Source of the DNA: Terriglobia bacterium
GTDB lineage: Bacteria; Acidobacteriota; Terriglobia; Bryobacterales; Bryobacteraceae
Direction: 5' to 3'
Length of the DNA stretch: 64,000 bases
NCBI GenBank assembly: GCA_020073145.1
Contig: JAIQFS010000010.1
Location: 1 to 64,000, forward strand
Under the pieces are notes generated by a model. The model had not been told where the DNA came from, searched no databases, and saw only the letters and a program-made list of their open reading frames with translations. Positions 1 to 64,000 of this stretch are shown here, one piece after another. The translations under genes were made by a program, and so were the position numbers. Position 1 is the first letter of the stretch. Each line of letters starts with the position of its first letter.

Positions 1-102
1 ATCGCCAGCATGGTCATGGTCCTGCTGTTCTGCTTTCTTTGGGATAGAATAAGGGATAAAAAAAGGCCAGGGAAGCTGGGCCAAATATTCTTGACAGATT
101 AA
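1..102 (+). CDS. C-terminal fragment of a membrane protein (5' end outside window)
   Basis: Frame 1 is open from the first base to a TAA at 100-102, about 33 codons. The peptide is one hydrophobic segment (IASMVMVLLFCFLW) followed by a basic tail (DRIRDKKRPGK), the usual look of a membrane protein's last helix and cytoplasmic end. The helix followed by a basic stretch and GQIFL faintly recalls an internal part of prolipoprotein diacylglyceryl transferase, but this is too short to call. Composition is clearly poorer in G+C than everything after about 340. Confidence 0.4.
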   Translation: MASMVMVLLFCFLWDRIRDKKRPGKLGQIFLTD

Positions 103-119
103 TTCTTCCTTCATATAAT
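91..119 (+). promoter_or_regulatory. Consensus sigma-70 promoter of the AbrB-like gene
   Basis: A perfect TTGACA (91-96) and a perfect TATAAT (114-119) are separated by exactly 17 bases. The expected transcription start near 126 falls inside the palindrome at 122-150, so a bound repressor would block initiation. Confidence 0.85.
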
Positions 120-121
120 CT

Positions 122-150
122 TAATTACGTATTTACAGAATACGTAATTA
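122..150. promoter_or_regulatory. Perfect 12-bp inverted repeat, probable autoregulatory operator
   Basis: Arms TAATTACGTATT (122-133) and AATACGTAATTA (139-150) are exact reverse complements around a 5-base spacer (TACAG). The site lies directly after the -10 box and 22 bases before the AbrB-like start codon. SpoVT/AbrB-fold antitoxins commonly repress their own promoters through such palindromes. The binding role is inferred from position. Confidence 0.75.
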
Positions 151-1047
151 CCTTGGAAAAATAGAGAATACTATGCCCCTGGTTAAAATTCTTCGACATG
201 GACAGATAACCTTGCCCAAAGAGATAAGGAAGATTCTGGGCGTCGAGGAGGGAGACCTGCTGGAGGTAGGATTGGAAGATGCCAGGGTTTTTCTGCAGCC
301 AAAAGTTTTGGTAGATAAGCAAACCGTACTTTCGGAGGCCGGCGAGCGCACGGGGAGGGCGACGATGTCGGCGATTTCCATGGCTTCTTTGACGATGAAG
401 GGCTCGCCGTAGCGGACGCCGATCAGGTTGCCGTAGAACCGTGCGATGGCGGCCAGGCGTTCGCGGATTTCCTGCTCCTGCGGGAATAGGTCGCTGCCGG
501 CGTCGCCGGCGCCGTATTGGGACGTGTAGCTCAGGAGCGCCGACATGCGGCGTTCGAATTGCGCGCTGATGTCCACGACAAACGAAGGTTTGATGTTGGT
601 ATACAGGCCAGAGTAGAGGATCTTGAAGGGGCGGTGGGGCTCGGTGTACGGGTCTAACTTCTCCAGGCCCGACAGGAAGCAGGCTTCGTAGCCGAGCTCG
701 CAACAACGGTAATGGTCGGGGTGCCGGCCTTCCCAATAGGGCAGGATGACGACGCGCGGCTGGAGCTCGCGGATCTTGGCGGCCAGGGTCATGCGGGCGG
801 CGATGTTGTTTTCCAGACGGGCGTCGGGCATGCGCAGGTTTCCCCGAAACTGAAGCCGCAGGTGCTTGCCGGCGGCTTCGGATTCGGCGATGCGCTCTTC
901 CGGGGTGCCGCGGGTACCCATATCGCCGGCGGTGAGATCGAGGACTCCGGTTTTGTAGCCGGCTTCGGCCATGCGGATGAGGGTGCCGCCACAGGTCTGC
1001 TCCACATCATCGGGATGGGCGGCGATGGCGAGAACGTCGAGGCTCAT
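148..1047 (-). CDS. bshB1: Bacillithiol biosynthesis deacetylase BshB1, 3' end altered
   Basis: LmbE/PIG-L family zinc deacetylase that removes the acetyl group from N-acetylglucosaminyl-malate during bacillithiol synthesis. The N-terminal zinc motif HPDD is at residues 11-14 and the family's GRHPDH is at 107-112. The ATG follows the stop of the rhomboid gene directly (TAA-ATG), so the two are cotranscribed. The normal protein should end near residue 235 (ALPVRS). Here the frame reads on for about 64 residues of non-family sequence antisense to the AbrB-like gene, so the native stop has been lost at the junction near 340. The catalytic domain itself looks complete. Confidence 0.88.
   Translation of the reverse strand: MSLDVLAIAAHPDDVEQTCGGTLIRMAEAGYKTGVLDLTAGDMGTRGTPEERIAESEAAGKHLRLQFRGNLRMPDARLENNIAARMTLAAKIRELQPRVVILPYWEGRHPDHYRCCELGYEACFLSGLEKLDPYTEPHRPFKILYSGLYTNIKPSFVVDISAQFERRMSALLSYTSQYGAGDAGSDLFPQEQEIRERLAAIARFYGNLIGVRYGEPFIVKEAMEIADIVALPVRSPASESTVCLSTKTFGCRKTLASSNPTSSRSPSSTPRIFLISLGKVICPCRRILTRGIVFSIFPR
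173..412 (+). CDS. SpoVT/AbrB (MazE-fold) DNA-binding protein with a foreign C-terminus
   Basis: Residues 1-47 are a recognisable AbrB/MazE swapped-hairpin domain (LRHGQITLPKEIRKILGVEE, then GDLLEV). Such proteins are antitoxins or transition-state regulators. It follows a consensus promoter and a perfect palindrome, which suggests autoregulation. From about residue 54 the ORF enters sequence that is antisense to the 3' end of bshB1, so the last 25 or so residues are not family sequence and the natural C-terminus is lost. No toxin gene follows. Composition is AT-rich up to the junction and GC-rich after it. Either a real insertion or a chimeric assembly could explain this. Confidence 0.7.
   Translation: MPLVKILRHGQITLPKEIRKILGVEEGDLLEVGLEDARVFLQPKVLVDKQTVLSEAGERTGRATMSAISMASLTMKGSP
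330..352. other. Composition and gene-content junction
   Basis: AT-rich sequence with a readable AbrB gene stops, and GC-rich sequence carrying the 3' end of bshB1 begins. Two reading frames cross this point in opposite directions and each loses its expected end here. No terminal repeat of an insertion sequence is visible, so an assembly join is as likely as a genuine insertion. Confidence 0.6.
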
Positions 1048-1713
1048 TTACCAGGTGAGGTCCTTCCGTTTCCAATAGCGCTCTTTGGGCCGCATGAGGA
1101 AGATCAGGCCGATGCCCGCGATGAAGCCTCCAATGTGCGCGAAGAAGGCGGTTCCACCCTGGGAGATCTGCGAAGTGCCGATGCTGCCCACGCCGCTGAC
1201 CAACTGGATGAAGAACCAGTAGATGAGCATGACCCAGGCGGGGACTTCAATGGTGGTGATGAAGATATAGAAGATGAGGGTGTGGATGCGCGACTGCGGG
1301 AACTTGACCATGTAGGCGCCCATGACGCCGGCGATGGCGCCGCTGGCGCCGACCATGGGGACGCGCGAGCCGGGACTCAGGATGACCTGGCTCATGCCGG
1401 CGGCCACGCCGCAGGCCAGATAGAACAGCAGGTACTTGCCGTGCCCCAGGATGTCTTCGATGTTGTCGCCGAAGATCCAGAGGAACCACATGTTGCCGAG
1501 CACGTGCAACCAGCCGCCGTGCAGAAACATGGACGTGAAGACGTTGGCAAGATGAAACTGGTCGGGCACCAGCCCCCAGGTAAAGATGAAGGCATTTTGC
1601 GAATACGGGTCGAGGGAGAATTCAAACAAGAAGATGAGGATATTGATGACGATCAAGACCACGGTGACAACGGGCTTGGAGTAGCTCGGCTGTGTATCGC
1701 GTAGGGGAAACAT
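1048..1713 (-). CDS. Rhomboid-family intramembrane serine protease
   Basis: Multi-pass membrane protein of 221 residues. The catalytic serine lies in GASGAIAG (Ser124), the histidine in FFAHIGG (His193), and the conserved asparagine in HVLGNMW (Asn74). Rhomboids cleave transmembrane helices of other proteins inside the membrane; the substrate here is unknown. Start and stop abut the neighbouring genes (PfkB stop TGA then ATG; its own TAA then the bshB1 ATG), so it sits in a compact minus-strand operon of four genes. Confidence 0.92.
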   Translation of the reverse strand: MFPLRDTQPSYSKPVVTVVLIVINILIFLFEFSLDPYSQNAFIFTWGLVPDQFHLANVFTSMFLHGGWLHVLGNMWFLWIFGDNIEDILGHGKYLLFYLACGVAAGMSQVILSPGSRVPMVGASGAIAGVMGAYMVKFPQSRIHTLIFYIFITTIEVPAWVMLIYWFFIQLVSGVGSIGTSQISQGGTAFFAHIGGFIAGIGLIFLMRPKERYWKRKDLTW

Positions 1714-2676
1714 TCAATTGGCGGAGAGCGACTGGGCGGCGCGCGCGGCGAATTCAGGATGAGCGCGGCGCTCGGCCCGCGCCATCAACGCGCGAACTTC
1801 CGCCACTCCCGCGATGCCGCCGCGGGCTCCGATGGCGGTACAGTTCAGCGCCGCCATGGCGTTCGAAAATTCCAGAGCATCAGCCATGGACATCGCCTGC
1901 AACACAGCATAACAAAACGCTCCGTGAAAGACGTCGCCGGCGCCGGTGGTGTCCCGGCAATTGACCACGAAGGCGGGGGAATAGAGGAACCGGCCGTTCT
2001 CGCGGGCGAGGGCCCCTTGCGCGCCCAGGGTCATGGCGGCGACCTTCATGCCGAAGCGGTCCTGCAGCGCTTGCAGGGCCTGGAAGGGATCGCGCAGGCC
2101 GGTGAAGGCGGCGGGAAAGTCGGAAGAGGCCACCAGATAGTCCGTGCACGCCAGAAGCGGATCGAGGCCGGGATAGAGGGTGTCGAGGTCGAGCACCACG
2201 GGGATGCCGAGGTCGCGGGCGATGGCGGCGGCGCGCGCCATGGCGGGGGTGTCGTGGCCATCGGTCAACAGCAGGCGGGTCCGAGCGATCTGGGCCGGAT
2301 CGATCTCTTCGGGGCGCAGGCGGAGGCAGTCGTCGCGACGCCAGAAGACGGTGCGCTCGCCGGTGGAGCGGTCAATCACGATATAGGCGGACTGGTTGGG
2401 GCAGCCGGGGCGGAGCTGGACATGTTCGAGGTCGATGCCGGAAGCGCGCAGGCTCTGCATCTGGACCCGGCCACGTTCATCGTCGCCCACGGTTCCGATG
2501 TACTTGACGCGGAGTCCGAGGCGGGCGGAGGCCACCAGCGCGCTAGCGATCTGGCCACCGGGGCTGAGGAGTTCTTCCGTCACCCGCACCTTGCCGGCGT
2601 AAGCGGGAAATTGGGGGACCATGAGCAAGGTGTCGGTGGCGTTCAAGCCGACGCCGAGCACGTCGAAATCAGGCAT
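1714..2676 (-). CDS. PfkB-family carbohydrate kinase
   Basis: Ribokinase-fold sugar kinase of 320 residues. The C-terminal PfkB signature DTTGAGDVFHGAF carries the catalytic aspartate near residue 248, and the N-terminal GGQIASALVASARLG matches the substrate-binding glycine region. The substrate cannot be told from sequence. I prefer the ATG at 2676 (MPDFDVLG) over the upstream alternative because the family begins there and it overlaps the preceding gene by only 8 bases. It is the second gene of the flippase-like/PfkB/rhomboid/bshB1 operon. Confidence 0.88.
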   Translation of the reverse strand: MPDFDVLGVGLNATDTLLMVPQFPAYAGKVRVTEELLSPGGQIASALVASARLGLRVKYIGTVGDDERGRVQMQSLRASGIDLEHVQLRPGCPNQSAYIVIDRSTGERTVFWRRDDCLRLRPEEIDPAQIARTRLLLTDGHDTPAMARAAAIARDLGIPVVLDLDTLYPGLDPLLACTDYLVASSDFPAAFTGLRDPFQALQALQDRFGMKVAAMTLGAQGALARENGRFLYSPAFVVNCRDTTGAGDVFHGAFCYAVLQAMSMADALEFSNAMAALNCTAIGARGGIAGVAEVRALMARAERRAHPEFAARAAQSLSAN

Positions 2677-3685
2677 CGTGGGGGACCGCGACCGCACCGC
2701 GCTGGGCGCGATCGCGAAGCTCGCCGAGATTCAGGCCGGTGAGCGCGGTGGCGACTGCGCCGCCGATGAGGAGAGGCGCGGTCAGCGCGAAGAACATGAC
2801 GAAGGAGAAGCTCTTGGCGTCGTTGCGTTCGACGTCGAAGAGGCCCAAGGCGAGGACGCAGGCCACCTGAAACAAGCCGACGTTGCCGGGAGCATTGGGC
2901 ACGACGGTGGCGAAGCGAACGATGGCCAGGACGCCCCCCGCCACCCAGAAGCCCAGATCGAGCCCATAGGCTTTCATGAGCGCCCAGACAGAAACGACTT
3001 GCAGCGCGAGGAGGACTCCGCTGATTAAGATAGTGAACCCGATGGTGCGACGATTGCCCATCAGGTGCAGGCCTTCGACGACATGGCGCAGGGTGGAGGC
3101 CCAGCGGCTCTCGCGGATCAGCAGGTGCACATGCTGCTTGTGATGAACCACCCAGACCAGGATGCCGGCGCCGGCGAACAGCAGCAGTCCGATCAATTGG
3201 ACGACGATGATGAGGTCGCGCGGGATGGCGCGGACGAAGGCCGCGGTAATCAGGAAGGTGGCGAGCATCCAGAAACCATCGATGAGGCGCTCGACGGCCG
3301 CGGAAGCGAAGCTGAGGGAGATGCGGAAGTCATTCCAGTGGGCCAGCAGATAACAGCGAATCAATTCGCCGGTGCGGAGCGGGAGGACTTCATTGGCAAA
3401 GAGTCCGATGTAGATGGCCTGGACGGTGCGCCAGTAGCGCAGGCGCACGACGGGGCCGAGGACGGTATTCCAGCGCCAGCCATGGGCGAGGTAGACCGAG
3501 AGATCGGCGGCCACGGCGAGCAGGACCCAGCGCCAGTCGAGCGAGCGGATGGTGGGAATGAGATCGCCGATGGGGTAGCCGTGGAGCACCCAAAGCAGGC
3601 ACGCCGCCGAAACGGTATAGCCCAGGAGTTGGGGCAACCAGGAAGGGATCCAGCGGGCTGACACTCGGGCGCGTGAGGTCTCCAA
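2669..3685 (-). CDS. Lysylphosphatidylglycerol synthase TM-region (UPF0104-type) membrane protein
   Basis: Integral membrane protein of 338 residues with about eight hydrophobic segments. The family signatures LFANEVLPLRTGELIR (about residues 94-109) and the late VVPNAPGNVGLFQ are both present. Relatives are thought to flip or synthesise modified lipids. The soluble aminoacyl-transfer domain of MprF is absent, so a pure flippase-like role is more likely. It is the first gene of the operon that ends with bshB1 and is divergent from fadN across about 200 bases that must hold both promoters. Confidence 0.8.
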   Translation of the reverse strand: METSRARVSARWIPSWLPQLLGYTVSAACLLWVLHGYPIGDLIPTIRSLDWRWVLLAVAADLSVYLAHGWRWNTVLGPVVRLRYWRTVQAIYIGLFANEVLPLRTGELIRCYLLAHWNDFRISLSFASAAVERLIDGFWMLATFLITAAFVRAIPRDLIIVVQLIGLLLFAGAGILVWVVHHKQHVHLLIRESRWASTLRHVVEGLHLMGNRRTIGFTILISGVLLALQVVSVWALMKAYGLDLGFWVAGGVLAIVRFATVVPNAPGNVGLFQVACVLALGLFDVERNDAKSFSFVMFFALTAPLLIGGAVATALTGLNLGELRDRAQRGAVAVPHDA

Positions 3686-3891
3686 TACCTCATCATAGCG
3701 TCACACCATGAGGCGCACGTCGTGAAGGCAAATCTGTTTCCGCAGAGTAACGCCGCCGTAACGGGCGGGAGGGAAAGCGGTGCGGGCCAGATCGGTGGCG
3801 AGGGCGCCCGCGCCCTTACGGGACGCAGGTGAAAGGAATGCCAACAGCCGCATGGGGATTCGCGTTACCCTCTTCCATAGGAAACTTCTTG

Positions 3892-6219
3892 ATGAAGCCA
3901 CTTCGCCGGGTCGGCGTGTTGGGCGCCGGGACCATGGGGTCGCGCATCGCGGCTCATTTCGCCAACGCCGGTTTTCCGGTGGATTTGTTGGATCTCGTGA
4001 TTCCGGGGCAGGCGCAGCGCAATGCCGCCGCGCTGGCGGGAATCGAAGCGGCCGCCAAACAGAAGCCGGCGGCGTTCTTCACCGAGAGCGCGCGCGGGTT
4101 GATCGCGCCGGGCAATTTCGAAGACGATCTGGGCCGGCTGAGCGGCTGCGACTGGATCGTGGAGGCGGTCACCGAGCAAATGGACCTCAAGCGGACGCTG
4201 CTGGCCCGAGTGGCGGCGGTGCGCAGCAAGGGATCGATCCTTTCGACCAACACCAGCGGCATCCCGTTAGCGCGCATTTCCGAGGGATGGGACGGCGATC
4301 TGCAGCGGCATTTTCTGGGAACGCACTTCTTCAATCCGCCGCGGTATCTCCACCTGGTGGAGATCATTCCCGGGCCGCAGACCACGCCAGAGGTGCTGGA
4401 GTGGGTTTCGACGTTTTGCGATCTGCACCTGGGCAAGGGAGTGGTGCCGTGCAAGGACACGCCGAACTTCATCGCCAACCGGATCGGCACCTTTTTCGCG
4501 GCCACTCTGTTCCAGCTGACGGTGGAGGGCGGATACACGGTGGAAGAAGTGGATGCGCTGACGGGCTCACTGATCGGACTGCCGAACAGCGCGACGTTTC
4601 GGCTGGCGGACATTATCGGGCTGGACGTGTGGGCGCACGTGCTGAACAACCTGCGGACGCTGGCTCCGGACGATCCGGGGCACAACCGGTACGCGCCGCC
4701 GGAGTTCATGACGAGGATGATGGAACGCGGCTGGCTGGGGGAGAAACGCGGCCAGGGTTTCTACAAGCGAGTGGGGCCGCAGAAGGAAATCCACGCCATC
4801 GACCTGAAGACGCTGGAATATCACCCGGCGCAGAAACCGCGGTGGCCTTCGGTGGATGCCGCGCGCAACATCGACGGACTGGGGCAGCGCGTGCGGACGC
4901 TGGTGGCGGCGCCGGACCGGCCGGGGCAATTTCTGTGGAGCTTATTTCGCGACCTGTTCACGTACTCGGCTTCGATGGCGCCGGAGATATCCGACCGGGT
5001 GGTGGAGATCGATCGCGCGATGCGCTGGGGCTACGCCAACAAACTCGGACCGTTCGAGATGTGGGACGCAGTGGGCGTGCCGGAGACCGTGACTCGCATG
5101 CGCGCCGAAGGACATGCGGTGCCGGTCAACATCGAACAGATGCTGACTGCCGGCGCGACTTCTTTCTATCAGACCGCGGACCGGGGCGGTGCTCCCGGCA
5201 GGCGCTACTTCGACTGGAGCGCGGCCGGGTATCGGGAGCTGGAAGAGCGGCCGGGCGTGGCGGTGTTGAGCGATCTTCGGAGGGCGCGCGGGGTAGTGAA
5301 GAAGAACCCGGGGGCCTCACTGGTGGATCTGGGCGACGGGGTGCTGTGCCTGGAATTCCACACCAAGATGAACGCCATCGGCGACGACATTCTGCAGATG
5401 ATCCGCGACGGCATCGACGAAACGAGCCGCGGGTTTGAAGCGCTGGTGATTGCCAACCAGGGCGACCATTTCAGCGCGGGCGCCAACCTGGTGCTGATTC
5501 TGCTGGCCGCCCAAGAAGGCGAGTGGGACGAGCTGAACGCGGTGATCCGCAGATTCCAGCAAGCCACCATGGCGATCAAGTACGCGCCCAAGCCGGTGGT
5601 GGCAGCGCCCTTCGGGCTGGCGCTGGGCGGAGGCTGCGAGGTGGTGCTGCACGCGGCCCGCGCGCAGGCTTCGGCGGAGACTTATCTCGGGCTCGTAGAG
5701 ACGGGAGTGGGACTGATTCCCGCCGGCGGCGGCTGCAAGGAAATGTTGCTGCGGTTGGGTAACGCGAAAGCGGCCTTCGAATTAATCGGCTACGCCAAAA
5801 CTTCGACCAGCGCGGCGAACGCGCGCGAGCTGGGGCTGCTGCGAGCGCAAGACGGAATCTCGATGAATCCCGAACGCTTAATCGGCGACGCCAAGGCGGC
5901 CGCGCTGGCACTGGTCCCAGTGTATGCGCCGGGACTGCCTCATGAACGCATTCCGGTGGACGGCGATGGGGCATACGCGCTGCTGAAGATGGGCCTCTAC
6001 CTGGCGCGCGAGGGCGGGTTCCTTTCCGAGCACGATGTCGTGGTGGGGGAGAAACTGGCGCACGTGTTGAGCGGCGGGCGGCTGACCGGGAAGCAGACGG
6101 TGTCGGAGCAGTATCTGCTGGATTTGGAGCGGGAGGCGTTTCTCAGCCTGTGCGGGCAGCCCAAGACCCAGGAGCGCATCCAGCACACGCTAAAGACCGG
6201 AAAGCCGCTGCGGAATTGA
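3892..6219 (+). CDS. fadN: 3-hydroxyacyl-CoA dehydrogenase / enoyl-CoA hydratase, FadN type
   Basis: Bifunctional beta-oxidation enzyme of 775 residues. The N-terminal Rossmann dinucleotide motif GVLGAGTMGSRIA and HFFNPP belong to the dehydrogenase. The C-terminal crotonase domain has the oxyanion-hole segments NQGDHFSAGANL and ALGGGCEVVL. Dehydrogenase-first order is that of FadN and the reverse of FadB. The ATG at 3892 is chosen because AGGAAA lies 9 bases upstream and the Rossmann fold begins at once; the 63 bases between 3829 and it do not look coding. The thiolase follows after 27 bases, giving the last three steps of fatty-acid oxidation as one unit. Confidence 0.93.
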   Translation: MKPLRRVGVLGAGTMGSRIAAHFANAGFPVDLLDLVIPGQAQRNAAALAGIEAAAKQKPAAFFTESARGLIAPGNFEDDLGRLSGCDWIVEAVTEQMDLKRTLLARVAAVRSKGSILSTNTSGIPLARISEGWDGDLQRHFLGTHFFNPPRYLHLVEIIPGPQTTPEVLEWVSTFCDLHLGKGVVPCKDTPNFIANRIGTFFAATLFQLTVEGGYTVEEVDALTGSLIGLPNSATFRLADIIGLDVWAHVLNNLRTLAPDDPGHNRYAPPEFMTRMMERGWLGEKRGQGFYKRVGPQKEIHAIDLKTLEYHPAQKPRWPSVDAARNIDGLGQRVRTLVAAPDRPGQFLWSLFRDLFTYSASMAPEISDRVVEIDRAMRWGYANKLGPFEMWDAVGVPETVTRMRAEGHAVPVNIEQMLTAGATSFYQTADRGGAPGRRYFDWSAAGYRELEERPGVAVLSDLRRARGVVKKNPGASLVDLGDGVLCLEFHTKMNAIGDDILQMIRDGIDETSRGFEALVIANQGDHFSAGANLVLILLAAQEGEWDELNAVIRRFQQATMAIKYAPKPVVAAPFGLALGGGCEVVLHAARAQASAETYLGLVETGVGLIPAGGGCKEMLLRLGNAKAAFELIGYAKTSTSAANARELGLLRAQDGISMNPERLIGDAKAAALALVPVYAPGLPHERIPVDGDGAYALLKMGLYLAREGGFLSEHDVVVGEKLAHVLSGGRLTGKQTVSEQYLLDLEREAFLSLCGQPKTQERIQHTLKTGKPLRN

Positions 6220-6246
6220 GGACAGGGGCCGGGGGGAAGAGGGAAT

Positions 6247-7407
6247 ATGGCGGAAGCGGTCATCATCGATTGTCTGCGAACGGCGGTGGGCCGGGCTCCG
6301 CGCGGCGCGCTGCGCCATACGCGGCCGGACGACCTGGCGGCAGTGGTGATCCGCGCGCTGGTGGAACGGTACCCGCAGGCCCAGGCGGTGGAAGACGTGA
6401 TCCTGGGCTGCGCCATGCCGGAAGGAGAAGCGGGGCTGAATATGGCGCGGCAGGCGCTGCTGCGGGCCGGGTTGCCGGACAGCGTGCCGGGGATGACGAT
6501 CAACCGGTTTTGCAGCTCCGGGCTGCAAGCGATCGCGTTGGCCGCGGACCGCATCCGAGCGGGCGACGCGGAGATGCTGGTTGCGGGGGGCGCCGAATCG
6601 ATGAGCCTGATTCCCTTCGGCGGCGCCAAGCCGGCCCCGAATCCGTGGTTTGTGGACCACTGGCCGGAAGTCTACATGAGCATGGGGCTGACGGCCGAGC
6701 GGGTGCAGAAGAAATACGGCATCTCGCGCGAGGAGGCCGACGCCTTCGCACTGGGCAGCCATCAGAAGGCGATTCGTGCGCAGCGGGAAGGCAAGTTCGA
6801 CGAAGAGATCGTGCCGGTGGATGTGGAATCGGTGGCGCCGGGAAAGACGGCCACCGAGGTGTTCCGCAAAGATGAGGGGCCGCGCGCCGACACGAATGCG
6901 GAAGCGCTGGCGAAACTGAAGCCGGCGTTTCACGCGCAGGGCACGGTGACGGCGGGCAACTCATCGCAGACCAGCGATGGCGCGGCGGCGGCGCTGGTGA
7001 TGTCCGAGAGCAAGGCGCGGGAGCTCGGCTTGAAACCGAAAGCCCGCTTCGTGAGTTTTGCGACGGCGGGCGTACCCCCGGAGATCATGGGGATCGGGCC
7101 GGTAGTGGCGATCCCCAAGGCTCTCGCGAAGGCGGGGCTGAAGCGGGAGGACCTGGGCGTGGTCGAACTGAACGAGGCCTTCGCGGTGCAAGCGTTGGCG
7201 GTGATTCGAGAAACCGGCCTGGATCCGGGGCGGGTCAATCCAAACGGCGGTGCGATCGCGCTGGGGCATCCGCTGGGATGCACGGGCGCGAAGCTGACCG
7301 CGACGATCCTGCGCGAACTAGAGCGGACGCAGGCCCGCTACGGCATGGTGACGATGTGCATTGGCGGCGGGCAGGGCGCGGCCGGCATTTTTGAGCGGAT
7401 GGGATAA
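6247..7407 (+). CDS. fadA: Acetyl-CoA acyltransferase (3-ketoacyl-CoA thiolase)
   Basis: Thiolase of 386 residues with the acyl-accepting cysteine in NRFCSSG, the NEAF loop, GHPLGCTGA with the active-site histidine, and the second cysteine in [10 protein letters not shown] near the C-terminus. It cleaves 3-ketoacyl-CoA to acetyl-CoA and a shortened acyl-CoA. It is cotranscribed with fadN, 27 bases downstream. The usual third partner, acyl-CoA dehydrogenase FadE, is not in the window. Confidence 0.94.
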
Positions 7408-7425
7408 GCAGCAGACCGCGCGCTC

Positions 7426-7457
7426 GGGGCAGACCACACCAACCGATGGTCTGCCCC
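7426..7457. terminator. Bidirectional hairpin between convergent genes
   Basis: GGGGCAGACC (7426-7435) and GGTCTGCCCC (7448-7457) form a perfect 10-bp stem with a 12-base loop, placed between the ends of fadA and the convergent heme-binding-like gene. No long T-run follows on either strand, so it may act as a mRNA-end stabiliser or a factor-assisted terminator. Confidence 0.65.
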
Positions 7458-7505
7458 ATAATTGCGTTCGCGCTTTTCCGGGCGTGGCTGAAAACCAGAC
7501 AGCCG

Positions 7506-8240
7506 TTAGTAGCCGCTGGCGTTCTGCTCGGTGCCGAGAGCAATGCCGTTGCGTTTGGTGTTGAGGCAGAGCGGGTGGGTGAATGGCGAAGCCCCGTCCG
7601 CCCCGCTGTAGGTGATGTCGTCCACCAGTTTGCCGCCCGGCGGGTTGAAACCGGCGGCATCCCGAACGCCCTTGGCGATTTCGTGATCGGCGCAGGACGT
7701 ATCGCCGCTGACGCCTAAGCCTCCGATGATCTTGCCGCTGGTGTTATAGAGCGGCACGCCACCACCGAAGAAGATGAGGCCCCCTTGGATCTGGCCGTCA
7801 CCGGAATTGGGGGAGTCGGGAGAATTCAAGAATCTCGCACCGAAGGGATTCGATTGGCCCAGGCTCCAGAGCGAATGTCCCGGCTGGGTGAAGGTATAGA
7901 GCCGAGCCGTGGAGAGAGCGAGCGAATCGAGACTAAAGGCGTTGGCGGTGTAGGCCTTCGCTTTGGCGATGGCCTGGCTTCCCGGCCAGACCTGCGTGGG
8001 GTCGGATTGCGAGGCGGCGGCGGCGCAGACTTCGCCGGCGCGGTTCACCACGGCGGCCCACATGCGGGTTCCGTTGAACAGGCCGCCGATTGACGGACCG
8101 CCGGCGGCCTGCAGCAGGGTGGTGAGTTGGGCCGCGGTGGGCAATCCGTCGCAGGCGTGTTTTTGGTGACCATTGTCATCGGCGAGCACGGCAGAGGCGC
8201 CGGCCAGAAAAATCGCGCAGAGTGTCATCGATCGGAACAT
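7506..8240 (-). CDS. Secreted heme-binding-like protein (GlcG/HbpS, DUF336)
   Basis: 244 residues with a Sec signal peptide (cleavage likely after ASAVLA) and then the GlcG/HbpS fold: MWAAVVNRAGEVCA, a run of 'AKAKAYTANAFS', and GGVPLYNTSGKIIGGLGVSG. Homologues bind heme or act in oxidative-stress sensing, but many have no known role. A GAGGAG site lies 6 bases before the ATG. It is monocistronic in appearance, convergent with fadA. Confidence 0.85.
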   Translation of the reverse strand: MFRSMTLCAIFLAGASAVLADDNGHQKHACDGLPTAAQLTTLLQAAGGPSIGGLFNGTRMWAAVVNRAGEVCAAAASQSDPTQVWPGSQAIAKAKAYTANAFSLDSLALSTARLYTFTQPGHSLWSLGQSNPFGARFLNSPDSPNSGDGQIQGGLIFFGGGVPLYNTSGKIIGGLGVSGDTSCADHEIAKGVRDAAGFNPPGGKLVDDITYSGADGASPFTHPLCLNTKRNGIALGTEQNASGY

Positions 8241-8452
8241 GAGTTAGCTCCTCGTTGGACGTGGATGGCGCGTATCGTCGAGACCTGTTCTCAGGGGAGG
8301 CGAAACGCGACGACCGCAGCAAAATACTGACATGCGGCGGGTTAGGTGTCAACGACTGCGGCCAGGCTGTAACATGCCGCCAGTGCGGAGTCACACAAAG
8401 CGCGCGCGAAGGCGGGGAAACTCCCGATTGGCCAGGCTCGATTTTCTCACCC

Positions 8453-8764
8453 CTACTTCTTGAGTTCGTCGCAAGACAGCGCGGGAACGTGGATTTGCCG
8501 GATCGGGAAACGCCTGGCTGCGGGCGGCTTCACTTGCGGCATGGGCTCGGGTTCGGCCCGTCGCAGGAAATTGAGCAGCGGGATGGCACAGAACCGGGGA
8601 GGCGTCGCCAGGACCGCCTTCGCGGCCGGGGAAGGCCGGATAGTTGGTTCGGAGGACTCTTTTGGAGGCGGTGACGGGTCAGACTGCGCTTGAGGCGCGG
8701 CGGGGGTCTGGCCCGCAAGGGCGACGCCGCACAACAATGCTACGCACAGAATTCGAAACCTCAT
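8453..8764 (-). CDS. Small secreted proline-rich protein, function unknown
   Basis: About 103 residues. A signal peptide (MRFRILCVALLCGVALAG) is followed by a proline/alanine-rich linker and a short C-terminal part with two cysteines (PRFCAIP and LSCDELKK) and a basic stretch. I do not recognise a family. The start at 8764 is preferred to far-upstream codons because those run antisense through rsmA. It lies 35 bases downstream of rsmA on the same strand. Confidence 0.6.
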   Translation of the reverse strand: MRFRILCVALLCGVALAGQTPAAPQAQSDPSPPPKESSEPTIRPSPAAKAVLATPPRFCAIPLLNFLRRAEPEPMPQVKPPAARRFPIRQIHVPALSCDELKK

Positions 8765-8799
8765 GGCAACCATGGAATGCCGCGAGACGCAGAGACCTT

Positions 8800-9552
8800 T
8801 CACTCGGGTTGAGCGAGACGCCGAAACAGATCGGCGAACTGCCCGAGGGAGAGCTGCTCGGCCCGGAGCTTGCCCTCGGGCCAGGCTTCCACGCGATCTT
8901 TGCCGTACACCTCGGCCAGATTGTTGCGGAGGGTCTTGCGCTTGTGGCGAAAGCAGTGGCCGACGAATTCCAGAAATCGGGTGGGGTCGGCGATGTCGAG
9001 ATCCAGGCGCCGCGGCTGGAGCAGCACCACGGCCGAATCCACCTTTGGGGGCGGGTGGAAGGCCGAAGGCTTGACTTGGAAGCACAGGCGGGTCTCGGCG
9101 AAGACCGCCATACGCACGGTGAGAAAGCCGTAATCGCGAGTGCCGGGCCGGGCTACGAGACGGTCGGCCACTTCCTTCTGAATGAGAAACACGGCCCGAG
9201 GCAGGTCGAGCGCGGCGGTCATCTCCAGAATCGGCGAGGTGATGTAGTACGGCAGGTTGCCCACCACGGGGGCGCGGCCCCATTGGGCCAGGCCGGCTTC
9301 GAGCACGTCGGCGTGGACCACCTGCAAGCGCGGGTCACCGGCGAAGCGGGCGCGGAGATGAGCGACCAGGTAAGGGTCCACTTCCACGGCCACCACCCGG
9401 TCGGCGCGCTGGAGCAGCCTTTCGGTGAGCGCGCCGCGGCCGGGGCCGATCTCGATGACGAGGTTCTCGCGGGAAGGACACGCGGCGGCGGCGATGCGCT
9501 CAAGAATCGCCCCCTTGACGAGGAAGTGTTGGCCGAGTTTGGGTCGCAGCAC
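8800..9552 (-). CDS. rsmA: 16S rRNA dimethyladenosine transferase RsmA (KsgA)
   Basis: SAM-dependent enzyme that dimethylates two adjacent adenines near the 3' end of 16S rRNA. Motifs seen are LGQHFL at the N-terminus, the SAM loop IEIGPGRGALTE, the catalytic NLPYYI, and HKRKTLRNNL in the C-terminal domain. Length (250 residues) is normal. The start is a GTG at 9552. It follows the anti-sigma gene by 13 bases on the same strand. Confidence 0.93.
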   Translation of the reverse strand: MLRPKLGQHFLVKGAILERIAAAACPSRENLVIEIGPGRGALTERLLQRADRVVAVEVDPYLVAHLRARFAGDPRLQVVHADVLEAGLAQWGRAPVVGNLPYYITSPILEMTAALDLPRAVFLIQKEVADRLVARPGTRDYGFLTVRMAVFAETRLCFQVKPSAFHPPPKVDSAVVLLQPRRLDLDIADPTRFLEFVGHCFRHKRKTLRNNLAEVYGKDRVEAWPEGKLRAEQLSLGQFADLFRRLAQPE

Positions 9553-9565
9553 GCGGAAGGAGCGG

Positions 9566-10300
9566 TCAGCCCCTCACATTGCGGCGGCGGGCATGGAAGG
9601 ACAACTGGGTCTTGCCCCAGGTGTTCTTGCCGTTAAAGGTGGCCGGAGTGAAGCGGGAGAACAGGATAATGCTCTGCATTTCGGGCGTGAGCCGGCCCCG
9701 ACTGACCTGGTAATCCGCCACGCGGCCGGTTTCATCGATGGTCAACTCGAGCACGGTCTCATCGCCGGACCCGACGAAATCAGCAGACTCCATGCGGGGG
9801 GAATCGCCGGTCCAGAGCCAGGTCGGGGAGCCCGGCCCGGGCAAGCTTTCCACCAGCCGTCCATCGGGATCGCTAGCAATCGAGAGCCGCAGATCGTCGT
9901 GGAAGTTGTGGCGGAAGCTGAGGCTCGGAACGAGCATGCCGAACAGGAGCAGGGCGGAAAGCAATCCTCCCGCAAAGGGCAAAGCCAGAGGCCGCATCAA
10001 GTTTTCAAAGAGCAGTTCAGAGCGTTCGGCCCAGAAACGGAAACGGGCGGAGTAACTGGCTCGCGCCAGCTGGCGGGAGCGCTCGTGAGAAGCAAGCACA
10101 CGCAATTGCATCGCGAGTCCGGCGGGCATGGGCACCCGGTCGATGCTGCGCAGCGCCGCACGCGTCGATTGCAGAGACTGGAAGCGGGCGTTGCAGGCCG
10201 GGCATGTTTCCAAGTGCGCCGACACGCCATCCCGCTCCGGGTCCGCCAGAATCCGGTCGAGGAACAAAGAAATTTGTTCTTGCACGCTTTGACAACTCAT
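9566..10300 (-). CDS. Zinc-finger anti-sigma factor
   Basis: The N-terminus carries the zinc-binding anti-sigma signature H-x3-C-x2-C (His29, Cys33, Cys36). One transmembrane segment follows (ALPFAGGLLSALLLFGMLVP), then a C-terminal domain that should be periplasmic and whose DETGRVADYQVSRG segment resembles TonB-C-like energy-transduction domains. It begins 4 bases after the ECF sigma gene, the standard pairing, and would hold that sigma factor at the membrane until a signal is sensed. Confidence 0.85.
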   Translation of the reverse strand: MSCQSVQEQISLFLDRILADPERDGVSAHLETCPACNARFQSLQSTRAALRSIDRVPMPAGLAMQLRVLASHERSRQLARASYSARFRFWAERSELLFENLMRPLALPFAGGLLSALLLFGMLVPSLSFRHNFHDDLRLSIASDPDGRLVESLPGPGSPTWLWTGDSPRMESADFVGSGDETVLELTIDETGRVADYQVSRGRLTPEMQSIILFSRFTPATFNGKNTWGKTQLSFHARRRNVRG

Positions 10301-10304
10301 AGCC

Positions 10305-10964
10305 CTACTCTGCCGTGTTCGGCACCAATCGCAAAGGCCGTCTGCGTATCAGGTCGCCTTTGAGTTCTTCCCGCAGAGCCTCCCGGCCCCGCAGGATTCT
10401 AGACTTCACCGTTCCCAGAGACACCCCCAGAATCTCCGCGATTTCTTCATAGCTCAGGTCCGTAATGTCCCGAAGCACAACGGCCGATCGAAACACCGGA
10501 TTGATGCGGTCTAACGCCGCCTGGATCATCCCCGCTTGCTCGTGATCCGACGTCACCTCGAACGGCGTGCGGCTGGAGTCGGGAATGGTTTCCTGCCAGG
10601 TGCGCGCATCGTACGGATCGGTATCCAACTCCACTTCACGGCGGCGGTGGCGAAAGAACCAACGCCGGGCATTGTGCGCTTCATTCACCGAGATTCGGTA
10701 AATCCACGTCTTGAGAGTGCTCTGGCCGCGAAAGTTGCCGATGTTCCGAAAGACCTTGAGGAAGACTTCCTGGACTACATCGGAGGCCTCGCCCTCATCA
10801 TTGAGGAGACGCAGGCAGAGCGTATAGACCGGTTGCTGAAAGCGCGCCAGCAGTTCTTCATAAGCGCGCTCGTGCCCGGCGCGGAGCGATTCGATCAGGC
10901 GCTGATCGTCAGCGTCCGCTCCCGCATCGTGCTCCGAATTCAATTCCAGGATCGCGGTGGCCAC
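10305..10964 (-). CDS. ECF RNA polymerase sigma factor, RpoE type
   Basis: 219 residues with sigma region 2 ([34 protein letters not shown]) and region 4 ([20 protein letters not shown]), and no region 1.1 or 3. The anti-sigma gene follows directly. A promoter closely matching the sigma-E consensus lies at 11027-11055, about 65 bases upstream, which suggests that the factor activates its own operon. Confidence 0.93.
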
Positions 10965-11026
10965 GGCCAGCCCTCACATTCGGCCCGATTTAAAGCTATC
11001 AGGATTCCGATCCTCTTGCAAAAGGA

Positions 11027-11055
11027 TTTGACCCCGGATGGAGGGGGAAAGTTCC
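11027..11055 (-). promoter_or_regulatory. Sigma-E-like promoter of the ECF sigma operon
   Basis: Read on the minus strand, GGAACTT (11055-11049) is followed by a 15-base spacer and GGTCAAA (11033-11027). This is a near match to the RpoE-family consensus GGAACTT-N15/16-GGTCTAA. The resulting leader would be about 55 bases. The lipA promoter points away on the other strand within the next 50 bases. Confidence 0.65.
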
Positions 11056-11102
11056 AGCGGATGGGAAGTGCAACGAGATCAATGAGTTGTACACTGGGAA
11101 GA

Positions 11103-11969
11103 GTGCTGGTTTCAATCACCCCCCGGCTTCCCCGCCCCACGTGGCTGCGCGCCCCGGCCCCGGCCGGCGAGAACTATCAGGAATTAAAGGACTTGATCGG
11201 CCGATTGCGGCTGCACACGGTGTGCGAAAGCGCGGCCTGCCCGAATGTGGGGGAATGCTGGAACCAGCGGACGGCCACGTTCATGATCCTGGGGAACGTT
11301 TGCACGCGCCGCTGCGGTTTTTGCGCGGTGGAAAAAGGCGCGCCGCTGCCGGTGGACTACGACGAGCCCCAGCGCGTGGCGGAGGCGGTGGCGGCGATGG
11401 GGCTGCGCTTCGCGGTGGTGACGAGCGTCAACCGGGACGACCGGGCGGACGGAGGGGCCGAATTGTTTGCGCACACGATTCGGGCGATCCGCGCGCGGGT
11501 ACCGGGCTGCGGCGTGGAGGTGCTGATTCCCGACTTTCAGGGCAACCGGACCGCGGTGGCAACGGTGATGGAAGCGGCACCGGACGTGCTCAACCACAAC
11601 ACCGAAACGGTGCCGCGACTCTATCGACAAGTGCGGCTGGGCGCGCGCTATGAGCGCTCACTGGAGGTACTGCGGTACGCCAAGGAACTGGGGCCCGATT
11701 GCCCAACCAAGTCGGGGCTGATGCTCGGGCTGGGCGAAACCGCGGAAGAAGTGCTGGAAGTGATGCGCGATCTGCGCGCCCAGGGGGTCGACATTCTGAC
11801 GCTTGGCCAGTATCTGCGACCGTCGGCCAAGCACCTGCCGATCGTGCGCTACGTGCCGCCGGAGGAATTCGAGGACTTGCGCCGGGCGGGCGTAGAGATG
11901 GGGTTCGGGCACGTGGAATCGGGCCCGCTGGTGCGCAGCTCGTATCACGCATCGAACGCCGTCAAGTAG
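11103..11969 (+). CDS. lipA: Lipoyl synthase
   Basis: Radical-SAM enzyme that inserts two sulfurs into octanoyl groups bound to lipoyl domains. The auxiliary cluster motif C-x4-C-x5-C ([12 protein letters not shown]), the radical-SAM C-x3-C-x2-C (CTRRCGFC) and the C-terminal RSSYHA serine are all present. I prefer the GTG at 11103 (288 residues, beginning LVSITPRLP) because a -10-like TACACT ends 7 bases before it, the leaderless geometry repeated elsewhere in this window. ATGs at 11082 and 11061 are in frame alternatives. Confidence 0.93.
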
Positions 11970-11981
11970 CGGTTTCTGGAA

Positions 11982-12851
11982 ATGCAATCGTCCCCTGTGC
12001 GCAACCGGCTGATGCTGGCGGCCGCGGCGCTGCTGTTTTCCACCGGCGGGGCGGCCATCAAAGCGGCGACGCTAACGAGTTGGCAGGTGGCCAGCTTTCG
12101 GTCGGCTGTGGCCGCGATCTTCTTGTTGGCCGCGATGCCAGAAGCGCGGCGCGGCTGGCGCTGGCGGATGACGCCGGTGGCCGCGGCGTACGCGGCCACG
12201 CTGGTGCTGTTTGTGCTGGCAACCCGGCTAACGACGGCGGCGAATGCGATTTTCCTGCAAGACACGGCGCCGCTGTACGTGCTGCTGCTGGGACCGTGGC
12301 TGCTACGCGAGCGCGTGCGGTTGGCGGACTTCGCGTACATGCTGGCCGTGGCGGCGGGGATGTCGTTGTTCTTCTTGGGCAGTCAATCAGCGGCGGCGAC
12401 CGCGCCTGACCCGGCGCGCGGCAATCTCATCGCCCTGGCCTGCGGGATCACCTGGGCGCTGACCATTACCGGCCTTCGGTGGCTGGGACGCGGCGGCGCA
12501 AGCGACTCGGCCATGGCCACGGTCGCAGCCGGCAACGTGATGGCCGCGCTGGCCGCGCTTCCGATGGCCTTACCGGCGCCAGCCGCCGGACCGGCCAATG
12601 TCTCGGTGATCCTTTATTTGGGCGTGGTGCAAATCGGCGTGGCGTATGTTCTGGTGACGCGCGCGATTCGCCACGTGCCGGCGTTTGAAGCCACCACCGT
12701 GCTGCTGCTCGAGCCCGCTTTGAATCCCGTCTGGGCCTGGCTGGTACATGGGGAAAAACCGGGGCCATGGGCGCTGACGGGCGGCGCGGTGATTCTGGCG
12801 GCGACGCTGGTGAATGCGTGGCGGCAGGGGGCGAGGGGCGCGGTAGCGTAA
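11982..12851 (+). CDS. EamA-family (DMT superfamily) transporter
   Basis: 289 residues with about ten hydrophobic helices arranged as two EamA repeats. The second repeat ends in the usual LLLEPALNPVWAWL(V)HGEKP segment. Such proteins export small metabolites or amino acids; the substrate is not predictable. It starts 12 bases after lipA and is probably cotranscribed. Confidence 0.88.
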   Translation: MQSSPVRNRLMLAAAALLFSTGGAAIKAATLTSWQVASFRSAVAAIFLLAAMPEARRGWRWRMTPVAAAYAATLVLFVLATRLTTAANAIFLQDTAPLYVLLLGPWLLRERVRLADFAYMLAVAAGMSLFFLGSQSAAATAPDPARGNLIALACGITWALTITGLRWLGRGGASDSAMATVAAGNVMAALAALPMALPAPAAGPANVSVILYLGVVQIGVAYVLVTRAIRHVPAFEATTVLLLEPALNPVWAWLVHGEKPGPWALTGGAVILAATLVNAWRQGARGAVA

Positions 12852-12900
12852 CGCTGGATTGCACCGGCCCACGGTCATTTGGGAGGTCCGACAGGGGATG

Positions 12901-13044
12901 TTATGCAAAAGACTCAGGCTGGGGGTGCCACTCCATGATGCGCTGAACCGGCAGCCACTCATCGTGGAGGCTTCGAACGATCCCATACTCGCCAGGCTTC
13001 TGACCGTACTTCACCATGACGAAGTCGAACAATCTGCCGAGCAC
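12901..13044 (-). CDS. Short ORF or gene remnant, unrecognised
   Basis: A minus-strand frame reads a coherent, well-mixed peptide ending VQRIMEWHPQPESFA. It can start at GTG 13044 (47 residues) or ATG 13017 (38 residues); the frame stays open without a start codon for about another 20 codons. No Shine-Dalgarno site is visible at either start. It could be the 3' end of a decayed gene. It sits just downstream of the MazF-like gene on the same strand in a stretch of about 260 bases that is otherwise empty. Confidence 0.3.
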   Translation of the reverse strand: MLGRLFDFVMVKYGQKPGEYGIVRSLHDEWLPVQRIMEWHPQPESFA

Positions 13045-13111
13045 AGGTGATGACGGCAACTGCGGACGCCGGCATTCGATACTGCTTTCTGATAACAGCG
13101 ATGGCCGTCAT

Positions 13112-13465
13112 TCACAGATCCAACACCATCCGAAGACCGGCGTCTACGGACGTTTGGAGGCGCTTTGGAAGCGTGCCTGCCGGCTCGGAAAGGAATTCGC
13201 GATCGAGCGTGAACAGCTGTGACACGTTGACCACGGAGTCTCGGGGCAAACCGGAGGTTTTCGCCATCAGGAGCACATTACCGGGGGCGTCGGCGAGTTG
13301 GAGATTTCCCGTAATCACGGCGACCACCAGCGTTTGGATCCGGCTTTGGTTAAAGGAATCGGCTTGAACGACCAGAACGGGCCGCCGAAAGCCTGGTTCC
13401 GAGCGCCGAGGCTCGGGCAGGTCAGCCCACCAGATCTCCCCGCGCTGGACAGTGGCGCGGCTCAC
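13112..13465 (-). CDS. mazF: MazF/PemK-family endoribonuclease toxin
   Basis: 117 residues with the family's N-terminal QRGEIWWADLPEPRRSEPG, RPVLVVQADSFN and the SGLPRDSVVNVSQL core. MazF toxins cut mRNA at short sequences when the labile antitoxin is lost. The GTG start overlaps the antitoxin stop by four bases (GTGA), so the two are translationally coupled. Confidence 0.9.
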   Translation of the reverse strand: MSRATVQRGEIWWADLPEPRRSEPGFRRPVLVVQADSFNQSRIQTLVVAVITGNLQLADAPGNVLLMAKTSGLPRDSVVNVSQLFTLDREFLSEPAGTLPKRLQTSVDAGLRMVLDL

Positions 13466-13698
13466 CAGGAGTCCTTGTCAAACGATTTCAACTGGGCCCG
13501 GAGAAACGCAGGATCGAGCTTGGCGGGCTGGCGGCCATAGACCTCATCCAGGCGCTTTCTGATCGCGTCTCCCTGGCGGCGTTCGAGATACTCCGCGATG
13601 GCCGCGGCATACAGCTTGCTGCGGGAGAGACTGAGTTTCCTGGCAGCCGTTTCCGCCAATTCGAAAAGCTCATCGGGAAGGGACACGGCCGTTTTCAT
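13462..13698 (-). CDS. MazE-like ribbon-helix-helix antitoxin
   Basis: 78 residues. The N-terminal MKTAVSLPDELFELAE is a typical ribbon-helix-helix DNA-binding strand and helix, and the acidic C-terminal tail probably wraps the toxin. The start codon lies inside the palindromic operator at 13697-13723, and a TATACT hexamer ends 6 bases before it with no Shine-Dalgarno site, so the message is probably leaderless. The ORF remains open far upstream, but that part is antisense to the next gene. Confidence 0.85.
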   Translation of the reverse strand: MKTAVSLPDELFELAETAARKLSLSRSKLYAAAIAEYLERRQGDAIRKRLDEVYGRQPAKLDPAFLRAQLKSFDKDSW

Positions 13699-13723
13699 AC
13701 TCTGAGTATAACACAGGTTATAC
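13697..13723. promoter_or_regulatory. Two overlapping palindromes at the mazEF-like promoter
   Basis: GTATAAC-ACAG-GTTATAC (13706-13723, perfect 7-bp arms) overlaps ATACTC-T-GAGTAT (13697-13709, perfect 6-bp arms). The first contains the TATA element and the second contains the antitoxin start codon. This fits an operator bound by the ribbon-helix-helix antitoxin for autorepression. Confidence 0.7.
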
Positions 13724-13797
13724 CCAGCCAACCGGCCGTTTGTGGAAGGAGCATGGATTGTCCGGATCGCTCGCCCTGATGGGGATTTCGAGCGCGC

Positions 13798-14352
13798 ATG
13801 CGGGATCGGCGCTGGCGCCGGGCGGGACAGACCCGGCTGGACAGATGGATTGACGCTGTAGGCATTACCGTGCCGTCCAACCTGTTGCCGGAGTTGCTCA
13901 TGTTCACCGGCGCGGCGTGGCTGGCGCGCGCCTGGTACCGGTATCACGGGGAATTCGAACCGGCGCAGATCGGGCGCCTGATCCGGGACGAAGCAGTTTC
14001 GCAGATGCGCCCCAGAGCGGTGCGACTGACCGGCGAAATTCTGGGCCACGGAACCCCGGGATTGATCTGGAGTCCCGACCTGGTCCTGCGCGATTCGAGC
14101 GGGATGGTCTTCGTGCTGTACCGGCAATCGATCCCTCTCGCGAGACTGATTTTTGCGGTGAGCACTCCGGAATCGTTAACTGGGAAGACGGTGGAACTGG
14201 AATGCTGGTTCCGGCGCGGGCTGCGGCCATATGTGGAGATGTCCAAGCTCACCACCGCCGACGGGCAGACCTACCGGGCGTATCCGCGCTGGGTGCAACA
14301 GGTGATTGCCGCAGCGGCGATCGTGATTGGATACTTCTGGCTCACTGCCTGA
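13798..14352 (+). CDS. Orphan membrane-anchored domain related to the C-terminal region of M48 (HtpX-like) proteases
   Basis: 184 residues. After an N-terminal helix (LLPELLMFTGAAWLARAWY) the protein reads RPRAVRLTGEILGHGTPGLI, then DLVLRDSSGMVFVLYRQ, VELECWFRRGLRPYVEMSKL and a final transmembrane helix. I recall this order (gain of an OB-like 'GEIIGRGIPG...DYRQ...GWYRR' module) from the C-terminal half of some M48 metalloproteases. The HExxH catalytic part is absent and the frame is closed just upstream by a TGA at 13777. So it is either a free-standing module or a truncated gene. Confidence 0.55.
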   Translation: MRDRRWRRAGQTRLDRWIDAVGITVPSNLLPELLMFTGAAWLARAWYRYHGEFEPAQIGRLIRDEAVSQMRPRAVRLTGEILGHGTPGLIWSPDLVLRDSSGMVFVLYRQSIPLARLIFAVSTPESLTGKTVELECWFRRGLRPYVEMSKLTTADGQTYRAYPRWVQQVIAAAAIVIGYFWLTA

Positions 14353-14410
14353 TGGTTGCGATCAGCGCCCCGCAGGTCTACTAGAAGGATAGCTACAATC
14401 GAAATACCCG

Positions 14411-15142
14411 ATGCCGCAGTGGGACGCCGACCTCTATCTGAAATACGGAAACCAGCGGACGCAGCCGGTGATCGATCTGGTAAACCGTATCCAATTGGAG
14501 AATCCGCGGCGGACTGCGGATCTCGGATGCGGCCCCGGGAACAGCACCGAGGTGCTACGCCGGCGCTGGCCGGACAGCCTGCTGGTAGGAGTGGATCACT
14601 CGCCGGAGATGATCGCGAAGGCCCGGAAGTCCTTTCCGGACGGCCGGTGGGAGTTGGGCGACGCCGCCACGTGGAACGCGGGCGAACCCGTCGACCTAGT
14701 GTTTTCCAATGCCATGCTGCACTGGATCCCCAACCATGCCGCGGTGTGCCGCCATCTGTTCGATCAAGTGGCGGCGCGGGGGGCGCTGGCGGTGCAGGTG
14801 CCGGCTCATTACGATTCGCCGCTCCATCGGGAAATCCTGGAAGTCTCCCGGGACGCTGAGTGGGTGGAGCGGATGGAGGGCGCTCGACAGGCGCTGACGC
14901 ACGAGTCTCCGGCGTTCTACTACGATCTCCTGGCGCCGCGCGCGGCTCATATGGACGTGTGGGAGACAACCTACCACCACGCGCTCCCAGGCCCGGAAGC
15001 GGTATTGGAGTGGTTTCGCGGAACCGGTCTGCGGCCCTTCCTGGAGGCCCTGGAGAGCGTCGAGCAGCGCGGCCGATTTGATATTCCCCTTCCGCAGGCT
15101 GTTCTTCGTTGCCTACCGTTAACAGGGCGGTGCTGTACGTAA
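14411..15142 (+). pseudogene. tam: Trans-aconitate 2-methyltransferase (Tam-like), 3' end frameshifted and shortened
   Basis: SAM-dependent methyltransferase. The SAM motif TADLGCGPGNST is near residue 36, followed by NAMLHWIPNHA, which is typical of Tam. The family C-terminus is an FPFRRLFFVAYR-type strand. Here the annotated frame drifts into LPQAVLRCLPLTGRCCT, while the +1 frame from 15081 to 15122 reads IFPFRRLFFVAYR and stops at TAA. About 20 residues normally lying before that strand are also missing. So a small deletion near 15080 has removed and frameshifted the end. The catalytic core is intact and partial activity cannot be excluded. Confidence 0.75.
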
Positions 15143-15238
15143 TGGACGTGACCGATCCGGCGCTTCATGCTACAACGAAGGTAGCGGTGGGATCGGGGAA
15201 GTAAAGGTAGCGCGAGGTTCCGCCGATTGAGTGGAATG

Positions 15239-15892
15239 ATGAATTCTATTGGTTGGTTGTTCACCTTCGGATTGGTGGCGTCCAGCGGCTATGTCATCAA
15301 CTTCGACAACGCCCCGCTGGGCAAGACTCCGTTGGGATGGACGATCCCGGCGACCAATCATGGGACGTCACCGCGATGGGAGATCCGGAAAGATCCGTCC
15401 GCCCGCACTCAGCCCTATGTGTTCGCGCCGGTTGGCAGCGACCCGCACGAACAAGGATTTTCGCTGGCCATCCTAAACGCCATGTCGCTGCGTGACGGCG
15501 ACATCAGCGTACGGTTTAAACCGGTTTCGGGCCAGGACGATCAAGGCGGCGGGCTGGTGTTTCGCTATCGGGACGAGAGGAACTATTATCTGGTCCGAGC
15601 CGACGCGCGGAACCGCCAGGTCAGCGTGTACCGCGTGGAAAACGGGCGAACCATCCCGATTCAGCCGCGCGGCCTGCCTGCTTCCACGTTTGGGGTGAAG
15701 CACAACATCCTGCCGAATACGTGGAGCATTTTGAAGATCTCGGTGCGAGGCAGCCGGTTCCAGGTGTACGTCAATCACCGCCGCATCCTGCAGGCCGACG
15801 ACTCGGCTTCGCCCTCCTCCGGCAAGGTCGGTCTGCTGACCGTGAACGACTCCGTCACTTATTTCGACGATTTCCGCGTGTACCCCAAGTAG
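15239..15892 (+). CDS. Secreted LamG/DUF1080-like beta-sandwich protein
   Basis: About 217 residues with a signal peptide (MNSIGWLFTFGLVASSG). The mature part reads INFDNAPLGKTPLGWTI, GGLVFRYRDERNYYLVRADAR, VSVYRVENG and NTWSILKISVRGSRFQVYVN, the pattern of DUF1080/3-keto-disaccharide hydrolase-type concanavalin-like folds. These bind or cut polysaccharides in many Acidobacteriota and Planctomycetes. Substrate is unknown. ATG codons at 15236 and 15239 and a TTG at 15227 are possible starts. Confidence 0.7.
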   Translation: MNSIGWLFTFGLVASSGYVINFDNAPLGKTPLGWTIPATNHGTSPRWEIRKDPSARTQPYVFAPVGSDPHEQGFSLAILNAMSLRDGDISVRFKPVSGQDDQGGGLVFRYRDERNYYLVRADARNRQVSVYRVENGRTIPIQPRGLPASTFGVKHNILPNTWSILKISVRGSRFQVYVNHRRILQADDSASPSSGKVGLLTVNDSVTYFDDFRVYPK

Positions 15893-15950
15893 GCCTTCTC
15901 GAGGGCGCTGCCGCCCCAAAATGCGGGTGGCGACTTCTGCCCGCCCAGCC

Positions 15951-17312
15951 CTACCGGGAGAACCGGATGGAATTCACGATCTGCTGAAACACACTCTGCA
16001 ACTGGGGGAATGTGCTTCGAGGCGCGGCGCACAGGAGATAAAAGAGTCCCTCCGGCCGGACGACGGTGAGCAGAATGTCCGCTTCCGGAGCTCCATAAGG
16101 AGACTGGTTGCCGAGGGCAGTCAGCATGGCCTCTGCGCCATCTACGCGGACGCGCTGTTGGGGAGCCGCGCTCAATTGCAGCTTAGGGCGGTCATCGTGC
16201 AAATGGCCCACCAGCTCCAGTGTGGCCGTACCGAGATCGGCACGCCCCAGGGTGGGACTAAAGTAGCCGGCAATCGCTCCGTAAGCGAGCTGCGGCGATC
16301 CATTCGAGCGGGGCACCAGGCCGTCTTTGGGGGCGATGGTCCATTGGGACAGACGGACGTCCTCGTTTGCCGTCCAATTGCTGGGGAAAGCCAGGACAAA
16401 ACGCGCGGATTGCAGTTGTTGCAAGGAGGCCGCCGGAACAACGGGCAGGGGCACGGGAACGGCAGAACCGCGCCCCCGTTCGCCTCCCGCCAGGATCAGC
16501 AGAGCTTCGGAACGGGCGCGCGCGAAATCCCCGGTCTGATACGCATACTCCCGCTGGGGAAGCGCACGGATTTCAGTTTCGAGGGCGCGCTCCCGGTTGT
16601 CGGGATTGGGATGATCGGAGAAAAACTGCAGGCCCTGGTTTCCGGTGGCGGCCAGTTTCTCGAAAAAGCGAGCCATCTCAATGGGGTTGTATCCGGCTTC
16701 GGCCAGGAGGTGAGAGCCGAGCAAATCGGCTTCACTCTCGGCCTCGCGCGAGAAATGCAGGATGAACGAGTTGGCGCCAAACCCAAGACCGAGGCGGGCC
16801 AACTGCTCAGCGGCGGCTCCTTTCGCCGCCGCGGCTGCGCCCAGCAGAGTGGTGACCAACTGCACGCCCACCGCCTTGCTGGCTTCATGGGTGCCGTGGC
16901 GAAGGATGACATGAGACATCTCGTGCGCCATGACACCAGCCAGCTGCGCTTCATTTTCCGTGGCGTTCATGACGCCGGTGAAGACGAACATCGGGCCCCC
17001 AGGCAGCGCGAATGCGTTGACTTGCGGCACGTTCAACAGGGTGAAGCTGTAGAGAAAACCACTCTGGCGCGCCTCGGGAGTGGCCGCCAGACGTTCCCCG
17101 ATGCGCCGGATGTACTCCTGCAGGAACGGATCCTGGACGACCGGGTATCGCTGCCGCACCTGCAGGGCGGCCGCTTCTCCAATTCGAATATCGTGATACG
17201 TGGAGAAGAGGTTGCGGCCGGGCTTGATGGGATCGCCGGGCTTGCGGGCCCAAGCGGCGGATGCCAGCATGAACCCGCAAAGAACCACCACGCCGTGTCG
17301 CTGGAGCCGCAT
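15951..17312 (-). CDS. Secreted M48-family zinc metalloprotease (BepA/LoiP-like)
   Basis: 453 residues with a signal peptide (ends ASAAWA). The zinc-binding motif HEMSH (in AGVMAHEMSHVILRHGTH) and the third ligand in SREAESEADLLG define M48. The preceding NVPQVNAFALPGG is also characteristic. In Gram-negative bacteria such periplasmic M48 enzymes help assemble or degrade outer-membrane proteins. The C-terminal ~180 residues are less conserved. It is divergent from ilvE, with a TATAAG hexamer in the 56-base gap. Confidence 0.9.
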   Translation of the reverse strand: MRLQRHGVVVLCGFMLASAAWARKPGDPIKPGRNLFSTYHDIRIGEAAALQVRQRYPVVQDPFLQEYIRRIGERLAATPEARQSGFLYSFTLLNVPQVNAFALPGGPMFVFTGVMNATENEAQLAGVMAHEMSHVILRHGTHEASKAVGVQLVTTLLGAAAAAKGAAAEQLARLGLGFGANSFILHFSREAESEADLLGSHLLAEAGYNPIEMARFFEKLAATGNQGLQFFSDHPNPDNRERALETEIRALPQREYAYQTGDFARARSEALLILAGGERGRGSAVPVPLPVVPAASLQQLQSARFVLAFPSNWTANEDVRLSQWTIAPKDGLVPRSNGSPQLAYGAIAGYFSPTLGRADLGTATLELVGHLHDDRPKLQLSAAPQQRVRVDGAEAMLTALGNQSPYGAPEADILLTVVRPEGLFYLLCAAPRSTFPQLQSVFQQIVNSIRFSR

Positions 17313-17357
17313 TGGAGTGTCCGTGTCGTGAGGCCTTATACCGTCATTATGCTACGT

Positions 17358-17363
17358 TATAAT
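17358..17363 (+). promoter_or_regulatory. -10 box giving a leaderless ilvE transcript
   Basis: A perfect TATAAT ends 5 bases before the ilvE ATG at 17369, so transcription should begin at or within a base or two of the start codon. No Shine-Dalgarno sequence is present. A weak -35 candidate (TTATAC, around 17336) lies inside the divergent promoter region. Confidence 0.6.
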
Positions 17364-17368
17364 GAAGC

Positions 17369-18316
17369 ATGTTGACGCCCACTGACAAAATCTGGCATAA
17401 CGGCCGCTTGATTCGATGGGACGAGGCGACCATCCATGTGCTCTCTCACGTGGTGAGCTATGGGACCTCGGTGTTCGAGGGGATCCGGTGTTACGCGACG
17501 CCCTCGGGCCCGGCCGTGTTCCGACTGCGGGAGCACGTGCGCCGCCTGGTGGACTCGGCGCGGATCTACCGCATGGAGAACGTGGGCTTTTCGGCCGACC
17601 AACTAGCGGAAGGGATGCTGGAGCTGGTGCGGGTCAACAAGATGGAGTCGTGCTACATCCGACCGATCGTGTTCCGTGGATATGGCGAGATGGGAGTCAA
17701 TCCCGTCAAGAATCCCATCGAAGTGTACCTGGCCTGCTGGTCGTGGGGGAAATACCTGGGAGAGGAAGCATTGGCTGAAGGCGTGGACGTGTGCGTTTCG
17801 AGTTGGACGCGCATCGCACCGAACACGCTGCCGGCCCTGGCCAAGGCAGGCGCCAACTACATGAACTCGCAGTTGGTGAAGATGGAAGCGCTGGCCAATG
17901 GGTACTCCGAAGGCATCGCGCTGGACGCCAACGGCTACGTGAGCGAGGGATCGGGCGAAAACATTTTCGTGGTGCGGGACGGCAAGATCCACACACCGCC
18001 GCTGGGCGCCTCGGTGCTGCCGGGCATCACCCGCGACAGCGTGCTGATTCTGGCGCGCGACCTCGGCATTCCGGTGGTGGAAACGCTGGTTCCGCGAGAG
18101 ATGCTGTACATCGCGGATGAGGTGTTTTTCTCTGGGACGGCGGCAGAAATTACGCCGATTCGCAGCGTGGATCGGATCGCGGTGGGCAAAGGACGGCGTG
18201 GGCCGATCGCGGAAAAGCTGCAGAAGGAGTTCTTTGCGGTGATCAACGGCACCAGGCCGGATCAGTACGGCTGGCTTTCACCCGTCCATGCCGTGCAGCC
18301 AGCGGCAGCACGGTAG
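17369..18316 (+). CDS. ilvE: Branched-chain amino acid aminotransferase
   Basis: Fold-type IV PLP enzyme of 315 residues making or degrading leucine, isoleucine and valine. Seen: the N-terminal [20 protein letters not shown], the PLP lysine in NSQLVKMEA, the [11 protein letters not shown] loop and [13 protein letters not shown] near the C-terminus. It has its own leaderless-type promoter and is convergent with the ZIP gene across a hairpin. Confidence 0.93.
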
Positions 18317-18334
18317 GACACGCCCACGACGCCT

Positions 18335-18382
18335 GCGCGACCGGATGACCACCTCCCCCGAGATTTGCCATCCGGACCGCGC
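18335..18382. terminator. Imperfect hairpin downstream of ilvE
   Basis: GCGCGACCGGATG (18335-18347) pairs with CATCCGGACCGCGC (18369-18382) with one bulge and a 21-base loop. It sits 18 bases after the ilvE stop, between convergent genes. No T-run follows. The remaining ~190 bases up to 18568 show no gene. Confidence 0.45.
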
Positions 18383-18568
18383 AGCCGCCTAATGGACTCT
18401 CCTTTTGTAACTCGATCGTCGCGAGGAAGCCAGCACGATTTCTAACGTGCTGTGTCCTTTTCAACAAATTTATTGGAGCGCGTCTGCTTACACTTAGGGC
18501 GGACCGGATGTGGCAAAGTTGTGCATAAAACAGGGGCGGGTTGACCTGTTCAAGAAACCGGACGGCGT

Positions 18569-19342
18569 TCAACGAAACAACGCTTCGGCGCCGCGCTGCA
18601 ACACGGCCGCGCCGGCCACGCCGGTCAAGGCCGGAACGAAAGCGGGGCCGGGACCGCGCAATTTCCATTCACTATGCAGTGCGTGGAAGGCGAGATACAG
18701 GATCCACCCGGCAGTGAGTCCGAGCGGATACAGGATCCACCGGGTGCCGAGGTGAGGGGCCATGAGCAAGCCGGCCGCGCCGCCCACGAGCGTGGTTCCT
18801 TCGGCGACTACGCTCCATGCGAGCGCCGCCGAGCGGGAGCTCATGGCGGCGCGCAGGATGCCGCCGAGCGCGATCCCTTCGGGAATCTTGTGGAGCGCGA
18901 CCGCCAGAGGCACGGCCAGGCGCAAGCCGAGGGGCGCGGCAAACTGCGCGGTGGAAACGCTCCACCCGTCCAGAAAGCTGTGCAGGGCCGCCGCTCCGAT
19001 CAGAGGCACGGCTAAGCCATGCAATTCAGCGGCGCAGGAGTGATGGTCGTGATCGTGGGCGCAGGTGGGACAAATGGGATAGGCGTAGCGGTCGATGGCG
19101 ATCAGCAATCCATAGCCGACCACGGAGAGAGTCAGGCTGGCGGCCCATCCAGCCTCCAGCGCCAATTCGGGCAGCAACCCAAAGGCCGCCACTCCCAGCA
19201 GCACGCCGGCGCTGAACGGAACGACCACCCGCGCGCGGCGTTGCACACCGGTGAGCCACAGACCGAGGGCCGCGCCGACGATACCCACAGCGGCAGCTAG
19301 AGCCGGCGCCAGGATTCCACGCGCTTCGATGAACGTTGACAA
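18569..19342 (-). CDS. ZIP-family metal transporter
   Basis: 257 residues with eight hydrophobic segments. A histidine/cysteine-rich loop (CPTCAHDHDHHSC) lies between helices 3 and 4, and the metal-path motifs HSFLDG and ALHKIPEGIALGG are in the middle helices. ZIP proteins carry zinc or iron into the cytoplasm. The start is a TTG at 19342 with a TACAGT hexamer ending 6 bases upstream and no ribosome site, again of leaderless geometry. Confidence 0.88.
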   Translation of the reverse strand: MSTFIEARGILAPALAAAVGIVGAALGLWLTGVQRRARVVVPFSAGVLLGVAAFGLLPELALEAGWAASLTLSVVGYGLLIAIDRYAYPICPTCAHDHDHHSCAAELHGLAVPLIGAAALHSFLDGWSVSTAQFAAPLGLRLAVPLAVALHKIPEGIALGGILRAAMSSRSAALAWSVVAEGTTLVGGAAGLLMAPHLGTRWILYPLGLTAGWILYLAFHALHSEWKLRGPGPAFVPALTGVAGAAVLQRGAEALFR

Positions 19343-19396
19343 GTCTCTACTGTAGCAACTGGGACCGCCGGGCCACTGTCCAACGGAAGGGCCTGG

Positions 19397-20644
19397 TCAT
19401 CCCGGGAGACTGAGGAGGCTGGCGACGCGTAGGGCGGCACGGAGCACCCGGGCATCCTCGCCGTGCGCGGCGGCGAGTTGAAGTCCCAGAGGCAGCCCGG
19501 CTGGCGCCGGCATGGGAAAGGCGATCGCCGGAAGGCCTAAGGCGGTCCAAGGGGCGTTGAGGCGAGGGTCTCCGGTGGAGGTCAGGCCGCGCGGCGGAGG
19601 TCCAGTCGCGGCGGGCGCCAAAATCACCGGGGTGGCTTTACAAAGCGCCGCCATCTGCTGCTTGGCGCTTGCGATGGACGCTTGGGCTTCCTGGTAGCGG
19701 TGGTCCGGGATCTCGAGGCCTTCGCGAACCAGGTCGGCAAGATCGAGCAAGAGATCGCCGTATTCGCGGAAGCGCGGCTCGTGGAAGCGCGCGCCTTCGT
19801 AGTACATCACGATACGGGTTTCCCCGGCGAGTTTCTCGAGCAGGGGAGCGATGGGAAGGGGTTGCACGGCAAGGCCGCGCCCGCGAAGGAGAGAGACGGC
19901 TGCGCGAAACGCGCCGGCCATCGGGGCTTCGACTTCGGGAAGGGGCTCGACGGCGCCGAGCGCGACGTTCTCCGCATCCCCGCACGGATACCGCAGCGCT
20001 TCCCAAAGCCGCAGCATATCGGACGGCGTATGAGTGAAGAAACCAAGCGTGTCCAGGCTGGGCGACATGGAGAGGACGCCTTCCATGGAAATGAGTCCGT
20101 GGCTGGGCTTGAACCCGGTGATCCCGCAGAACGAGGCCGGGCGCACCACCGAACCCAGAGTCTGGGTGCCCAGCGCGAAGGGGATCATGCCGGCCGCCAC
20201 AGCGGCGGCCGAGCCACTGGAGCTACCGCCGGGGGTGTGGTCGAGATTCCGGGGATTCCGAGTGGGTGGAGGAGTGCGGTGGGCGAACGCGGCGGTCTGC
20301 GTCTTCCCCATGAGGACGGCCCCCGCGCTGTGCAACTGGCGGACGATGGCTGCGTCCTCCGCGCCGCGATGGCCCCGATACAGGGGTGAGCCGAATTCGG
20401 TGACCAGGTCCTTGGCGTCGATTACGTCTTTGGCGCCGTACGGAATGCCGGCCAGGCGGCCTGCTTCGGTATGGGGCTGCGGGTTCACTTCGACCCAGGC
20501 GTGAAGGGTGGGGTCGAGGGTGCGGATGCGCTCCAGGGAGAAGGCGACGGCTTCTTCGCGGGCGGCCGGGCAGGCTTCCAACCATTGCTCCAAACGTTCG
20601 AGCCGGATTCCGGAAGCGGGAACGGGATGGGCGGTGAGGGCCAT
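19397..20644 (-). CDS. Amidase-signature family hydrolase
   Basis: 415 residues. The Ser-cisSer-Lys triad is placed at Lys72 (YGAKDVID), the GGSSSGSAAA loop (141-145) and Ser165 (GTQTLGSVVRPASFCG). In most relatives the last segment reads GTDTGGS, so GTQTLGS is a notable change beside the nucleophile. It probably hydrolyses an amide, but the substrate is unknown and a GatA role is unlikely since gatB/gatC are absent. It is divergent from the ABC operon. Confidence 0.85.
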   Translation of the reverse strand: MALTAHPVPASGIRLERLEQWLEACPAAREEAVAFSLERIRTLDPTLHAWVEVNPQPHTEAGRLAGIPYGAKDVIDAKDLVTEFGSPLYRGHRGAEDAAIVRQLHSAGAVLMGKTQTAAFAHRTPPPTRNPRNLDHTPGGSSSGSAAAVAAGMIPFALGTQTLGSVVRPASFCGITGFKPSHGLISMEGVLSMSPSLDTLGFFTHTPSDMLRLWEALRYPCGDAENVALGAVEPLPEVEAPMAGAFRAAVSLLRGRGLAVQPLPIAPLLEKLAGETRIVMYYEGARFHEPRFREYGDLLLDLADLVREGLEIPDHRYQEAQASIASAKQQMAALCKATPVILAPAATGPPPRGLTSTGDPRLNAPWTALGLPAIAFPMPAPAGLPLGLQLAAAHGEDARVLRAALRVASLLSLPG

Positions 20645-20725
20645 GCGGATCCGGAAGATTCAGTATACGTCGTGAGGGAACGGCCCGGACCCTCGCTTCG
20701 GATTCGGCAGACCGGCCGCGTTCAT

Positions 20726-20755
20726 TTGACAACACTTGCCCGCCGTTCATATGAT
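20726..20755 (+). promoter_or_regulatory. Sigma-70 promoter of the Gld-type ABC operon
   Basis: TTGACA (20726-20731) and TATGAT (20750-20755) are spaced by 18 bases. Transcription would begin near 20762, leaving a leader of about 90 bases before the ATPase gene. Confidence 0.7.
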
Positions 20756-20853
20756 GAAATCTCAACCGAAAGACTGTTGTGGCGCTCATTTTTGAGCGTT
20801 CTCTCGTACCCAAATGGCAACGACCGCGTCTGTTTTGTCTGGGAAACACCAAT

Positions 20854-21840
20854 ATGATTAAAGTTGAAGGCCTGACCAAGCGATACGCTCGAACCGTCGC
20901 TGTGGACAATATTTCCTTCGAAGTGGAGAAAGGTCAAATCGTAGGGTTTTTGGGGCCGAATGGCGCCGGGAAGACCACCACGATGCGAGTTTTGACCTGT
21001 TTCCTTCCGCCCACCTCCGGCACCGCGACCGTGGCCGGTTTCGATGTGCTCGAAAACCCCATGGAGGTCAAGAAGCGCATCGGCTACCTGCCGGAGACCC
21101 CCCCGCTCTACCCTGAAATGGAGGTCATTGAGTACCTCAAGTTTGTCGGCAAGCTAAAGGGCATCGCCTCGCGCGACGTTCCGGGCCGCGTGGATGAAGT
21201 CATGAAGCGGTGCGCCGTGGATGACGTCCGCGACAAGCTGATCGGCAAGCTTTCCAAAGGCTACCGGCAGCGCGTGGGCCTGGCCCAAGCGATCTTGCAC
21301 AACCCGGACGTGCTGATTCTGGACGAGCCCACGTCGGGCCTGGATCCCAAGCAGATCATCGAGACACGCGAACTGATCAACTCGCTGGCCGGGGATCACA
21401 CCATCATCTTGAGCACCCACATCCTGTCGGAAGTGGAGCACTCCTGTGAGCGGGTGATCATCATCAGCCACGGCAAGCTGGTAGCGATCGACTCGGTGGC
21501 CAACCTGACGAACCGGCTGCGCGGCTCCGAAGCGGTGGCCCTGGAACTCGATGCGGCCGGAGGACGTCCGAACCCCACGGAGGTGCAGCAGCGCCTCGAA
21601 ACGGTTGCCGGCGTGAGCCGGGTGATGATGAAAGATTCCAAGAACGGAAAGCTCATCTTTGAAATTGAGAGCTTGCAAGGGAAGCAAATCCGCGCCGATC
21701 TGGCGCGCACGGTGGTCAATTCCGGCTGGAATCTGAACGAATTGCGTTCGGTGGGCCTGAGCCTGGAAGATATTTTCCTGCAGCTCACGGCCGCCGAGCA
21801 GAAAGACACCGAGCCCGAAACCCAAGGAGTCCAAGCATGA
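20854..21840 (+). CDS. ABC transporter ATP-binding protein, GldA-like
   Basis: 328 residues. Walker A is GPNGAGKTT, the ABC signature is LSKGYRQRVGLAQ, Walker B is LILDEPTSGLD and the H-loop is STHILSE. A C-terminal domain of about 100 residues follows, as in GldA/CcmA-type subfamilies. The ATG at 20854 is used because the upstream extension is leader sequence. Together with the next three genes it resembles the GldA-GldFG system, which in Bacteroidetes is tied to gliding and in other phyla is a Gld-like exporter of unknown substrate. Confidence 0.9.
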   Translation: MIKVEGLTKRYARTVAVDNISFEVEKGQIVGFLGPNGAGKTTTMRVLTCFLPPTSGTATVAGFDVLENPMEVKKRIGYLPETPPLYPEMEVIEYLKFVGKLKGIASRDVPGRVDEVMKRCAVDDVRDKLIGKLSKGYRQRVGLAQAILHNPDVLILDEPTSGLDPKQIIETRELINSLAGDHTIILSTHILSEVEHSCERVIIISHGKLVAIDSVANLTNRLRGSEAVALELDAAGGRPNPTEVQQRLETVAGVSRVMMKDSKNGKLIFEIESLQGKQIRADLARTVVNSGWNLNELRSVGLSLEDIFLQLTAAEQKDTEPETQGVQA

Positions 21841-22604
21841 GAAGCGTGATCCTGATCTGCCGCAAGGAACTCAACGCCTATTTCACGTCCCCCATCGCCT
21901 ACATGCTGATGGCGTTCTTCGCGCTGATTTTCGGGTTTGTCCTGTTTAACGCGACGCGCGATTTCATCCGCTTCAGCTTCCAGATGCAGGCGCAGGGGGG
22001 CGGCGCTCCCATGAGCATCAACGACCAGATCATTACCCCGCTGCTGGGTTTCGCCAGCACCATCACGCTGTTCCTGGTTCCGATGATCACCATGCGGCTG
22101 TTCGCCGAAGAAAAGCGCTCGGGGACGATCGAACTGCTGCTCACTTCGCCCGTGACCGACCTCGAAATCATCCTCGGCAAATGGCTGGGAGCCATGCTGC
22201 TGTTCCTCTGCATCCTGGCGATGTCGATGATCAACGTGGCGCTGTTGTTTGCGTGGGGCAAGCCGGACCTGAAGCCCGTGCTGGTAGCCTACCTGGGCCT
22301 GATCTTGCAAGGCGGGTGCCTGCTGGCCATCGGCGCTTTCATATCCACCACCACCAAGAACCAGATCATTGCGGGCGGCGTCACGTTTTTTGTGTGTCTG
22401 ATGCTCTGGCTGTTGAACTGGTTCACGGCCAACGATACCGGGGCGGTATACCAAGTGATCAACTATCTGTCCATCGTCACGCATTTCGATAACTTTTCGA
22501 AGGGCGTGGTGGAATCCAAGGACGTCATCTTTTACCTTTCCATGATCTTCTTCGCGCTGTTCAGCACGTCGCGAGCCATGGAATCGCTGCGGTGGAGGTC
22601 ATAA
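21837..22604 (+). CDS. ABC transporter permease, GldF/NosY-like
   Basis: 255 residues with six hydrophobic helices and the typical start MRSVILICRKELNAYFTSPI. AEEKRSGTIELLLTSPVTD is the conserved cytoplasmic loop of this ABC-2 permease subfamily. It overlaps the ATPase gene by four bases (ATGA) and abuts the GldG-like gene. Confidence 0.9.
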   Translation: MRSVILICRKELNAYFTSPIAYMLMAFFALIFGFVLFNATRDFIRFSFQMQAQGGGAPMSINDQIITPLLGFASTITLFLVPMITMRLFAEEKRSGTIELLLTSPVTDLEIILGKWLGAMLLFLCILAMSMINVALLFAWGKPDLKPVLVAYLGLILQGGCLLAIGAFISTTTKNQIIAGGVTFFVCLMLWLLNWFTANDTGAVYQVINYLSIVTHFDNFSKGVVESKDVIFYLSMIFFALFSTSRAMESLRWRS

Positions 22605-24041
22605 ATGGCGAACTGGATGAAAGCCCGACAGACCAAGTACGCGGCCTACGCCAGCGTCTACATCCTGGTGATCCTGGCGGTGCTGGGCGCTGCCAATTTC
22701 CTGGCCAACCGCTACGATAAGACCTACGATTCCACGGCCAACAAGCAGTTCAGTCTCTCGGACCAATCCATCAAAGTGGTGAAGGGCCTCAAGGGCGATG
22801 TCCACATCACGTACTTCGACAGGGACTCCCAGTTTGCCGGCGCGCACGGGCTGCTGGACCGCTATTCCAACCTGTCACCGAAAGTACACGTGGCGTACAT
22901 CGATCCAGTGAAGCGCCCGCAGGAGGCGCGCGCCGCGGGGTTCAGCCGCGACACCACCATCCTGGTGGATAGCGGCACACGCAAGGAGCCGGCCAAGAGC
23001 CTGACGGAGGAAGAAATCACGGGCGCGCTGATCCGTTCCCTAAAGTCGGGAGAGCGGAACGCCTGCTTCGTTAGTGGCAGCGGTGAGCACAGCCTGGATG
23101 ACACCACTGGTGGTGACGGGTACGGCGCGGTCAAGGCCGCGCTGGAGAGCAGCAACTTCAAGACCCGCACCATCTCCCTGCTCAACGCCGCCGGGCAGAC
23201 GCCGGCCGCGGGGGGCGAGAAGGCCACACCCGCCGCGGGCGCTTCCCCGGACGCCACCGCCAAGCCGGAAGTGCCGAAGGATTGCACAGTGCTGATGATC
23301 GGCGGCCCGCGGTTCGCCTACATCCAACCGGCCGTGGACGCCATCAAAGCCTACGTGGAAAACGGCGGCAAGGCGATGATTATGCTGGACCCCTCCATCA
23401 AACTCGGCAAGGATGACACCCAGGAGAATACGGCGCTGGATGCGTTGCTGGAAAGCTGGGGCGTCACGCTCGACAAGGATCTGGCACTCGACACCAGCGG
23501 GATCGGACGCGTTTTCGGCCTCGGGCCAGAAGTGGCGTTGGTGGCCAGCTATGAACCGCACCAGATCGTGAATCCGATGAAAGAGATTGCCACGGCGTTT
23601 CCGCTGTCGCGGACTCTGGAGGTGAAGAACACGGACAAGACTACCGTCGACAAACTGTTCTCCACGGGCGAAAACAGCTTCGCCACCACCAACCTGAGCT
23701 CGGGGCGCATCACCATCGACCCCAAGAACGACAAGAAGGGTCCCCTGCTGCTCGCCGCCGCCGGCACCTACAATAAGGCCGGCCGGTTCGTGGTGGTGGG
23801 GACTTCGACCTGGGTGGGGAACTCGCTCATCCGGTTCAACGGCAACCGCGATTTGTTCCTCAACATGATCAACTGGCTCTCGGCCGACGAAGACCTGATC
23901 TCAATCCGTCCCAAGGAACCTTCCAATCAGGCTCTCAACGTGACCGGCCAGCGATTCAACATGATGTTCTGGCTGAGCGTGGTATTCTTCCCGCTGGCAG
24001 TGGTGGGCATCGGGCTCGGCACCTGGTGGAAGCGGAGGTAA
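22605..24041 (+). CDS. GldG-like ABC-associated membrane protein
   Basis: 478 residues: an N-terminal transmembrane helix, a long extracytoplasmic part (GldG/IFT52-like fold, with KGLKGDVHITYFDRDSQF, VMLDPSIKLG-like and RITIDPKNDKKGPLLLAAAG segments) and a C-terminal helix ending in WWKRR. An alanine/proline-rich insertion lies near residues 200-225. It is the third member of the ABC module, with no gap after the permease gene. Confidence 0.85.
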   Translation: MANWMKARQTKYAAYASVYILVILAVLGAANFLANRYDKTYDSTANKQFSLSDQSIKVVKGLKGDVHITYFDRDSQFAGAHGLLDRYSNLSPKVHVAYIDPVKRPQEARAAGFSRDTTILVDSGTRKEPAKSLTEEEITGALIRSLKSGERNACFVSGSGEHSLDDTTGGDGYGAVKAALESSNFKTRTISLLNAAGQTPAAGGEKATPAAGASPDATAKPEVPKDCTVLMIGGPRFAYIQPAVDAIKAYVENGGKAMIMLDPSIKLGKDDTQENTALDALLESWGVTLDKDLALDTSGIGRVFGLGPEVALVASYEPHQIVNPMKEIATAFPLSRTLEVKNTDKTTVDKLFSTGENSFATTNLSSGRITIDPKNDKKGPLLLAAAGTYNKAGRFVVVGTSTWVGNSLIRFNGNRDLFLNMINWLSADEDLISIRPKEPSNQALNVTGQRFNMMFWLSVVFFPLAVVGIGLGTWWKRR

Positions 24042-24043
24042 GG

Positions 24044-25348
24044 ATGAAACCGAAGGGACTGCTGATCGCCGTCGGGGTTTTGGCTGTCCTCGGCGGCCTG
24101 ACCTGGTGGTCGAACAAGAAGCAGGCGTCGGCCAGCAAGTCCACCGATACCACGGTCAAGATCCTCTCCATGCCGACCGATCAGATTCAGGAGATCCGTC
24201 TCAAAAATCCCGCGCAAACCATAGACCTGAAGAAGGAGAACGGGAAGTGGCAGATCCTTCAGCCGGAAGCCCTGCCCGCGGACCCGGAGCCGGTGGGCGG
24301 AATGATCACCACTCTTTCGGCGCTGAATGCCGATAGCGTGGTGGCAGACAAGGCATCGGACCTGACGCCGTTCGGGCTGAAGACGCCGACGCTCGACGTC
24401 GAAGTGATCAAGAAAGACGGCAAGAGCGATCAATTGCTGATCGGCGATGACACGCCGACGGGATCCGGCAGCTACGCTAAGCTGGCGAACGATCCGCGGA
24501 TCTTCACCATCGCCACGTTTACCAAGACGAGCCTGGATAAACCGGTCAACGACCTGCGCGACAAGCGTCTTCTGACCTTCGATAGCGACAAACTGACGCG
24601 CGTGGAGCTGGCCGCCAAGGGCGCGCCGGTGGAATTCGGCAAGAACAATCAGAACGAGTGGCAGATTCTCAAACCGGGCCCACTGCGAGCCGATGGATCG
24701 CAGGTGGATACCCTGATCAGCAACCTCAAGGGCGCCACGATGGACTTGAGCGAGGACGAGAAGACCGCCGCCGCCGCGTTCGGTTCGGGAACCAAATCGG
24801 CCACGGCCACGGTCACCGACGCGAGCGGGAACCAGACCCTCGAGGTGCGCAAAAAAGGTGAAACCTACTACGCCAAGAGCTCCGCGGTTTCAGGCGTTTT
24901 TAAGGTAGCGGGGGACACTGGGAAGAACCTGGACAAAAGCCTCGACGATTTCCGCAACAAGAAACTGTTCGATTTTGGCTTTAGCGATCCGTCGTACATG
25001 ATGGTACAGGGGGTGGCGTACACCAGGAACGGGGACAAATGGATGTCCGGGGCGAAGACCATGGACAATACCAGCGTCCAGAATCTGATCGACAAACTCC
25101 GCGACTGGACGGCCACCAAGTTCGCCGAAACCGGCGGCGGCAGCGCGGTTTTCGAGGCCGCGGTGACGTCCAATGGCGGCAAGCGCATCGAAAAAGTGAC
25201 GGTCACTCAGCAGGGAAATCAATATTTCGCGAAGCGCGAGAACGAGTCGGGCATCTATGTATTGGACAGCCAGACAGTGGATGATATACAAAAAGCCGCA
25301 TCCGGCGTGAAAGAGGCGGCCGCGCCCGCGCCGGCCAAGAAGAAATAG
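24044..25348 (+). CDS. DUF4340-like membrane-anchored protein
   Basis: 434 residues beginning MKPKGLLIAVGVLAVLGG, a signal anchor, followed by repeated units of the DUF4340 type (VKILSMPTDQIQEIRLKNP, LTRVELAAKGAPVEF, and a DTTVK/KRIEKV repeat). A GGAGG site overlaps the upstream stop codon. DUF4340 proteins habitually follow gldG in Acidobacteriota and Myxococcota and are assumed to be part of the same complex; no activity is known. Confidence 0.82.
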   Translation: MKPKGLLIAVGVLAVLGGLTWWSNKKQASASKSTDTTVKILSMPTDQIQEIRLKNPAQTIDLKKENGKWQILQPEALPADPEPVGGMITTLSALNADSVVADKASDLTPFGLKTPTLDVEVIKKDGKSDQLLIGDDTPTGSGSYAKLANDPRIFTIATFTKTSLDKPVNDLRDKRLLTFDSDKLTRVELAAKGAPVEFGKNNQNEWQILKPGPLRADGSQVDTLISNLKGATMDLSEDEKTAAAAFGSGTKSATATVTDASGNQTLEVRKKGETYYAKSSAVSGVFKVAGDTGKNLDKSLDDFRNKKLFDFGFSDPSYMMVQGVAYTRNGDKWMSGAKTMDNTSVQNLIDKLRDWTATKFAETGGGSAVFEAAVTSNGGKRIEKVTVTQQGNQYFAKRENESGIYVLDSQTVDDIQKAASGVKEAAAPAPAKKK

Positions 25349-25351
25349 CTC

Positions 25352-26665
25352 GTGAATGGTCTCCTTACCGACCTTTATGAGTTAACCATGGCGGCCGGCT
25401 ACTTTGAAGCCGGCAAAGCCGCGGAACGGGCGACGTTTGAGTTTGCCATTCGCCGCCTTCCGGCCGGCCGTAATTTCGTGTTGATGGCCGGTCTGCCGCA
25501 GGTGGTGGAGTACCTGCTCCAGCTCAGCTTCGCCGAGGAGGAGATTGAGTACCTGCGCGGCCTTCCGCAGTTTCACAGGGTCTCCTCCGGGTTTTTCGAC
25601 TACCTCCGGCGGTTCCGTTTTACGGGCGATTTGTTCGCCGCGCCGGAAGGCACTCCTCTGTTTGCCGGCCAGCCTGTCCTCACCATCCGAGCGCCGATTG
25701 TGGAGGCGCAGCTTCCGGAAACTTTTGTTTTGTCGGCCATCACGTTTCCCGCGTTGGTCGCGAGCAAGGCGGCCCGCTGCGTGGCCGCGGCCGGCGGCCG
25801 GGCTGTGGTGGAGTTCGGAACCCGCCGGGCCCACACGGCCGAGGCCGGCGTGCTAGGGGCGCGCGCTGCCTACCTGGGCGGATGCGCTGGGACCAGTAAC
25901 ACGCTCGCCGGCTTCCGCTTCGGCATCCCAGTGAAGGGAACGGCGGCGCATTCGTGGGTGATGTCGTTCTCGAGCGAGACCGAATCCTTCCGCCAACTCC
26001 AGAACGTTCTGGGCGAGCACACCGTGCAACTCATCGATACCTATGACACGATCGAGGGCGCGCGGCGGGCGGCTCAGCTGGGAAAGCCCCTCTGGGGCGT
26101 GCGCATCGACAGCGGCGACTCGCTGGCGCTGTCGCGGCACGTCCGCGCGGTGCTCGATGAGGCCGGTTTGCGCGAGGCCCAGATTATGGTGAGCGGCGAT
26201 CTGGATGAGTACAAGATTCGCGAACTGGCCCGCGCCGGCGCGCCCATTGACGCCTTCGGGGTCGGGACGCAGTTGGCCACTTCCGGCGACGCGCCGTTTA
26301 TGAACGCCACTTATAAAATGGTGGAACTGGACATCGGCGGCATCAACCGCTTCACGGCCAAACTCAGCGAGGACAAGATTTCGCTGCCCGGCGCGAAGCA
26401 GGTGTTCCGCGAACTTGAGCGGGACGTCGTCGCGCGCTCCGGCGAATGCGGGAAAGGCGAGGCCTTGCTGCGGCCGGTTCTGATCGGCGGCCGCCTGGTC
26501 GAGCCGCTCCCCACCCTGGAGCAGGCCCGCTGCCGCGCGGCTGAGTCGCTCGGCCGGATGCCGCAGGCCCTGCGCGAATTGGAAGTCGCGGACCCCTGGC
26601 CGATCGTCCACAGCCGAGAACTGCGCGAGTTGATCGACCGGACCCATCGGAACCTGTCGCCATGA
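25352..26665 (+). CDS. pncB: Nicotinate phosphoribosyltransferase
   Basis: 437 residues. LLTDLYELTMAAGYF at the N-terminus, VEFGTRRAHT, GTAAHSWVMSF and the phosphate-binding IDAFGVGTQLATS are diagnostic. It converts nicotinate and PRPP to nicotinate mononucleotide in NAD salvage. The GTG start is 3 bases after the DUF4340 stop, so it seems to be read through from the ABC operon, and it overlaps pncA. Confidence 0.93.
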   Translation: MNGLLTDLYELTMAAGYFEAGKAAERATFEFAIRRLPAGRNFVLMAGLPQVVEYLLQLSFAEEEIEYLRGLPQFHRVSSGFFDYLRRFRFTGDLFAAPEGTPLFAGQPVLTIRAPIVEAQLPETFVLSAITFPALVASKAARCVAAAGGRAVVEFGTRRAHTAEAGVLGARAAYLGGCAGTSNTLAGFRFGIPVKGTAAHSWVMSFSSETESFRQLQNVLGEHTVQLIDTYDTIEGARRAAQLGKPLWGVRIDSGDSLALSRHVRAVLDEAGLREAQIMVSGDLDEYKIRELARAGAPIDAFGVGTQLATSGDAPFMNATYKMVELDIGGINRFTAKLSEDKISLPGAKQVFRELERDVVARSGECGKGEALLRPVLIGGRLVEPLPTLEQARCRAAESLGRMPQALRELEVADPWPIVHSRELRELIDRTHRNLSP

Positions 26666-27246
26666 GCACGGTGTTTGTCGACGTCGACACGCAGCTCGAT
26701 TTTCTCTACCCCGGCGGTGGCCTCTACGTGCCCGGGGCGGAGCGCATCGTGCCCGCGATTGAACGCCTGAACCGCTACGCGGCGGCGCACGGGATGACCG
26801 TTCTCTCGACGACCGACGCGCACACCGAAAACGATCCCGAATTCACCAAGTGGCCTCCGCACTGCGTGGCCGGCGCCATCGGCCAGCACAAGCCGGCGGC
26901 TACGCTGCTCGATCGGAGAGCGGTGGTGCCCAACCTGGACTGCGGGCTGTCGCTCGAGGGAGCGCAGCAGATCATTTTGGAGAAGCAAACTGTCGACGTA
27001 TTTGAGGCCCGCCAGCTCCGGCGGGTCCTCGAGACCCTCAACGCTAAGGATTTCGTGGTGTATGGCGTCGCAACCGAGATCTGCGTCTGGAACGCGGTCC
27101 GCGGCCTGCTGGCTCTGAAAAGACCGGTGACCGTGGTAGCGGAAGCCGTCAAAGAGCTCGCCGCCGCTGACGGCGCGCGCGTATTCGACCAGATCCGCGC
27201 GCTAGGCGGAGTGATCTCCACGCTCGACGGCGTTTGCCGGAACTAG
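26662..27246 (+). CDS. pncA: Nicotinamidase (isochorismatase fold)
   Basis: 194 residues. The catalytic aspartate is in FVDVDTQLDF, the metal site in STTDAHTENDPEF, the lysine in ILEKQTVDVF and the cysteine in VATEICVWNA. It releases nicotinate from nicotinamide, which pncB then uses. The start overlaps the pncB stop by four bases (ATGA), so the two steps are translationally coupled. The last 45 bases overlap the convergent MauE-like gene. Confidence 0.9.
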   Translation: MSTVFVDVDTQLDFLYPGGGLYVPGAERIVPAIERLNRYAAAHGMTVLSTTDAHTENDPEFTKWPPHCVAGAIGQHKPAATLLDRRAVVPNLDCGLSLEGAQQIILEKQTVDVFEARQLRRVLETLNAKDFVVYGVATEICVWNAVRGLLALKRPVTVVAEAVKELAAADGARVFDQIRALGGVISTLDGVCRN

Positions 27247-27714
27247 CGCGCCACCGGCGGGCTGTGGCGGCGTCCGGAGCCCTCCGGGACGTCGGAATGA
27301 CAGGATGGTCAACAGGAGCGCACCCGCCAGCAGCGATCCATCGCGCAGCAGAGTCAGCGGCGAAATCGCTTCGCCGGGTCCGAAACAACCGCAGTCGATA
27401 GTCTGTCCGCGGATGTACGCGCGCACCATGAGGCTGAAAAACAGCATCAGCAACGCCGACGCCGCGACTGAGGAGAGGCGGCGCCAGCGGCCCGCGAATA
27501 AGAGTATTCCCAGTGCCAGCTCCAGCCACGGCAGGGTCCGCGCCACCGTCAGCACGGCCCACTGGGGCAGCACCTGGTAGGCGTCGATGGACATGGCGAA
27601 AAGCAGCCAGGGCTCTCGCAACTTCACCCACGCGGCGTAGACGAACACGGCACCCAGCGCCAACCGCACCAGCAGCAGGAGGGCGCTGACGACCTTACTT
27701 CGAAATGAGTTCAT
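27202..27714 (-). CDS. MauE/DoxX-family redox-associated membrane protein
   Basis: 170 residues with four hydrophobic helices and a CGCFGPG motif (Cys108, Cys110) in the loop before the last helix, as in MauE. MauE proteins support disulfide formation in extracytoplasmic partners. It starts inside the end of the DsbA-like gene (20-base overlap), which fits a membrane partner for that thiol oxidase or isomerase. Its own end overlaps convergent pncA by 45 bases. Confidence 0.82.
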   Translation of the reverse strand: MNSFRSKVVSALLLLVRLALGAVFVYAAWVKLREPWLLFAMSIDAYQVLPQWAVLTVARTLPWLELALGILLFAGRWRRLSSVAASALLMLFFSLMVRAYIRGQTIDCGCFGPGEAISPLTLLRDGSLLAGALLLTILSFRRPGGLRTPPQPAGGALVPANAVERGDHSA

Positions 27715-28285
27715 CCAGAAAACGCTTCAGCAAATCGTAGTTGAGCATGCCGCCAATGGGATACTTCTTTCCGTTGCGGATGATCAACATGGTCGGCGTC
27801 TGATTGACGCGCTCCAGTTGACCTTCTTGCATGTCGCGCTCCACCTCGCTGAGGACACTAGGATCCTTGGCCAGCGTCTGAACCTTCTTCTGATCCGCCG
27901 GCGACAGAACGCTGGCGACGGCCTGGAACACGTTGCCCTTTTCTTCCCAAACCGGCTGGCTTTGGAACAGCGCGTCAGCCACCTGTTCGTACTTGCCGAT
28001 GCGCGCCGAGGCGCAGGCATAGGCCGCGGCTTCCCGGGCGTGTTGATGCATGGGTAGCGGAAATTCTTTGTAGATCAGATACGCCTTGCCGGGGGTCACG
28101 TAGTCGCGCATGATGGAGGGCAACTGCTGCATATGCAGCGCGCGGCAGGAGGGACACTGGAAGTCGCTGAAGAGTTCGATGGTCAGCGGAGCCGACGGAT
28201 TCCCAAATGCCTTCGCCCGATCGACCTCGGCGGCAGAAACCAGGCACGGCAACAACGATAGGAGTAAATAGACAGGCAGCCTCAT
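27695..28285 (-). CDS. Periplasmic DsbA-like thioredoxin-fold protein
   Basis: 196 residues with a signal peptide (ends CLVSAA). The active site is CPSC at 44-47 (SDFQCPSCRAL), and the cis-proline loop is NQTPTMLI. The KEFPLPMHQHAREAA segment is typical of the DsbA/BdbD branch. It is expected to oxidise or shuffle disulfides outside the cytoplasm, with the overlapping MauE-like gene as its likely membrane recycler. TACAAT lies 9 bases before the ATG, so the leader is at most a few bases. Confidence 0.88.
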   Translation of the reverse strand: MRLPVYLLLSLLPCLVSAAEVDRAKAFGNPSAPLTIELFSDFQCPSCRALHMQQLPSIMRDYVTPGKAYLIYKEFPLPMHQHAREAAAYACASARIGKYEQVADALFQSQPVWEEKGNVFQAVASVLSPADQKKVQTLAKDPSVLSEVERDMQEGQLERVNQTPTMLIIRNGKKYPIGGMLNYDLLKRFLDELISK

Positions 28286-28334
28286 ACGTTTTCTATTGTA
28301 CTCCCACCTCGGTTTTCACCGGTCCCGCCGCGCT

Positions 28335-30356
28335 CTACCGGCCCAAATGGCGGTCCAGGAACTGAGAGGCCGCTTCCAACGCTTCCCGCCAATGGCGGTA
28401 CAGGAGGAATTCATGGGCTTCGCCAGGAAAAACCAGCTCCTGGAATTCCACCTTGCGCGCGCGCAAAACATCGGCCAGGACCACGGTCTGCGCGAACTTC
28501 ACCGTGCGGTCATCGTCACCCTGCACCAAGAGCACTGGCGAGCGCCATCCATCGACGAAGGAAATGGGGGAGGACGCGAGTGCCGTCTTCGCGGCCGGGT
28601 CGGCGGGAGGGAGATCGTATTCCAACGTCCAGTCATAGATGCCCGCCAGACTGACGCCGGCGCGAAACACACTGGACTCGCGCGCCAGGGCCATGGCGGT
28701 CAGATAGCCGCCCCACGAACCACCCCAGATGCCAATTCGCGCGGGATCGACATCGGGACGAGACCGCAAGTATTCGCCGGCCGCCCGAACGTCCTGGTAG
28801 TCGCTGGCGCCGGAGGCCCCAAAGTTCGAGGCTTCTCGAAAGCTCAACCCGTACCCGGTTCCGCCGCGATAATTCACGGATAGAACCACATATCCGCGAT
28901 TCGCCAGGTATTGATTGAACGCATAAGCGTTGTGGTAATACGAGCGGGAATTCCATCCCAGGAGCATCTGGCGGCTCGGGCCGCCATGGACAAAGATGAC
29001 GGCGGGGCTGCGGACTGCTCCCGGGGCGGACGATTCGAAGAGCTGCGCGTGGAGCAGGATGCCATCCGCGCTGGAGAAACTGACGGCCTGCGGCGCCACC
29101 ATGCGCTGAACCGGGAAATCGGAAGGGAGCGCGGCAGGATCCAAATCGCGAATGTCGTTGCCTACCAGGACGGCGGCATGCGCCGGGCGCTGCGCGTCGG
29201 AGCGTAGGAAGGCGACAGCCTGGGCGCCGCGGGCCGGAACCGGCGACCACTCGATTCCCTGCCCTGAAGTCAGCGCCGTTGGAGCGCCGCCGGCAGCCGC
29301 GACTTTCCAGAGATGCCGGCGGTCGAGATCGGCTTGATTCGAACTGAAGACGATCTCGCGACGGTCGGGGGTGAGTTCAAAAGACTCCACTTCAGACGCG
29401 CCGGGCGTGAGCCGAGACGCTATTTTGCTCTTGAGGTTCAGGCTGTAGAGGTGGGTCCAGCCGTCCGCTTCCCAGGGGAAAAGGAGGCGATCGGCGCCAG
29501 CCCACACGAGCTGGTTTTCCACGCGCATGGCGTGAAACGCGCTGCCGGGGCCCTCGTTCGCCGTCCACACCTGGCGGCCCATTCCAGAGGATGGGTCGGC
29601 CAAGCGAATCGACCAAGGCTGGTCAGTGGGACGCGGCACCCAATCCCGCCGGTTCCGGCTGGGCTCGCGGATGAAGGCGATGGACCGGCCATCGGGCGAC
29701 CAGGCGGGTTCGCTGTCCAGATCGGCGCTAGGGTCGAGATAGCGCAGCGCGCGGCTCGCGACCTCGAAGACTCCAATCAACCGGTGATCGCCGCGGTCGC
29801 TTACAAAACTGAGGCGCGCGCCGTCGGGCGACCAGACAGGCCGCTGGGCACGGCCGCGATCTTCAAACATCAGGGCCGGCGCGGATGGGCCATCGAGAGC
29901 AGCCCCCCACACCTGACCGCTCCGGACAAAGGCAACGCGGTCGCCTCGTGGCGAGACCGAAGGTCGATCGCCATCAGCGATCCTTCGCGCAGCCGAGCCA
30001 TTCAGCTTTACGATCCACACCGCCTGCTCCGCTCCGCGTGGGTCGGCCGCGGGATTGGCGCTCCCGCCGCGCACGTAGACGAGGGCGGCGCCGTCGGGCG
30101 TCCAGCGGAGGACGCTCAATTCCTGGCCGTCATCTTCGGTGTAGCTGGTGATTTGGTGCGCGACATAGCCAGGCGGCCCGGCGACCAGAATGTTCCGCAC
30201 GCCCCGTGCGTTGGAAACCCAGGCCACTCTCCCGCCCGCGGGCGCGGCCGTCAATTCCGTGGGGAACGCCGCGCCGAGGACCTGATCGATGGTGAAGGGA
30301 GCCTGCTGGGCCGCAGCGCACAGCGCCACCAACAGTGCCGCGGAGAGTCGCCCCAT
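28335..30356 (-). CDS. Secreted S9-family prolyl-oligopeptidase-like peptidase
   Basis: 673 residues: signal peptide (MGRLSAALLVALCAAAQ), an N-terminal beta-propeller with WSPDGARLSF-type WD40/TolB repeats, and a C-terminal alpha/beta-hydrolase domain. The triad is Ser547 (GGSWGGY), an aspartate in QGDDDRTV (614-616) and His648 (GEAHEF). It should cleave short peptides in the periplasm. The ATG at 30356 is preferred to upstream codons because of the signal peptide and a TATAGT hexamer 6 bases before it. Confidence 0.92.
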   Translation of the reverse strand: MGRLSAALLVALCAAAQQAPFTIDQVLGAAFPTELTAAPAGGRVAWVSNARGVRNILVAGPPGYVAHQITSYTEDDGQELSVLRWTPDGAALVYVRGGSANPAADPRGAEQAVWIVKLNGSAARRIADGDRPSVSPRGDRVAFVRSGQVWGAALDGPSAPALMFEDRGRAQRPVWSPDGARLSFVSDRGDHRLIGVFEVASRALRYLDPSADLDSEPAWSPDGRSIAFIREPSRNRRDWVPRPTDQPWSIRLADPSSGMGRQVWTANEGPGSAFHAMRVENQLVWAGADRLLFPWEADGWTHLYSLNLKSKIASRLTPGASEVESFELTPDRREIVFSSNQADLDRRHLWKVAAAGGAPTALTSGQGIEWSPVPARGAQAVAFLRSDAQRPAHAAVLVGNDIRDLDPAALPSDFPVQRMVAPQAVSFSSADGILLHAQLFESSAPGAVRSPAVIFVHGGPSRQMLLGWNSRSYYHNAYAFNQYLANRGYVVLSVNYRGGTGYGLSFREASNFGASGASDYQDVRAAGEYLRSRPDVDPARIGIWGGSWGGYLTAMALARESSVFRAGVSLAGIYDWTLEYDLPPADPAAKTALASSPISFVDGWRSPVLLVQGDDDRTVKFAQTVVLADVLRARKVEFQELVFPGEAHEFLLYRHWREALEAASQFLDRHLGR

Positions 30357-30378
30357 GTCCTTACTATACAGGGAGGCC

Positions 30379-32958
30379 CTACTCGTCGCGGAGGATTTCG
30401 AGCGGCTTGCGGCTGAGGGCGGGAAAGCTGGCCGCCCAGCCGGCCGCGGCGGCAATCAGCGCGGCCAGCAGCACGGCGATGGAATTCGAGACCACATCGA
30501 AGTGAAACTCGATTTGCATCAGAACTTTCAGGGCCAGCGCGGCGAAGGCCGAGGCCAGCAGGCTGCCCATCGTGCCGGCCACCACGCCGAGGACCAGAAA
30601 CTCGACTGAGAAAATTCCGGCGATGCGGCGGCGCGTGGCGCCCAGGGTTTTCAGGATTACCACTTCGCGCATGCGGCGGAACCGCGTCCCGGCCACGCTC
30701 GACGCCACCATCACCGCGCCGGCCAGAATCGTGAACAACGAAATGAACCGGATTACGAGCGAGATGCAGTCCACCACGTCCTCCACGATTTCCATGACGT
30801 CGGCCACGTTGATGACGGTCACGGTGGGAAAGCGCTGGTACATGATGCGCTGCAAGGAGGCAACCGCGGCCGGCCGGACGCGCGCGCTGCCGTAGTACAC
30901 AGCGGGCAGGCCGTCCAAGTGGCCGGGACTGAAGATGAACTCGAAGCGCGCCGCCATGCGCAGCGATTCGGTGCGCTCCACACAGGAGACGCGAACGCGG
31001 AGGTTGCGGTTCCAGATGGCCCAGTCGATAGTCGAACCGGGCTGAAGGTTCAGGATGTGGGCGGTATCCTCGGTGACGCAGACGCGGGGCTCGCGGGCGC
31101 CGGGCTGCCACCATGCGCCGTTGAGGATCTGCATGTCCTCCGGTTTGGCCGCCAGTTCCGTGACGGAACGAGTGCGCAGGAAGCGGCGGCCCCACTCGCG
31201 CAACGCCAATTGGTCGATGGGCACGCCGTTCACCGCGGTAATCCGCGCCGCCACCGCTCCGGTCACGTCGGGAGCGGTGGCGACGCCGGGCTGGCTTCGC
31301 GCCAGATCGGCCACGGCCTGGCGCTGCGCTCCGGGGATGTCCATGAAAAACACGTTGGGCATGCCGGGCGGCGCACTGCCGCGAATCTGGCGCACCAGGG
31401 CGGTCTGAATCAGAAAGACCGTGAGTGTAAACATCACTCCAACACCCAACGCCACCACGGCGGCCTGCGCCTGATTCCCGGGACGGTACAGGTTGGCGAT
31501 ACCGTGCCGCACGACTCCCGGCACGCCGGGGGGAACGTGGCGGAGAAACCAGCGCACCCCGCGCAGGAGCAGCCAAGCACTGAGGGCCAACGCCGCGATG
31601 CCGAACGCCAGAGCCACCGTGAAGTACATGCCGGTACGAACGGCCAGGCGCAGGCCGCCGTCGGTCAGGGTAGCGGCGACCGCCCCGGTGCCGAGAAGAA
31701 TCGCCAGACCCGCCAGCAGCGCCGGCCGCGCGTCCTTCGACAACCAGCGACGCCGGCTCGCGGCGGCTTCCGGCTCCATGTCGCGGCGGAAAATCTGAGC
31801 CGGCTTGATGCCGCGGATTCCCAGCAGCGGAGGCAGCGTGAACAGTAGCGTGATCAGGCAGGCGATGGCGATGCCCTGCAGCGCCGGCCCCCATTCCATT
31901 GTGGGTGTGGCTTCCATCGTGAAGTAACGGGCGAGCATGCTGGGAAACACGGCGGAAACGGCCGTCCCCACCATCACGCCGAGCAGCCCGCCTCCCAATC
32001 CCAGCAGGAGAGTCTGCGCGGTGTAAATGCGGATGATCTGTCCGGAGCGCGCGCCCACGCACTTCATGACCGCGATGGAATCGAGGCGCTGCTGCAAATG
32101 GCCATGCATGGCGGTGGCCACCCCCAACGCGCCGATGACGAGCGCGATCAGCCCGATCAGGCTGAGGAAGGTGGTGGCACGGTCCAAGCCGCGAGTGATG
32201 ATGGGATGGGTTTCGGTGTAATCGGCCAGCGTGGCCTCCGGAAAAGCGCCTTTCAAAATGAGCCGCACCTGGTTCACACCCGGGGTTCCCGAAGCGGGCA
32301 AGCGGAACAGATAGCGCTCCGACGCGCGGCTGCCGAGACTGATGAGACCGGTGCGGTCGAGGCCCTCGCGCGAGATCATCACGCGCGGCCCGACGTTCAA
32401 GGTGCCGGTCATCCGGTCGGGTTCGGACGCCACCACGCCGGCGATGCGGAAGTTCTGGCCGCCGATGCGCAGCGTATCGCCGGTTTTGACGTTGAGGCGC
32501 AACAGCAGATCGTCGGACACGACCACCGATTGCGCGTCCAGGGCGTCGCGGAACGGGCGATCGGGCTCCAGCTTTACGGTTCCATAGTAGGGATAGGCGT
32601 GGGGATCGACGGCCTTCACGGAGATGAGTACGGGATCGGGAGCGTGTTCCGAGGACGCCATGGTGACGGTTTCGGTGATCCAGGTGCGCCGCACACCGCG
32701 CTGCAGGAGGCCGTTCAGCACGGCATCCTGTTCCGGCGTCGGCAGGGCGAAAACGCGGGCGGAAAGATCACCCGCCATCAGGGTGCGCGCGTCGCGCAAC
32801 AGGATCTTGCGGAAGGATCGGCTGAAACCGCGGACGCCGGTCAGGGAACCGACACCCACCGCGACCGCCAGGATCACAAAGAGAAACTTGGCGTGGGAGG
32901 CGCGCATCTCGCGCCAGGCGATGCGCAACGCGACCCGCCAGGGAAGCGGCGTAGTCAC
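30379..32958 (-). CDS. ybbP: ABC transporter permease of the YbbP family (FtsX domains)
   Basis: 859 residues with two FtsX-type core domains, N- and C-terminal clusters of transmembrane helices and large extracytoplasmic loops. IMGSLLASAFAALALKV-like segments close the second core. The GTG start overlaps the stop of the ATPase gene (GTGA). With ybbA and divergent tesA it repeats the E. coli gene order. The transported substrate of YbbAP is not established; a link to lipid or lipoprotein handling is commonly suggested. Confidence 0.88.
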   Translation of the reverse strand: MTTPLPWRVALRIAWREMRASHAKFLFVILAVAVGVGSLTGVRGFSRSFRKILLRDARTLMAGDLSARVFALPTPEQDAVLNGLLQRGVRRTWITETVTMASSEHAPDPVLISVKAVDPHAYPYYGTVKLEPDRPFRDALDAQSVVVSDDLLLRLNVKTGDTLRIGGQNFRIAGVVASEPDRMTGTLNVGPRVMISREGLDRTGLISLGSRASERYLFRLPASGTPGVNQVRLILKGAFPEATLADYTETHPIITRGLDRATTFLSLIGLIALVIGALGVATAMHGHLQQRLDSIAVMKCVGARSGQIIRIYTAQTLLLGLGGGLLGVMVGTAVSAVFPSMLARYFTMEATPTMEWGPALQGIAIACLITLLFTLPPLLGIRGIKPAQIFRRDMEPEAAASRRRWLSKDARPALLAGLAILLGTGAVAATLTDGGLRLAVRTGMYFTVALAFGIAALALSAWLLLRGVRWFLRHVPPGVPGVVRHGIANLYRPGNQAQAAVVALGVGVMFTLTVFLIQTALVRQIRGSAPPGMPNVFFMDIPGAQRQAVADLARSQPGVATAPDVTGAVAARITAVNGVPIDQLALREWGRRFLRTRSVTELAAKPEDMQILNGAWWQPGAREPRVCVTEDTAHILNLQPGSTIDWAIWNRNLRVRVSCVERTESLRMAARFEFIFSPGHLDGLPAVYYGSARVRPAAVASLQRIMYQRFPTVTVINVADVMEIVEDVVDCISLVIRFISLFTILAGAVMVASSVAGTRFRRMREVVILKTLGATRRRIAGIFSVEFLVLGVVAGTMGSLLASAFAALALKVLMQIEFHFDVVSNSIAVLLAALIAAAAGWAASFPALSRKPLEILRDE

Positions 32959-33620
32959 TGGTTCACGACCAGGCCATCGCGCAGAACGATGCGGCGGTCG
33001 GCACAATCGGCGATGGAGAGTTCATGCGTGACCAGCACCATGGTGGCGCCCTGCTCGCGGTTCAAGGCTAAGAGCAGATCGAGCACCACATTCCCGGTAG
33101 CCGTGTCCAAGTTGCCGGTGGGCTCGTCAGCCAGCAGAATAGGAGGTTGCAGGGCAAACGCGCGAGCCAGCGCCACGCGCTGCTGCTCGCCGCCGGAGAG
33201 TTGGACGGGATAATGATCGCGGCGGCCGCCGAGACCCACGCGGTCGAGCAGTTCGCGAGCCCAGGACCGGCCGTCGTGGCCGTTGCCGGCGAGTTCCATG
33301 GGGAGCAGGACGTTTTCTTCGGCGGTGAGGGTGGGGATCAGGTGGTAGGACTGAAACACGAATCCGATCGTGCGGCCGCGCAGCAAGGCCATCTGGTCTT
33401 CGCCGAGGCGCGTAATGTCCTCGCCGGCAAGCAAAATCTGGCCGGTGGTGGGCGAATCGAGGCCCGCAATCAGTCCCAGCAGCGTGCTCTTGCCGCTACC
33501 CGAAGGCCCCATAATGGCCGCGAACTGGCCTTTGGGGATTTCCAGGTCGATTCCCTTGAGAATGTCCACCCGGTGCGTTCCCGTGTGAATCGATTTCGTG
33601 AGACCGACGACCTGAATCAA
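32955..33620 (-). CDS. ybbA: ABC transporter ATP-binding protein YbbA/LolD-like
   Basis: 221 residues with Walker A GPSGSGKST, the Q-loop region VFQSYHLIPTLTAEENV, signature LSGGEQQRVALARA and Walker B ILLADEPTGNLD, as in the MacB/LolD/YbbA group. The start is a TTG at 33620. CATAAT ends 5 bases before it, so this is a likely leaderless gene. Only 19 bases separate it from the divergent tesA start. Confidence 0.9.
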   Translation of the reverse strand: MIQVVGLTKSIHTGTHRVDILKGIDLEIPKGQFAAIMGPSGSGKSTLLGLIAGLDSPTTGQILLAGEDITRLGEDQMALLRGRTIGFVFQSYHLIPTLTAEENVLLPMELAGNGHDGRSWARELLDRVGLGGRRDHYPVQLSGGEQQRVALARAFALQPPILLADEPTGNLDTATGNVVLDLLLALNREQGATMVLVTHELSIADCADRRIVLRDGLVVNQ

Positions 33621-33639
33621 ACTTTATTATGGCATTGAG

Positions 33640-34314
33640 ATGAAGAACATTTGGTGGATTGTCTTGTTGGCGGTGCTGTATGGCTGCAAGGAGGAGACCG
33701 GACCCCACCGGCCGGAGGCTTCGAGGGTCTCCACGCCGCTTCCCGCTGCTGTTGCGGACACGCGCCCCGCGATCGTATGCTTCGGCGACAGCCTGACGGC
33801 GGGGCTCGGCCTCGATCCCGGGCAGAGCTACCCGGACCTGCTCCAGCAGGAATTGGATCGCCGCGGTGATCGCTATCGCGTGGTCAATCTGGGGGTGAGC
33901 GGCGACACCACGCAAGACGGCCTGGAGCGCCTGCCTCTGGTCACCTCCGAAAAGCCGCGCATCGTGATCGTGGAATTCGGAGCCAACGATGGTCTGCGCG
34001 GCCAGCCGGTTTCCAACACCGAGAACAACCTGGCACAGATCATCGCAGCGCTGCAGAAAGCCGGGGCGCGGGTGGTTCTGGCCGGGATTACGCTGCCGCC
34101 CAACTACGGACCGGACTACATCCGTCAGTTCGACGGTATGTACCCCGCGCTCGCCAGGCGTTTCCAAACGCCGCTGCTCCCGTTCCTGCTGGCGGGAGTG
34201 GCCGGGCATGCCGACCTCATGCAACGCGACGGACTGCACCCGAATGCCGCAGGTGCGCGCCTGGTGGTGGGAAACGTCCTGCGGACGCTCGAGCCGCTTC
34301 TCCAGCGAGAATAG
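33640..34314 (+). CDS. tesA: SGNH-hydrolase esterase/lysophospholipase, TesA-like lipoprotein
   Basis: 224 residues. The SGNH blocks are GDSLTAG (Ser51), GVSGDTT, GANDG and DGLHPN. The N-terminus looks like a lipoprotein signal with Cys16 (VLYGC), so it is probably anchored in a membrane; the tyrosine before the glycine is unusual for a lipobox. TesA-type enzymes act as acyl-CoA thioesterase, arylesterase or lysophospholipase. A TATTAT hexamer ends 9 bases before the ATG. Confidence 0.9.
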   Translation: MKNIWWIVLLAVLYGCKEETGPHRPEASRVSTPLPAAVADTRPAIVCFGDSLTAGLGLDPGQSYPDLLQQELDRRGDRYRVVNLGVSGDTTQDGLERLPLVTSEKPRIVIVEFGANDGLRGQPVSNTENNLAQIIAALQKAGARVVLAGITLPPNYGPDYIRQFDGMYPALARRFQTPLLPFLLAGVAGHADLMQRDGLHPNAAGARLVVGNVLRTLEPLLQRE

Positions 34315-34317
34315 AGT

Positions 34318-34938
34318 TTGCCACCGCGCACCTTTTCGGGCTGGGCGTCGGCCGCCCTCGTGGTCTTTTGCTGGCTCGCCCTGGCGACCGCGCTGGATCA
34401 GACGCTGCTGTTCGACATCGCGATCCGCGACATGATTCACTCGTGGGCCGGACCGCCGCTCACCAGCGCGATGCGGGCCGTGACGTGGCTGGGCGAGCCG
34501 GACGCTCTGGCTCTGTTGATGATTGTGGCGGCCTGGTGGATGGTGAAGGCGGGCCGGCGTCGCGACGCCTTCTGGCTGGCGATCGCGACCCTTGGAGCAC
34601 TGGCAATCAGCGAACTTCTGAAACTGGTCTTCCACCGAGCGCGCCCGGCGGCTTTCTTCGGCTATGTGGATCCCTCCACCTACAGCTTTCCCAGCGGCCA
34701 CGCTACGGTGTCGTGCTGCTTCTACGGGCTGCTGGCAGCCTTCCTCACCGCGCGCATGAAATCGCATGCGGTCCGGATCGCCTTGTGGATCGGCTCGGCC
34801 GCGCTAGTGCTCGCGATCGGCTTCTCGCGAATCTATTTGGGCGTTCACTACGCCAGTGACGTCGTGGGCGGCTATGCGTTGGGCATATTCTGGGTTGTGG
34901 TCGCCCGCAAGGTGTCGTTTCGGGCTGGGATCGAATAG
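34318..34938 (+). CDS. PAP2-family membrane phosphatase
   Basis: 206 residues with six hydrophobic helices and all three catalytic blocks: [20 protein letters not shown] and [12 protein letters not shown]. It could remove phosphate from undecaprenyl diphosphate or phosphatidic acid-type lipids. The start is a TTG, 3 bases after the tesA stop, so it is cotranscribed with tesA. Confidence 0.9.
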
Positions 34939-34961
34939 AATCACGAGGAGGGGCTCCCGCC

Positions 34962-36377
34962 ATGCCGAACGCAGACTGCCGCTCTGTTTGGCTCGTTTCG
35001 GCGCTACTCACGTCGGGTGTACTCGCACTCGCTCAGTACCCCTCCCAATATCCACCAGGCCAATATCCGCCGGGCCAATATCCGCCGGGCCAATATCCAC
35101 CAGGCCAGTATCCGCCCAACTCGTATCCGGGCGGGGGGATGCCGGGGATTCAGATACCGCAGATTAAGCTTCCCAAGCGAAAGTCGAGGGATGAGAAGGA
35201 AGCGACTGGTTCGTCGCACGATGCCGCAAAAATGACGGTGGTTTCGGTCGACGGCAGTCTCCGCAAGATGGGGGAGAAGGACCTGTTTCTGCAGTCGACT
35301 CGCGCCTCTGTTCTGCGCTTCCGGCTGCTGGCGAAAACACAATTCCGCAACAAGGCCGGCGACGCGATCCGGGACTCGCTGCTCCACGCCGGCGACGCGC
35401 TCGCAGTGGAAGTCAGTCCGGACGATGTGGAGACGGCCGTGCGCGTGATTCTGCTGCGGGAAGGCACCGCCGCAGAGCGGACGACTGCCGGCAGGGCCTT
35501 GGAGGAAGCGACCGTACGCGCGCCCGGGGCCGATGATTTTGGCAAGCCCCACGCGATTGCTACGCGAGAAGGGGGAGAAGCCCCGAGCCTCGAGCCGGCT
35601 CCGGAAGGAGGCGCGGGCGCGCCGTCCGAGAGCGGTTCCAACGAGCCCATTTCCCCGCCCAGCGATCCTCAGTCTCCCCAATTCAACACGGATGAGCAGA
35701 TTCTGGCGGACGCTCGATCGGTAGCGGCGTCCTTCACCGAGAGTCTTCCGAGTTACCTGGCGCAGCAAGTAACCAGCCGTTATTTTGGCTCCGGCGGACT
35801 GGGGAACTGGCAGTCCATTGACGTGGTCACGGCCGACCTTGCCTATGTCGGTGGCAAGGAGCAGTACCGAAACTTCCAGATTGACGGCAAAGCGATCGAC
35901 CAGCCGGTCGAACAGTCCGGGGCATGGTCCACGGGCGAGTTCGGCACAACTCTCGAAGACCTTTTGTCGCCGGCCACGAATGCCTCGTTCCGGCGGCGGG
36001 GCGAAGAGAAGATAGCCTCGCGCACCGCCGTGGTCTTTGACTTCACCGTGGCCCAACCCAACTCCCACTGGGTGCTGGTCTCCCCGGATCAACACCGCTA
36101 CAGCGCGCCCTATGACGGCGCCCTGTGGGTCGACAAACAGAGCCGCCGCGTGTTGCGGATCGAACAACGAACCACCGGCACACCCCGGGATTTCGCTATC
36201 AGCCATGCCGAGGCGGTTCTCAACTATGCGTTCGTCCGCATCGACCAGCGCACGTACCTGCTGCCGGCTACGGGTGAAAACGTCGGTTGCATGAGCGGCA
36301 GCGGGACCTGCAGCCGCAACGTGATCGAATTCCGCGATTACCGCAAGTTCACGGCCGACTCGAGCGTGAAGTTCTGA
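34962..36377 (+). CDS. Secreted repeat-bearing protein, function unknown
   Basis: 471 residues: a signal peptide (cleavage near GVLALAQ), five QYPPG-type repeats (residues about 26-52), a low-complexity glycine/proline link, a domain of about 100 residues ([30 protein letters not shown]), an acidic/proline linker, and a C-terminal domain (about 250-471) with [20 protein letters not shown] and a cysteine pair in GCMSGSGTC. The last part resembles outer-membrane-lipoprotein-sorting-like 'VW.D..S.R.LR' folds but I cannot name it. GAGGAGGGG precedes the ATG. Confidence 0.7.
35046..35117 (+). repeat. In-frame 15-bp tandem repeat
   Basis: Four near-identical 15-base units (35046-35105) and a degenerate fifth encode the QYPPG repeats of the secreted protein. 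Units 1 and 4 (CCACCAGGC) and 2 and 3 (CCGCCGGGC) pair by third-base variants. Such arrays change copy number by slippage without breaking frame. Confidence 0.85.
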
Positions 36378-36472
36378 CGAGCGAAGGCAGGTCCAGAGCA
36401 TTGCGGAACCAGCATGGGGCGGACCTTGTCAGGGGCAATGGTAAAATCGAAATTTCCCCTGGAGGATCTCGA

Positions 36473-37696
36473 ATGGCCGTGAAATCCCGCCGCCAGGCGG
36501 TTGTGGTGGACGTGGGAGGTGTGAAGGTCGGCGGCAATCATCCGATTGTCGTGCAGTCCATGACCAATACGGACACCGTCGACGTGCCTTCGACCGTCAA
36601 TCAGGTGATGGCGTTGGCCCGGGCCGGCTCGGAACTGGTTCGCGTCACAGTCAACACCGAGCAGGCGGCCGCGGCGGTGCCCAAGGTCGCCGACACGCTC
36701 GACAAGTTCGGCATGCGCGTGCCCATCATCGGGGACTTTCACTATAACGGCCACATCTTGCTCAAGAAATATCCCGAGTGCGCGCGCGCGCTGGCTAAGT
36801 ACCGGATCAATCCCGGCAATGCCAACATCGGGCGCAAAACCGACGACAACTTCCGGACCATGATCGAGGTCGCGCTCGCCAACAACAAACCGGTGCGCAT
36901 CGGAGTCAATTGGGGCTCACTCGATTCCGCGCTGCTCACCCGCATGATGGATGAGAATTCCAAGTTGGCCGAGCCGAAGGACGCGCGCGAGGTGACGCTG
37001 GACGCGATCGTGGCGAGCGCCATTCAATCCGCAAAGGCGGCCGAGTCTTACGGGATGGGGCCGGACAAGATCATTCTGAGCGCCAAAGTGAGCGGCGTGC
37101 AGGATCTCATCGATGTCTACCGTGCGCTGGCGGATCAGTGCCAGTACGCGCTGCACCTGGGACTGACCGAAGCCGGTATGGGCAACAAGGGCGTGGTGGC
37201 CTCGACGGCGGCCCTGGCCCCGCTCCTGCAGGAAGGGATCGGTGACACCATCCGCACGTCGCTCACCCCCGCGCCCAACGGCGACCGCACGGAGGAAGTC
37301 CTCGTCTCGCAGCAGATTCTGCAGTCACTCGGCATCCGCAGTTTCACCCCGCAAGTGACCGCCTGTCCGGGGTGCGGCCGCACCACCAGCACCTTCTTCC
37401 AGGAAATGGCCGATGAAATCCAGACCTATCTGCGCGAGCAGATGCCCAAGTGGAAGTCCGGCCATCCCGGTGTGGAGACCATGAAGGTGGCGGTGATGGG
37501 ATGCGTGGTCAACGGCCCCGGCGAATCCAAACACTCCAATATCGGCATCTCGCTGCCCGGAACGTTTGAGGAGCCCAAAGCGCCCGTTTATGTGGACGGC
37601 CGCCTCATGACTACATTAAAAGGCAACCAAATTGTAGCGGAATTCATCCAAATCCTGAACGAATACGTGACCGCACACTACGCGACGGCGAATTAA
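36473..37696 (+). CDS. ispG: 4-hydroxy-3-methylbut-2-en-1-yl diphosphate synthase IspG (GcpE)
   Basis: 407 residues. Penultimate MEP-pathway enzyme making isoprenoid precursors. Seen: [12 protein letters not shown], the TIM-barrel [10 protein letters not shown], and the [4Fe-4S] ligands in ACPGCGRT and [12 protein letters not shown] 36473 is chosen because GGAGG lies 7 bases upstream; the open frame before it overlaps the previous gene. Confidence 0.95.
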
Positions 37697-37723
37697 AAGT
37701 GGCCCGAGGGACTCCCGCCGCCT

Positions 37724-37749
37724 TGGTATAATCGATAGAAAGTTATCGA
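37724..37749 (+). promoter_or_regulatory. Extended -10 promoter and 5' hairpin upstream of yjbQ
   Basis: TG-G-TATAAT (37724-37732) is an extended -10 element with no good -35. Immediately after it TCGATA and TATCGA (37732-37737 and 37744-37749) form a 6-bp stem with a 6-base loop at the very 5' end of the expected transcript, followed by a leader of about 55 bases to the yjbQ ATG. Confidence 0.5.
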
Positions 37750-37800
37750 ACGGCGCCAGGCAAATGCCTCGAAGCCGGTCCAAAGATCTGAGGAGCGTAC

Positions 37801-38295
37801 ATGAATTCAGCGAAAGGGAAAGTAGCGGAGATCGAGTTAGCGCCGGAGAGCCATTCCCCCGCGGCGTACAAGATGTTCAACCGTATTGTGGACTGGATTA
37901 CCAGCGACCGCATGCAGTTGATCAACGTCACCGACCGTATTAACGAAATCGTTCGGAAAAGCGGCGTCCGTGAGGGAATCGTGCACTTGCAGTCTCTGCA
38001 CACCACGACCGCTGTCTTCTTGAACGAATGGCAGGACGCCCTGCTGCACGACGTCCGCGGCTTCCTCGATGACCTGGTCAGCCGTGACAGTCCCTGGCGG
38101 CACAACGACCCCCAGTTTTCCGATTGTGAGCGCAAGAATGCGGACTCGCACCTGCGGGGAATGATCATGGGACAGAGCCTGTCCCTGCAGGTCCGCAACT
38201 CGGCGGTTCTGCTGGGCACCTGGCAGAGCATCATTCTGGCCGAGTTTGACGGGCCGCGCAGCCGCTCGATGTCCGTACAAGTCTCCGGCATCTGA
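37801..38295 (+). CDS. yjbQ: YjbQ-family (UPF0047) protein
   Basis: 164 residues with the family core GIVHLQSLHTTTAVFLNEW, LLHDVRGFLDDLV and DSHLRGMIMGQSL, ending LAEFDGPRSRSMSVQVSG. Some members show thiamine-phosphate synthase activity in vitro; the physiological role is uncertain. An AGGAG site (37790-37794) precedes the ATG. The DUF2203 gene follows after 11 bases. Confidence 0.88.
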   Translation: MNSAKGKVAEIELAPESHSPAAYKMFNRIVDWITSDRMQLINVTDRINEIVRKSGVREGIVHLQSLHTTTAVFLNEWQDALLHDVRGFLDDLVSRDSPWRHNDPQFSDCERKNADSHLRGMIMGQSLSLQVRNSAVLLGTWQSIILAEFDGPRSRSMSVQVSGI

Positions 38296-38306
38296 CGCGC
38301 CACGCG

Positions 38307-38747
38307 ATGCCCAAACGGTTCACCCTGGAGGAAGCGGAACGCCTGATTCCCAGCGTGGACCGTCTGTTGCGGGAGGCAATCGAACTCAAATCCGGATACG
38401 CCAGCGCCGAGCGCTGCGTGGATTCCTTCCAGGAGCGTATTGTGATGATGGGCGGGATGGCGGTGGACCGGGCCAAGGTGCGGGAAGACCGGGACCGTCG
38501 CGATCACGCCGCGGCCAGCTTGCGCAGCACCATCGAACGGGTTCAGGAGTTGGGCTGTGTGATCAAGGACCTGGACATCGGCCTGGTGGACTTCCCTACC
38601 CTGTTTCACGGGCGCGAGGTCTATCTCTGTTGGAAACTGGGCGAGCCCTCGATCGCCTTCTGGCACGGAACCGACGAAGGCTTTGCGGGCCGCAAGGCCA
38701 TCGACCAGGATTTCCGCGAACACCACGAAGGCGACCGCGCGCACTAG
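38307..38747 (+). CDS. DUF2203-family protein
   Basis: 146 residues, no signal peptide. RFTLEEAERLIPSVDRLLRE at the start and LGCVIKDLDIGLVDFPTLF plus the C-terminal YLCWKLGEPSIAFWHGTDEG are the family hallmarks. It has a heptad-like helical first half. Function unknown. It is cotranscribed with yjbQ. Confidence 0.85.
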   Translation: MPKRFTLEEAERLIPSVDRLLREAIELKSGYASAERCVDSFQERIVMMGGMAVDRAKVREDRDRRDHAAASLRSTIERVQELGCVIKDLDIGLVDFPTLFHGREVYLCWKLGEPSIAFWHGTDEGFAGRKAIDQDFREHHEGDRAH

Positions 38748-38810
38748 AAAGGTTCCGCGCGGACCGGCCGAAACAGCGGCTCGATGCCCGGTGCACGCTA
38801 TATTGAGTGC

Positions 38811-39956
38811 ATGGCGCGTGACGACCCAGGGGCTCCCTCACAGAGCGGCGAGGCGGCGAGCCACCGCGCCGGTCCGCTCGATCGCGCCAACGCCCTCTGC
38901 GCCCGCTACGGTCTCAAGCTTCCAATGCTGATGGCTCCCATGGCGGGGGCGTGCCCGGCGAGTCTGGCGGCCGCAGTGGCCAATGCCGGCGGGATGGGAG
39001 CGATGGGCGCCCTGATGACACCGCCCGAGGGCATTCGGGCCTGGGCCCGCGAGTTCAGGACTCACAGCAGCGGTCCCTTCCAGCTCAATCTATGGATACC
39101 GGATCCACAGCCGCGAAGAGATCCCACCGCGGAGGGGCTGGTCCGGAAGTTCTTGGAAGCGTGGGGATCCCCCGTGCCTGCATCGGCGGGGGATGCGGTG
39201 CTGCCTGATTTCAGTGAACAGTGTGAAGCCCTGCTGGAAGCGACGCCAACGGCCGTCTCATCCATCATGGGCGTGTTCCCGGCCCCGTTCGTGAACCGGC
39301 TGAAGGAGCGCGGCATCGCGTGGTTCGCCACCGCAACGACGCTCGCGGAAGCCAAGATGGCGCGCGACACGGGGGCGGACGCGATCATCGCGCAGGGATA
39401 CGAAGCCGGCGGGCACCGCGGTTCGTTTGAAGCAGCGGCGGCCGAGCGGCAAGGAATCGGCCTGGTCGCGCTGCTGCCCCGCCTGGCCGATCACATCGAC
39501 CTGCCGATCATCGCCGCCGGCGGGATCGCGGATGGGCGCGGTGTTGCCGCCGCGTTGACTCTGGGGGCGAGCCTGGCGATGCTCGGCACGGCCTTTCTGC
39601 GGTGCCCGGAGGCGGGCACCCATCCTGCATGGGCCAATGCGCTCGAACATCTCGAGCCCGAACGCACCACGCTGACACGATCCTTCACCGGACGATTGGG
39701 ACGCGCCATCGCCACCGACTATGTCCGGGCCGCCGGATCGCCCGATGCGCCTCCGCCAGCGCCCTATCCGGTACAACGAGGGCTCACCGCCTCGATGAAG
39801 AAAGAGGGCGCGGCCGCCGGCGACTACCACCGGATGCAGGTATGGGCGGGCCAGTCAGCGGCGATGGCGAAGCCGATCCCCGCCGGAAAACTGGTGATGC
39901 AGATTTGGGATCAGGCGCGGCGGCTTCTCAGCCCGGACCCTGCGGTGAAGCCGTAG
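38811..39956 (+). CDS. Nitronate monooxygenase-like flavoprotein
   Basis: 381 residues. FMN-binding TIM barrel of the 2-nitropropane dioxygenase family: [45 protein letters not shown] and [12 protein letters not shown]. It oxidises alkyl nitronates or is a related enoyl reductase. TATATT (38799-38804) ends 6 bases before ATG 38811, supporting this start over the earlier in-frame ATG at 38784. Its last 29 bases overlap convergent metW. Confidence 0.87.
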
Positions 39957-40590
39957 AACCCGCCGAACCGCTCAACAGGTATACCGCGACTTCCGCCAGC
40001 ACATTCGGGAGAAAATGCACCTTATGGCGGCCGGACAGGAAGTAGCGCCGCTCCACGACCAGACCCTGTAAGGCCATCAGCGCCTCGAAATCGCGCACGG
40101 TGAGGAAGTGAATGTTGGGGGAGTCATACCAGTTGTAGGGGAACAGCTTGGTTTTCGGCGCGCCCCCGCCCACCGCCATGGAAAGCCGCACCGCCCAGTG
40201 CCCGAAATTCGGAAAGGCGACGATGACACGCCGTCCGACGCGCAGCATCTCACGCAGCACCTTGAGCGGCTTGTGCGTCTGCTGGAGCGTCTGGCTAAGA
40301 ATCACGTAATCGAACGCGCCTTTGGGATAGTCGGCGAGTCCTTCGTCGATATCGCCCTGGTACACCGAAACGCCCCGGGCAATGGCGCGCTGCACTTTAG
40401 CCCCGGAAATCTCGACGCCGCGCGCATCCACTCCCTTGTTCTCGGCCAGCCACTGCAGCAACTCGCCCTCACCGCAGCCGAGGTCTAGCACCTTGGTGTT
40501 GGGCTCGACGATTTCGCCGATGATGGCGTAATCGCTGCGCCCCAGCAACTCGGGGACAAACGCCTGCTTATGAGAGGATTCCGCGGTCAT
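39928..40590 (-). CDS. metW: MetW methyltransferase-like protein
   Basis: 220 residues. SAM-type motif [42 protein letters not shown] and [17 protein letters not shown] are strongly conserved in MetW. It partners with MetX in homoserine acylation in many bacteria. The ATG overlaps the metX stop (ATGA). Confidence 0.93.
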
Positions 40591-41693
40591 TGCGTCTTTT
40601 CGTACGTACTGGCCAGGAAGCCGCGAATCAGATCGGTCTGTTCGGCGACATCCACCAGAAAGGCATCGTGGCCGTAGTTGGATTGTAATTCGACGTAAGC
40701 CACATCGCAATTCCGGGTACGGAGCGCCCGCACGATCTCCTGCGACTGGTAGCTGGGGTAGAGCCAATCGGAGCTAAAACTGATCACCAGGAACCGGGCC
40801 TGGCTCGAGGCGAAGGCCGAGGCCAGGGTCCCCTGGCCGTTGGTCAGGTCGAAATAGTCCATCGCCTTGGTGATGTAGAGATACGAGTTGGCGTCGAAGC
40901 GAGTGACGAACTCGCTGCCGCGGTAGCGCAGATAACTCTCCACTTCGAAATCCACATCGAAATCGAAGCCGAAGTTTTCTTTGCCCCGCAGGCGGCGGCC
41001 GAACTTCTCACGCATGGAATCGTCGCTCATGTACGTGATGTGGCCGACCATGCGCGCCACCGCCAGCCCGCGTGCCGGCGGTTTGTGGCTGTAGTAATTG
41101 CCCTCGTTCCAGTCCGGATCCGCCATAATGGCCTGGCGGCCTACTTCATTAAAGGCGATCTGCTGCGCGCTATGCCGGGTGGTGCACGCAATCGGAATGG
41201 CACTGACCACGCGGTCGGGAAAGGCGACGGCCCATTCGAGCGCCTGCATTCCGCCCATGGAGCCGCCGGAGACCGACAGCAGCCGCTCAATCCCAAACCA
41301 GTCGATCAGCATTTTTTGCAGACGCACCATGTCGGAAACTGTGATCACCGGAAACGACATGGCGTAGGGGCAGCCTGTGGCCGGATTCACGGAAGAGGGC
41401 CCGGTGGTGCCGCGGCACCCCCCCAGGATGTTCGAGCAGATGACGAAGTACTTGTTGGTATCGAACGCCTTTCCCGGCCCGATGCAATTGTCCCACCAGC
41501 CCGGTTTTCCGGTTTCGTGGCTGATTCCGGCAGCGTGGGCATCGCCCGAAAACGCGTGCAGGATCAGGATGGCGTTCGTTTTTTTGCTGTTCAGCTCCCC
41601 GTAGGTCTCGTAGGCCACGTCGACCGGAGCCAAGGACGCCCCGTTGTCCAAGGATAGGGAATCAAACCGAACACTGTTGGCTTCAACGATCAT
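40587..41693 (-). CDS. metX: Homoserine O-acyltransferase MetX
   Basis: 368-residue alpha/beta-hydrolase-fold enzyme of methionine synthesis. Seen: [28 protein letters not shown], nucleophile in [11 protein letters not shown], aspartate in FSSDWLYP and histidine in [12 protein letters not shown]. Acetyl or succinyl specificity cannot be settled by eye. A TATGAT hexamer lies 17 bases before the ATG on the minus strand, giving a leader of only about 10 bases without a ribosome site. Confidence 0.94.
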
Positions 41694-41835
41694 TTGCCGA
41701 GGGTTTCTTCATCATATCAGAGCCGCTCTCAGCGTCTGAAATATCTCGAAAGCACTATTGAAAGCCCCCTCAGACTATGCCACCATGGCAAGTCAGTTGC
41801 GGGGGCTGAGTCGCTCTCGGATCGAAGTGCACCGC

Positions 41836-43317
41836 ATGCACGGTAAGCGAAGACGTTCTGTCTGGGTCGGGTTGGTGCTGGTCTTGCAAGGGGCGGCGGA
41901 CCTGCGTGCGGCAACACTCCTGACGGCTCGCCTGCTGACGCCTCTCTCTTCGTACCGTTCGAAGCCCGGCGACCTGGTCCAAGCTCTGGTCAATCAGGCG
42001 CCTTGTTCCGAGCGCACCAACGCCCTCCCCGAAGGAACCACGCTCTCTGGGCTGGTCCGCAACGTGCGCAAAGTCGGTCTGGGGTTGACCCATGAGACCG
42101 CAGGCCTGCGGCTAGACTTTTACGAACTGCGCACCCCCGACGGGCGCACTTACGGGGTGGAAACGCGGCTGGTCGGGGTCGACAACGCGCGCGAGCGCAT
42201 CGATCGCAGAGGCGCCATCCACGGCATTCGCGCCACCGCCAGCCTGTCCAGCCGTGTGGGTTCGCGCTTGGCCATGGAAACCCTGGAGCATCCACTATTG
42301 CTCGGACCCGCGTTGATTCTCGAATCCAGCCTTTTTCGTTTCCCCAATCCGGAGATCGAGTACGGCCGGGGCACGGACCTGAACCTCGAGGTCGGGATTC
42401 CGGAACCCTTCGCCAATCCAAGCGCATGCTCCGAATCCAGCGTGCCGGCGGAATTGCGCGGTCTGGTGGCGGATCTGCCCTCCTGGAGCTACTCCAAGCG
42501 CCAGCCGCAACCCATGGACCTGGTCAACCTGATGTTCGCCGGATCGCGTCGCGCACTCGATGCCGCCTTCGCGGCCGCCGGATGGACCGGCTCGCAGCCT
42601 AATTCGGTAGCCGCCGGGATCCACGTGGTTCGCGCCCTCGCCGAAGAACATGAATATGCGGACGCTCCCATGCGGATGCTGCTACTGAGCGGAGACCAGC
42701 CGGACTTGACTCTTCAGACAGCTTTGAACACGTTTGAAAAGCGCGACCATCTGCGCATCTGGAAGCAGGCCGCGGAGTGGCAAGGACAGCCGACCTGGGC
42801 CTCCGCGGCCACGCGGGATCTCGGCGCCACCTTCTCCATGGGGCACCCGTTTGGCTTTACGCATGAAATTCAAGGCGACGTGGATCTGGAGCGCGACAAG
42901 GTAGTAAGCGATCTGCAATCGACGGGCTGCGTCGATTCGGTCGAATACGTTGAGCGGCCGCGGCCCGTACACACTCCCGGAAGCGAGTCCCGAAAAGAAA
43001 TCCATAGCGATTCCCGCGTGGCTGTGGTGGTGCTCAACGAGTGCGCCGCGCCGCGCCAGGACTTCGCCGAAGCCGGACCCGATTCGCGGCCTCCGCTGGC
43101 AATCCGCTTGTTCCGCCGGGTGAGCCTGACGGCCCGCAATCACATCATTCGCGACAACATCTTCTACCGCAGCGGCGACGCGGCCCGCCTGGGCGTGCTG
43201 GCGGTGCGAAGCTCGTACATACACCGGCGCGACGAACGCCGCGCTGAAGAGGAAGACGCCCGCCGTGCGAGTCCGCCGCCGGCAGCCCTGGCCGCAGCGA
43301 CGCCCAATGCTGAATAA
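41836..43317 (+). CDS. Secreted protein with an LssY-like C-terminal domain
   Basis: About 493 residues from ATG 41836, with a twin-basic signal peptide (MHGKRRRSVWVGLVLVLQGAADLRA). The first third is a beta-rich domain (LVQALVNQAPCSE, GTTLSGLVRNVRKVG). The second half carries DLVNLMFAGSRRALDAAFAA, GWTG, RDHLRIWKQAAEW, TWASAATRDLG and DVDLERDKVVSDL, the pattern of LssY C-terminal domains. Function unknown. An ATG at 41785 is an alternative start. It is divergent from metX. Confidence 0.72.
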   Translation: MHGKRRRSVWVGLVLVLQGAADLRAATLLTARLLTPLSSYRSKPGDLVQALVNQAPCSERTNALPEGTTLSGLVRNVRKVGLGLTHETAGLRLDFYELRTPDGRTYGVETRLVGVDNARERIDRRGAIHGIRATASLSSRVGSRLAMETLEHPLLLGPALILESSLFRFPNPEIEYGRGTDLNLEVGIPEPFANPSACSESSVPAELRGLVADLPSWSYSKRQPQPMDLVNLMFAGSRRALDAAFAAAGWTGSQPNSVAAGIHVVRALAEEHEYADAPMRMLLLSGDQPDLTLQTALNTFEKRDHLRIWKQAAEWQGQPTWASAATRDLGATFSMGHPFGFTHEIQGDVDLERDKVVSDLQSTGCVDSVEYVERPRPVHTPGSESRKEIHSDSRVAVVVLNECAAPRQDFAEAGPDSRPPLAIRLFRRVSLTARNHIIRDNIFYRSGDAARLGVLAVRSSYIHRRDERRAEEEDARRASPPPAALAAATPNAE

Positions 43318-43354
43318 TTGAACGTGGGGCGACGTCGTCTGCCCACCAACACCG

Positions 43355-44440
43355 ATGGCCGGCCTCTCGAATCCTCATTTCCCGCGAATCGCGGCGGTGC
43401 TCGCGCTGGCCGCTTCTCTGTTTGGAGCCGGGACCGGCTATCGCCAGGCTGTCCCGGGCTACCACTTCCAGTTCCCGCGCGATCATTTCGATCATCCCGA
43501 GTTCCGCACCGAGTGGTGGTATTACACCGGGAACGTGCATGCGGGCAATGGACACCGCTACGGATTCGAGCTGGTCTTTTTCCGTCAGGGCCAGCGGCGC
43601 GGGCCGAGCGATAACCCATCCGCGTGGCGCGTGGACGATCTCTACCTCGCGCACCTGGCGCTCACCGATATCGACGGGAAGCGCTTCCACTCCCATCAGC
43701 GTCTCAACCGCGCCGGCCCGGGCATCGCCGGCGCCAGCCTCGCGCAAACCCGCATCTGGAATGGCAATTGGGAATCGAAGTGGGACCCGAACTCTGGCAG
43801 GCAGACGCTCTCCGCGGTAGCCGAGGATCTCCGCTTCACCCTCCGTCTGACGCCCCGCAAGCCGCCCATCCTCAACGGCGAAAACGGCCTCAGCCAAAAG
43901 GCCGAGGGCGTGGGCAAGGCGTCATACTACGTCTCATTTCCTCTACTGGCAGTGGAGGGTAGTGTCAACAACATGGACGTCACCGGCACGGCGTGGATGG
44001 ACCACGAATGGTTCACCCACCAACTCGAATCGTTTCAAGCCGGCTGGGACTGGTTCAGTGTGCAGCTGGAAAACAACACGGAATTTATGCTGTTCCAACT
44101 TCGGCACCTGGATGGCACGGTCGACCCGTACTCCTCCGGAACGTACATAGACCCCAATGGCCGCGCCACGCACTTGCGCCGCAGTGATTTTCAATTGCAG
44201 CCTTTGGAGTTCTGGACCAGCCCCTCGACCCACGCCCGCTATCCGATCCGCTGGCGCATCTCGATCCCTTCTTTGAGAGTTGCGATGGAATGCGCGGCCG
44301 CGATTCCCGATCAGGAGTTGGTCTCCGAAGACACCACTGCCCCCACATACTGGGAAGGCGCAGTTGCTTATCGGGGTTCGGCCGCCGGTGTTGGCTATAT
44401 GGAGCTCACCGGTTACGCAAAACCGATGCGGCTGGATTGA
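43355..44440 (+). CDS. Secreted lipocalin-like hydrolase (CrtC/AttH-type)
   Basis: 361 residues with a signal peptide. The family signature HPEFRTEWWYYTGNV comes first, then RYGFELVFFRQG, YLAHLALTDIDGKRF, GTAWMDHEWFTHQL and QLENNTEFMLFQLRH. Relatives include carotenoid 1,2-hydratase and AttH-like proteins; secreted versions are usually called lipocalin-like. Substrate unknown. It follows the LssY-like gene by 37 bases and is convergent with fbaB. Confidence 0.8.
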   Translation: MAGLSNPHFPRIAAVLALAASLFGAGTGYRQAVPGYHFQFPRDHFDHPEFRTEWWYYTGNVHAGNGHRYGFELVFFRQGQRRGPSDNPSAWRVDDLYLAHLALTDIDGKRFHSHQRLNRAGPGIAGASLAQTRIWNGNWESKWDPNSGRQTLSAVAEDLRFTLRLTPRKPPILNGENGLSQKAEGVGKASYYVSFPLLAVEGSVNNMDVTGTAWMDHEWFTHQLESFQAGWDWFSVQLENNTEFMLFQLRHLDGTVDPYSSGTYIDPNGRATHLRRSDFQLQPLEFWTSPSTHARYPIRWRISIPSLRVAMECAAAIPDQELVSEDTTAPTYWEGAVAYRGSAAGVGYMELTGYAKPMRLD

Positions 44441-44448
44441 CGCGTCTG

Positions 44449-45522
44449 CTACGGCACGGTGACGGCCGAATCCAGATAAACGTCTTGAATCGCGTTCAGC
44501 AACGAGACGCCTTCTTGAAGAGGACGCTGGAACGCTTTGCGGCCGGAAATCAAGCCCATGCCGCCTGCCCGTTTGTTGATCACGGCGGTGATGACGGCTT
44601 CGGTGAAATCATTCGCTCCGGAAGCGCCGCCGCTATTGATCAATCCGATCCGCCCCATGTAGCAGTTGGCCACCTGGTAGCGGCATAGATCGATGGGATG
44701 ATCCGAAGCCAGTTCGGTATACATCCGCTTGTCCAGTTTTCCATAGCTGGAATCCCCGGAATTCAGAGCGGTAAAACCGCCATTGTTCTCCGGCAGCTTC
44801 TGTTTAATGATGTCCGCCTGGATAGTGACTCCCAGGTGGTTGGCCTGACCCGTGAGGTCAGCGGAGACATGGTAGTCTTTGTCCTTCTTGAAGGCGGAAT
44901 TCCTCAAATAGCACCAGAGGATCGTGGCCATTCCCATCTCGTGTGCCAGCGCGAAGGCCTGACCGATCTCCACGATCTGGCGGGTGCTTTCGGCGGACCC
45001 GAAGTAGATGGTGGCGCCCACCGCGGCGGCTCCCATCTCCGCGGCTTCCTTAACGGTGCCGAACAAAACCTGATCGAAGCGGTTGGGGTAGGTCAGCAGC
45101 TCATTGTGATTGATCTTTACAATGAACGGGATTTTGTGGGCGTATTTCCGGGACATGGCCCCGAGAACGCCGAACGTCGACGCCACTCCATTGCAGCCGC
45201 CTTCGATGGCCAGCCGGACGATGCCTTCGGGATCGAAGTAATCCGGGTTCTTGGCGAAACTGGCTCCGGCCGAATGCTCAATGCCTTGATCGACCGGCAG
45301 GATCGACACATACCCCGTCCCGGCCAGGCGGCCATGGCCGAAGAGCCGTTGCAGATTCACCAGGACGCGGTTGTTCCGGTCGGTGATCGAGAAAATCCGG
45401 TCCACGGTATCGGGCCCGGGGAGATGGAGACGTTCCTTGGAAATTCTCGGAGCGTTGAACCCCAAGAGGTAATCGGCCTTGTCGCCCAAAAGCCGTTCCA
45501 CTGCTGCGACGTTGGTTGCCAT
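44449..45522 (-). CDS. fbaB: Class I fructose-bisphosphate aldolase (FbaB/DhnA type)
   Basis: 357 residues. [42 protein letters not shown] and [12 protein letters not shown] mark the archaeal-type class I aldolase. It interconverts fructose 1,6-bisphosphate and triose phosphates through a lysine Schiff base. AGAAAGGAAG precedes the ATG. The 253 bases upstream (45523-45775) contain no gene and must carry its promoter. Confidence 0.92.
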
Positions 45523-45775
45523 GCTGGCTTCCTTTCTGTGATCCCGCCGTGCGCTCTCTTTCTCTAAAGTACTAAAAGAGGGCGGATGATGAGTGTCTGT
45601 TGGGTGGTTCGTTAACCCTAGCTAGCGGAAACGGCCCAGAATCAGGGGGAGCGACGCGGCCCCCCGGGGTCCCTGCGGCGAGGCCCGTATCTAACCTTTT
45701 CAACACAGAGCACAAATCAAATTCAACACGTAACACAAATCAAACTCGGACGGCACTTCTCCCTCTTCGGATGGT

Positions 45776-47230
45776 TCAACGAACTTTTGACGCGGGCGGC
45801 ACCAGATAGGGCGACCGTCCGGCAGATTGACGGATCTCCAGCGGTCGCGTCGTGGTGGCGCAATCCGGCAATGGCCTCACGGAATAGTAATTGAGCCCGT
45901 ACCGCCAATTCCTCTGGATGTCTCCCACGCACGCATGGCCGGCGCGGGCTTCCACCTTGCGCCACAATCCGCGAGCGGACGCCGCGCGGTCGACCTCGGG
46001 CATCGCCAGCACCTTGAGATAGACCACCCCGGCGGTCGCTGAGATCGCCACCAACGCGGTTGCCGCCAGACGGCGCGTCTTCAAAACCCAGACGGCGGCG
46101 GCCACCCCGAGGGGCACCAGCCAGATCCACTCGAACCGGGGCCTGGCGGCGCGCGAAAGCCCAGACGCCACCGCGGCCGGCAAAACCTGCGCGGCCACCG
46201 GAAAGGCCACCAGCAACACCGCGCACGCGGCCAACCAGCGGCGGGCGTTGGGAGTCTCTTCCAGCTCCAGGGCCATGAGCGCAGCCGCTGCCGGAACGAC
46301 GGGCAGAATATAACCGGCCAGCTTGTTGGCGATCGCCGAGAAAAACACAAAGCCCCAGACCAACCAGACCAGGAGAAAAAGCCGGCGCGGATCGCTCCAC
46401 CGGCGGCGCCGCGCCACCAACAGAACCAGCGGGGTCCAGGGCAACAGGCCCCCCGCCAGCACCGGCAAGTAATACCACCAGGACTGCGGGTGAAACAGCA
46501 TATTGGCCGTCAATCGCTCGAAGTGGTGCTGCCAGAAGAACACCTTGATGAATTCGATTCCATTGCGCTGATAACACAACAGATACCAAGGCAGCGCGAT
46601 CACCAGAAACGGGGCGATCACGCGCAGGCGGAGAAGATCCCGAATTCGGCCGCGAAGCAGCAGCGGCAGCGCCAGAACCAGCGGCACCAAACCCTTGGCC
46701 AGCACCGCAACGCCGAGCATGGCGGCGACCGCGGGCAAGCGCCTCGTATCGCGCTTGGCGATCCACGGCAGGGCCAGCAACATCGCAGCCGAAAACGCGG
46801 CGGTCACCAGAAGATCGGTGACGGCGATCTGGCTGAAGCCGACCCAGCCACAGCAGGTTGCCAGGATCAACGTGGCACTTCCCGCGGCCTCACCTCCGTA
46901 CTCTCGCCACAGGACCCAGGCGAACAGAGCCAGAAACGCGACGGCCGTCAGGGCGATCGGAAGCCGTGGCGCCCACTCCGGACCCAGGCCGAGCCGAAAT
47001 CCGGACGCGGTCACCCAGTACAACAGGGCCGGCTTCTCGAACCACGGCTCGCCCCATAAGCGAGGAGTCACCCAGTCGCCGGACTGAGCCATCTCGCGGC
47101 CGATGGAAGCGTAGCGGGGTTCGTCCGGACCCAGCAGGCCGGCAGCGTCCAGGTTGTAGAAGTAAAGGAAGTAGACCAGCGGTATGGCCAGCCACACCCA
47201 GCGCGGAATGCTCCGTGGCACTTCCCCCAT
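45776..47230 (-). CDS. ArnT-like glycosyltransferase family 39 membrane protein
   Basis: 484 residues with about twelve hydrophobic helices. The first loop has DEPRYASIGREMAQSGDWVTPRLWGEPWFEKP, the hallmark of ArnT/PMT-type enzymes using polyprenyl-phosphate sugars. A periplasmic C-terminal part follows. It may modify lipid A or surface glycans; the donor is unknown. A TATAAT (47234-47229, minus strand) overlaps ATG 47230 and ends exactly 7 bases before an in-frame GTG at 47221, so a leaderless start at the GTG is a serious alternative. Confidence 0.85.
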   Translation of the reverse strand: MGEVPRSIPRWVWLAIPLVYFLYFYNLDAAGLLGPDEPRYASIGREMAQSGDWVTPRLWGEPWFEKPALLYWVTASGFRLGLGPEWAPRLPIALTAVAFLALFAWVLWREYGGEAAGSATLILATCCGWVGFSQIAVTDLLVTAAFSAAMLLALPWIAKRDTRRLPAVAAMLGVAVLAKGLVPLVLALPLLLRGRIRDLLRLRVIAPFLVIALPWYLLCYQRNGIEFIKVFFWQHHFERLTANMLFHPQSWWYYLPVLAGGLLPWTPLVLLVARRRRWSDPRRLFLLVWLVWGFVFFSAIANKLAGYILPVVPAAAALMALELEETPNARRWLAACAVLLVAFPVAAQVLPAAVASGLSRAARPRFEWIWLVPLGVAAAVWVLKTRRLAATALVAISATAGVVYLKVLAMPEVDRAASARGLWRKVEARAGHACVGDIQRNWRYGLNYYSVRPLPDCATTTRPLEIRQSAGRSPYLVPPASKVR

Positions 47231-47258
47231 TATAGGCCGCGGGTTCCCTGTGCCCCGG

Positions 47259-47264
47259 TATAAT
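47259..47264 (+). promoter_or_regulatory. -10 box of the uxaA-like gene
   Basis: TATAAT ends 7 bases before the GTG start at 47272. The divergent ArnT-like gene has the mirror-image arrangement (TATAAT, 7 bases, GTG) only 24 bases away. Confidence 0.6.
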
Positions 47265-47271
47265 TGGAGCA

Positions 47272-48807
47272 GTGCTCCTGGATATTGCACGACGGCCCAC
47301 GGCAGAAAACTCCGCGATCCACCTCCATCCCACCGACAACGTGGCGGTGGCCCGCGTACCGCTTTCGACCGGAACGGAACTGCGGGTAGACGGCGTCCGG
47401 GTAGTGACGCTCGATGCGATCCCGGCAGGACACAAAGTCGCGCTGCAGGCGATCGCGCCGGGCGAAATCGTGCGGCGATACGGCCAGTCGATCGGCCGGG
47501 CGGGGATGGCGATCGAGGCCGGGCGGCACGTTCACACCCACAATCTCAGCTTTGCAGAACTGCCGTTACACTACGAGTTCCCTGCCAGTGAGACACCGCT
47601 GCCGGAGCCCGCGCGCAACGTCCCGAGCTTCCTCGGCTATGCGCGCGAGGACGGCCGTGTGGGCACGCGCAACTACATCGCGGTGGTGGCGGCCAGCAAT
47701 TGCGCCGCGCATACGGCCGAGTTGATCGCCCGCAGCTACGCCGGCGAGACGCTGCCTGCGAACGTGGACGGCGTGGTGGCGTTTCCCCATGGCGAAGGCT
47801 GCGGCCACGCCTTCGGGCCGGATGTGGATCAACTGCGCCGCACCCTGAGCGGTGTGTTGATGCATCCCAACGTGTCGGCGGCCGTCATCCTGGGGCTGGG
47901 GTGCGAGGTCAACCAGATCGACCATTACCTCGGCTCGGGAAGTCCGCGCAGCGGACGGCTGGCAGGCCTGACGTTGCAATCGAGCGGCGGCACACGCGGC
48001 GCCACTGACGCAGCGCGCCGCGAGATCGCCCGCTTCATGGAGCAAGCCGCCGCCGAATCCCGCACCGCCGCGCCCGTGTCCAAGATCGTGCTGGGGCTGA
48101 ATTGCGGCGGTTCGGATTCGTTTTCGGGCATCACGGCCAATCCCGCACTCGGCCACTGTTCCGACCTGTTGGCCGGCTATCGGGGCGCGCCGGTGCTCGC
48201 TGAAACCACCGAGATCTTCGGTGCCGAGTACCTGCTTGTGAAACGCTCCAAGAATCGACAGGTTGCTGAAAAACTATTGAGTTGCATCGAACATTACAAG
48301 CGATACTTGAAGCGGTTCGAAGGCAGCTTTGACGACAACCCCACGCCCGGAAACAAGGCCGGCGGCCTGAGCAACATTCTCGAAAAATCGCTAGGGGCAG
48401 TGGCCAAGGGCGGTGCCTCGCCGCTGGTGGATGTCTACGAATACGCCGAGCGCATCACGGCTCCCGGCTTCTGTTTCATGAACACACCCGGGTACGATCC
48501 GGTATCGCTCACCGGCCTGGCGGCCGGCGGCTGCAACCTGATCGCGTTCACCACCGGCCGCGGGAGCGCCATCGGCTTCCCAACCGTTCCGGTGATCAAG
48601 ATCGCGACCAATAGCGCCACCTTCCGCCAGATGTCCGACAACATGGACGTCAACGCCGGCGCCATCGCCGACGGCGAAAAGACCGTGCCGGAAGTCGGCC
48701 GCGCCATTTTCGATCTGTTACTGGAAGTAGCCTCGGGCCGCCGCACCGGCGCGGAGCGCCTGGGCCATCAGGAATTCGTCCCGTGGCGGATTGGGCCGGT
48801 GATGTGA
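47272..48807 (+). CDS. UxaA-family altronate/galactarate-type dehydratase
   Basis: 511 residues. An N-terminal SAF domain (HLHPTDNVAVARVPL to RAGMAIEAGRHVHTHNL) precedes the large catalytic domain with GYAREDGRVGTRNYIAVV, FPHGEGCGHAFG, LGCEVNQID, LNCGGSDSFSGITANPA and the C-terminal NMDVNAGAIADGEKT. Full-length UxaA acts on D-altronate; close relatives dehydrate other sugar acids. No other hexuronate genes lie nearby. GGAG is present but only 2 bases before GTG. Confidence 0.88.
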   Translation: MLLDIARRPTAENSAIHLHPTDNVAVARVPLSTGTELRVDGVRVVTLDAIPAGHKVALQAIAPGEIVRRYGQSIGRAGMAIEAGRHVHTHNLSFAELPLHYEFPASETPLPEPARNVPSFLGYAREDGRVGTRNYIAVVAASNCAAHTAELIARSYAGETLPANVDGVVAFPHGEGCGHAFGPDVDQLRRTLSGVLMHPNVSAAVILGLGCEVNQIDHYLGSGSPRSGRLAGLTLQSSGGTRGATDAARREIARFMEQAAAESRTAAPVSKIVLGLNCGGSDSFSGITANPALGHCSDLLAGYRGAPVLAETTEIFGAEYLLVKRSKNRQVAEKLLSCIEHYKRYLKRFEGSFDDNPTPGNKAGGLSNILEKSLGAVAKGGASPLVDVYEYAERITAPGFCFMNTPGYDPVSLTGLAAGGCNLIAFTTGRGSAIGFPTVPVIKIATNSATFRQMSDNMDVNAGAIADGEKTVPEVGRAIFDLLLEVASGRRTGAERLGHQEFVPWRIGPVM

Positions 48808-48825
48808 GGCTGCCCCCGACGGGCA

Positions 48826-49235
48826 CTACTGCGCGGTGAAGTAGCCGTTCAGGTCCAACACCACCTGCGCATCGTCGGTGACGTACACGCTGACAGCGCC
48901 GTTCTGTCCCGCGGGGACGATCGCCGCGTTCGCCGCCACTCGTCCATCCCAGGAATTCAGCGTCGACACAAACGGCTGGGGTTGACCCGCCGGCCAGATC
49001 GTCAGGTAACCCAGCGACTTCGCCGGCACTACCGTGACGTTCAGGGAACAGGCCTGCACACCCGATGGGATGTTGCACGGGCTCGAAGGAACCGCAAAGT
49101 CGCGCGAAGTTCCCCCGCCCAGGATCGGGCCTCCAAAAGGCCCGGCCGACCCGCGGGTATCGACCACCCGGCAGGGAGTCACCGGATGCAGTTCAAGCCC
49201 GTGGGGAAACCATTCGCCCGGGATGGCACTGCCGG
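48826..49235 (-). pseudogene. Orphan 'PVTPCRVVDTR' C-terminal module of a secreted protein
   Basis: About 120 residues from LELHPVTPCRVVDTRG through CSLNVTVVPAKSLGYLTIWPAG, FVSTLNSWDGRVAANAAIVP to VVLDLNGYFTAQ and a stop. In Acidobacteriota this module closes large secreted proteins. Here nothing of a parent protein precedes it: upstream the frame crosses the zinc-ribbon gene out of phase and no signal peptide or good start is present. So it is most simply the surviving 3' end of a deleted gene. Confidence 0.65.
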
Positions 49236-49249
49236 AACAGTGGCACCAA

Positions 49250-49447
49250 TCAGGTGCGTGGCGGCGGTTGCTCGATGCGTTCGCCGATGCGCATTTGCTT
49301 CCAGTCGTAAGTGAACTGCTCGCCGCAATCCAAGCAGACCACATACATGTCGGTGCGCGGCCCGCCGGGTTGGCTCGATGGTGTGATGGGGCGAGAGAGG
49401 CGTCTGTGGGAACAACCGAACACCTGCTTGATCAGCGCGCGGATCAT
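49250..49447 (-). CDS. Small zinc-ribbon-like protein
   Basis: 65 residues from ATG 49447, which has GGGAAG immediately upstream. FGCSHRRLSRPITP and MYVVCLDCGEQFTYDWKQM place a Cys-x-His pair and a Cys-x2-Cys pair as likely zinc ligands. Similar short proteins are common in Acidobacteriota genomes and have no assigned role. It ends close to the orphan secreted module on the same strand. Confidence 0.65.
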   Translation of the reverse strand: MIRALIKQVFGCSHRRLSRPITPSSQPGGPRTDMYVVCLDCGEQFTYDWKQMRIGERIEQPPPRT

Positions 49448-49505
49448 GCTTCCCGATTGCCGGCCCGCAGCCGCCTTGAGCGGCGGTCCCAGCCTGCTGG
49501 ATTCG

Positions 49506-50027
49506 TCAAAAATCTCCATCGTTGTCACCGGCACGATGCTCCGCCCTGACCTGAATCGATGCCCGGCTCAAGACGTCGTGGCGCGCCACGGCATTACGCC
49601 TGGAAAGTGAGCTCAAGTCGACCGAGAATGCCTGGTTGGGATCTCGCGGCGGACTCTCCACAATTTCAAGGGAGACCGGCACTACGCCCTGCCGGGTCAT
49701 GCCCAGGCGAGCCGCGGCCGCGCGCGATAGATCGATGATGCGGGACGCGATGAACGGCCCGCGATCGTTAATCCGGACCACGACGCTCGTCCGTTCGTCG
49801 ACACGGTGCACTCGCACCCTGGTCCCGAAAGGAAGGGTACGGTGCGCAGCCGTCAACTCATCCTGGTTGTAGATTTCACCGCTGGCCGCGCTTCGCCCGC
49901 TGTACGGGGCTCCGTACCAGCTGGCCAGCCCGCGCTCCCGCGCTGGAGCGATGGATCGGGCTTGGCCGAAGGCGCCGGCGCAGAGGCCGAACAGACAGCA
50001 GAAAGAACAGACAACTCGCCGGACCAC
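49506..50027 (-). CDS. rlpA: RlpA-like double-psi beta-barrel protein
   Basis: 173 residues with a signal peptide (ends GAFGQA). GLASWYGAPYSGRSAASGEIY, LTAAHRTLPFGTRVRV, VVVRINDRGPF and IIDLSRAAAARLGM are diagnostic for RlpA, a septal peptidoglycan lytic transglycosylase or binding protein. The usual SPOR domain is absent; the last 45 residues are not recognisable. The start is a GTG preceded by GAGGAGGG. Confidence 0.88.
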   Translation of the reverse strand: MVRRVVCSFCCLFGLCAGAFGQARSIAPARERGLASWYGAPYSGRSAASGEIYNQDELTAAHRTLPFGTRVRVHRVDERTSVVVRINDRGPFIASRIIDLSRAAAARLGMTRQGVVPVSLEIVESPPRDPNQAFSVDLSSLSRRNAVARHDVLSRASIQVRAEHRAGDNDGDF

Positions 50028-50162
50028 GGTTTCCCTCCTCGTGTCTGTGTCTGTTGCAGGTGTCCTGCCGAAGCAGGTATGAGGCTGAGAACTCAGGCTG
50101 TGGCTGGTTTCGTACAGTCGAGAACGTGGGTAAGAATTACGCGCCCATCGAAGGAGTGCAGT

Positions 50163-51119
50163 CTACTGCCCGGCTTTTTTCTCATCGGCGCGCGCGCCGC
50201 GGAGCATGTCCGCCATGGCGTAGTTGCCTTCGTGGCAGGCGTATTCGAAGATTGGGCCTTCGGCACGATTCATCGGAATTTGCGCGGTAAACGGCTTGGT
50301 GAAGGCGGTGGGATCGTCGACGGTAAATTCGTACCGAATCGTATCGGAGTCGGTGCGCGTGAAGCGTTCGATCAATCGCAGGTTCTCGTCGGAGCCGTGG
50401 AAGTTGGTTTTATCCGTGAAATTGGTGGTTTCCACCACCAAGGCATCGCCTTCCCAGTGGCCGCGCGGGTCGCCCATCCACTGCCGGATGTTCTTGGGCA
50501 GGTGAGGACTGCCGTCGGTCGGGATCATTCGCACGTCGTGAATCATCTCCACCAGGATAGCCACGTAACCGGGACCCTGCACAATCTGGTAGTTGTTGTT
50601 ATAAAAACTCGGCATCATGGGAGGACCGGCGGTCGGCCACAAGAGACAACGCTCGGCCAACGAACGGTCCTCGGGGCCATCGGTGGGGTGCTGCCGCGCT
50701 CCGGCGCGGGAGGCCTGGAGCCGCTGTGCCGCCTGCGGCGTCAACGCCGGCACGAGTCCGTCGGGCGGATCGACGATCAGCGACGTGCGCCGGGTCTTCA
50801 CCACTTTCGTGCCGCGGTCATACCACGCGTTGTTGTAAGCTAGTCCGACATCGGCTTCCGGCGACAGGTTGCTGCGGTTGTCCACGTTGTTCCGAGCCAC
50901 GGTCTGCTTTTCGTACTGCGCGGCCTCCGCCTCGGTGAGGAATGCCTTGCCCGCCAGGTCGGCCGGCCGCTCCAGCGGCGTGATGGTGACATTAGTCCAG
51001 GTGCCCTGCAAGTCGGGATGCCCATCGGCGGTGCGGGGCGCCGTCCCTTTTTTGGGCGTCTGGCCCGACGCGGCCAGCGCCAGCGTCAGCACCACTGTCG
51101 CTCCACCCAGCCTTCGCAT
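50163..51119 (-). CDS. Secreted GHWEGDTLVV-family protein, paralogue 1
   Basis: 318 residues with a signal peptide (ends AASGQ). Family blocks: ADGHPDLQGTWTN, RTSLIVDPPDGLVPALT, NNNYQIVQGPGYVAILVEMIHDVRMIP, QWMGDPRGHWEGDALVVETTNFTDKT, LIERFTR, YEFTVDDPTAFTKPF and FEYACHEGNYAMADMLRGAR. Function unknown. AAGGAG lies 6 bases before the ATG. It is the last gene of the seven-gene operon, 9 bases after paralogue 2. The conserved histidine, glutamate and aspartates in GHWEGD suggest a ligand or metal site. Confidence 0.8.
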   Translation of the reverse strand: MRRLGGATVVLTLALAASGQTPKKGTAPRTADGHPDLQGTWTNVTITPLERPADLAGKAFLTEAEAAQYEKQTVARNNVDNRSNLSPEADVGLAYNNAWYDRGTKVVKTRRTSLIVDPPDGLVPALTPQAAQRLQASRAGARQHPTDGPEDRSLAERCLLWPTAGPPMMPSFYNNNYQIVQGPGYVAILVEMIHDVRMIPTDGSPHLPKNIRQWMGDPRGHWEGDALVVETTNFTDKTNFHGSDENLRLIERFTRTDSDTIRYEFTVDDPTAFTKPFTAQIPMNRAEGPIFEYACHEGNYAMADMLRGARADEKKAGQ

Positions 51120-51128
51120 GCGTGCTCC

Positions 51129-52106
51129 TTATCTTTGCTTCGATTCTTTTTCTTGTGCGCGGGCTCCGCGCAGAATATCGGTTAGCGCGTAGTTGCCCTC
51201 GTTGCAGGCGTACTCAAACACCGGGCCGTCGCTGCGCGTCATCGGAATCTGCGCGGTCCAGGGATGTGTGAATGCGGTCGGATCGTCCACCGTGAACTGG
51301 TAGTTGATGGTGTCGGCGTTGACACGCGTGAACCGCTCGACCAGGTGCAGGTTCTCATCGGCGCCGCGAAACCGCGTCCGATCCGTGAAGTTGGCGGTGT
51401 CCACCACCAGGGTGTCGCCTTCCCAGTGCCCGCGCGGGTCGCCCATCCACTGCCGGATGTTTTTGGACAGGTGAGGGCTGCCGTCGGCCGGGATCATACG
51501 CGCGTCGTGGATCATCTCCACCAGGATGGCCACCGTTCCCGGGCTCTGCACGATCTGATAGTTGTTGTTATACGGTCCCGGCACCATGGGCGGCCCGGCG
51601 GTTCCCCACAGAATGCAGCGTTCCTGCAGCGACCGGTCTTCGGGACCATCCGCAGGATGGGCCGCCGCGTACGCCCTCGCCTCATCCTGCTGCTTCTGCG
51701 CCGCCGCGGTTAACGCCGGAACGCGGCCGTCTGGCGGATCGATCACCAGCGAGCTCTGCCTGGTGGGCACCACCTTGGTTCCGCGATCGAACCAGAACTG
51801 GTTGTAGTTGCCCGGGTCTCCGGCGCGCGGGGGACGGTCCACTCTTCCTTCCGCGGCCTGCTCTTCCAGCGCCGCCACTTCCGCGTCGCTCAGCACCTTC
51901 TGGCTCGAGAACTGGGTGGGGCGCTCGAAAGGCGTCACCGTCGCGTTGGTCCAGGTTCCCTGCAGATCCGGATGGCCGTCCGGTGTGCGCGGCACGGTCC
52001 AAGCCGGGGCGGGCGTCCTAGCCGCCGGTTTCGAAGCCTGTCCAACCAGCAGCCCTGCCGCCAGCAAGAACGGGGGTAATGCGCCAGGGAGGAACCGGCT
52101 GGACAT
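51129..52106 (-). CDS. Secreted GHWEGDTLVV-family protein, paralogue 2
   Basis: 325 residues from ATG 52106 with a signal peptide (SSRFLPGALPPFLLAAGLLVG). It has the same order of blocks as paralogue 1: TPDGHPDLQGTWTN, SSLVIDPPDGRVPALT, NNNYQIVQSPGTVAILVEMIHDARMIP, GHWEGDTLVVDTANFTDRT, FEYACNEGNYALTDILRGAR. Note ACNEGNY where the others have ACHEGNY. The upstream in-frame extension to 52163 overlaps the preceding gene and is rejected as a start. The 53-base gap upstream is the largest in the operon. Confidence 0.8.
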   Translation of the reverse strand: MSSRFLPGALPPFLLAAGLLVGQASKPAARTPAPAWTVPRTPDGHPDLQGTWTNATVTPFERPTQFSSQKVLSDAEVAALEEQAAEGRVDRPPRAGDPGNYNQFWFDRGTKVVPTRQSSLVIDPPDGRVPALTAAAQKQQDEARAYAAAHPADGPEDRSLQERCILWGTAGPPMVPGPYNNNYQIVQSPGTVAILVEMIHDARMIPADGSPHLSKNIRQWMGDPRGHWEGDTLVVDTANFTDRTRFRGADENLHLVERFTRVNADTINYQFTVDDPTAFTHPWTAQIPMTRSDGPVFEYACNEGNYALTDILRGARAQEKESKQR

Positions 52107-52159
52107 CCAGCCGATCCTGCCGCTCCGTGGTTGCCACCGCAACCACGCGGCGTTTGGTA

Positions 52160-52585
52160 TCACTTCTTGTCCGGCGCCGCTTCCGGAGCGCCTTCGCCCG
52201 GGTTGTTCGAGCCGAGGAACAGCTTGCGGCCATCGGTGAACGTGATGTCTCGTCCGTTGGCGCGGTTCGAGCCGTCCTTGGACTGGTAGCCATCCACCAC
52301 GATCTCCGTGCCCACGGCTAGGGAATCCTTGGTGAAGCCGCGCCGGAGCAATGTGTTGGGCGTGCCGCCTTCGACCATCCAGTTGGTGACCGTGCCGTCC
52401 GGGTTCTTCACGTCAATGTGGATCCAGGCGTGAGGATTGATCCATTCCATCTTCGTGACCTTGCCCTCGATCTTGACCGGTTTTTTGGCGTCAAATTCCG
52501 CGGCGAACGCGTGGTGCGCCCACACCGGCACAGCGGCCAGCAGCAGCGCAGCGCCCGTCATCACAACCGCTAACCTGATTCGCAT
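52160..52585 (-). CDS. Secreted DUF6152-like protein, copy 1
   Basis: 141 residues with a signal peptide (ends VPVWAHH). The mature part reads HHAFAAEFDAKKPVKIEGK, VTKMEWINPHAWIHIDVKN, GGTPNTLLRRGFTKDSL and GTEIVVDGYQSKDGSNRANG, an all-beta OB-like pattern. It matches the DUF6152 family as I recall it. An AGGAGAG site precedes the ATG. It is fifth in the operon, between paralogues 3 and 2. Function unknown. Confidence 0.78.
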   Translation of the reverse strand: MRIRLAVVMTGAALLLAAVPVWAHHAFAAEFDAKKPVKIEGKVTKMEWINPHAWIHIDVKNPDGTVTNWMVEGGTPNTLLRRGFTKDSLAVGTEIVVDGYQSKDGSNRANGRDITFTDGRKLFLGSNNPGEGAPEAAPDKK

Positions 52586-52596
52586 GGCGTCTCTCC

Positions 52597-53613
52597 TTAC
52601 TCCTTCAATTTCGTTGCCGCGTCTTGAGCGGCTCTCTTTTCGTCGGCGCGGGCCCCACGAAGGATGTCCGCCAACGCATAATTTCCCTCATGACAAGCGT
52701 ACTCGAAAATCTGGCCCTCGGCCGGAATCATGGGGATTTCCGCCTTCCACGGCTTCGTGAAGGTTGTCGGATCGTCCACCGTAAACTCGTACCGGATCTC
52801 CTCGGGTCCGACGCGGGTGAAGCGCTCGATCAGGTGCAGGTTCTCGCTTGATCCGCGGAAATTGTCCTTCTCCGAGAAGTTCGTGCTGTCGACCACCAGG
52901 GTATCGCCCTCCCAGTGTCCGCGCGGGTCGCCCAGCCACTGCCGGATACCCGGCGAAACATGCGGACGTCCATCGAGCGGGATGATGCGCGCATCGTGGA
53001 TCATCTCATGCAGAATGGCGACATAGCCGGGGCCCTGGACAATCTGAAAATCGTTATTGTAGGGGCCGGGCAGCATCGGAAGGCCGCGCGTGAGGCAGCG
53101 CTCCCACAGATTGCGGTTCTCGGGGCCGTCGGTGGCATGACCCTGAGCCTGCTCACGGGCATCGGCCAGTCTTTTCTGTGCGGCTGGCGTGAGAGCCGGA
53201 ATTTTTCCGTCCGGCGGATCGACGATCAGCGACGTGCGCCGGCTTCCGATCACCTTGCTGCCGCGGTCGCGCCAGAATTCGTTATACGAGCGGCCGACAT
53301 CAACCTCCGGACCACCGTCGCGCCGATCGCCGGTCTGTTGAGCCACCGTCTGCTTCTCATACGCGGCGGCTTCCTGCTCGGTCAAAAAGGGCTTGTTCGC
53401 CAGGGCGGCCGGCCGCTCGAGCGGCGTGATGGTGGTGTTGGTCCAGGTACCCTGGAGATCGGGCTGGCCATCGGGCGTCCGCGGGGGAGTCCAGGCCTTT
53501 CCCGAGGCCTTCACTTTGGCCGCGGCAGTCTGCGGTTGCGCGCTCGCGGGGCGTGGGATCAGCAACGCAAAGGCGGCGAGCGCGCTCACGGACGCAAGCA
53601 ATCGATGGCCCAT
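52597..53613 (-). CDS. Secreted GHWEGDTLVV-family protein, paralogue 3
   Basis: 338 residues from ATG 53613, with AAGGAGG 6 bases upstream and a signal peptide (ends RPASAQ). Blocks: TPDGQPDLQGTWTNTTITPL, RTSLIVDPPDGKIPALT, NNDFQIVQGPGYVAILHEMIHDARIIP, QWLGDPRGHWEGDTLVVDSTNFSEKD and FEYACHEGNYALADILRGAR. The segment between PENRNLWERCL and LPMLPGP is about three residues shorter than in paralogues 1 and 2. It precedes DUF6152 copy 1 by 11 bases. Confidence 0.8.
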   Translation of the reverse strand: MGHRLLASVSALAAFALLIPRPASAQPQTAAAKVKASGKAWTPPRTPDGQPDLQGTWTNTTITPLERPAALANKPFLTEQEAAAYEKQTVAQQTGDRRDGGPEVDVGRSYNEFWRDRGSKVIGSRRTSLIVDPPDGKIPALTPAAQKRLADAREQAQGHATDGPENRNLWERCLTRGLPMLPGPYNNDFQIVQGPGYVAILHEMIHDARIIPLDGRPHVSPGIRQWLGDPRGHWEGDTLVVDSTNFSEKDNFRGSSENLHLIERFTRVGPEEIRYEFTVDDPTTFTKPWKAEIPMIPAEGQIFEYACHEGNYALADILRGARADEKRAAQDAATKLKE

Positions 53614-53635
53614 GGCTGGCCTCCTTTCGCGGCGG

Positions 53636-54055
53636 CTACTTGCCTTCGTCGGAACCCGGAGTGGCGCCCGGAGCGGATCCGCCCAGGAACAACCGTTTGC
53701 CGTTGGTGAACGTGAGGCTCGCGCCGACCGCCCGATTCGCTCCATCTTTAGCCTGGTAGCCTTCGACGACAATCTCGGTGCCCACGGGCAGCGAGTCCTT
53801 GGTGAAACCGAGCCGGAACAGAGCGTTGGGGCTGCCGCCTTCCACCATCCACTGCACCACTTTGCCGTCCGCGCCTTTGACATCGAGGTGTATCCAGGAA
53901 TGGGGATTGACCAACTCCCACTTGGACACCGTGCCCTGCAATTTCAGCGGCCGGGTTGCATCGAACTCCGCAGCGAAAGCGTGATGCGCCCATGCCGGAG
54001 CCACGGCCATCAGCAGGCCGGCACCGGCAAACAGGACGGCGAGTTTCGTTCGCAT
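53636..54055 (-). CDS. Secreted DUF6152-like protein, copy 2
   Basis: 139 residues with a signal peptide (ends APAWAHH). It is very close to copy 1: HHAFAAEFDATRPLKLQGT, VSKWELVNPHSWIHLDVKG, GGSPNALFRLGFTKDSL and GTEIVVEGYQAKDGANRAVG. The two copies and their downstream paralogues (3 and 2) look like a duplicated two-gene unit. AAGGAG lies 7 bases before the ATG. It follows paralogue 4 by 14 bases. Confidence 0.78.
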   Translation of the reverse strand: MRTKLAVLFAGAGLLMAVAPAWAHHAFAAEFDATRPLKLQGTVSKWELVNPHSWIHLDVKGADGKVVQWMVEGGSPNALFRLGFTKDSLPVGTEIVVEGYQAKDGANRAVGASLTFTNGKRLFLGGSAPGATPGSDEGK

Positions 54056-54069
54056 CGAGATCTCCTTGC

Positions 54070-55065
54070 TTATTTCTTAGCGGCTTCCGCAGCCCTCTGT
54101 TCCAGAGCCCGCTCGCCGCTGAGATTGTTCCGCATGCCGTAGTTGCCCTCCTGGCAGGCGTATTCATAGATGGGGCTGTCGGTCTTGGCCCAGGTGACTT
54201 CCGCCGACCAGGGCGTCGCCCACGTATGCGGATCGTCCACCGTGAACTCGTACTTCAACGTGTCGGCGCTGGTTCGGGTGATGCGCTCGACCACGTGCAA
54301 CGATTCGCTGGAACGCTGCCACGCCGTCTTATCCGTAAAGTTGGTGGTGTCGATTACCAGCGTGTTGCCCTCCCAGTGGCCGCGGGAATCGCCCATCCAC
54401 TGGTGGATATCGGAGGGCAGGTGCGGCCGGCCGTCGGTCGGAATAATGCGCACGTCGTGGATCATCTCCTGCAGGATCGCCACGTAACCCACGCCCTGTA
54501 CGATCTGCACATCACTGTTGTAACCGGGGGAAAGCATGGGCGGTCCTTCATTCGGCCACAAAATGCATCGCTCGCCCAGCGGTCGCGTTTCCGGGCCGTC
54601 CCACTGATGCTCGCGCTGGAAGGCGGCGCGGTCCGCGGCTCGTTTCTGCGCTTCCGGCAGCACCGCCGGAATCCGGCCATCGGGTGTCGTCACCAGCGAT
54701 GTGCGCGTGTCTTCGGCGACTTTGGCGTGGCTGCGATCGAGCCCGAACTGGCTGACGTCATAATGCACCTGCAACTGGCCTTCGGGCTGAGCCGCTGCCC
54801 GCGCGGGACCTGCGCCACGACCGCCCCGTCCCTGGCCGGGCCGCTCCAACGGCACGTTGGTGGCGTTGGACCAGACTCCCGAGAGATCCGGCTGCCCGTC
54901 GGCCGTCTTGGGCGGCGTCCACGGCTTGGCCGATTCCGCGGCTTTCGCCGCCGCGGCGGTCTTCACTACCGAGGAAGGCGCCTGGCCAAAAGAAGGCACG
55001 GCCGACAGGAATGCGACCGCGGGAACGGCCGCCATCAGACTGAGGGAACGAATGGGATGACGCAT
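54070..55065 (-). CDS. Secreted GHWEGDTLVV-family protein, paralogue 4
   Basis: 331 residues with a signal peptide (ends VPSFGQA). It is more divergent in the first half (TADGQPDLSGVWSNATNVPL and a glycine-rich GQGRGGRGAGPAR stretch). It keeps NSDVQIVQGVGYVAILQEMIHDVRIIP, QWMGDSRGHWEGNTLVIDTTNFTDKT and YEYACQEGNYGMRNNLSGER. GHWEGN replaces GHWEGD. AAGGAG precedes the ATG. It lies 16 bases after paralogue 5. Confidence 0.78.
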   Translation of the reverse strand: MRHPIRSLSLMAAVPAVAFLSAVPSFGQAPSSVVKTAAAAKAAESAKPWTPPKTADGQPDLSGVWSNATNVPLERPGQGRGGRGAGPARAAAQPEGQLQVHYDVSQFGLDRSHAKVAEDTRTSLVTTPDGRIPAVLPEAQKRAADRAAFQREHQWDGPETRPLGERCILWPNEGPPMLSPGYNSDVQIVQGVGYVAILQEMIHDVRIIPTDGRPHLPSDIHQWMGDSRGHWEGNTLVIDTTNFTDKTAWQRSSESLHVVERITRTSADTLKYEFTVDDPHTWATPWSAEVTWAKTDSPIYEYACQEGNYGMRNNLSGERALEQRAAEAAKK

Positions 55066-55081
55066 CGGAACGCTCCTTAGT

Positions 55082-55900
55082 TTACGGGTTCACCCGCGGA
55101 TGCTTGCGCAACGGTCCATACAGCAGCTCTTCGACGAACTCCACGCACTTGAATTCCAGAAGCTGTGCATTCTTCTCCACGTGGCGATAGAGCGGCATGC
55201 TGATCTTCCACGGCCGCGAAAAGGTCTTGGAGTCCTCAATGGTGGCTTCGTACATCAACGTGTCGGCGCTGCGGGGCGTGTAGCGCTCCACCACGTGGAG
55301 GGCATCGCTATGGAAATCGCCGGCGCGGTCGAACCAGGTGTCCTCGTTGAAGCCGGTCGCGTCCACCACCAGCGTGTCGCCTTCCCAATGCCCGTTGGAC
55401 CACCCCATCCAGCTGTCGGCCGGAGGCTTGGTGGGTTTGTCCATGTTGATCACGCGGACTCCGCCGGCGTATTCGTAGCTGAACATGATGTTCTTCGAGC
55501 CTTGCACGATCTGAAAGGGATACGGCATATAAGTGGCGCGCGGCACGCCCGGCAGGTAACACTTGACCTCAGGATCCAGCTTCAGCCGGTCGGCAAAGTT
55601 CTGCTTCCTCTTCTCCAAGGCGGCCGGTAGGTAGGGGATGACATCACCCTCGACCACGCCGATCCCGGGAGGAATGGCATCTTCCGCACCCAGCGCCGGC
55701 AGACGGCCCATGCCCGCGGCATGCCCGACCAGATCCCAGTTGGCGGTATTGAGGGCCTGCCAGATGCCGTTGAGATTCGGGTGGCCTTCCCCCGCGCGCG
55801 GTGCGCGGTAGGCGGGCGCTTGCGCCGCGGCCGGCAGCACGGCCAGCACCAACGCGGCAGCCAAGCCTGCCATCTTCCAGCTTTTCATTCCATTTCGCAT
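55082..55900 (-). CDS. Secreted GHWEGDTLVV-family protein, divergent paralogue 5
   Basis: 272 residues from ATG 55900 (or 55888) with a signal peptide (ends LPAAAQ). It is the shortest member: GEGHPNLNGIWQALNTANW, YMPYPFQIVQGSKNIMFSYEY, GWSNGHWEGDTLVVDATGFNEDTWFD, LHVVERYTPRSADTLMYEATIED and FKCVEFVEELLYG, lacking the FEYACHEGNYA end. It heads the operon; a TTGACA-N17-TAATCT promoter lies about 90 bases upstream. The open frame further upstream to 56254 is probably non-coding. Confidence 0.78.
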   Translation of the reverse strand: MRNGMKSWKMAGLAAALVLAVLPAAAQAPAYRAPRAGEGHPNLNGIWQALNTANWDLVGHAAGMGRLPALGAEDAIPPGIGVVEGDVIPYLPAALEKRKQNFADRLKLDPEVKCYLPGVPRATYMPYPFQIVQGSKNIMFSYEYAGGVRVINMDKPTKPPADSWMGWSNGHWEGDTLVVDATGFNEDTWFDRAGDFHSDALHVVERYTPRSADTLMYEATIEDSKTFSRPWKISMPLYRHVEKNAQLLEFKCVEFVEELLYGPLRKHPRVNP

Positions 55901-55991
55901 CGGATTCGAACCCTCCAGCCCTCTGCCAGCGTGCCTTTTCCCCGGGCCGCACTCCCCGAGACGCCATTCAGGACCCAGTAGATCGGTTAAC

Positions 55992-56020
55992 AGATTACAT
56001 TTAAACGGTTTTGATGTCAA
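55992..56020 (-). promoter_or_regulatory. Promoter of the seven-gene GHWEGDTLVV operon
   Basis: On the minus strand TTGACA (56020-56015), a 17-base spacer and TAATCT (55997-55992), preceded by TG. The predicted leader is about 85 bases. The facing promoter at 56221 has the same TGTAATCT block and the same spacing. Confidence 0.6.
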
Positions 56021-56220
56021 GGAAGGGGTGGCTCCGGGTGTGATGGCAAACCGCTTGTGGGAAGACCGGGAGGGTGCGGGTTTCGCCATTCCAACTGAAG
56101 CAAAAGAGCGCTCCGTCCCATCCGTCGCTCGCAGGCTCCGGTGAGCCAGACTGTAGAACGAGAGCAACTGCCGAAGGGTCCCACAAGTATCGAGATCACA
56201 TTGCCTCTGGTCCACTCCTC

Positions 56221-56249
56221 TTGACGAATGAGAACGGAGCCTGTAATCT
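56221..56249 (+). promoter_or_regulatory. Promoter of the carboxypeptidase-regulatory-like gene pair
   Basis: TTGACG (56221-56226), 17 bases, TAATCT (56244-56249), with TG directly before the hexamer. The leader to the start near 56320 is about 65 bases. Confidence 0.55.
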
Positions 56250-56319
56250 CTCAATTAATTAGAAGCATAGTTAGAATCCTTGGATTTCGACTGTATCCCT
56301 GGGTCGATGGAAGGCTGTG

Positions 56320-57897
56320 ATGGGCCTGAACTCAATGTCTCGGTTGTCGATAGCCGGATTCTGGATCGCGCTGAACCTCTCCGCTCAGCCCGCTCCCGTG
56401 AAGGTCAGCGGCTCGGTGGTGAACTCGTCGGGCGGCGCCTTGCGCGGAGTTCGCCTCTCCCTCGTTGGGGCAGATCCTAGTCACTTTGAGCCGCCCGCCG
56501 CCGTCACGGAGACGCGCGCCGACGGGACCTTCGTTTTCGAGACGGTTCGGCCGGGCCGGTACCTATTGGAAAAATTGAAAGTCGGATTTGTCTCGGGTTA
56601 CTTCGGTGACGAGCAGGGACGGGACGCCATCGTCCTCCAGGTTCGGCCTGGGGCCGAGATTGCCAACCTGCGCGTCTCCATGGAGGCACTGGCGGAGGCG
56701 GCTTCGGTCTCAGGCCGGGTCACGGACACGAACGGCGTGCCGATTCCGCGACTGTCTGTCCAGCTATTGAAAGACGACTTTTCTCCAGAGGGCGAACAGC
56801 GCAGGTCCTTGGTGAATGGAGCGTCGGCATCCACGGACACCGAAGGATTGTTCCGGCTCGGCGGGATTCCGGCCGGAACGTATTATCTTTCGGCAAAACC
56901 GATTACCCCCTACATGCAACCGGTGACTTCGGAAACCTGGATCGGGGCCTACTACGGAGGCACGTCTCAGATCGAGGACGCTCGACGGATTTCGATAAGC
57001 GCCGGCGAGAACGTGCAGGGTCTGGATCTGCAACTGGTTCGGACTCCCTTGGTCCCTGTCGAAGGCCGGCTCTTGGGCGCTCGTTCCGTGACGACTCTGC
57101 GGATCAACGCGCTGAATGGGGACATCTCCTCGTGGCAAGGTTCGGCGAAAACGGCCGACGATGGTTCGTTCCGTCTGATGACTCCGCCCGGCAGTTACAT
57201 ACTCAGTGCGTTCGAGGAGGTTAGCGGGAAAATCGTCATCGCCGTTCCTCCCGGAGGCATTACCGGCGTCAGCGTTCCAGTTCAGCCGGTCCGGCCGCTC
57301 TCGGGACGGGTGAGTACGGAAGATGCCCGTATCGCGGGGATCAGCTTTTCTCTGCAGTCCGCTCCACCCGGCGCCACCAAGAAGAATTCCGGGATTCTCG
57401 ATTCCGCGAATACGTTTTCGATTCCTGGCGTGGGGGCGTGGACCTATTCCCTGATTCCGAACGACTTTCCCGATGGGTGGTACATGGAGAGCGCGCGCCT
57501 GGGAAGCCGGGATGTGCTCGAAAACGGCGTGGATGGCGCTTCGCTTTCTGGAAAAGAATCGCTGGTGGTCACGGTCAAACGCGCGGACAACGAGCTTGCG
57601 GGAACGGTGTTCAGCAATTCACAAGAACCGTTGGCTGGAGCCACGGTAACCATGATTCCCGATTCGCCGCGGCCGCGCCAGCTCTACCTTTACCAGCGGG
57701 TGAGCACCGATCCCAAGGGCCGGTTCGTCTTTGAGAATCTGGCTCCCGGAGCGTACCGCATTCACGCCTGGCAGAGCTTGCCTCGATTCGCCGAGCGCAA
57801 TGAGGAATTCATCGGACCCTACCGGGCTCGTGGAACGCGCGTCGAGGTGGTAAATGGCAGGAAGCAGGACGTCCGCTTGAAGGTGACACCTCGATGA
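56320..57897 (+). CDS. Secreted protein of carboxypeptidase-regulatory-like repeats, A
   Basis: About 525 residues with a signal peptide (SIAGFWIALNLSAQ). It has at least three beta-sandwich repeats of the carboxypeptidase regulatory-like type: VSGSVVNSSGGALRGVRLSL..GTFVFETVRPGRYLL, VSGRVTDTNGVPIPRLSVQLL..GLFRLGGIPAGTYYLSA, and AGTVFSNSQEPLAGATVTMI..GRFVFENLAPGAYRIHAW. Such proteins are numerous in Acidobacteriota and may bind polymers or form cell-surface filaments; no activity is known. The start could be GTG 56317, ATG 56320 or ATG 56335. It overlaps the next gene by four bases. Confidence 0.8.
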   Translation: MGLNSMSRLSIAGFWIALNLSAQPAPVKVSGSVVNSSGGALRGVRLSLVGADPSHFEPPAAVTETRADGTFVFETVRPGRYLLEKLKVGFVSGYFGDEQGRDAIVLQVRPGAEIANLRVSMEALAEAASVSGRVTDTNGVPIPRLSVQLLKDDFSPEGEQRRSLVNGASASTDTEGLFRLGGIPAGTYYLSAKPITPYMQPVTSETWIGAYYGGTSQIEDARRISISAGENVQGLDLQLVRTPLVPVEGRLLGARSVTTLRINALNGDISSWQGSAKTADDGSFRLMTPPGSYILSAFEEVSGKIVIAVPPGGITGVSVPVQPVRPLSGRVSTEDARIAGISFSLQSAPPGATKKNSGILDSANTFSIPGVGAWTYSLIPNDFPDGWYMESARLGSRDVLENGVDGASLSGKESLVVTVKRADNELAGTVFSNSQEPLAGATVTMIPDSPRPRQLYLYQRVSTDPKGRFVFENLAPGAYRIHAWQSLPRFAERNEEFIGPYRARGTRVEVVNGRKQDVRLKVTPR

Positions 57898-59483
57898 ATG
57901 CGTCGCTCCACTTCACCCTGATTCTGTTCCTGGGCAGCGGGCTCCTGAACGCACAGGCACCTCCGGACGATGGCATCGTGGCGGGAATCGTTACCGATCC
58001 TAGCGGGCAGCCTCTTCCGCAAGCAACGGTCACCTTAATGGGGGAAGCCACGCCAGGAAGGTCTCCGATGTCAATGCAGTCGGACCCGCAGGGACACTTC
58101 CAGTTCGAAAAGGTTGCGCCCGGGGGGTATCGACTCACCGGCCAGCGAGCCGGCTATGTGCGGACCCAGTCATGGCGCACACCCGGCGGCGGGGAAGCCG
58201 CCAGCCTTCAGGTCAGCACGAATCGGCCGGTCACGGGTCTCCGAATCGTTCTGATCCGCGCAGCCAGCGTGTCGGGCCGAGTGGTCGATGAATTTGGCGA
58301 TCCGCGGACCGCACTGGTTTCGATCATCATGAAGGCGAACCGATATGGCCGCACGGAGCTTCGCAGAATGGGTAGCGTGCGGTCGGATGACCATGGGGAG
58401 TTCCTGATCGCCGATGCGCCACCCGGGAAATATTATGTCCTGGTGGCGCCGGGTGAACAGGCGGGTACCGCCAGGACGGAAATGTACCTTTCGACGTTCT
58501 TAGGAAACACCACTACGCTGGAGCAGGCCGCTACCGTTGATTTGGATCCGGGCTCGCCGGTCGAGGGACTCACGATCAAGTTGGTGAAGAGTGCTGTGAC
58601 CACCGTACACGGGAAAATGAGAGATGCGCGACTGGGCCAGATGGTGTCGCTGTCGCCCATCGGTCCTCTTGGGGACATCAGCGGCTGGACGGCGCAGACG
58701 CAAAGCGATGGTTCCTTTGTCATCAGTGCGCCACCCGGAGACTATCATTTGGCTGCTGGTCTCCGGATAGGCAATGACTTCCGCGGCTGGATGGACTATC
58801 GAGTGGACCCTGCCGACCATCGGTCCATCGAACTTGCGTTGGATCCTCCGTTCGCGATGAAAGCGCGCGTGGTGTTGGAGAAAGAAAGCCCGAATGAAGA
58901 TCCGCAGCCGCCGGAATTCCCGGCGGTTCGGGTGACCTTGACGCCTCCGGACTTTCCGTTCGCTCGCGTGGCGGCGCGATCCAATGCGAAAGGTGAGATC
59001 GAGTTCCCAAGGCTGCTTCGCACGAAGTATCGGATGGATATTTCCGGGCTGCCGGACGGCGTCTATTTCGCCGGCGTGCGCCCGAATCCGGGGGCGGACA
59101 TCTCGGATGCGCTGGATCTGACCGCCGGCGCGCCAGCCGCGGCGGTTCCAGTGATCGTCCGGGATTCCCCGGGAGCTCTTGCCGGCCGCGTCACCGCCGA
59201 TGACAAACCTTATCCGGCGGCTGTGGTCACGTTGCTTCCGGAACCGGAAAGGCCGGATCAATCGTATTTCTATCGGCGGGTGATCGCCGATGACCACGGG
59301 CAATTCACAATTCCGAACCTGGCTCCAGGGGACTACGTTGCGTACGCCTGGGACGATCTGCCTGCAGATGGAGAAACCGACTCAGAGATCCAGAAACGGT
59401 ATCGGGATCAGGCCTCCCCGATCTCGATCAGGAAGAATTCTTCCTCAAGTGTGACGCTTCCGTTGATTCATTCTGGCGAATAA
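57894..59483 (+). CDS. Secreted protein of carboxypeptidase-regulatory-like repeats, B
   Basis: 529 residues, signal peptide (ends SGLLNAQA). It is a paralogue of the preceding protein with the same repeat order: VAGIVTDPSGQPLPQATVTLM..GHFQFEKVAPGGYRLTG, VSGRVVDEFGDPRTALVSII..GEFLIADAPPGKYYVLV, and AGRVTADDKPYPAAVVTLL..GQFTIPNLAPGDYVAYAW. The start overlaps gene A (ATGA), so the pair is coupled. The last 256 bases recur almost unchanged at 62155-62410. Confidence 0.82.
   Translation: MNASLHFTLILFLGSGLLNAQAPPDDGIVAGIVTDPSGQPLPQATVTLMGEATPGRSPMSMQSDPQGHFQFEKVAPGGYRLTGQRAGYVRTQSWRTPGGGEAASLQVSTNRPVTGLRIVLIRAASVSGRVVDEFGDPRTALVSIIMKANRYGRTELRRMGSVRSDDHGEFLIADAPPGKYYVLVAPGEQAGTARTEMYLSTFLGNTTTLEQAATVDLDPGSPVEGLTIKLVKSAVTTVHGKMRDARLGQMVSLSPIGPLGDISGWTAQTQSDGSFVISAPPGDYHLAAGLRIGNDFRGWMDYRVDPADHRSIELALDPPFAMKARVVLEKESPNEDPQPPEFPAVRVTLTPPDFPFARVAARSNAKGEIEFPRLLRTKYRMDISGLPDGVYFAGVRPNPGADISDALDLTAGAPAAAVPVIVRDSPGALAGRVTADDKPYPAAVVTLLPEPERPDQSYFYRRVIADDHGQFTIPNLAPGDYVAYAWDDLPADGETDSEIQKRYRDQASPISIRKNSSSSVTLPLIHSGE
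59228..59483 (+). repeat. Direct repeat, left copy (3' end of regulatory-like gene B)
   Basis: Matches 62155-62410 without any gap at an offset of 2927 bases, with about 11 differences by eye (roughly 96% identity). Weaker similarity continues about 35 bases past the stop codon. With the right copy it brackets the propeller/cysteine-rich/MauE cassette. Confidence 0.9.
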
Positions 59484-59823
59484 CCTAGGCGAACCTTCGA
59501 TATCAGGCGGCGGGATTCGCGCGGTCATCCGCGGCCCCGGGTGATCACGGTCAACGTAACGGTTCTTACCCGAAGGTGATCGCGGAGCCTCAAGCGGGAG
59601 CGGAAGCTAAGGCGCGTCGGAACCATCGGAGTGACCACTCACCGCGTGTCAACGGCGATGTAACGCCAATGCTATCGCCCTCGTTCACCATACGGCCATC
59701 AATGGTGCACGACGGCGGGTATCCAGCACCACCGGTAGGGAATTTGCAAGTGGCGGGCGCGGCGCCCTCCAACCCCACGGAGGCCGGATGCTAGAATAGT
59801 TCGCTGGCCGCCACGGCGAGCAC
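59484..59823. other. Intergenic stretch at the left edge of the cassette, no gene seen
   Basis: 340 bases between the end of regulatory-like gene B and the convergent MauE-like gene. The short ORFs on either strand show no recognisable family, signal peptide or ribosome site. No strong terminator is visible here, in contrast to the one behind the right repeat copy. Confidence 0.5.
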
Positions 59824-60348
59824 CTATTCAGACGCCCGCCTCAACGCTCCAACTCGCACGTGCGCTTGGCGTAAATCGGCCAGAGCAACACCTAAAATTA
59901 TCAAAACGGCTCCGAGCGACAATATCACTGCCACGTATCTGTTCGGTAGTGCCCGCACACTTGGGAGAAGGAAACACACGAATGATATATTCCGGACCCA
60001 GAGTTGCCATCCAATTCGGTCGTTTCCCCCAAACAGTTTGCAACCGCATTTAGCATTCGCATGCCCACGCATCACGGCCAATAGACCGGCAAGAGAGAAG
60101 GCAAACAGCATTCCGACCGCCATCACACCACTGAGTCGTGGAAGCCAACCGAGAATAAGCGCGCCTCCGAGGACGCATTCCGCAGACACCACTATCGCCG
60201 CCACGATGCTACTCGCCGCACGACGACCGACCAGCCCATAGCCGCGGACGGCCAGACAAAAGCCGCCGAAATCCACAGCCTTAAATAGACCGCTGCTCAG
60301 CAACAACAGTCCCACGAGCATCCGCACCGCCACCACCACGTCCATCAT
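59824..60348 (-). CDS. MauE-family redox-associated membrane protein of the cassette
   Basis: 174 residues with four to five hydrophobic helices: VRMLVGLLLLSSGLFKAVDF first, then ECVLGGALILGWLPRLSGVM, and a CGC pair in HANAKCGCKLFGG. This is the MauE layout. MauE is needed for folding the disulfide-rich light chain of methylamine dehydrogenase, and here the gene begins 2 bases after the stop of an 18-cysteine protein. ATG 60348 is used (GAGG is just upstream); TTG 60360 is possible. G+C is lower than in neighbouring genes. Confidence 0.82.
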   Translation of the reverse strand: MMDVVVAVRMLVGLLLLSSGLFKAVDFGGFCLAVRGYGLVGRRAASSIVAAIVVSAECVLGGALILGWLPRLSGVMAVGMLFAFSLAGLLAVMRGHANAKCGCKLFGGNDRIGWQLWVRNISFVCFLLPSVRALPNRYVAVILSLGAVLIILGVALADLRQAHVRVGALRRASE

Positions 60349-60350
60349 CC

Positions 60351-60718
60351 TCAAATGCAATTACCACCGCAGCAATAGGAATCAGCACAACACAGGTTCC
60401 TATAAAAGTACTCAATAACGCCACAGCAATAGCCCGCGCACGTTATTTGAAACACATCACAACACGAACAGCCTAGTACACAGAACTGACAGGAGCCCGT
60501 GCCTTGAGCATAGCAAGCCGGCGCGTTGAAATCGTCTGCAGCAAAAAACCCAGCATAGCCGTCGCAATTGGGCGTGTCGTAGTTTGGCAATCAATGTAAA
60601 CGTTAAAGCAGCATTGCGCTTTGGCTACTCTAGGTACCAGAAAAACCGCAAGCCAGAACCTTTCGATCAGGTCTTTAAACTTTCGCCGTGTCATCTGATC
60701 GATCAGAAATTTTTTCAT
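60351..60718 (-). pseudogene. Exported cysteine-rich small protein, split by a one-base frameshift
   Basis: From ATG 60718 the frame gives MKKFLIDQMTRRKFKDLIER, a hydrophobic run and AKAQ, a Tat- or Sec-like leader, then CCFNVYIDC. It then runs out of family-like sequence, while the next frame (from TTG 60590) continues PNYDTPNCDGYAG and the cysteine-rich body to a stop at 60351. Adding one C to the CC at 60586-60587 joins them into about 122 residues. The mature part would have 18 cysteines (five CC pairs among them), no tryptophan, no histidine and almost no lysine. The MauE-like gene follows at once. This may be a true mutation, a programmed shift or a sequencing error. Confidence 0.6.
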
Positions 60719-60750
60719 GATGATTGCACCTAACGCGTTCGGAAAAGACC

Positions 60751-61737
60751 CTAGCCCTGATACCAAGAGACAGAACCGTCCGCAAGGGCGACGCCCACCT
60801 CTCCAGGCAGCAGAAACAATTTCAGCGCCGGCACTCGAGAAGCAAGTTGCAGAGACTTCCAGAGGGATCCGACCCCGGTGTTGCTGAGCTTGAAGATTGG
60901 CACCGCAGACGGAGCCGCCGGTACTACGAGGCCATAGAGAGACCCCGCCCCATCCGCGCCGGTCGCCACAATGACCCCGGCGTGGCCCATTGCGGGATTT
61001 GCAGCACGATTCTGATAGAACGCGACCGCTGATTTTATGGCGGAAACAGTGATGTCATGCTCCGCCACGGCCCCTGATGACAGATTGACTGTCGTGATCC
61101 TGCTTCCGTCGATCCGGGTCAACGTGAGCGTATCTTTCGACAGGAGGTCTACGTTCGGGAGAACAGTCCAGGGCTGGATCGCGTTCGTGGGGAAGCCCTG
61201 TGTCAGAGAGCCACTTAGGCGCCAGACGTCGACGGATGCCGAATCCAAGCGTACGAACGTAGAGTCGCCAGCGAACAAGAGAGATCCTTTGAATCCAGCG
61301 CCCAAAGACTGCAGCACCGCGATAGAACCGGTTTGGTCCAACTGAAGTAGGCAGTTAGGATGGTCGAGGCCAGAAGAATCGACGAAGGTAACCGCCGTGA
61401 GGAGGACATTGCCGTTCTGAATTCCGATCCTCAGATATTTTGCGGCCGGGAGACCGCAACTCCACAATGGTCTGCCGTCGGTGTTCGTAACGGTAAAGCC
61501 CCATGACCGGCTAGCGAGAGAGGATCCGGTGGATCGGGTGGAATAGAGGCAGTAGACCAAGTTGCCCCACGTAACAACATCCTGCACCTGTGCCCTCTGG
61601 CCGTCAGTGCTAAGGCCGGTGAGCTGAGATGTTCGGGAAACGGCGAGCGCAGCGGTCTGAGCGTTAGCACCGGATGCCGACAGTATCTCGCTAGCGACGA
61701 TACCCGCGGCGCCGGACACAAACCTACGACGTTTCAT
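60751..61737 (-). CDS. Tat-exported propeller-like protein
   Basis: 328 residues from ATG 61737 with GGAGG upstream. The N-terminus MKRRRFVSGAAGIVASEI..SGANAQ is a twin-arginine signal. The mature part is made of short beta repeats (AQVQDVVTWGNLVYCLYS, YLRIGIQNGNVLLTAVTF, LLFAGDSTFVRLDSASVDVW, VALADGSVSWYQG) suggesting a six- or seven-bladed propeller. No catalytic motif is seen. It heads the three-gene operon with the cysteine-rich protein (32 bases on) and MauE. Position matches the heavy-chain slot of methylamine-dehydrogenase loci, but direct homology is not evident. Confidence 0.7.
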   Translation of the reverse strand: MKRRRFVSGAAGIVASEILSASGANAQTAALAVSRTSQLTGLSTDGQRAQVQDVVTWGNLVYCLYSTRSTGSSLASRSWGFTVTNTDGRPLWSCGLPAAKYLRIGIQNGNVLLTAVTFVDSSGLDHPNCLLQLDQTGSIAVLQSLGAGFKGSLLFAGDSTFVRLDSASVDVWRLSGSLTQGFPTNAIQPWTVLPNVDLLSKDTLTLTRIDGSRITTVNLSSGAVAEHDITVSAIKSAVAFYQNRAANPAMGHAGVIVATGADGAGSLYGLVVPAAPSAVPIFKLSNTGVGSLWKSLQLASRVPALKLFLLPGEVGVALADGSVSWYQG

Positions 61738-61794
61738 AAGGCTGATTCCTCCAACTCGGCGTTCGCAGAATGCGAAGACAGGCCGATAGGCCTT

Positions 61795-61823
61795 CCTATA
61801 CGCCGGTAGAATATCCAAGTCAA
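61795..61823 (-). promoter_or_regulatory. Promoter of the propeller/cysteine-rich/MauE operon
   Basis: Minus strand: TTGACT (61823-61818), 17-base spacer, TATAGG (61800-61795). The leader to ATG 61737 would be about 50 bases. Confidence 0.5.
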
Positions 61824-62152
61824 GCATATTCTAATTTTCCTATGTATGTATAGATACGCCTCCACTGGTGAAAGGGGTAGGCGCCAGTGAGCCAAAAACA
61901 GTCAGGTGGGGTTTAGCCGGGATTTCCAATTCGCCCTTCTTCGATTGGTCGGGTATGTCCCCGCCCCGGCTTTCGACGAAATTGGATCTGGAGAATTCTG
62001 GCGCACTCAATTGCGATGCAAATCGACGCCGGCCGAGCTTCGTCCTGGCCCTGCGGAAGACCACCAGGTCCGTGGGCGACAAGAGAACCACGGAAAGTCC
62101 CGACAGCCAACCGCAGCGTCGCAGTCGTTGTTTGAAAGAACTGATGACAGCG
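61824..62152. other. Right edge of the cassette, no convincing gene
   Basis: About 330 bases between the operon promoter and the right repeat copy. ORFs exist on both strands (plus 61868 onward, minus 62157-61840), but neither has a family, signal peptide or ribosome site, and both merely run into the repeat. Confidence 0.45.
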
Positions 62153-62154
62153 AC

Positions 62155-62410
62155 CACGTTGGTTCCGGAACCGGAAAGGCCGGATCAATCGTATTTCTAT
62201 CGGCGGGTGATTGCTGACGACAACGGGCAATTCACGATTCCGAACCTGGCTCCAGGGGACTACGTTGCGTACGCCTGGGACGATCTGCCTGCAGATGGAG
62301 AAACCGACTCAGAGATCCAGAAACGATATCGGGATCAGGCCTCCCCGATCTCGATCAAGAAGAATTCCACCTCAAGTGTGACGCTGCCGTTGATTCATTC
62401 TGGCGAATAA
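62155..62410 (+). repeat. Direct repeat, right copy (orphan 3' end of a regulatory-like gene)
   Basis: Encodes EPERPDQSYFYRRVIADDN to VTLPLIHSGE and a stop, the last ~83 residues of regulatory-like gene B, with only a few amino-acid changes (H to N, R to K, S to T). It has no domain start of its own, so it is a pseudogene fragment. An intrinsic terminator follows it. Confidence 0.9.
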
Positions 62411-62430
62411 CCGAAGCGAAACCTCGACAC

Positions 62431-62486
62431 CAGCCGCTGGGATGCACAACAAGCGCGCATCCCTTCTGGAGCCGGCTGATTTTTTT
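62431..62486 (+). terminator. Intrinsic terminator behind the right repeat copy
   Basis: An inner stem GGGATGC/GCATCCC (62439-62445 and 62457-62463) and an outer CAGCCG/CGGCTG pair are followed by seven T residues (62480-62486). It would end transcription of a regulatory-like gene reading rightward. Confidence 0.65.
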
Positions 62487-62505
62487 GAGGGGGGACTACC
62501 AGGAA

Positions 62506-62982
62506 CTACTCGGAGGGGGAGATCTGCCGCATGACGGACTTCACTCTTTCCGCATACTCGGCATTGGGATTGTAGGTTGCCAGGATCCCGTCCACGTCCT
62601 TATCCCGGTACAGGTGAGAGTGACCGAGGCGATAGCCTACGGTATGGATGCTGGCCACGGCCGACGGAAACTCCGCGCGCCCCGAATCCCAGCCAAACAT
62701 GTTGTTGTTGGGGGCTGCTTTCCCGCCCGTCGACTCGATAAACGAAATGCTGGGCAGCAGGCGCCAATCCAGGTCGTTCCGATCGGCCGCTTCCAGAAAC
62801 ACAGCAGAATACTTTTGGGCCGGACAACCTGCTTTTCGAAAGAATTTCTGCAGGGTTTTCAATCTGGAATCTTGTTGATAAGACGGCTCCGGAGTGCTTT
62901 GCGTCTGGTGCTTGGATACGCTAGCCGGCAAACAAACCATTCCCGCGAAGACTGCCATTCCACTGGTCAACAGTTTTCTCAT
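62506..62982 (-). CDS. Secreted lysozyme-fold (SLT/glucosaminidase-like) protein
   Basis: 158 residues with a signal peptide (MRKLLTSGMAVFAGMVCLPAS). The core ADRNDLDWRLLPSISFIESTGGKAAPNNNMFGWDSGRAEF has the glutamate-serine (ES) and the N-N-x-F-G-W pattern of transglycosylase-like enzymes, and YNPNAEYAERVKSVM ends the domain. The likely substrate is peptidoglycan. AGGAGGATTTTGT precedes the ATG on the minus strand. It is unrelated to the cassette and convergent with it. Confidence 0.75.
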   Translation of the reverse strand: MRKLLTSGMAVFAGMVCLPASVSKHQTQSTPEPSYQQDSRLKTLQKFFRKAGCPAQKYSAVFLEAADRNDLDWRLLPSISFIESTGGKAAPNNNMFGWDSGRAEFPSAVASIHTVGYRLGHSHLYRDKDVDGILATYNPNAEYAERVKSVMRQISPSE

Positions 62983-63172
62983 ACAAAATCCTCCTTGTGT
63001 TTTGAATATGTTGGGCCAGCAGCTACGCCGCTGCCTGAGGCCGTCCTGGCCTCGGAAGGGATGGGAGAGTCTTCTCCCTCAGACGGGGGTTACGGAACTG
63101 ACATAGGATTCGATTGTACCACCAACGTCAGCACGCGCCAGAGGAGTACTGGCTATTTCGCTTGAAATGGGG

Positions 63173-64000
63173 TTACATATCCAGGGATTTACCCAATCTC
63201 TTTGGTGATAAAAATAAGGCTGCCACCAAGCCGCAAATTGCCGCGAAAGACAGCCAAACTCCTGGGATGGCACGGTTTCCCGTGACGTGGATGAGGTACG
63301 TACAGAGGGCCGGGGTGAAACCCCCGAATAAGGCCGTGGCCAGGCTGTACGCCAGGGAAAAACCGGAGATCCGCACTTCGACCGGCATAATTTCGGTGAG
63401 GAATACCGCCATGGCCCCGTTGTAAGTGGCGTAGAGGGAGGCCAGCCACAGCTCCGCCACCAGCAGCCGGGCGAACGACGGCGCGGCCACCAGCCAGGAT
63501 AAGGCCGGGTAGGCGGTGAGCAGGGTGAGTCCTGTGCAGACGAACAAGATCGGCCGGCGCCCGACGCGATCGGACAAGGCTCCCGAGAGCGGCAAGAGCA
63601 CAAAATTGCAGGCGCCGACGCAGAGGGTCACGGCCAGATTCCCCGTGGCAGCCAGGTGGAGCACGGTGCTGCCGAAGGTGGGAGTGTAGGCCGTGATCAT
63701 ATAGAAGCTGACCGTGGTCATGGTGGACATCATCATGCCCAGCAGAACCAGCTTCCAATTGGCAAACAGCGTCCGCACGATGATCCTCATGCTCGGGCGA
63801 TGGCGGCGCGCGCGGAACGCCTCGGTTTCTACCAGCGACCGCCGCAGCAGGAACAGCAGCGGCAGCAGGGTGCAGCCAGCGAGCAACGGCACACGCCAGC
63901 CCCAGGCCGTCATCTGGCTGGCCGATAGCGAAACGCTCAGGATCAGCCCGAGCAGGGCGGCAAACATGACAGCGACCTGCTGGCTGCCCGATTGCCAGGC
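63173..64000 (-). CDS. MFS transporter, metabolite:proton symporter type (5' end outside window)
   Basis: Only the C-terminal ~275 residues are present; the frame is open to the window edge (WQSGSQQVAVMFAALLG). Seven or so helices remain. The loop GALSDRVGRRPILF is the MFS signature A-like motif, and ETEAFRARRHRPSMR lies in the central loop. The SGSQQVAVMFAA segment and TEIMPVEVRISGFSLAYSLATALFGG are typical of the citrate/tricarballylate and proline/betaine symporter branch. The exact substrate cannot be given. Confidence 0.85.
   Translation of the reverse strand, partial: AWQSGSQQVAVMFAALLGLILSVSLSASQMTAWGWRVPLLAGCTLLPLLFLLRRSLVETEAFRARRHRPSMRIIVRTLFANWKLVLLGMMMSTMTTVSFYMITAYTPTFGSTVLHLAATGNLAVTLCVGACNFVLLPLSGALSDRVGRRPILFVCTGLTLLTAYPALSWLVAAPSFARLLVAELWLASLYATYNGAMAVFLTEIMPVEVRISGFSLAYSLATALFGGFTPALCTYLIHVTGNRAIPGVWLSFAAICGLVAALFLSPKRLGKSLDM

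Follow-up and report, generated by a model that had tools for sequence, protein, structure and literature searches.

An operon of DUF6152 genes and paralogues of a large family without a Pfam model in a Terriglobia bacterium

We analysed a 64,000-nucleotide stretch of a Terriglobia bacterium genome (the window), in which the minus strand carries seven ORFs in the order W5-W4-D2-W3-D1-W2-W1. The W proteins are paralogues recognised by sequence blocks such as GHWEGDTLVV, and D1 and D2 are DUF6152 proteins. The features of the locus are as follows.

55992..56020, minus strand: possible promoter, TTGACA, 17 bases, TAATCT, read by eye
55082..55900, minus strand: W5, short-form W, 272 aa; opens the operon
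54070..55065, minus strand: W4, long-form W, 331 aa
53636..54055, minus strand: D2, DUF6152, 139 aa; candidate mature N-terminus His-His; NPH motif
52597..53613, minus strand: W3, long-form W, 338 aa from ATG 53613
52160..52585, minus strand: D1, DUF6152, 141 aa; predicted OB fold
51129..52106, minus strand: W2, long-form W, 325 aa from ATG 52106; protein used for the W model
50163..51119, minus strand: W1, long-form W, 318 aa; final gene of the operon

The best starts (ATG 55900 for W5, then 55065 for W4, 54055 for D2, 53613 for W3, 52585 for D1, 52106 for W2 and 51119 for W1) leave intergenic gaps of 16, 14, 22, 11, 53 and 9 bases in operon order, reproducing both the seven-gene operon and the 9–53-base gaps described in the earlier note. 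A longer W3 ORF would begin within D2. The ribosome sites, previously called strong, are AGGAG-like by eye ahead of five of the seven genes, but those of W2 and W5 are weaker. Each of the seven proteins has a charged start followed by a hydrophobic core, as expected of the signal peptides proposed for all of them; the best 10-residue Kyte-Doolittle means are 2.25–3.08 at the starts and 1.23–2.03 past residue 45. The claimed operon promoter was not recovered: the promoter scan returned nothing ahead of the operon and a single site within it that was not above chance, and the element read by eye about 90 bases upstream of W5, whose second hexamer matches at three of six positions, falls under the scan threshold. 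The bases preceding W5 resemble a tRNA T-arm, yet ARAGORN detected no tRNA in the window, and we rejected a tRNA-based integration site. The G+C content of the operon resembles that of its left flank.

This genome holds at least 139 W ORFs, three of which match across only 41–51 model positions. In a Pfam scan of 91 W proteins no family of their own emerged, the one match being to DUF6152 by way of a D-W fusion; none of the 91 matched a calycin Pfam family at E 0.01, and the NCBIfam comparison yielded no model for the family and one weak unrelated match. P130, C164, R203, G222, E257 and C301 are invariant in the 91-member alignment, and G50, W52 (a GxW motif), G226, W228, G230, T232, L233 and V234 are among the positions kept in more than 90%. 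The NNxYQIVQ, GHWEGDTLVV, YEFTVDDP and ACHEGNYA blocks, pointed out earlier as characteristic of the W proteins, occur in most of the operon's five W proteins but are only partly kept across the 91.

W5 belongs to a shorter class without part of the N-terminal region and corresponds to the short W at the head of a short W-long W-D (w-W-D) unit at other loci. We built quick trees of D and W, in which many forks are weak; the W3 row of the W tree began 44 residues ahead of the W3 start, at 53745. W5 fell within an 18-row clade of nearly all short W (SH-aLRT 96), W4 in a 12-row clade with counterparts from loci L070, L077 and L127 (SH-aLRT 99), W3 with L072_7959 (SH-aLRT 99), and W1 with L072_10445, L070_6597 and L077_2633. 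These separate placements of W3 and W1 do not support the idea that the two D/W units are a duplicated pair, and a single recent D-W pair duplication was seen in neither tree. The trees instead suggest an old origin of the paralogues, as opposed to recent redundant copying, in keeping with the earlier view of them as diverged.

D1 and D2, 65% identical to each other, had been described as DUF6152-like; they are true members of DUF6152 (PF19649), a family of unknown function, scoring 123.6 and 115.2 bits (E 3.7e-36 and 1.5e-33) against a gathering cut-off of 27. In the open-access literature that we searched, DUF6152 or PF19649 is mentioned in no paper. At least 49 D ORFs occur in this genome, and 40 of the 49 have a W no more than 1.5 kb away, where at most 7.6% would be expected; for 37 of them a W on the same strand lies within that distance. 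Consecutive w-W-D units were found in at least 16 of 79 loci, a minimum in that some D (for example those of L129, L141 and L147) are missing from the gene strings. Of 41 genomes (this one and 40 relatives), 19 carry D and precisely these 19 carry W, and among 297 genomes of the phylum D and W occur together in 38, D only in two and W only in none; the W counts behind these figures are lower bounds, with 54 candidates in the 41-genome set and seven in the phylum set scored in the larger genomes. The association of W with DUF6152 genes thus goes far beyond chance, and the random scatter across genomes that the earlier note had named as evidence against a link is not what these genomes contain. 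W can probably also work without D, judging from gene content, because 72 of 127 W places (150 of 257 candidates scored, minus 23 short pieces) have no D within 1.5 kb and 51 of the 79 loci examined, some of them short contigs, show none. D-W fusions number three in this genome and three at other loci, with more in the genus, and natural W-W fusions also occur.

The scale of the expansion (at least 139 W and 49 D) could also reflect surface or extracellular proteins with a structural or adhesive role, amplified by lineage-specific duplication and with no specific chemistry. The patchy spread fits that explanation: the five genomes of the genus each carry 40–49 D and 18 of 20 other genera sampled in the family have none, with at least 16 D in both genomes examined of a further genus, g28 (in the phylum-wide counts, a value of 16 means at least 16). 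We nevertheless regard it as improbable, since Cys, Arg and Glu residues are conserved across the 91 W and His residues across D, and since the recurring w-W-D order and the fusions point to a specific joint function.

Calycin-superfamily barrels are antiparallel, with eight or ten strands, and have as their hallmark a GxW motif at the first strand, and a conserved Arg packs on its Trp. Structure prediction of single proteins, as had been recommended, was run for W2 and D1. The W2 model (pLDDT 87.3, pTM 0.84) gave its best Foldseek E, 7.5e-4, to SAHS (5xn9), and its best VIA Z, 8.4 (rmsd 3.2, 116 aligned), to FABP5 (4azq), where models without a clear match typically reach a best Z of 7 to 8. 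The predicted lipocalin/FABP-like barrel is therefore borderline. It lies in the C-terminal half, and the GxW motif (G50 and W52) sits on the first strand of the model, residues 50–53. W departs from calycins in that its first strand is separated from the barrel by about 130 residues, two Cys are invariant, and its sequence matches neither a Pfam family nor a solved chain.

The D1 model (pLDDT 85.7, pTM 0.71) is an OB fold, and we assume the same fold for D2. Its best VIA match was to PriB (Z 9.7, rmsd 2.5, 81 aligned), and SSB and PriB chains fill the matches listed; searches of the W and D sequences against solved structures returned nothing convincing. CusF is a small periplasmic copper chaperone with an OB fold and internal His, Met and Trp ligands. 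D resembles it in being small and, by prediction, OB-folded, but differs in its candidate N-terminal His-His; CusF is not among the 50 matches listed for the D1 model, which excludes nothing.

A His-His pair stands at the expected cleavage site, directly after the putative signal peptide, in 47 of the 49 D of this genome. The preceding residue is Ala in 46 of these and Gly in one, and the -3/-1 rule is satisfied in 45 of the 47, so that D probably matures to a His-His N-terminus (His24-His25 in D1, which also has the internal His52). In one survey, as given in the excerpted text of PMC12537917, His comes first in 2.6% of cleaved proteins. H25 and the His of the NPH motif are invariant in all 36 rows of the D alignment. 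Among 113 readable D (duplicates dropped, and four truncated sequences excluded from 117 distinct rows), 108 keep both HH and NPH, four have lost both, one has lost HH alone and none NPH alone, leaving the NPH His in 109. We rejected this coupled loss as statistical proof: it amounts to about three changes on the tree, with a sign test p of 0.5 and non-significant independent pairs, where fewer than six independent events cannot be significant. L215, one of the four D without HH and NPH, matches D very weakly (29.5 bits). Natural relatives without HH include the C85 fusion and its kin in G002 and G003.

In these features D may be like the N-terminal-histidine or histidine-brace proteins (LPMO, CopC, YcnI/DUF1775, X325, DUF4198, DUF6702 and anglerases), which are likewise exported, with a His likely exposed by signal peptidase and a second conserved internal His, according to the excerpts of PMC12537917 and PMC10952591. 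D differs in having His-His, a candidate metal site, in place of a single His, and in being paired or fused with W; the excerpt of PMC12537917 also gives a beta-sandwich crystal structure for DUF4198, against the OB fold predicted for D. For a family known as one of unknown function, the predicted OB fold, the HH/NPH pairing and the W partner emerge from the present analysis.

Metallo-beta-lactamase-fold genes adjoin W or D more often than expected, 12 of 50 lying within 1 kb (4.8% expected; p 3.4e-6), 11 of the 12 on the same strand and one of them itself fused to W; W fusions to this fold number two. When W/D surroundings were compared with 20 random control stretches, none of 20 neighbour queries, which had been picked for recurrence near W/D, was significant (metallo-beta-lactamase fold 10 versus 1, p 0.06), and the flanking genes scanned around the window operon include no such gene. 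For seven of ten proteins (five of these neighbours and both W fusions) the best NCBIfam match was TIGR04559/04558, the SoxH-type quinoprotein relay zinc metallohydrolases. They are related to that family without being members, at 52–101 bits against a TIGR04559 cut-off of 280; a further neighbour, L233, lies closer to subclass B3 models. Two further candidates that recur beside W/D were rejected as cognate partners: Oar-like TonB-type outer-membrane proteins for uptake (7 of 55 within 4 kb, share 13.3%, p 0.61) and PQQ dehydrogenases for oxidation (5 of 46, share 13.3%, p 0.75). These genes were hand-merged from 69 and 72 match rows, two outer-membrane rows and one PQQ row being retained below the Pfam cut-off. 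Tannase genes lie near W/D in 5 of 13 cases, a p of 0.02 that is uncorrected and hence not relied on. The scanned neighbour proteins, and the 25 of 115 neighbour families listed, include neither copper-handling nor metal-uptake families.

The fusions to hydrolase-fold domains, together with strictly kept polar residues (R203 and E257, invariant; E197, Y269, E298 and E303, each above 90% in the 91 W), would suit W as an enzyme in its own right, a barrel isomerase, esterase or similar, with the OB-fold D serving as a chaperone or as a subunit that presents the substrate, its HH and NPH being structural. We find this doubtful, as W matches no known enzyme family in sequence and a conserved HH right behind the signal peptide is hard to account for structurally.

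As a tentative reading, which we hold to be a real possibility, we propose a two-family exported module in which W ligand-binding barrels work together with D as an N-terminal-histidine metal protein. W would be secreted lipocalin/FABP-type barrels with two invariant cysteines, each taking one small ligand, and the paralogues would differ by ligand. D would be an exported OB-fold protein whose His-His N-terminus is uncovered by signal peptidase and may form, with the NPH histidine in the beta1-beta2 loop, a histidine-brace-type metal site, most likely for copper. D would then partner W, providing metal chemistry for the ligand held by W or else dealing with a metal-ligand complex; the natural D-W, W-W and W-metallo-beta-lactamase-fold fusions lend plausibility to physical contact, as the multi-subunit assembly suggested in the earlier note would require. 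That metallo-beta-lactamase-fold proteins adjoin or fuse to some W suggests that they process the ligand outside the cytoplasm, possibly in a catabolic role.

Siderocalins bind siderophores, and the calycin-like W model with a candidate N-terminal His-His in D would also accommodate metal capture, in which W barrels would hold small molecules that carry a metal, and D would remove or store that metal, with no catalysis. Several N-terminal-histidine families are tied to metal transport or capture in the excerpts of PMC12537917 and PMC10952591. We consider metal capture unlikely: at least 139 W and 49 D ORFs seem too many for it alone, the neighbours listed include no metal-uptake family, and the metallo-beta-lactamase-fold link is left unexplained.

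A more specific proposal, which we rate as quite unlikely, makes D a new mono-metal (probably copper) redox class on an OB fold, to which W would deliver substrates. The w-W-D units would then form an extracytoplasmic oxidation system, with a role like that of LPMO or P450 expansions. If the two-family module is real, an OB-fold member would join the N-terminal-histidine metal proteins, and Acidobacteriota would possess an unrecognised extracytoplasmic ligand-handling system. The pairing with W hands DUF6152 a partner for study, and at least 139 W ORFs in one genome with no Pfam or NCBIfam model amount to a large annotation blind spot in a major soil phylum. Overestimated because ORFs were counted stop to stop, the W and D ORFs together span about 165 kb, or 2.6% of the genome.

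The proposed seven-gene operon was confirmed at 50163-55900 of the window; it runs W5-W4-D2-W3-D1-W2-W1 along the minus strand (W5 being a short-form and W1-W4 long-form exported W paralogues, and D1 and D2 the interspersed D proteins). Intergenic gaps along this order are 16, 14, 22, 11, 53, and 9 bases, and hydropathy indicated a signal-peptide-like start on all seven proteins. D1 and D2, which the earlier note had called DUF6152-like, are DUF6152 proper by the Pfam test (PF19649). None of the five W proteins matched Pfam or NCBIfam. A 91-member W alignment, which includes the D-W fusion of locus L088, gave DUF6152 in one member as its sole Pfam match, and its sole NCBIfam match was weak (E 0.0042). 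Sequence searches of W and D against solved structures returned nothing convincing. DUF6152, PF19649, and GHWEGDTLVV found no mention in the open-access papers searched.

That W and D genes are associated, as the earlier note had supposed, and not scattered is close to certain. A W lies within 1.5 kb of 40 of the 49 D in the genome carrying the window (37 with a same-strand W), against an expectation of no more than 7.6%. The association is one-sided: a D lies within 1.5 kb of 55 of 127 W places, and none is that near for the other 72. Across this genome and 40 relatives, the 19 of 41 genomes that have W are precisely those that have D. In a phylum sample of 297 genomes, including our own, 38 have both, 257 have neither, none has W only, and two have D only; for most of the sample, scoring covered seven W candidates per genome, so these two could be misses. 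One genome, G037, has neither gene, while G036 and G038 of the same genus have both, pointing to gain or loss of the two together or else to an incomplete G037 assembly (93% complete) that misses them. Among 79 loci fetched from named genomes by W similarity (window excluded), 28 contain D, and 16 have a short W, at least one long W, and then D on one strand. G007 shows a clear row of this kind; in G013 and G035 a D comes directly after two W, of which the first scores like the short type. A less likely alternative is that W and D are non-specific surface proteins. We also observed such a unit in L138, on a contig labelled Acidimicrobiia, a sign of mis-binning or of transfer from one phylum to another.

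The genome (6.32 Mb, 88 contigs) encodes 49 D and at least 139 distinct W ORFs, counted in 91 stretches that take in the 49 D and the 127 W places; three of these ORFs are D-W fusions, and 139 is a lower bound because 150 of 257 W candidates were scored. Measured stop to stop, W and D ORFs cover 165,036 bases, or 2.6% of the genome. No other W/D cluster found in it is as large as the window operon. Judging by the named loci that match best, the organism probably belongs to Bryobacterales (Acidobacteriota). All five genomes of the genus carry 40-49 D. Among 20 other genera sampled from the family, 18 have no D and two have one. A further genus of the family, g28, reaches at least 16 in each of the two genomes examined, so the jump in D is not unique to the genus. 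Five genomes of the phylum sample (G219, G321, G067, G150, and G325) likewise have at least 16 DUF6152 each, placing the expansion outside the window's genus as well. Duplication in Solibacter is the subject of a 2011 paper (PMC3174227).

Phylogenies of W and D, quick trees with many weak forks, fit the claim that the operon holds diverged paralogues, most of its genes having counterparts elsewhere. In the D tree, D2 falls in a nine-row set with the first D of L070, L072, and L077 (SH-aLRT 92), and D1 joins L127 (86). In the W tree, W3 pairs with L072_7959 (99), and W1 joins L072_10445, L070_6597, and L077_2633 (91). The clade of W4 (99) comprises 12 rows and includes counterparts from L070, L077, and L127; that of W5 (96) has 18 rows, nearly all of them short W; W2 is unplaced. 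For most of the operon's genes, then, a separate counterpart exists in other Acidobacteriota assemblies, and the paralogues appear to be old lines that have stayed distinct.

An AlphaFold2 model of W2 (91 sequences; pLDDT 87.3, pTM 0.84) has a first short strand at 50-53 holding a GxW motif, a partly helical stretch, and eight strands from 182 to 291. Foldseek gave a single match under 0.001, an SAHS barrel (E 7.5e-4), and VIA gave FABP, CRBP, and NanoLuc chains (Z 7.8-8.4). The case for a lipocalin/FABP-like barrel, with backing from GxW, is borderline: W shares this motif and its predicted fold with calycins but has no sequence match to them. The D1 model (36 sequences; pLDDT 85.7, pTM 0.71) shows OB topology, with PriB as the best VIA match (Z 9.7). 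On our reading, exported W barrels would hold small ligands; alternatively, W could be an enzyme and D its helper.

In the 36-row D alignment, A23, H25, N50, P51, H52, G64, and W69 are invariant and H24 exceeds 90%. A His-His pair (His24-His25 in D1) directly follows the signal core in 47 of the 49 D of this genome, the residue ahead of it being Ala in 46 and Gly in one, and 45 of these 47 satisfy the -3/-1 rule. In a published survey, His is the first residue of 2.6% of cleaved proteins and the trait by which metal proteins (DUF4198, DUF6702, anglerases) are found; DUF6152 is absent from its main text (PMC12537917). Histidine-brace proteins are reviewed in PMC10952591. D resembles N-terminal-histidine metal proteins in a candidate mature His-His start and a second conserved His, and its metal site is putative. 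Among 113 distinct D readable at both sites (own, other-locus, and genus sequences), 108 keep both His-His and the internal NPH motif, which contains H52; four lack both (NPR in three, KPG in one), one lacks His-His alone, and none NPH alone. Within one D-W fusion lineage, G004 (L269) retains both, G001 (L272) has lost His-His and kept NPH, and G000 (L268), G002 (L270), and G003 (L271) have lost His-His and changed NPH to NPR. The pattern fits one shared site but involves about three changes and does not reach significance by independent pairs. We propose that D bears an N-terminal His-His metal site and would serve W; capture of metal through metal-ligand complexes is an alternative use of such a site.

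This genome carries three natural D-W fusions; three come from other loci (two labelled Gammaproteobacteria and Rariloculus), and the genus has further cases. Two W are fused to a metallo-beta-lactamase-fold domain, the first detected by Pfam and NCBIfam and the second by NCBIfam only.

W fusions to a metallo-beta-lactamase-fold domain
L196:3503-5506, contig C45 of this genome, 668 aa ORF
L160:2870-4777, contig C15 of this genome, 636 aa ORF

In both, inspection by eye suggests that the usual HxHxDH motif is degenerate. This fold was included among the four families of a genome-wide neighbour test because it is the commonest co-directional neighbour (8/85; 115 families in all). Twelve of 50 such genes lie within 1 kb of W or D (4.8% expected, p 3.4e-6; about 4e-4 after correction for 115 families), 11 of the 12 on the same strand and one itself W-fused. 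A smaller random control showed the same trend (10 vs 1, p 0.06, not significant). Neither TonB-type outer-membrane genes nor PQQ dehydrogenase genes near W/D were enriched relative to the whole genome. For most metallo-beta-lactamase-fold neighbours and fusions the closest NCBIfam model, scoring far under its cut-off, is the SoxH-type quinoprotein relay hydrolase. The seven proteins scanned that flank the window operon include no metallo-beta-lactamase-fold protein. In some units, then, a hydrolase-fold protein may process the product. This three-part reading, of ligand-holding W barrels, a His-His metal site in D, and processing in some units, seems to us possible, short of likely.

Also in this genome, L176:3962-5566 (C25, 535 aa) and L178:3980-5572 (C27, 531 aa) each contain two W domains in tandem, and L205:5351-7207 (C6) has about 300 residues ahead of its W domain; at E 0.001 its full length has no match in Pfam or NCBIfam. 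Directly before the W5 start, minus-strand bases 55902-55912 of the window resemble a tRNA T-arm, with no tRNA found in the window. Divergent from the operon, tandem CarboxypepD_reg proteins are encoded on the plus strand at 56317-57897 and 57894-59483, overlapping by 4 bases. A DPBB_1 gene lies downstream of the operon, and an altronate/galactarate dehydratase-type protein with GD_AH domains is encoded at 47272-48807 on the plus strand, two small ORFs separating it from the operon end.
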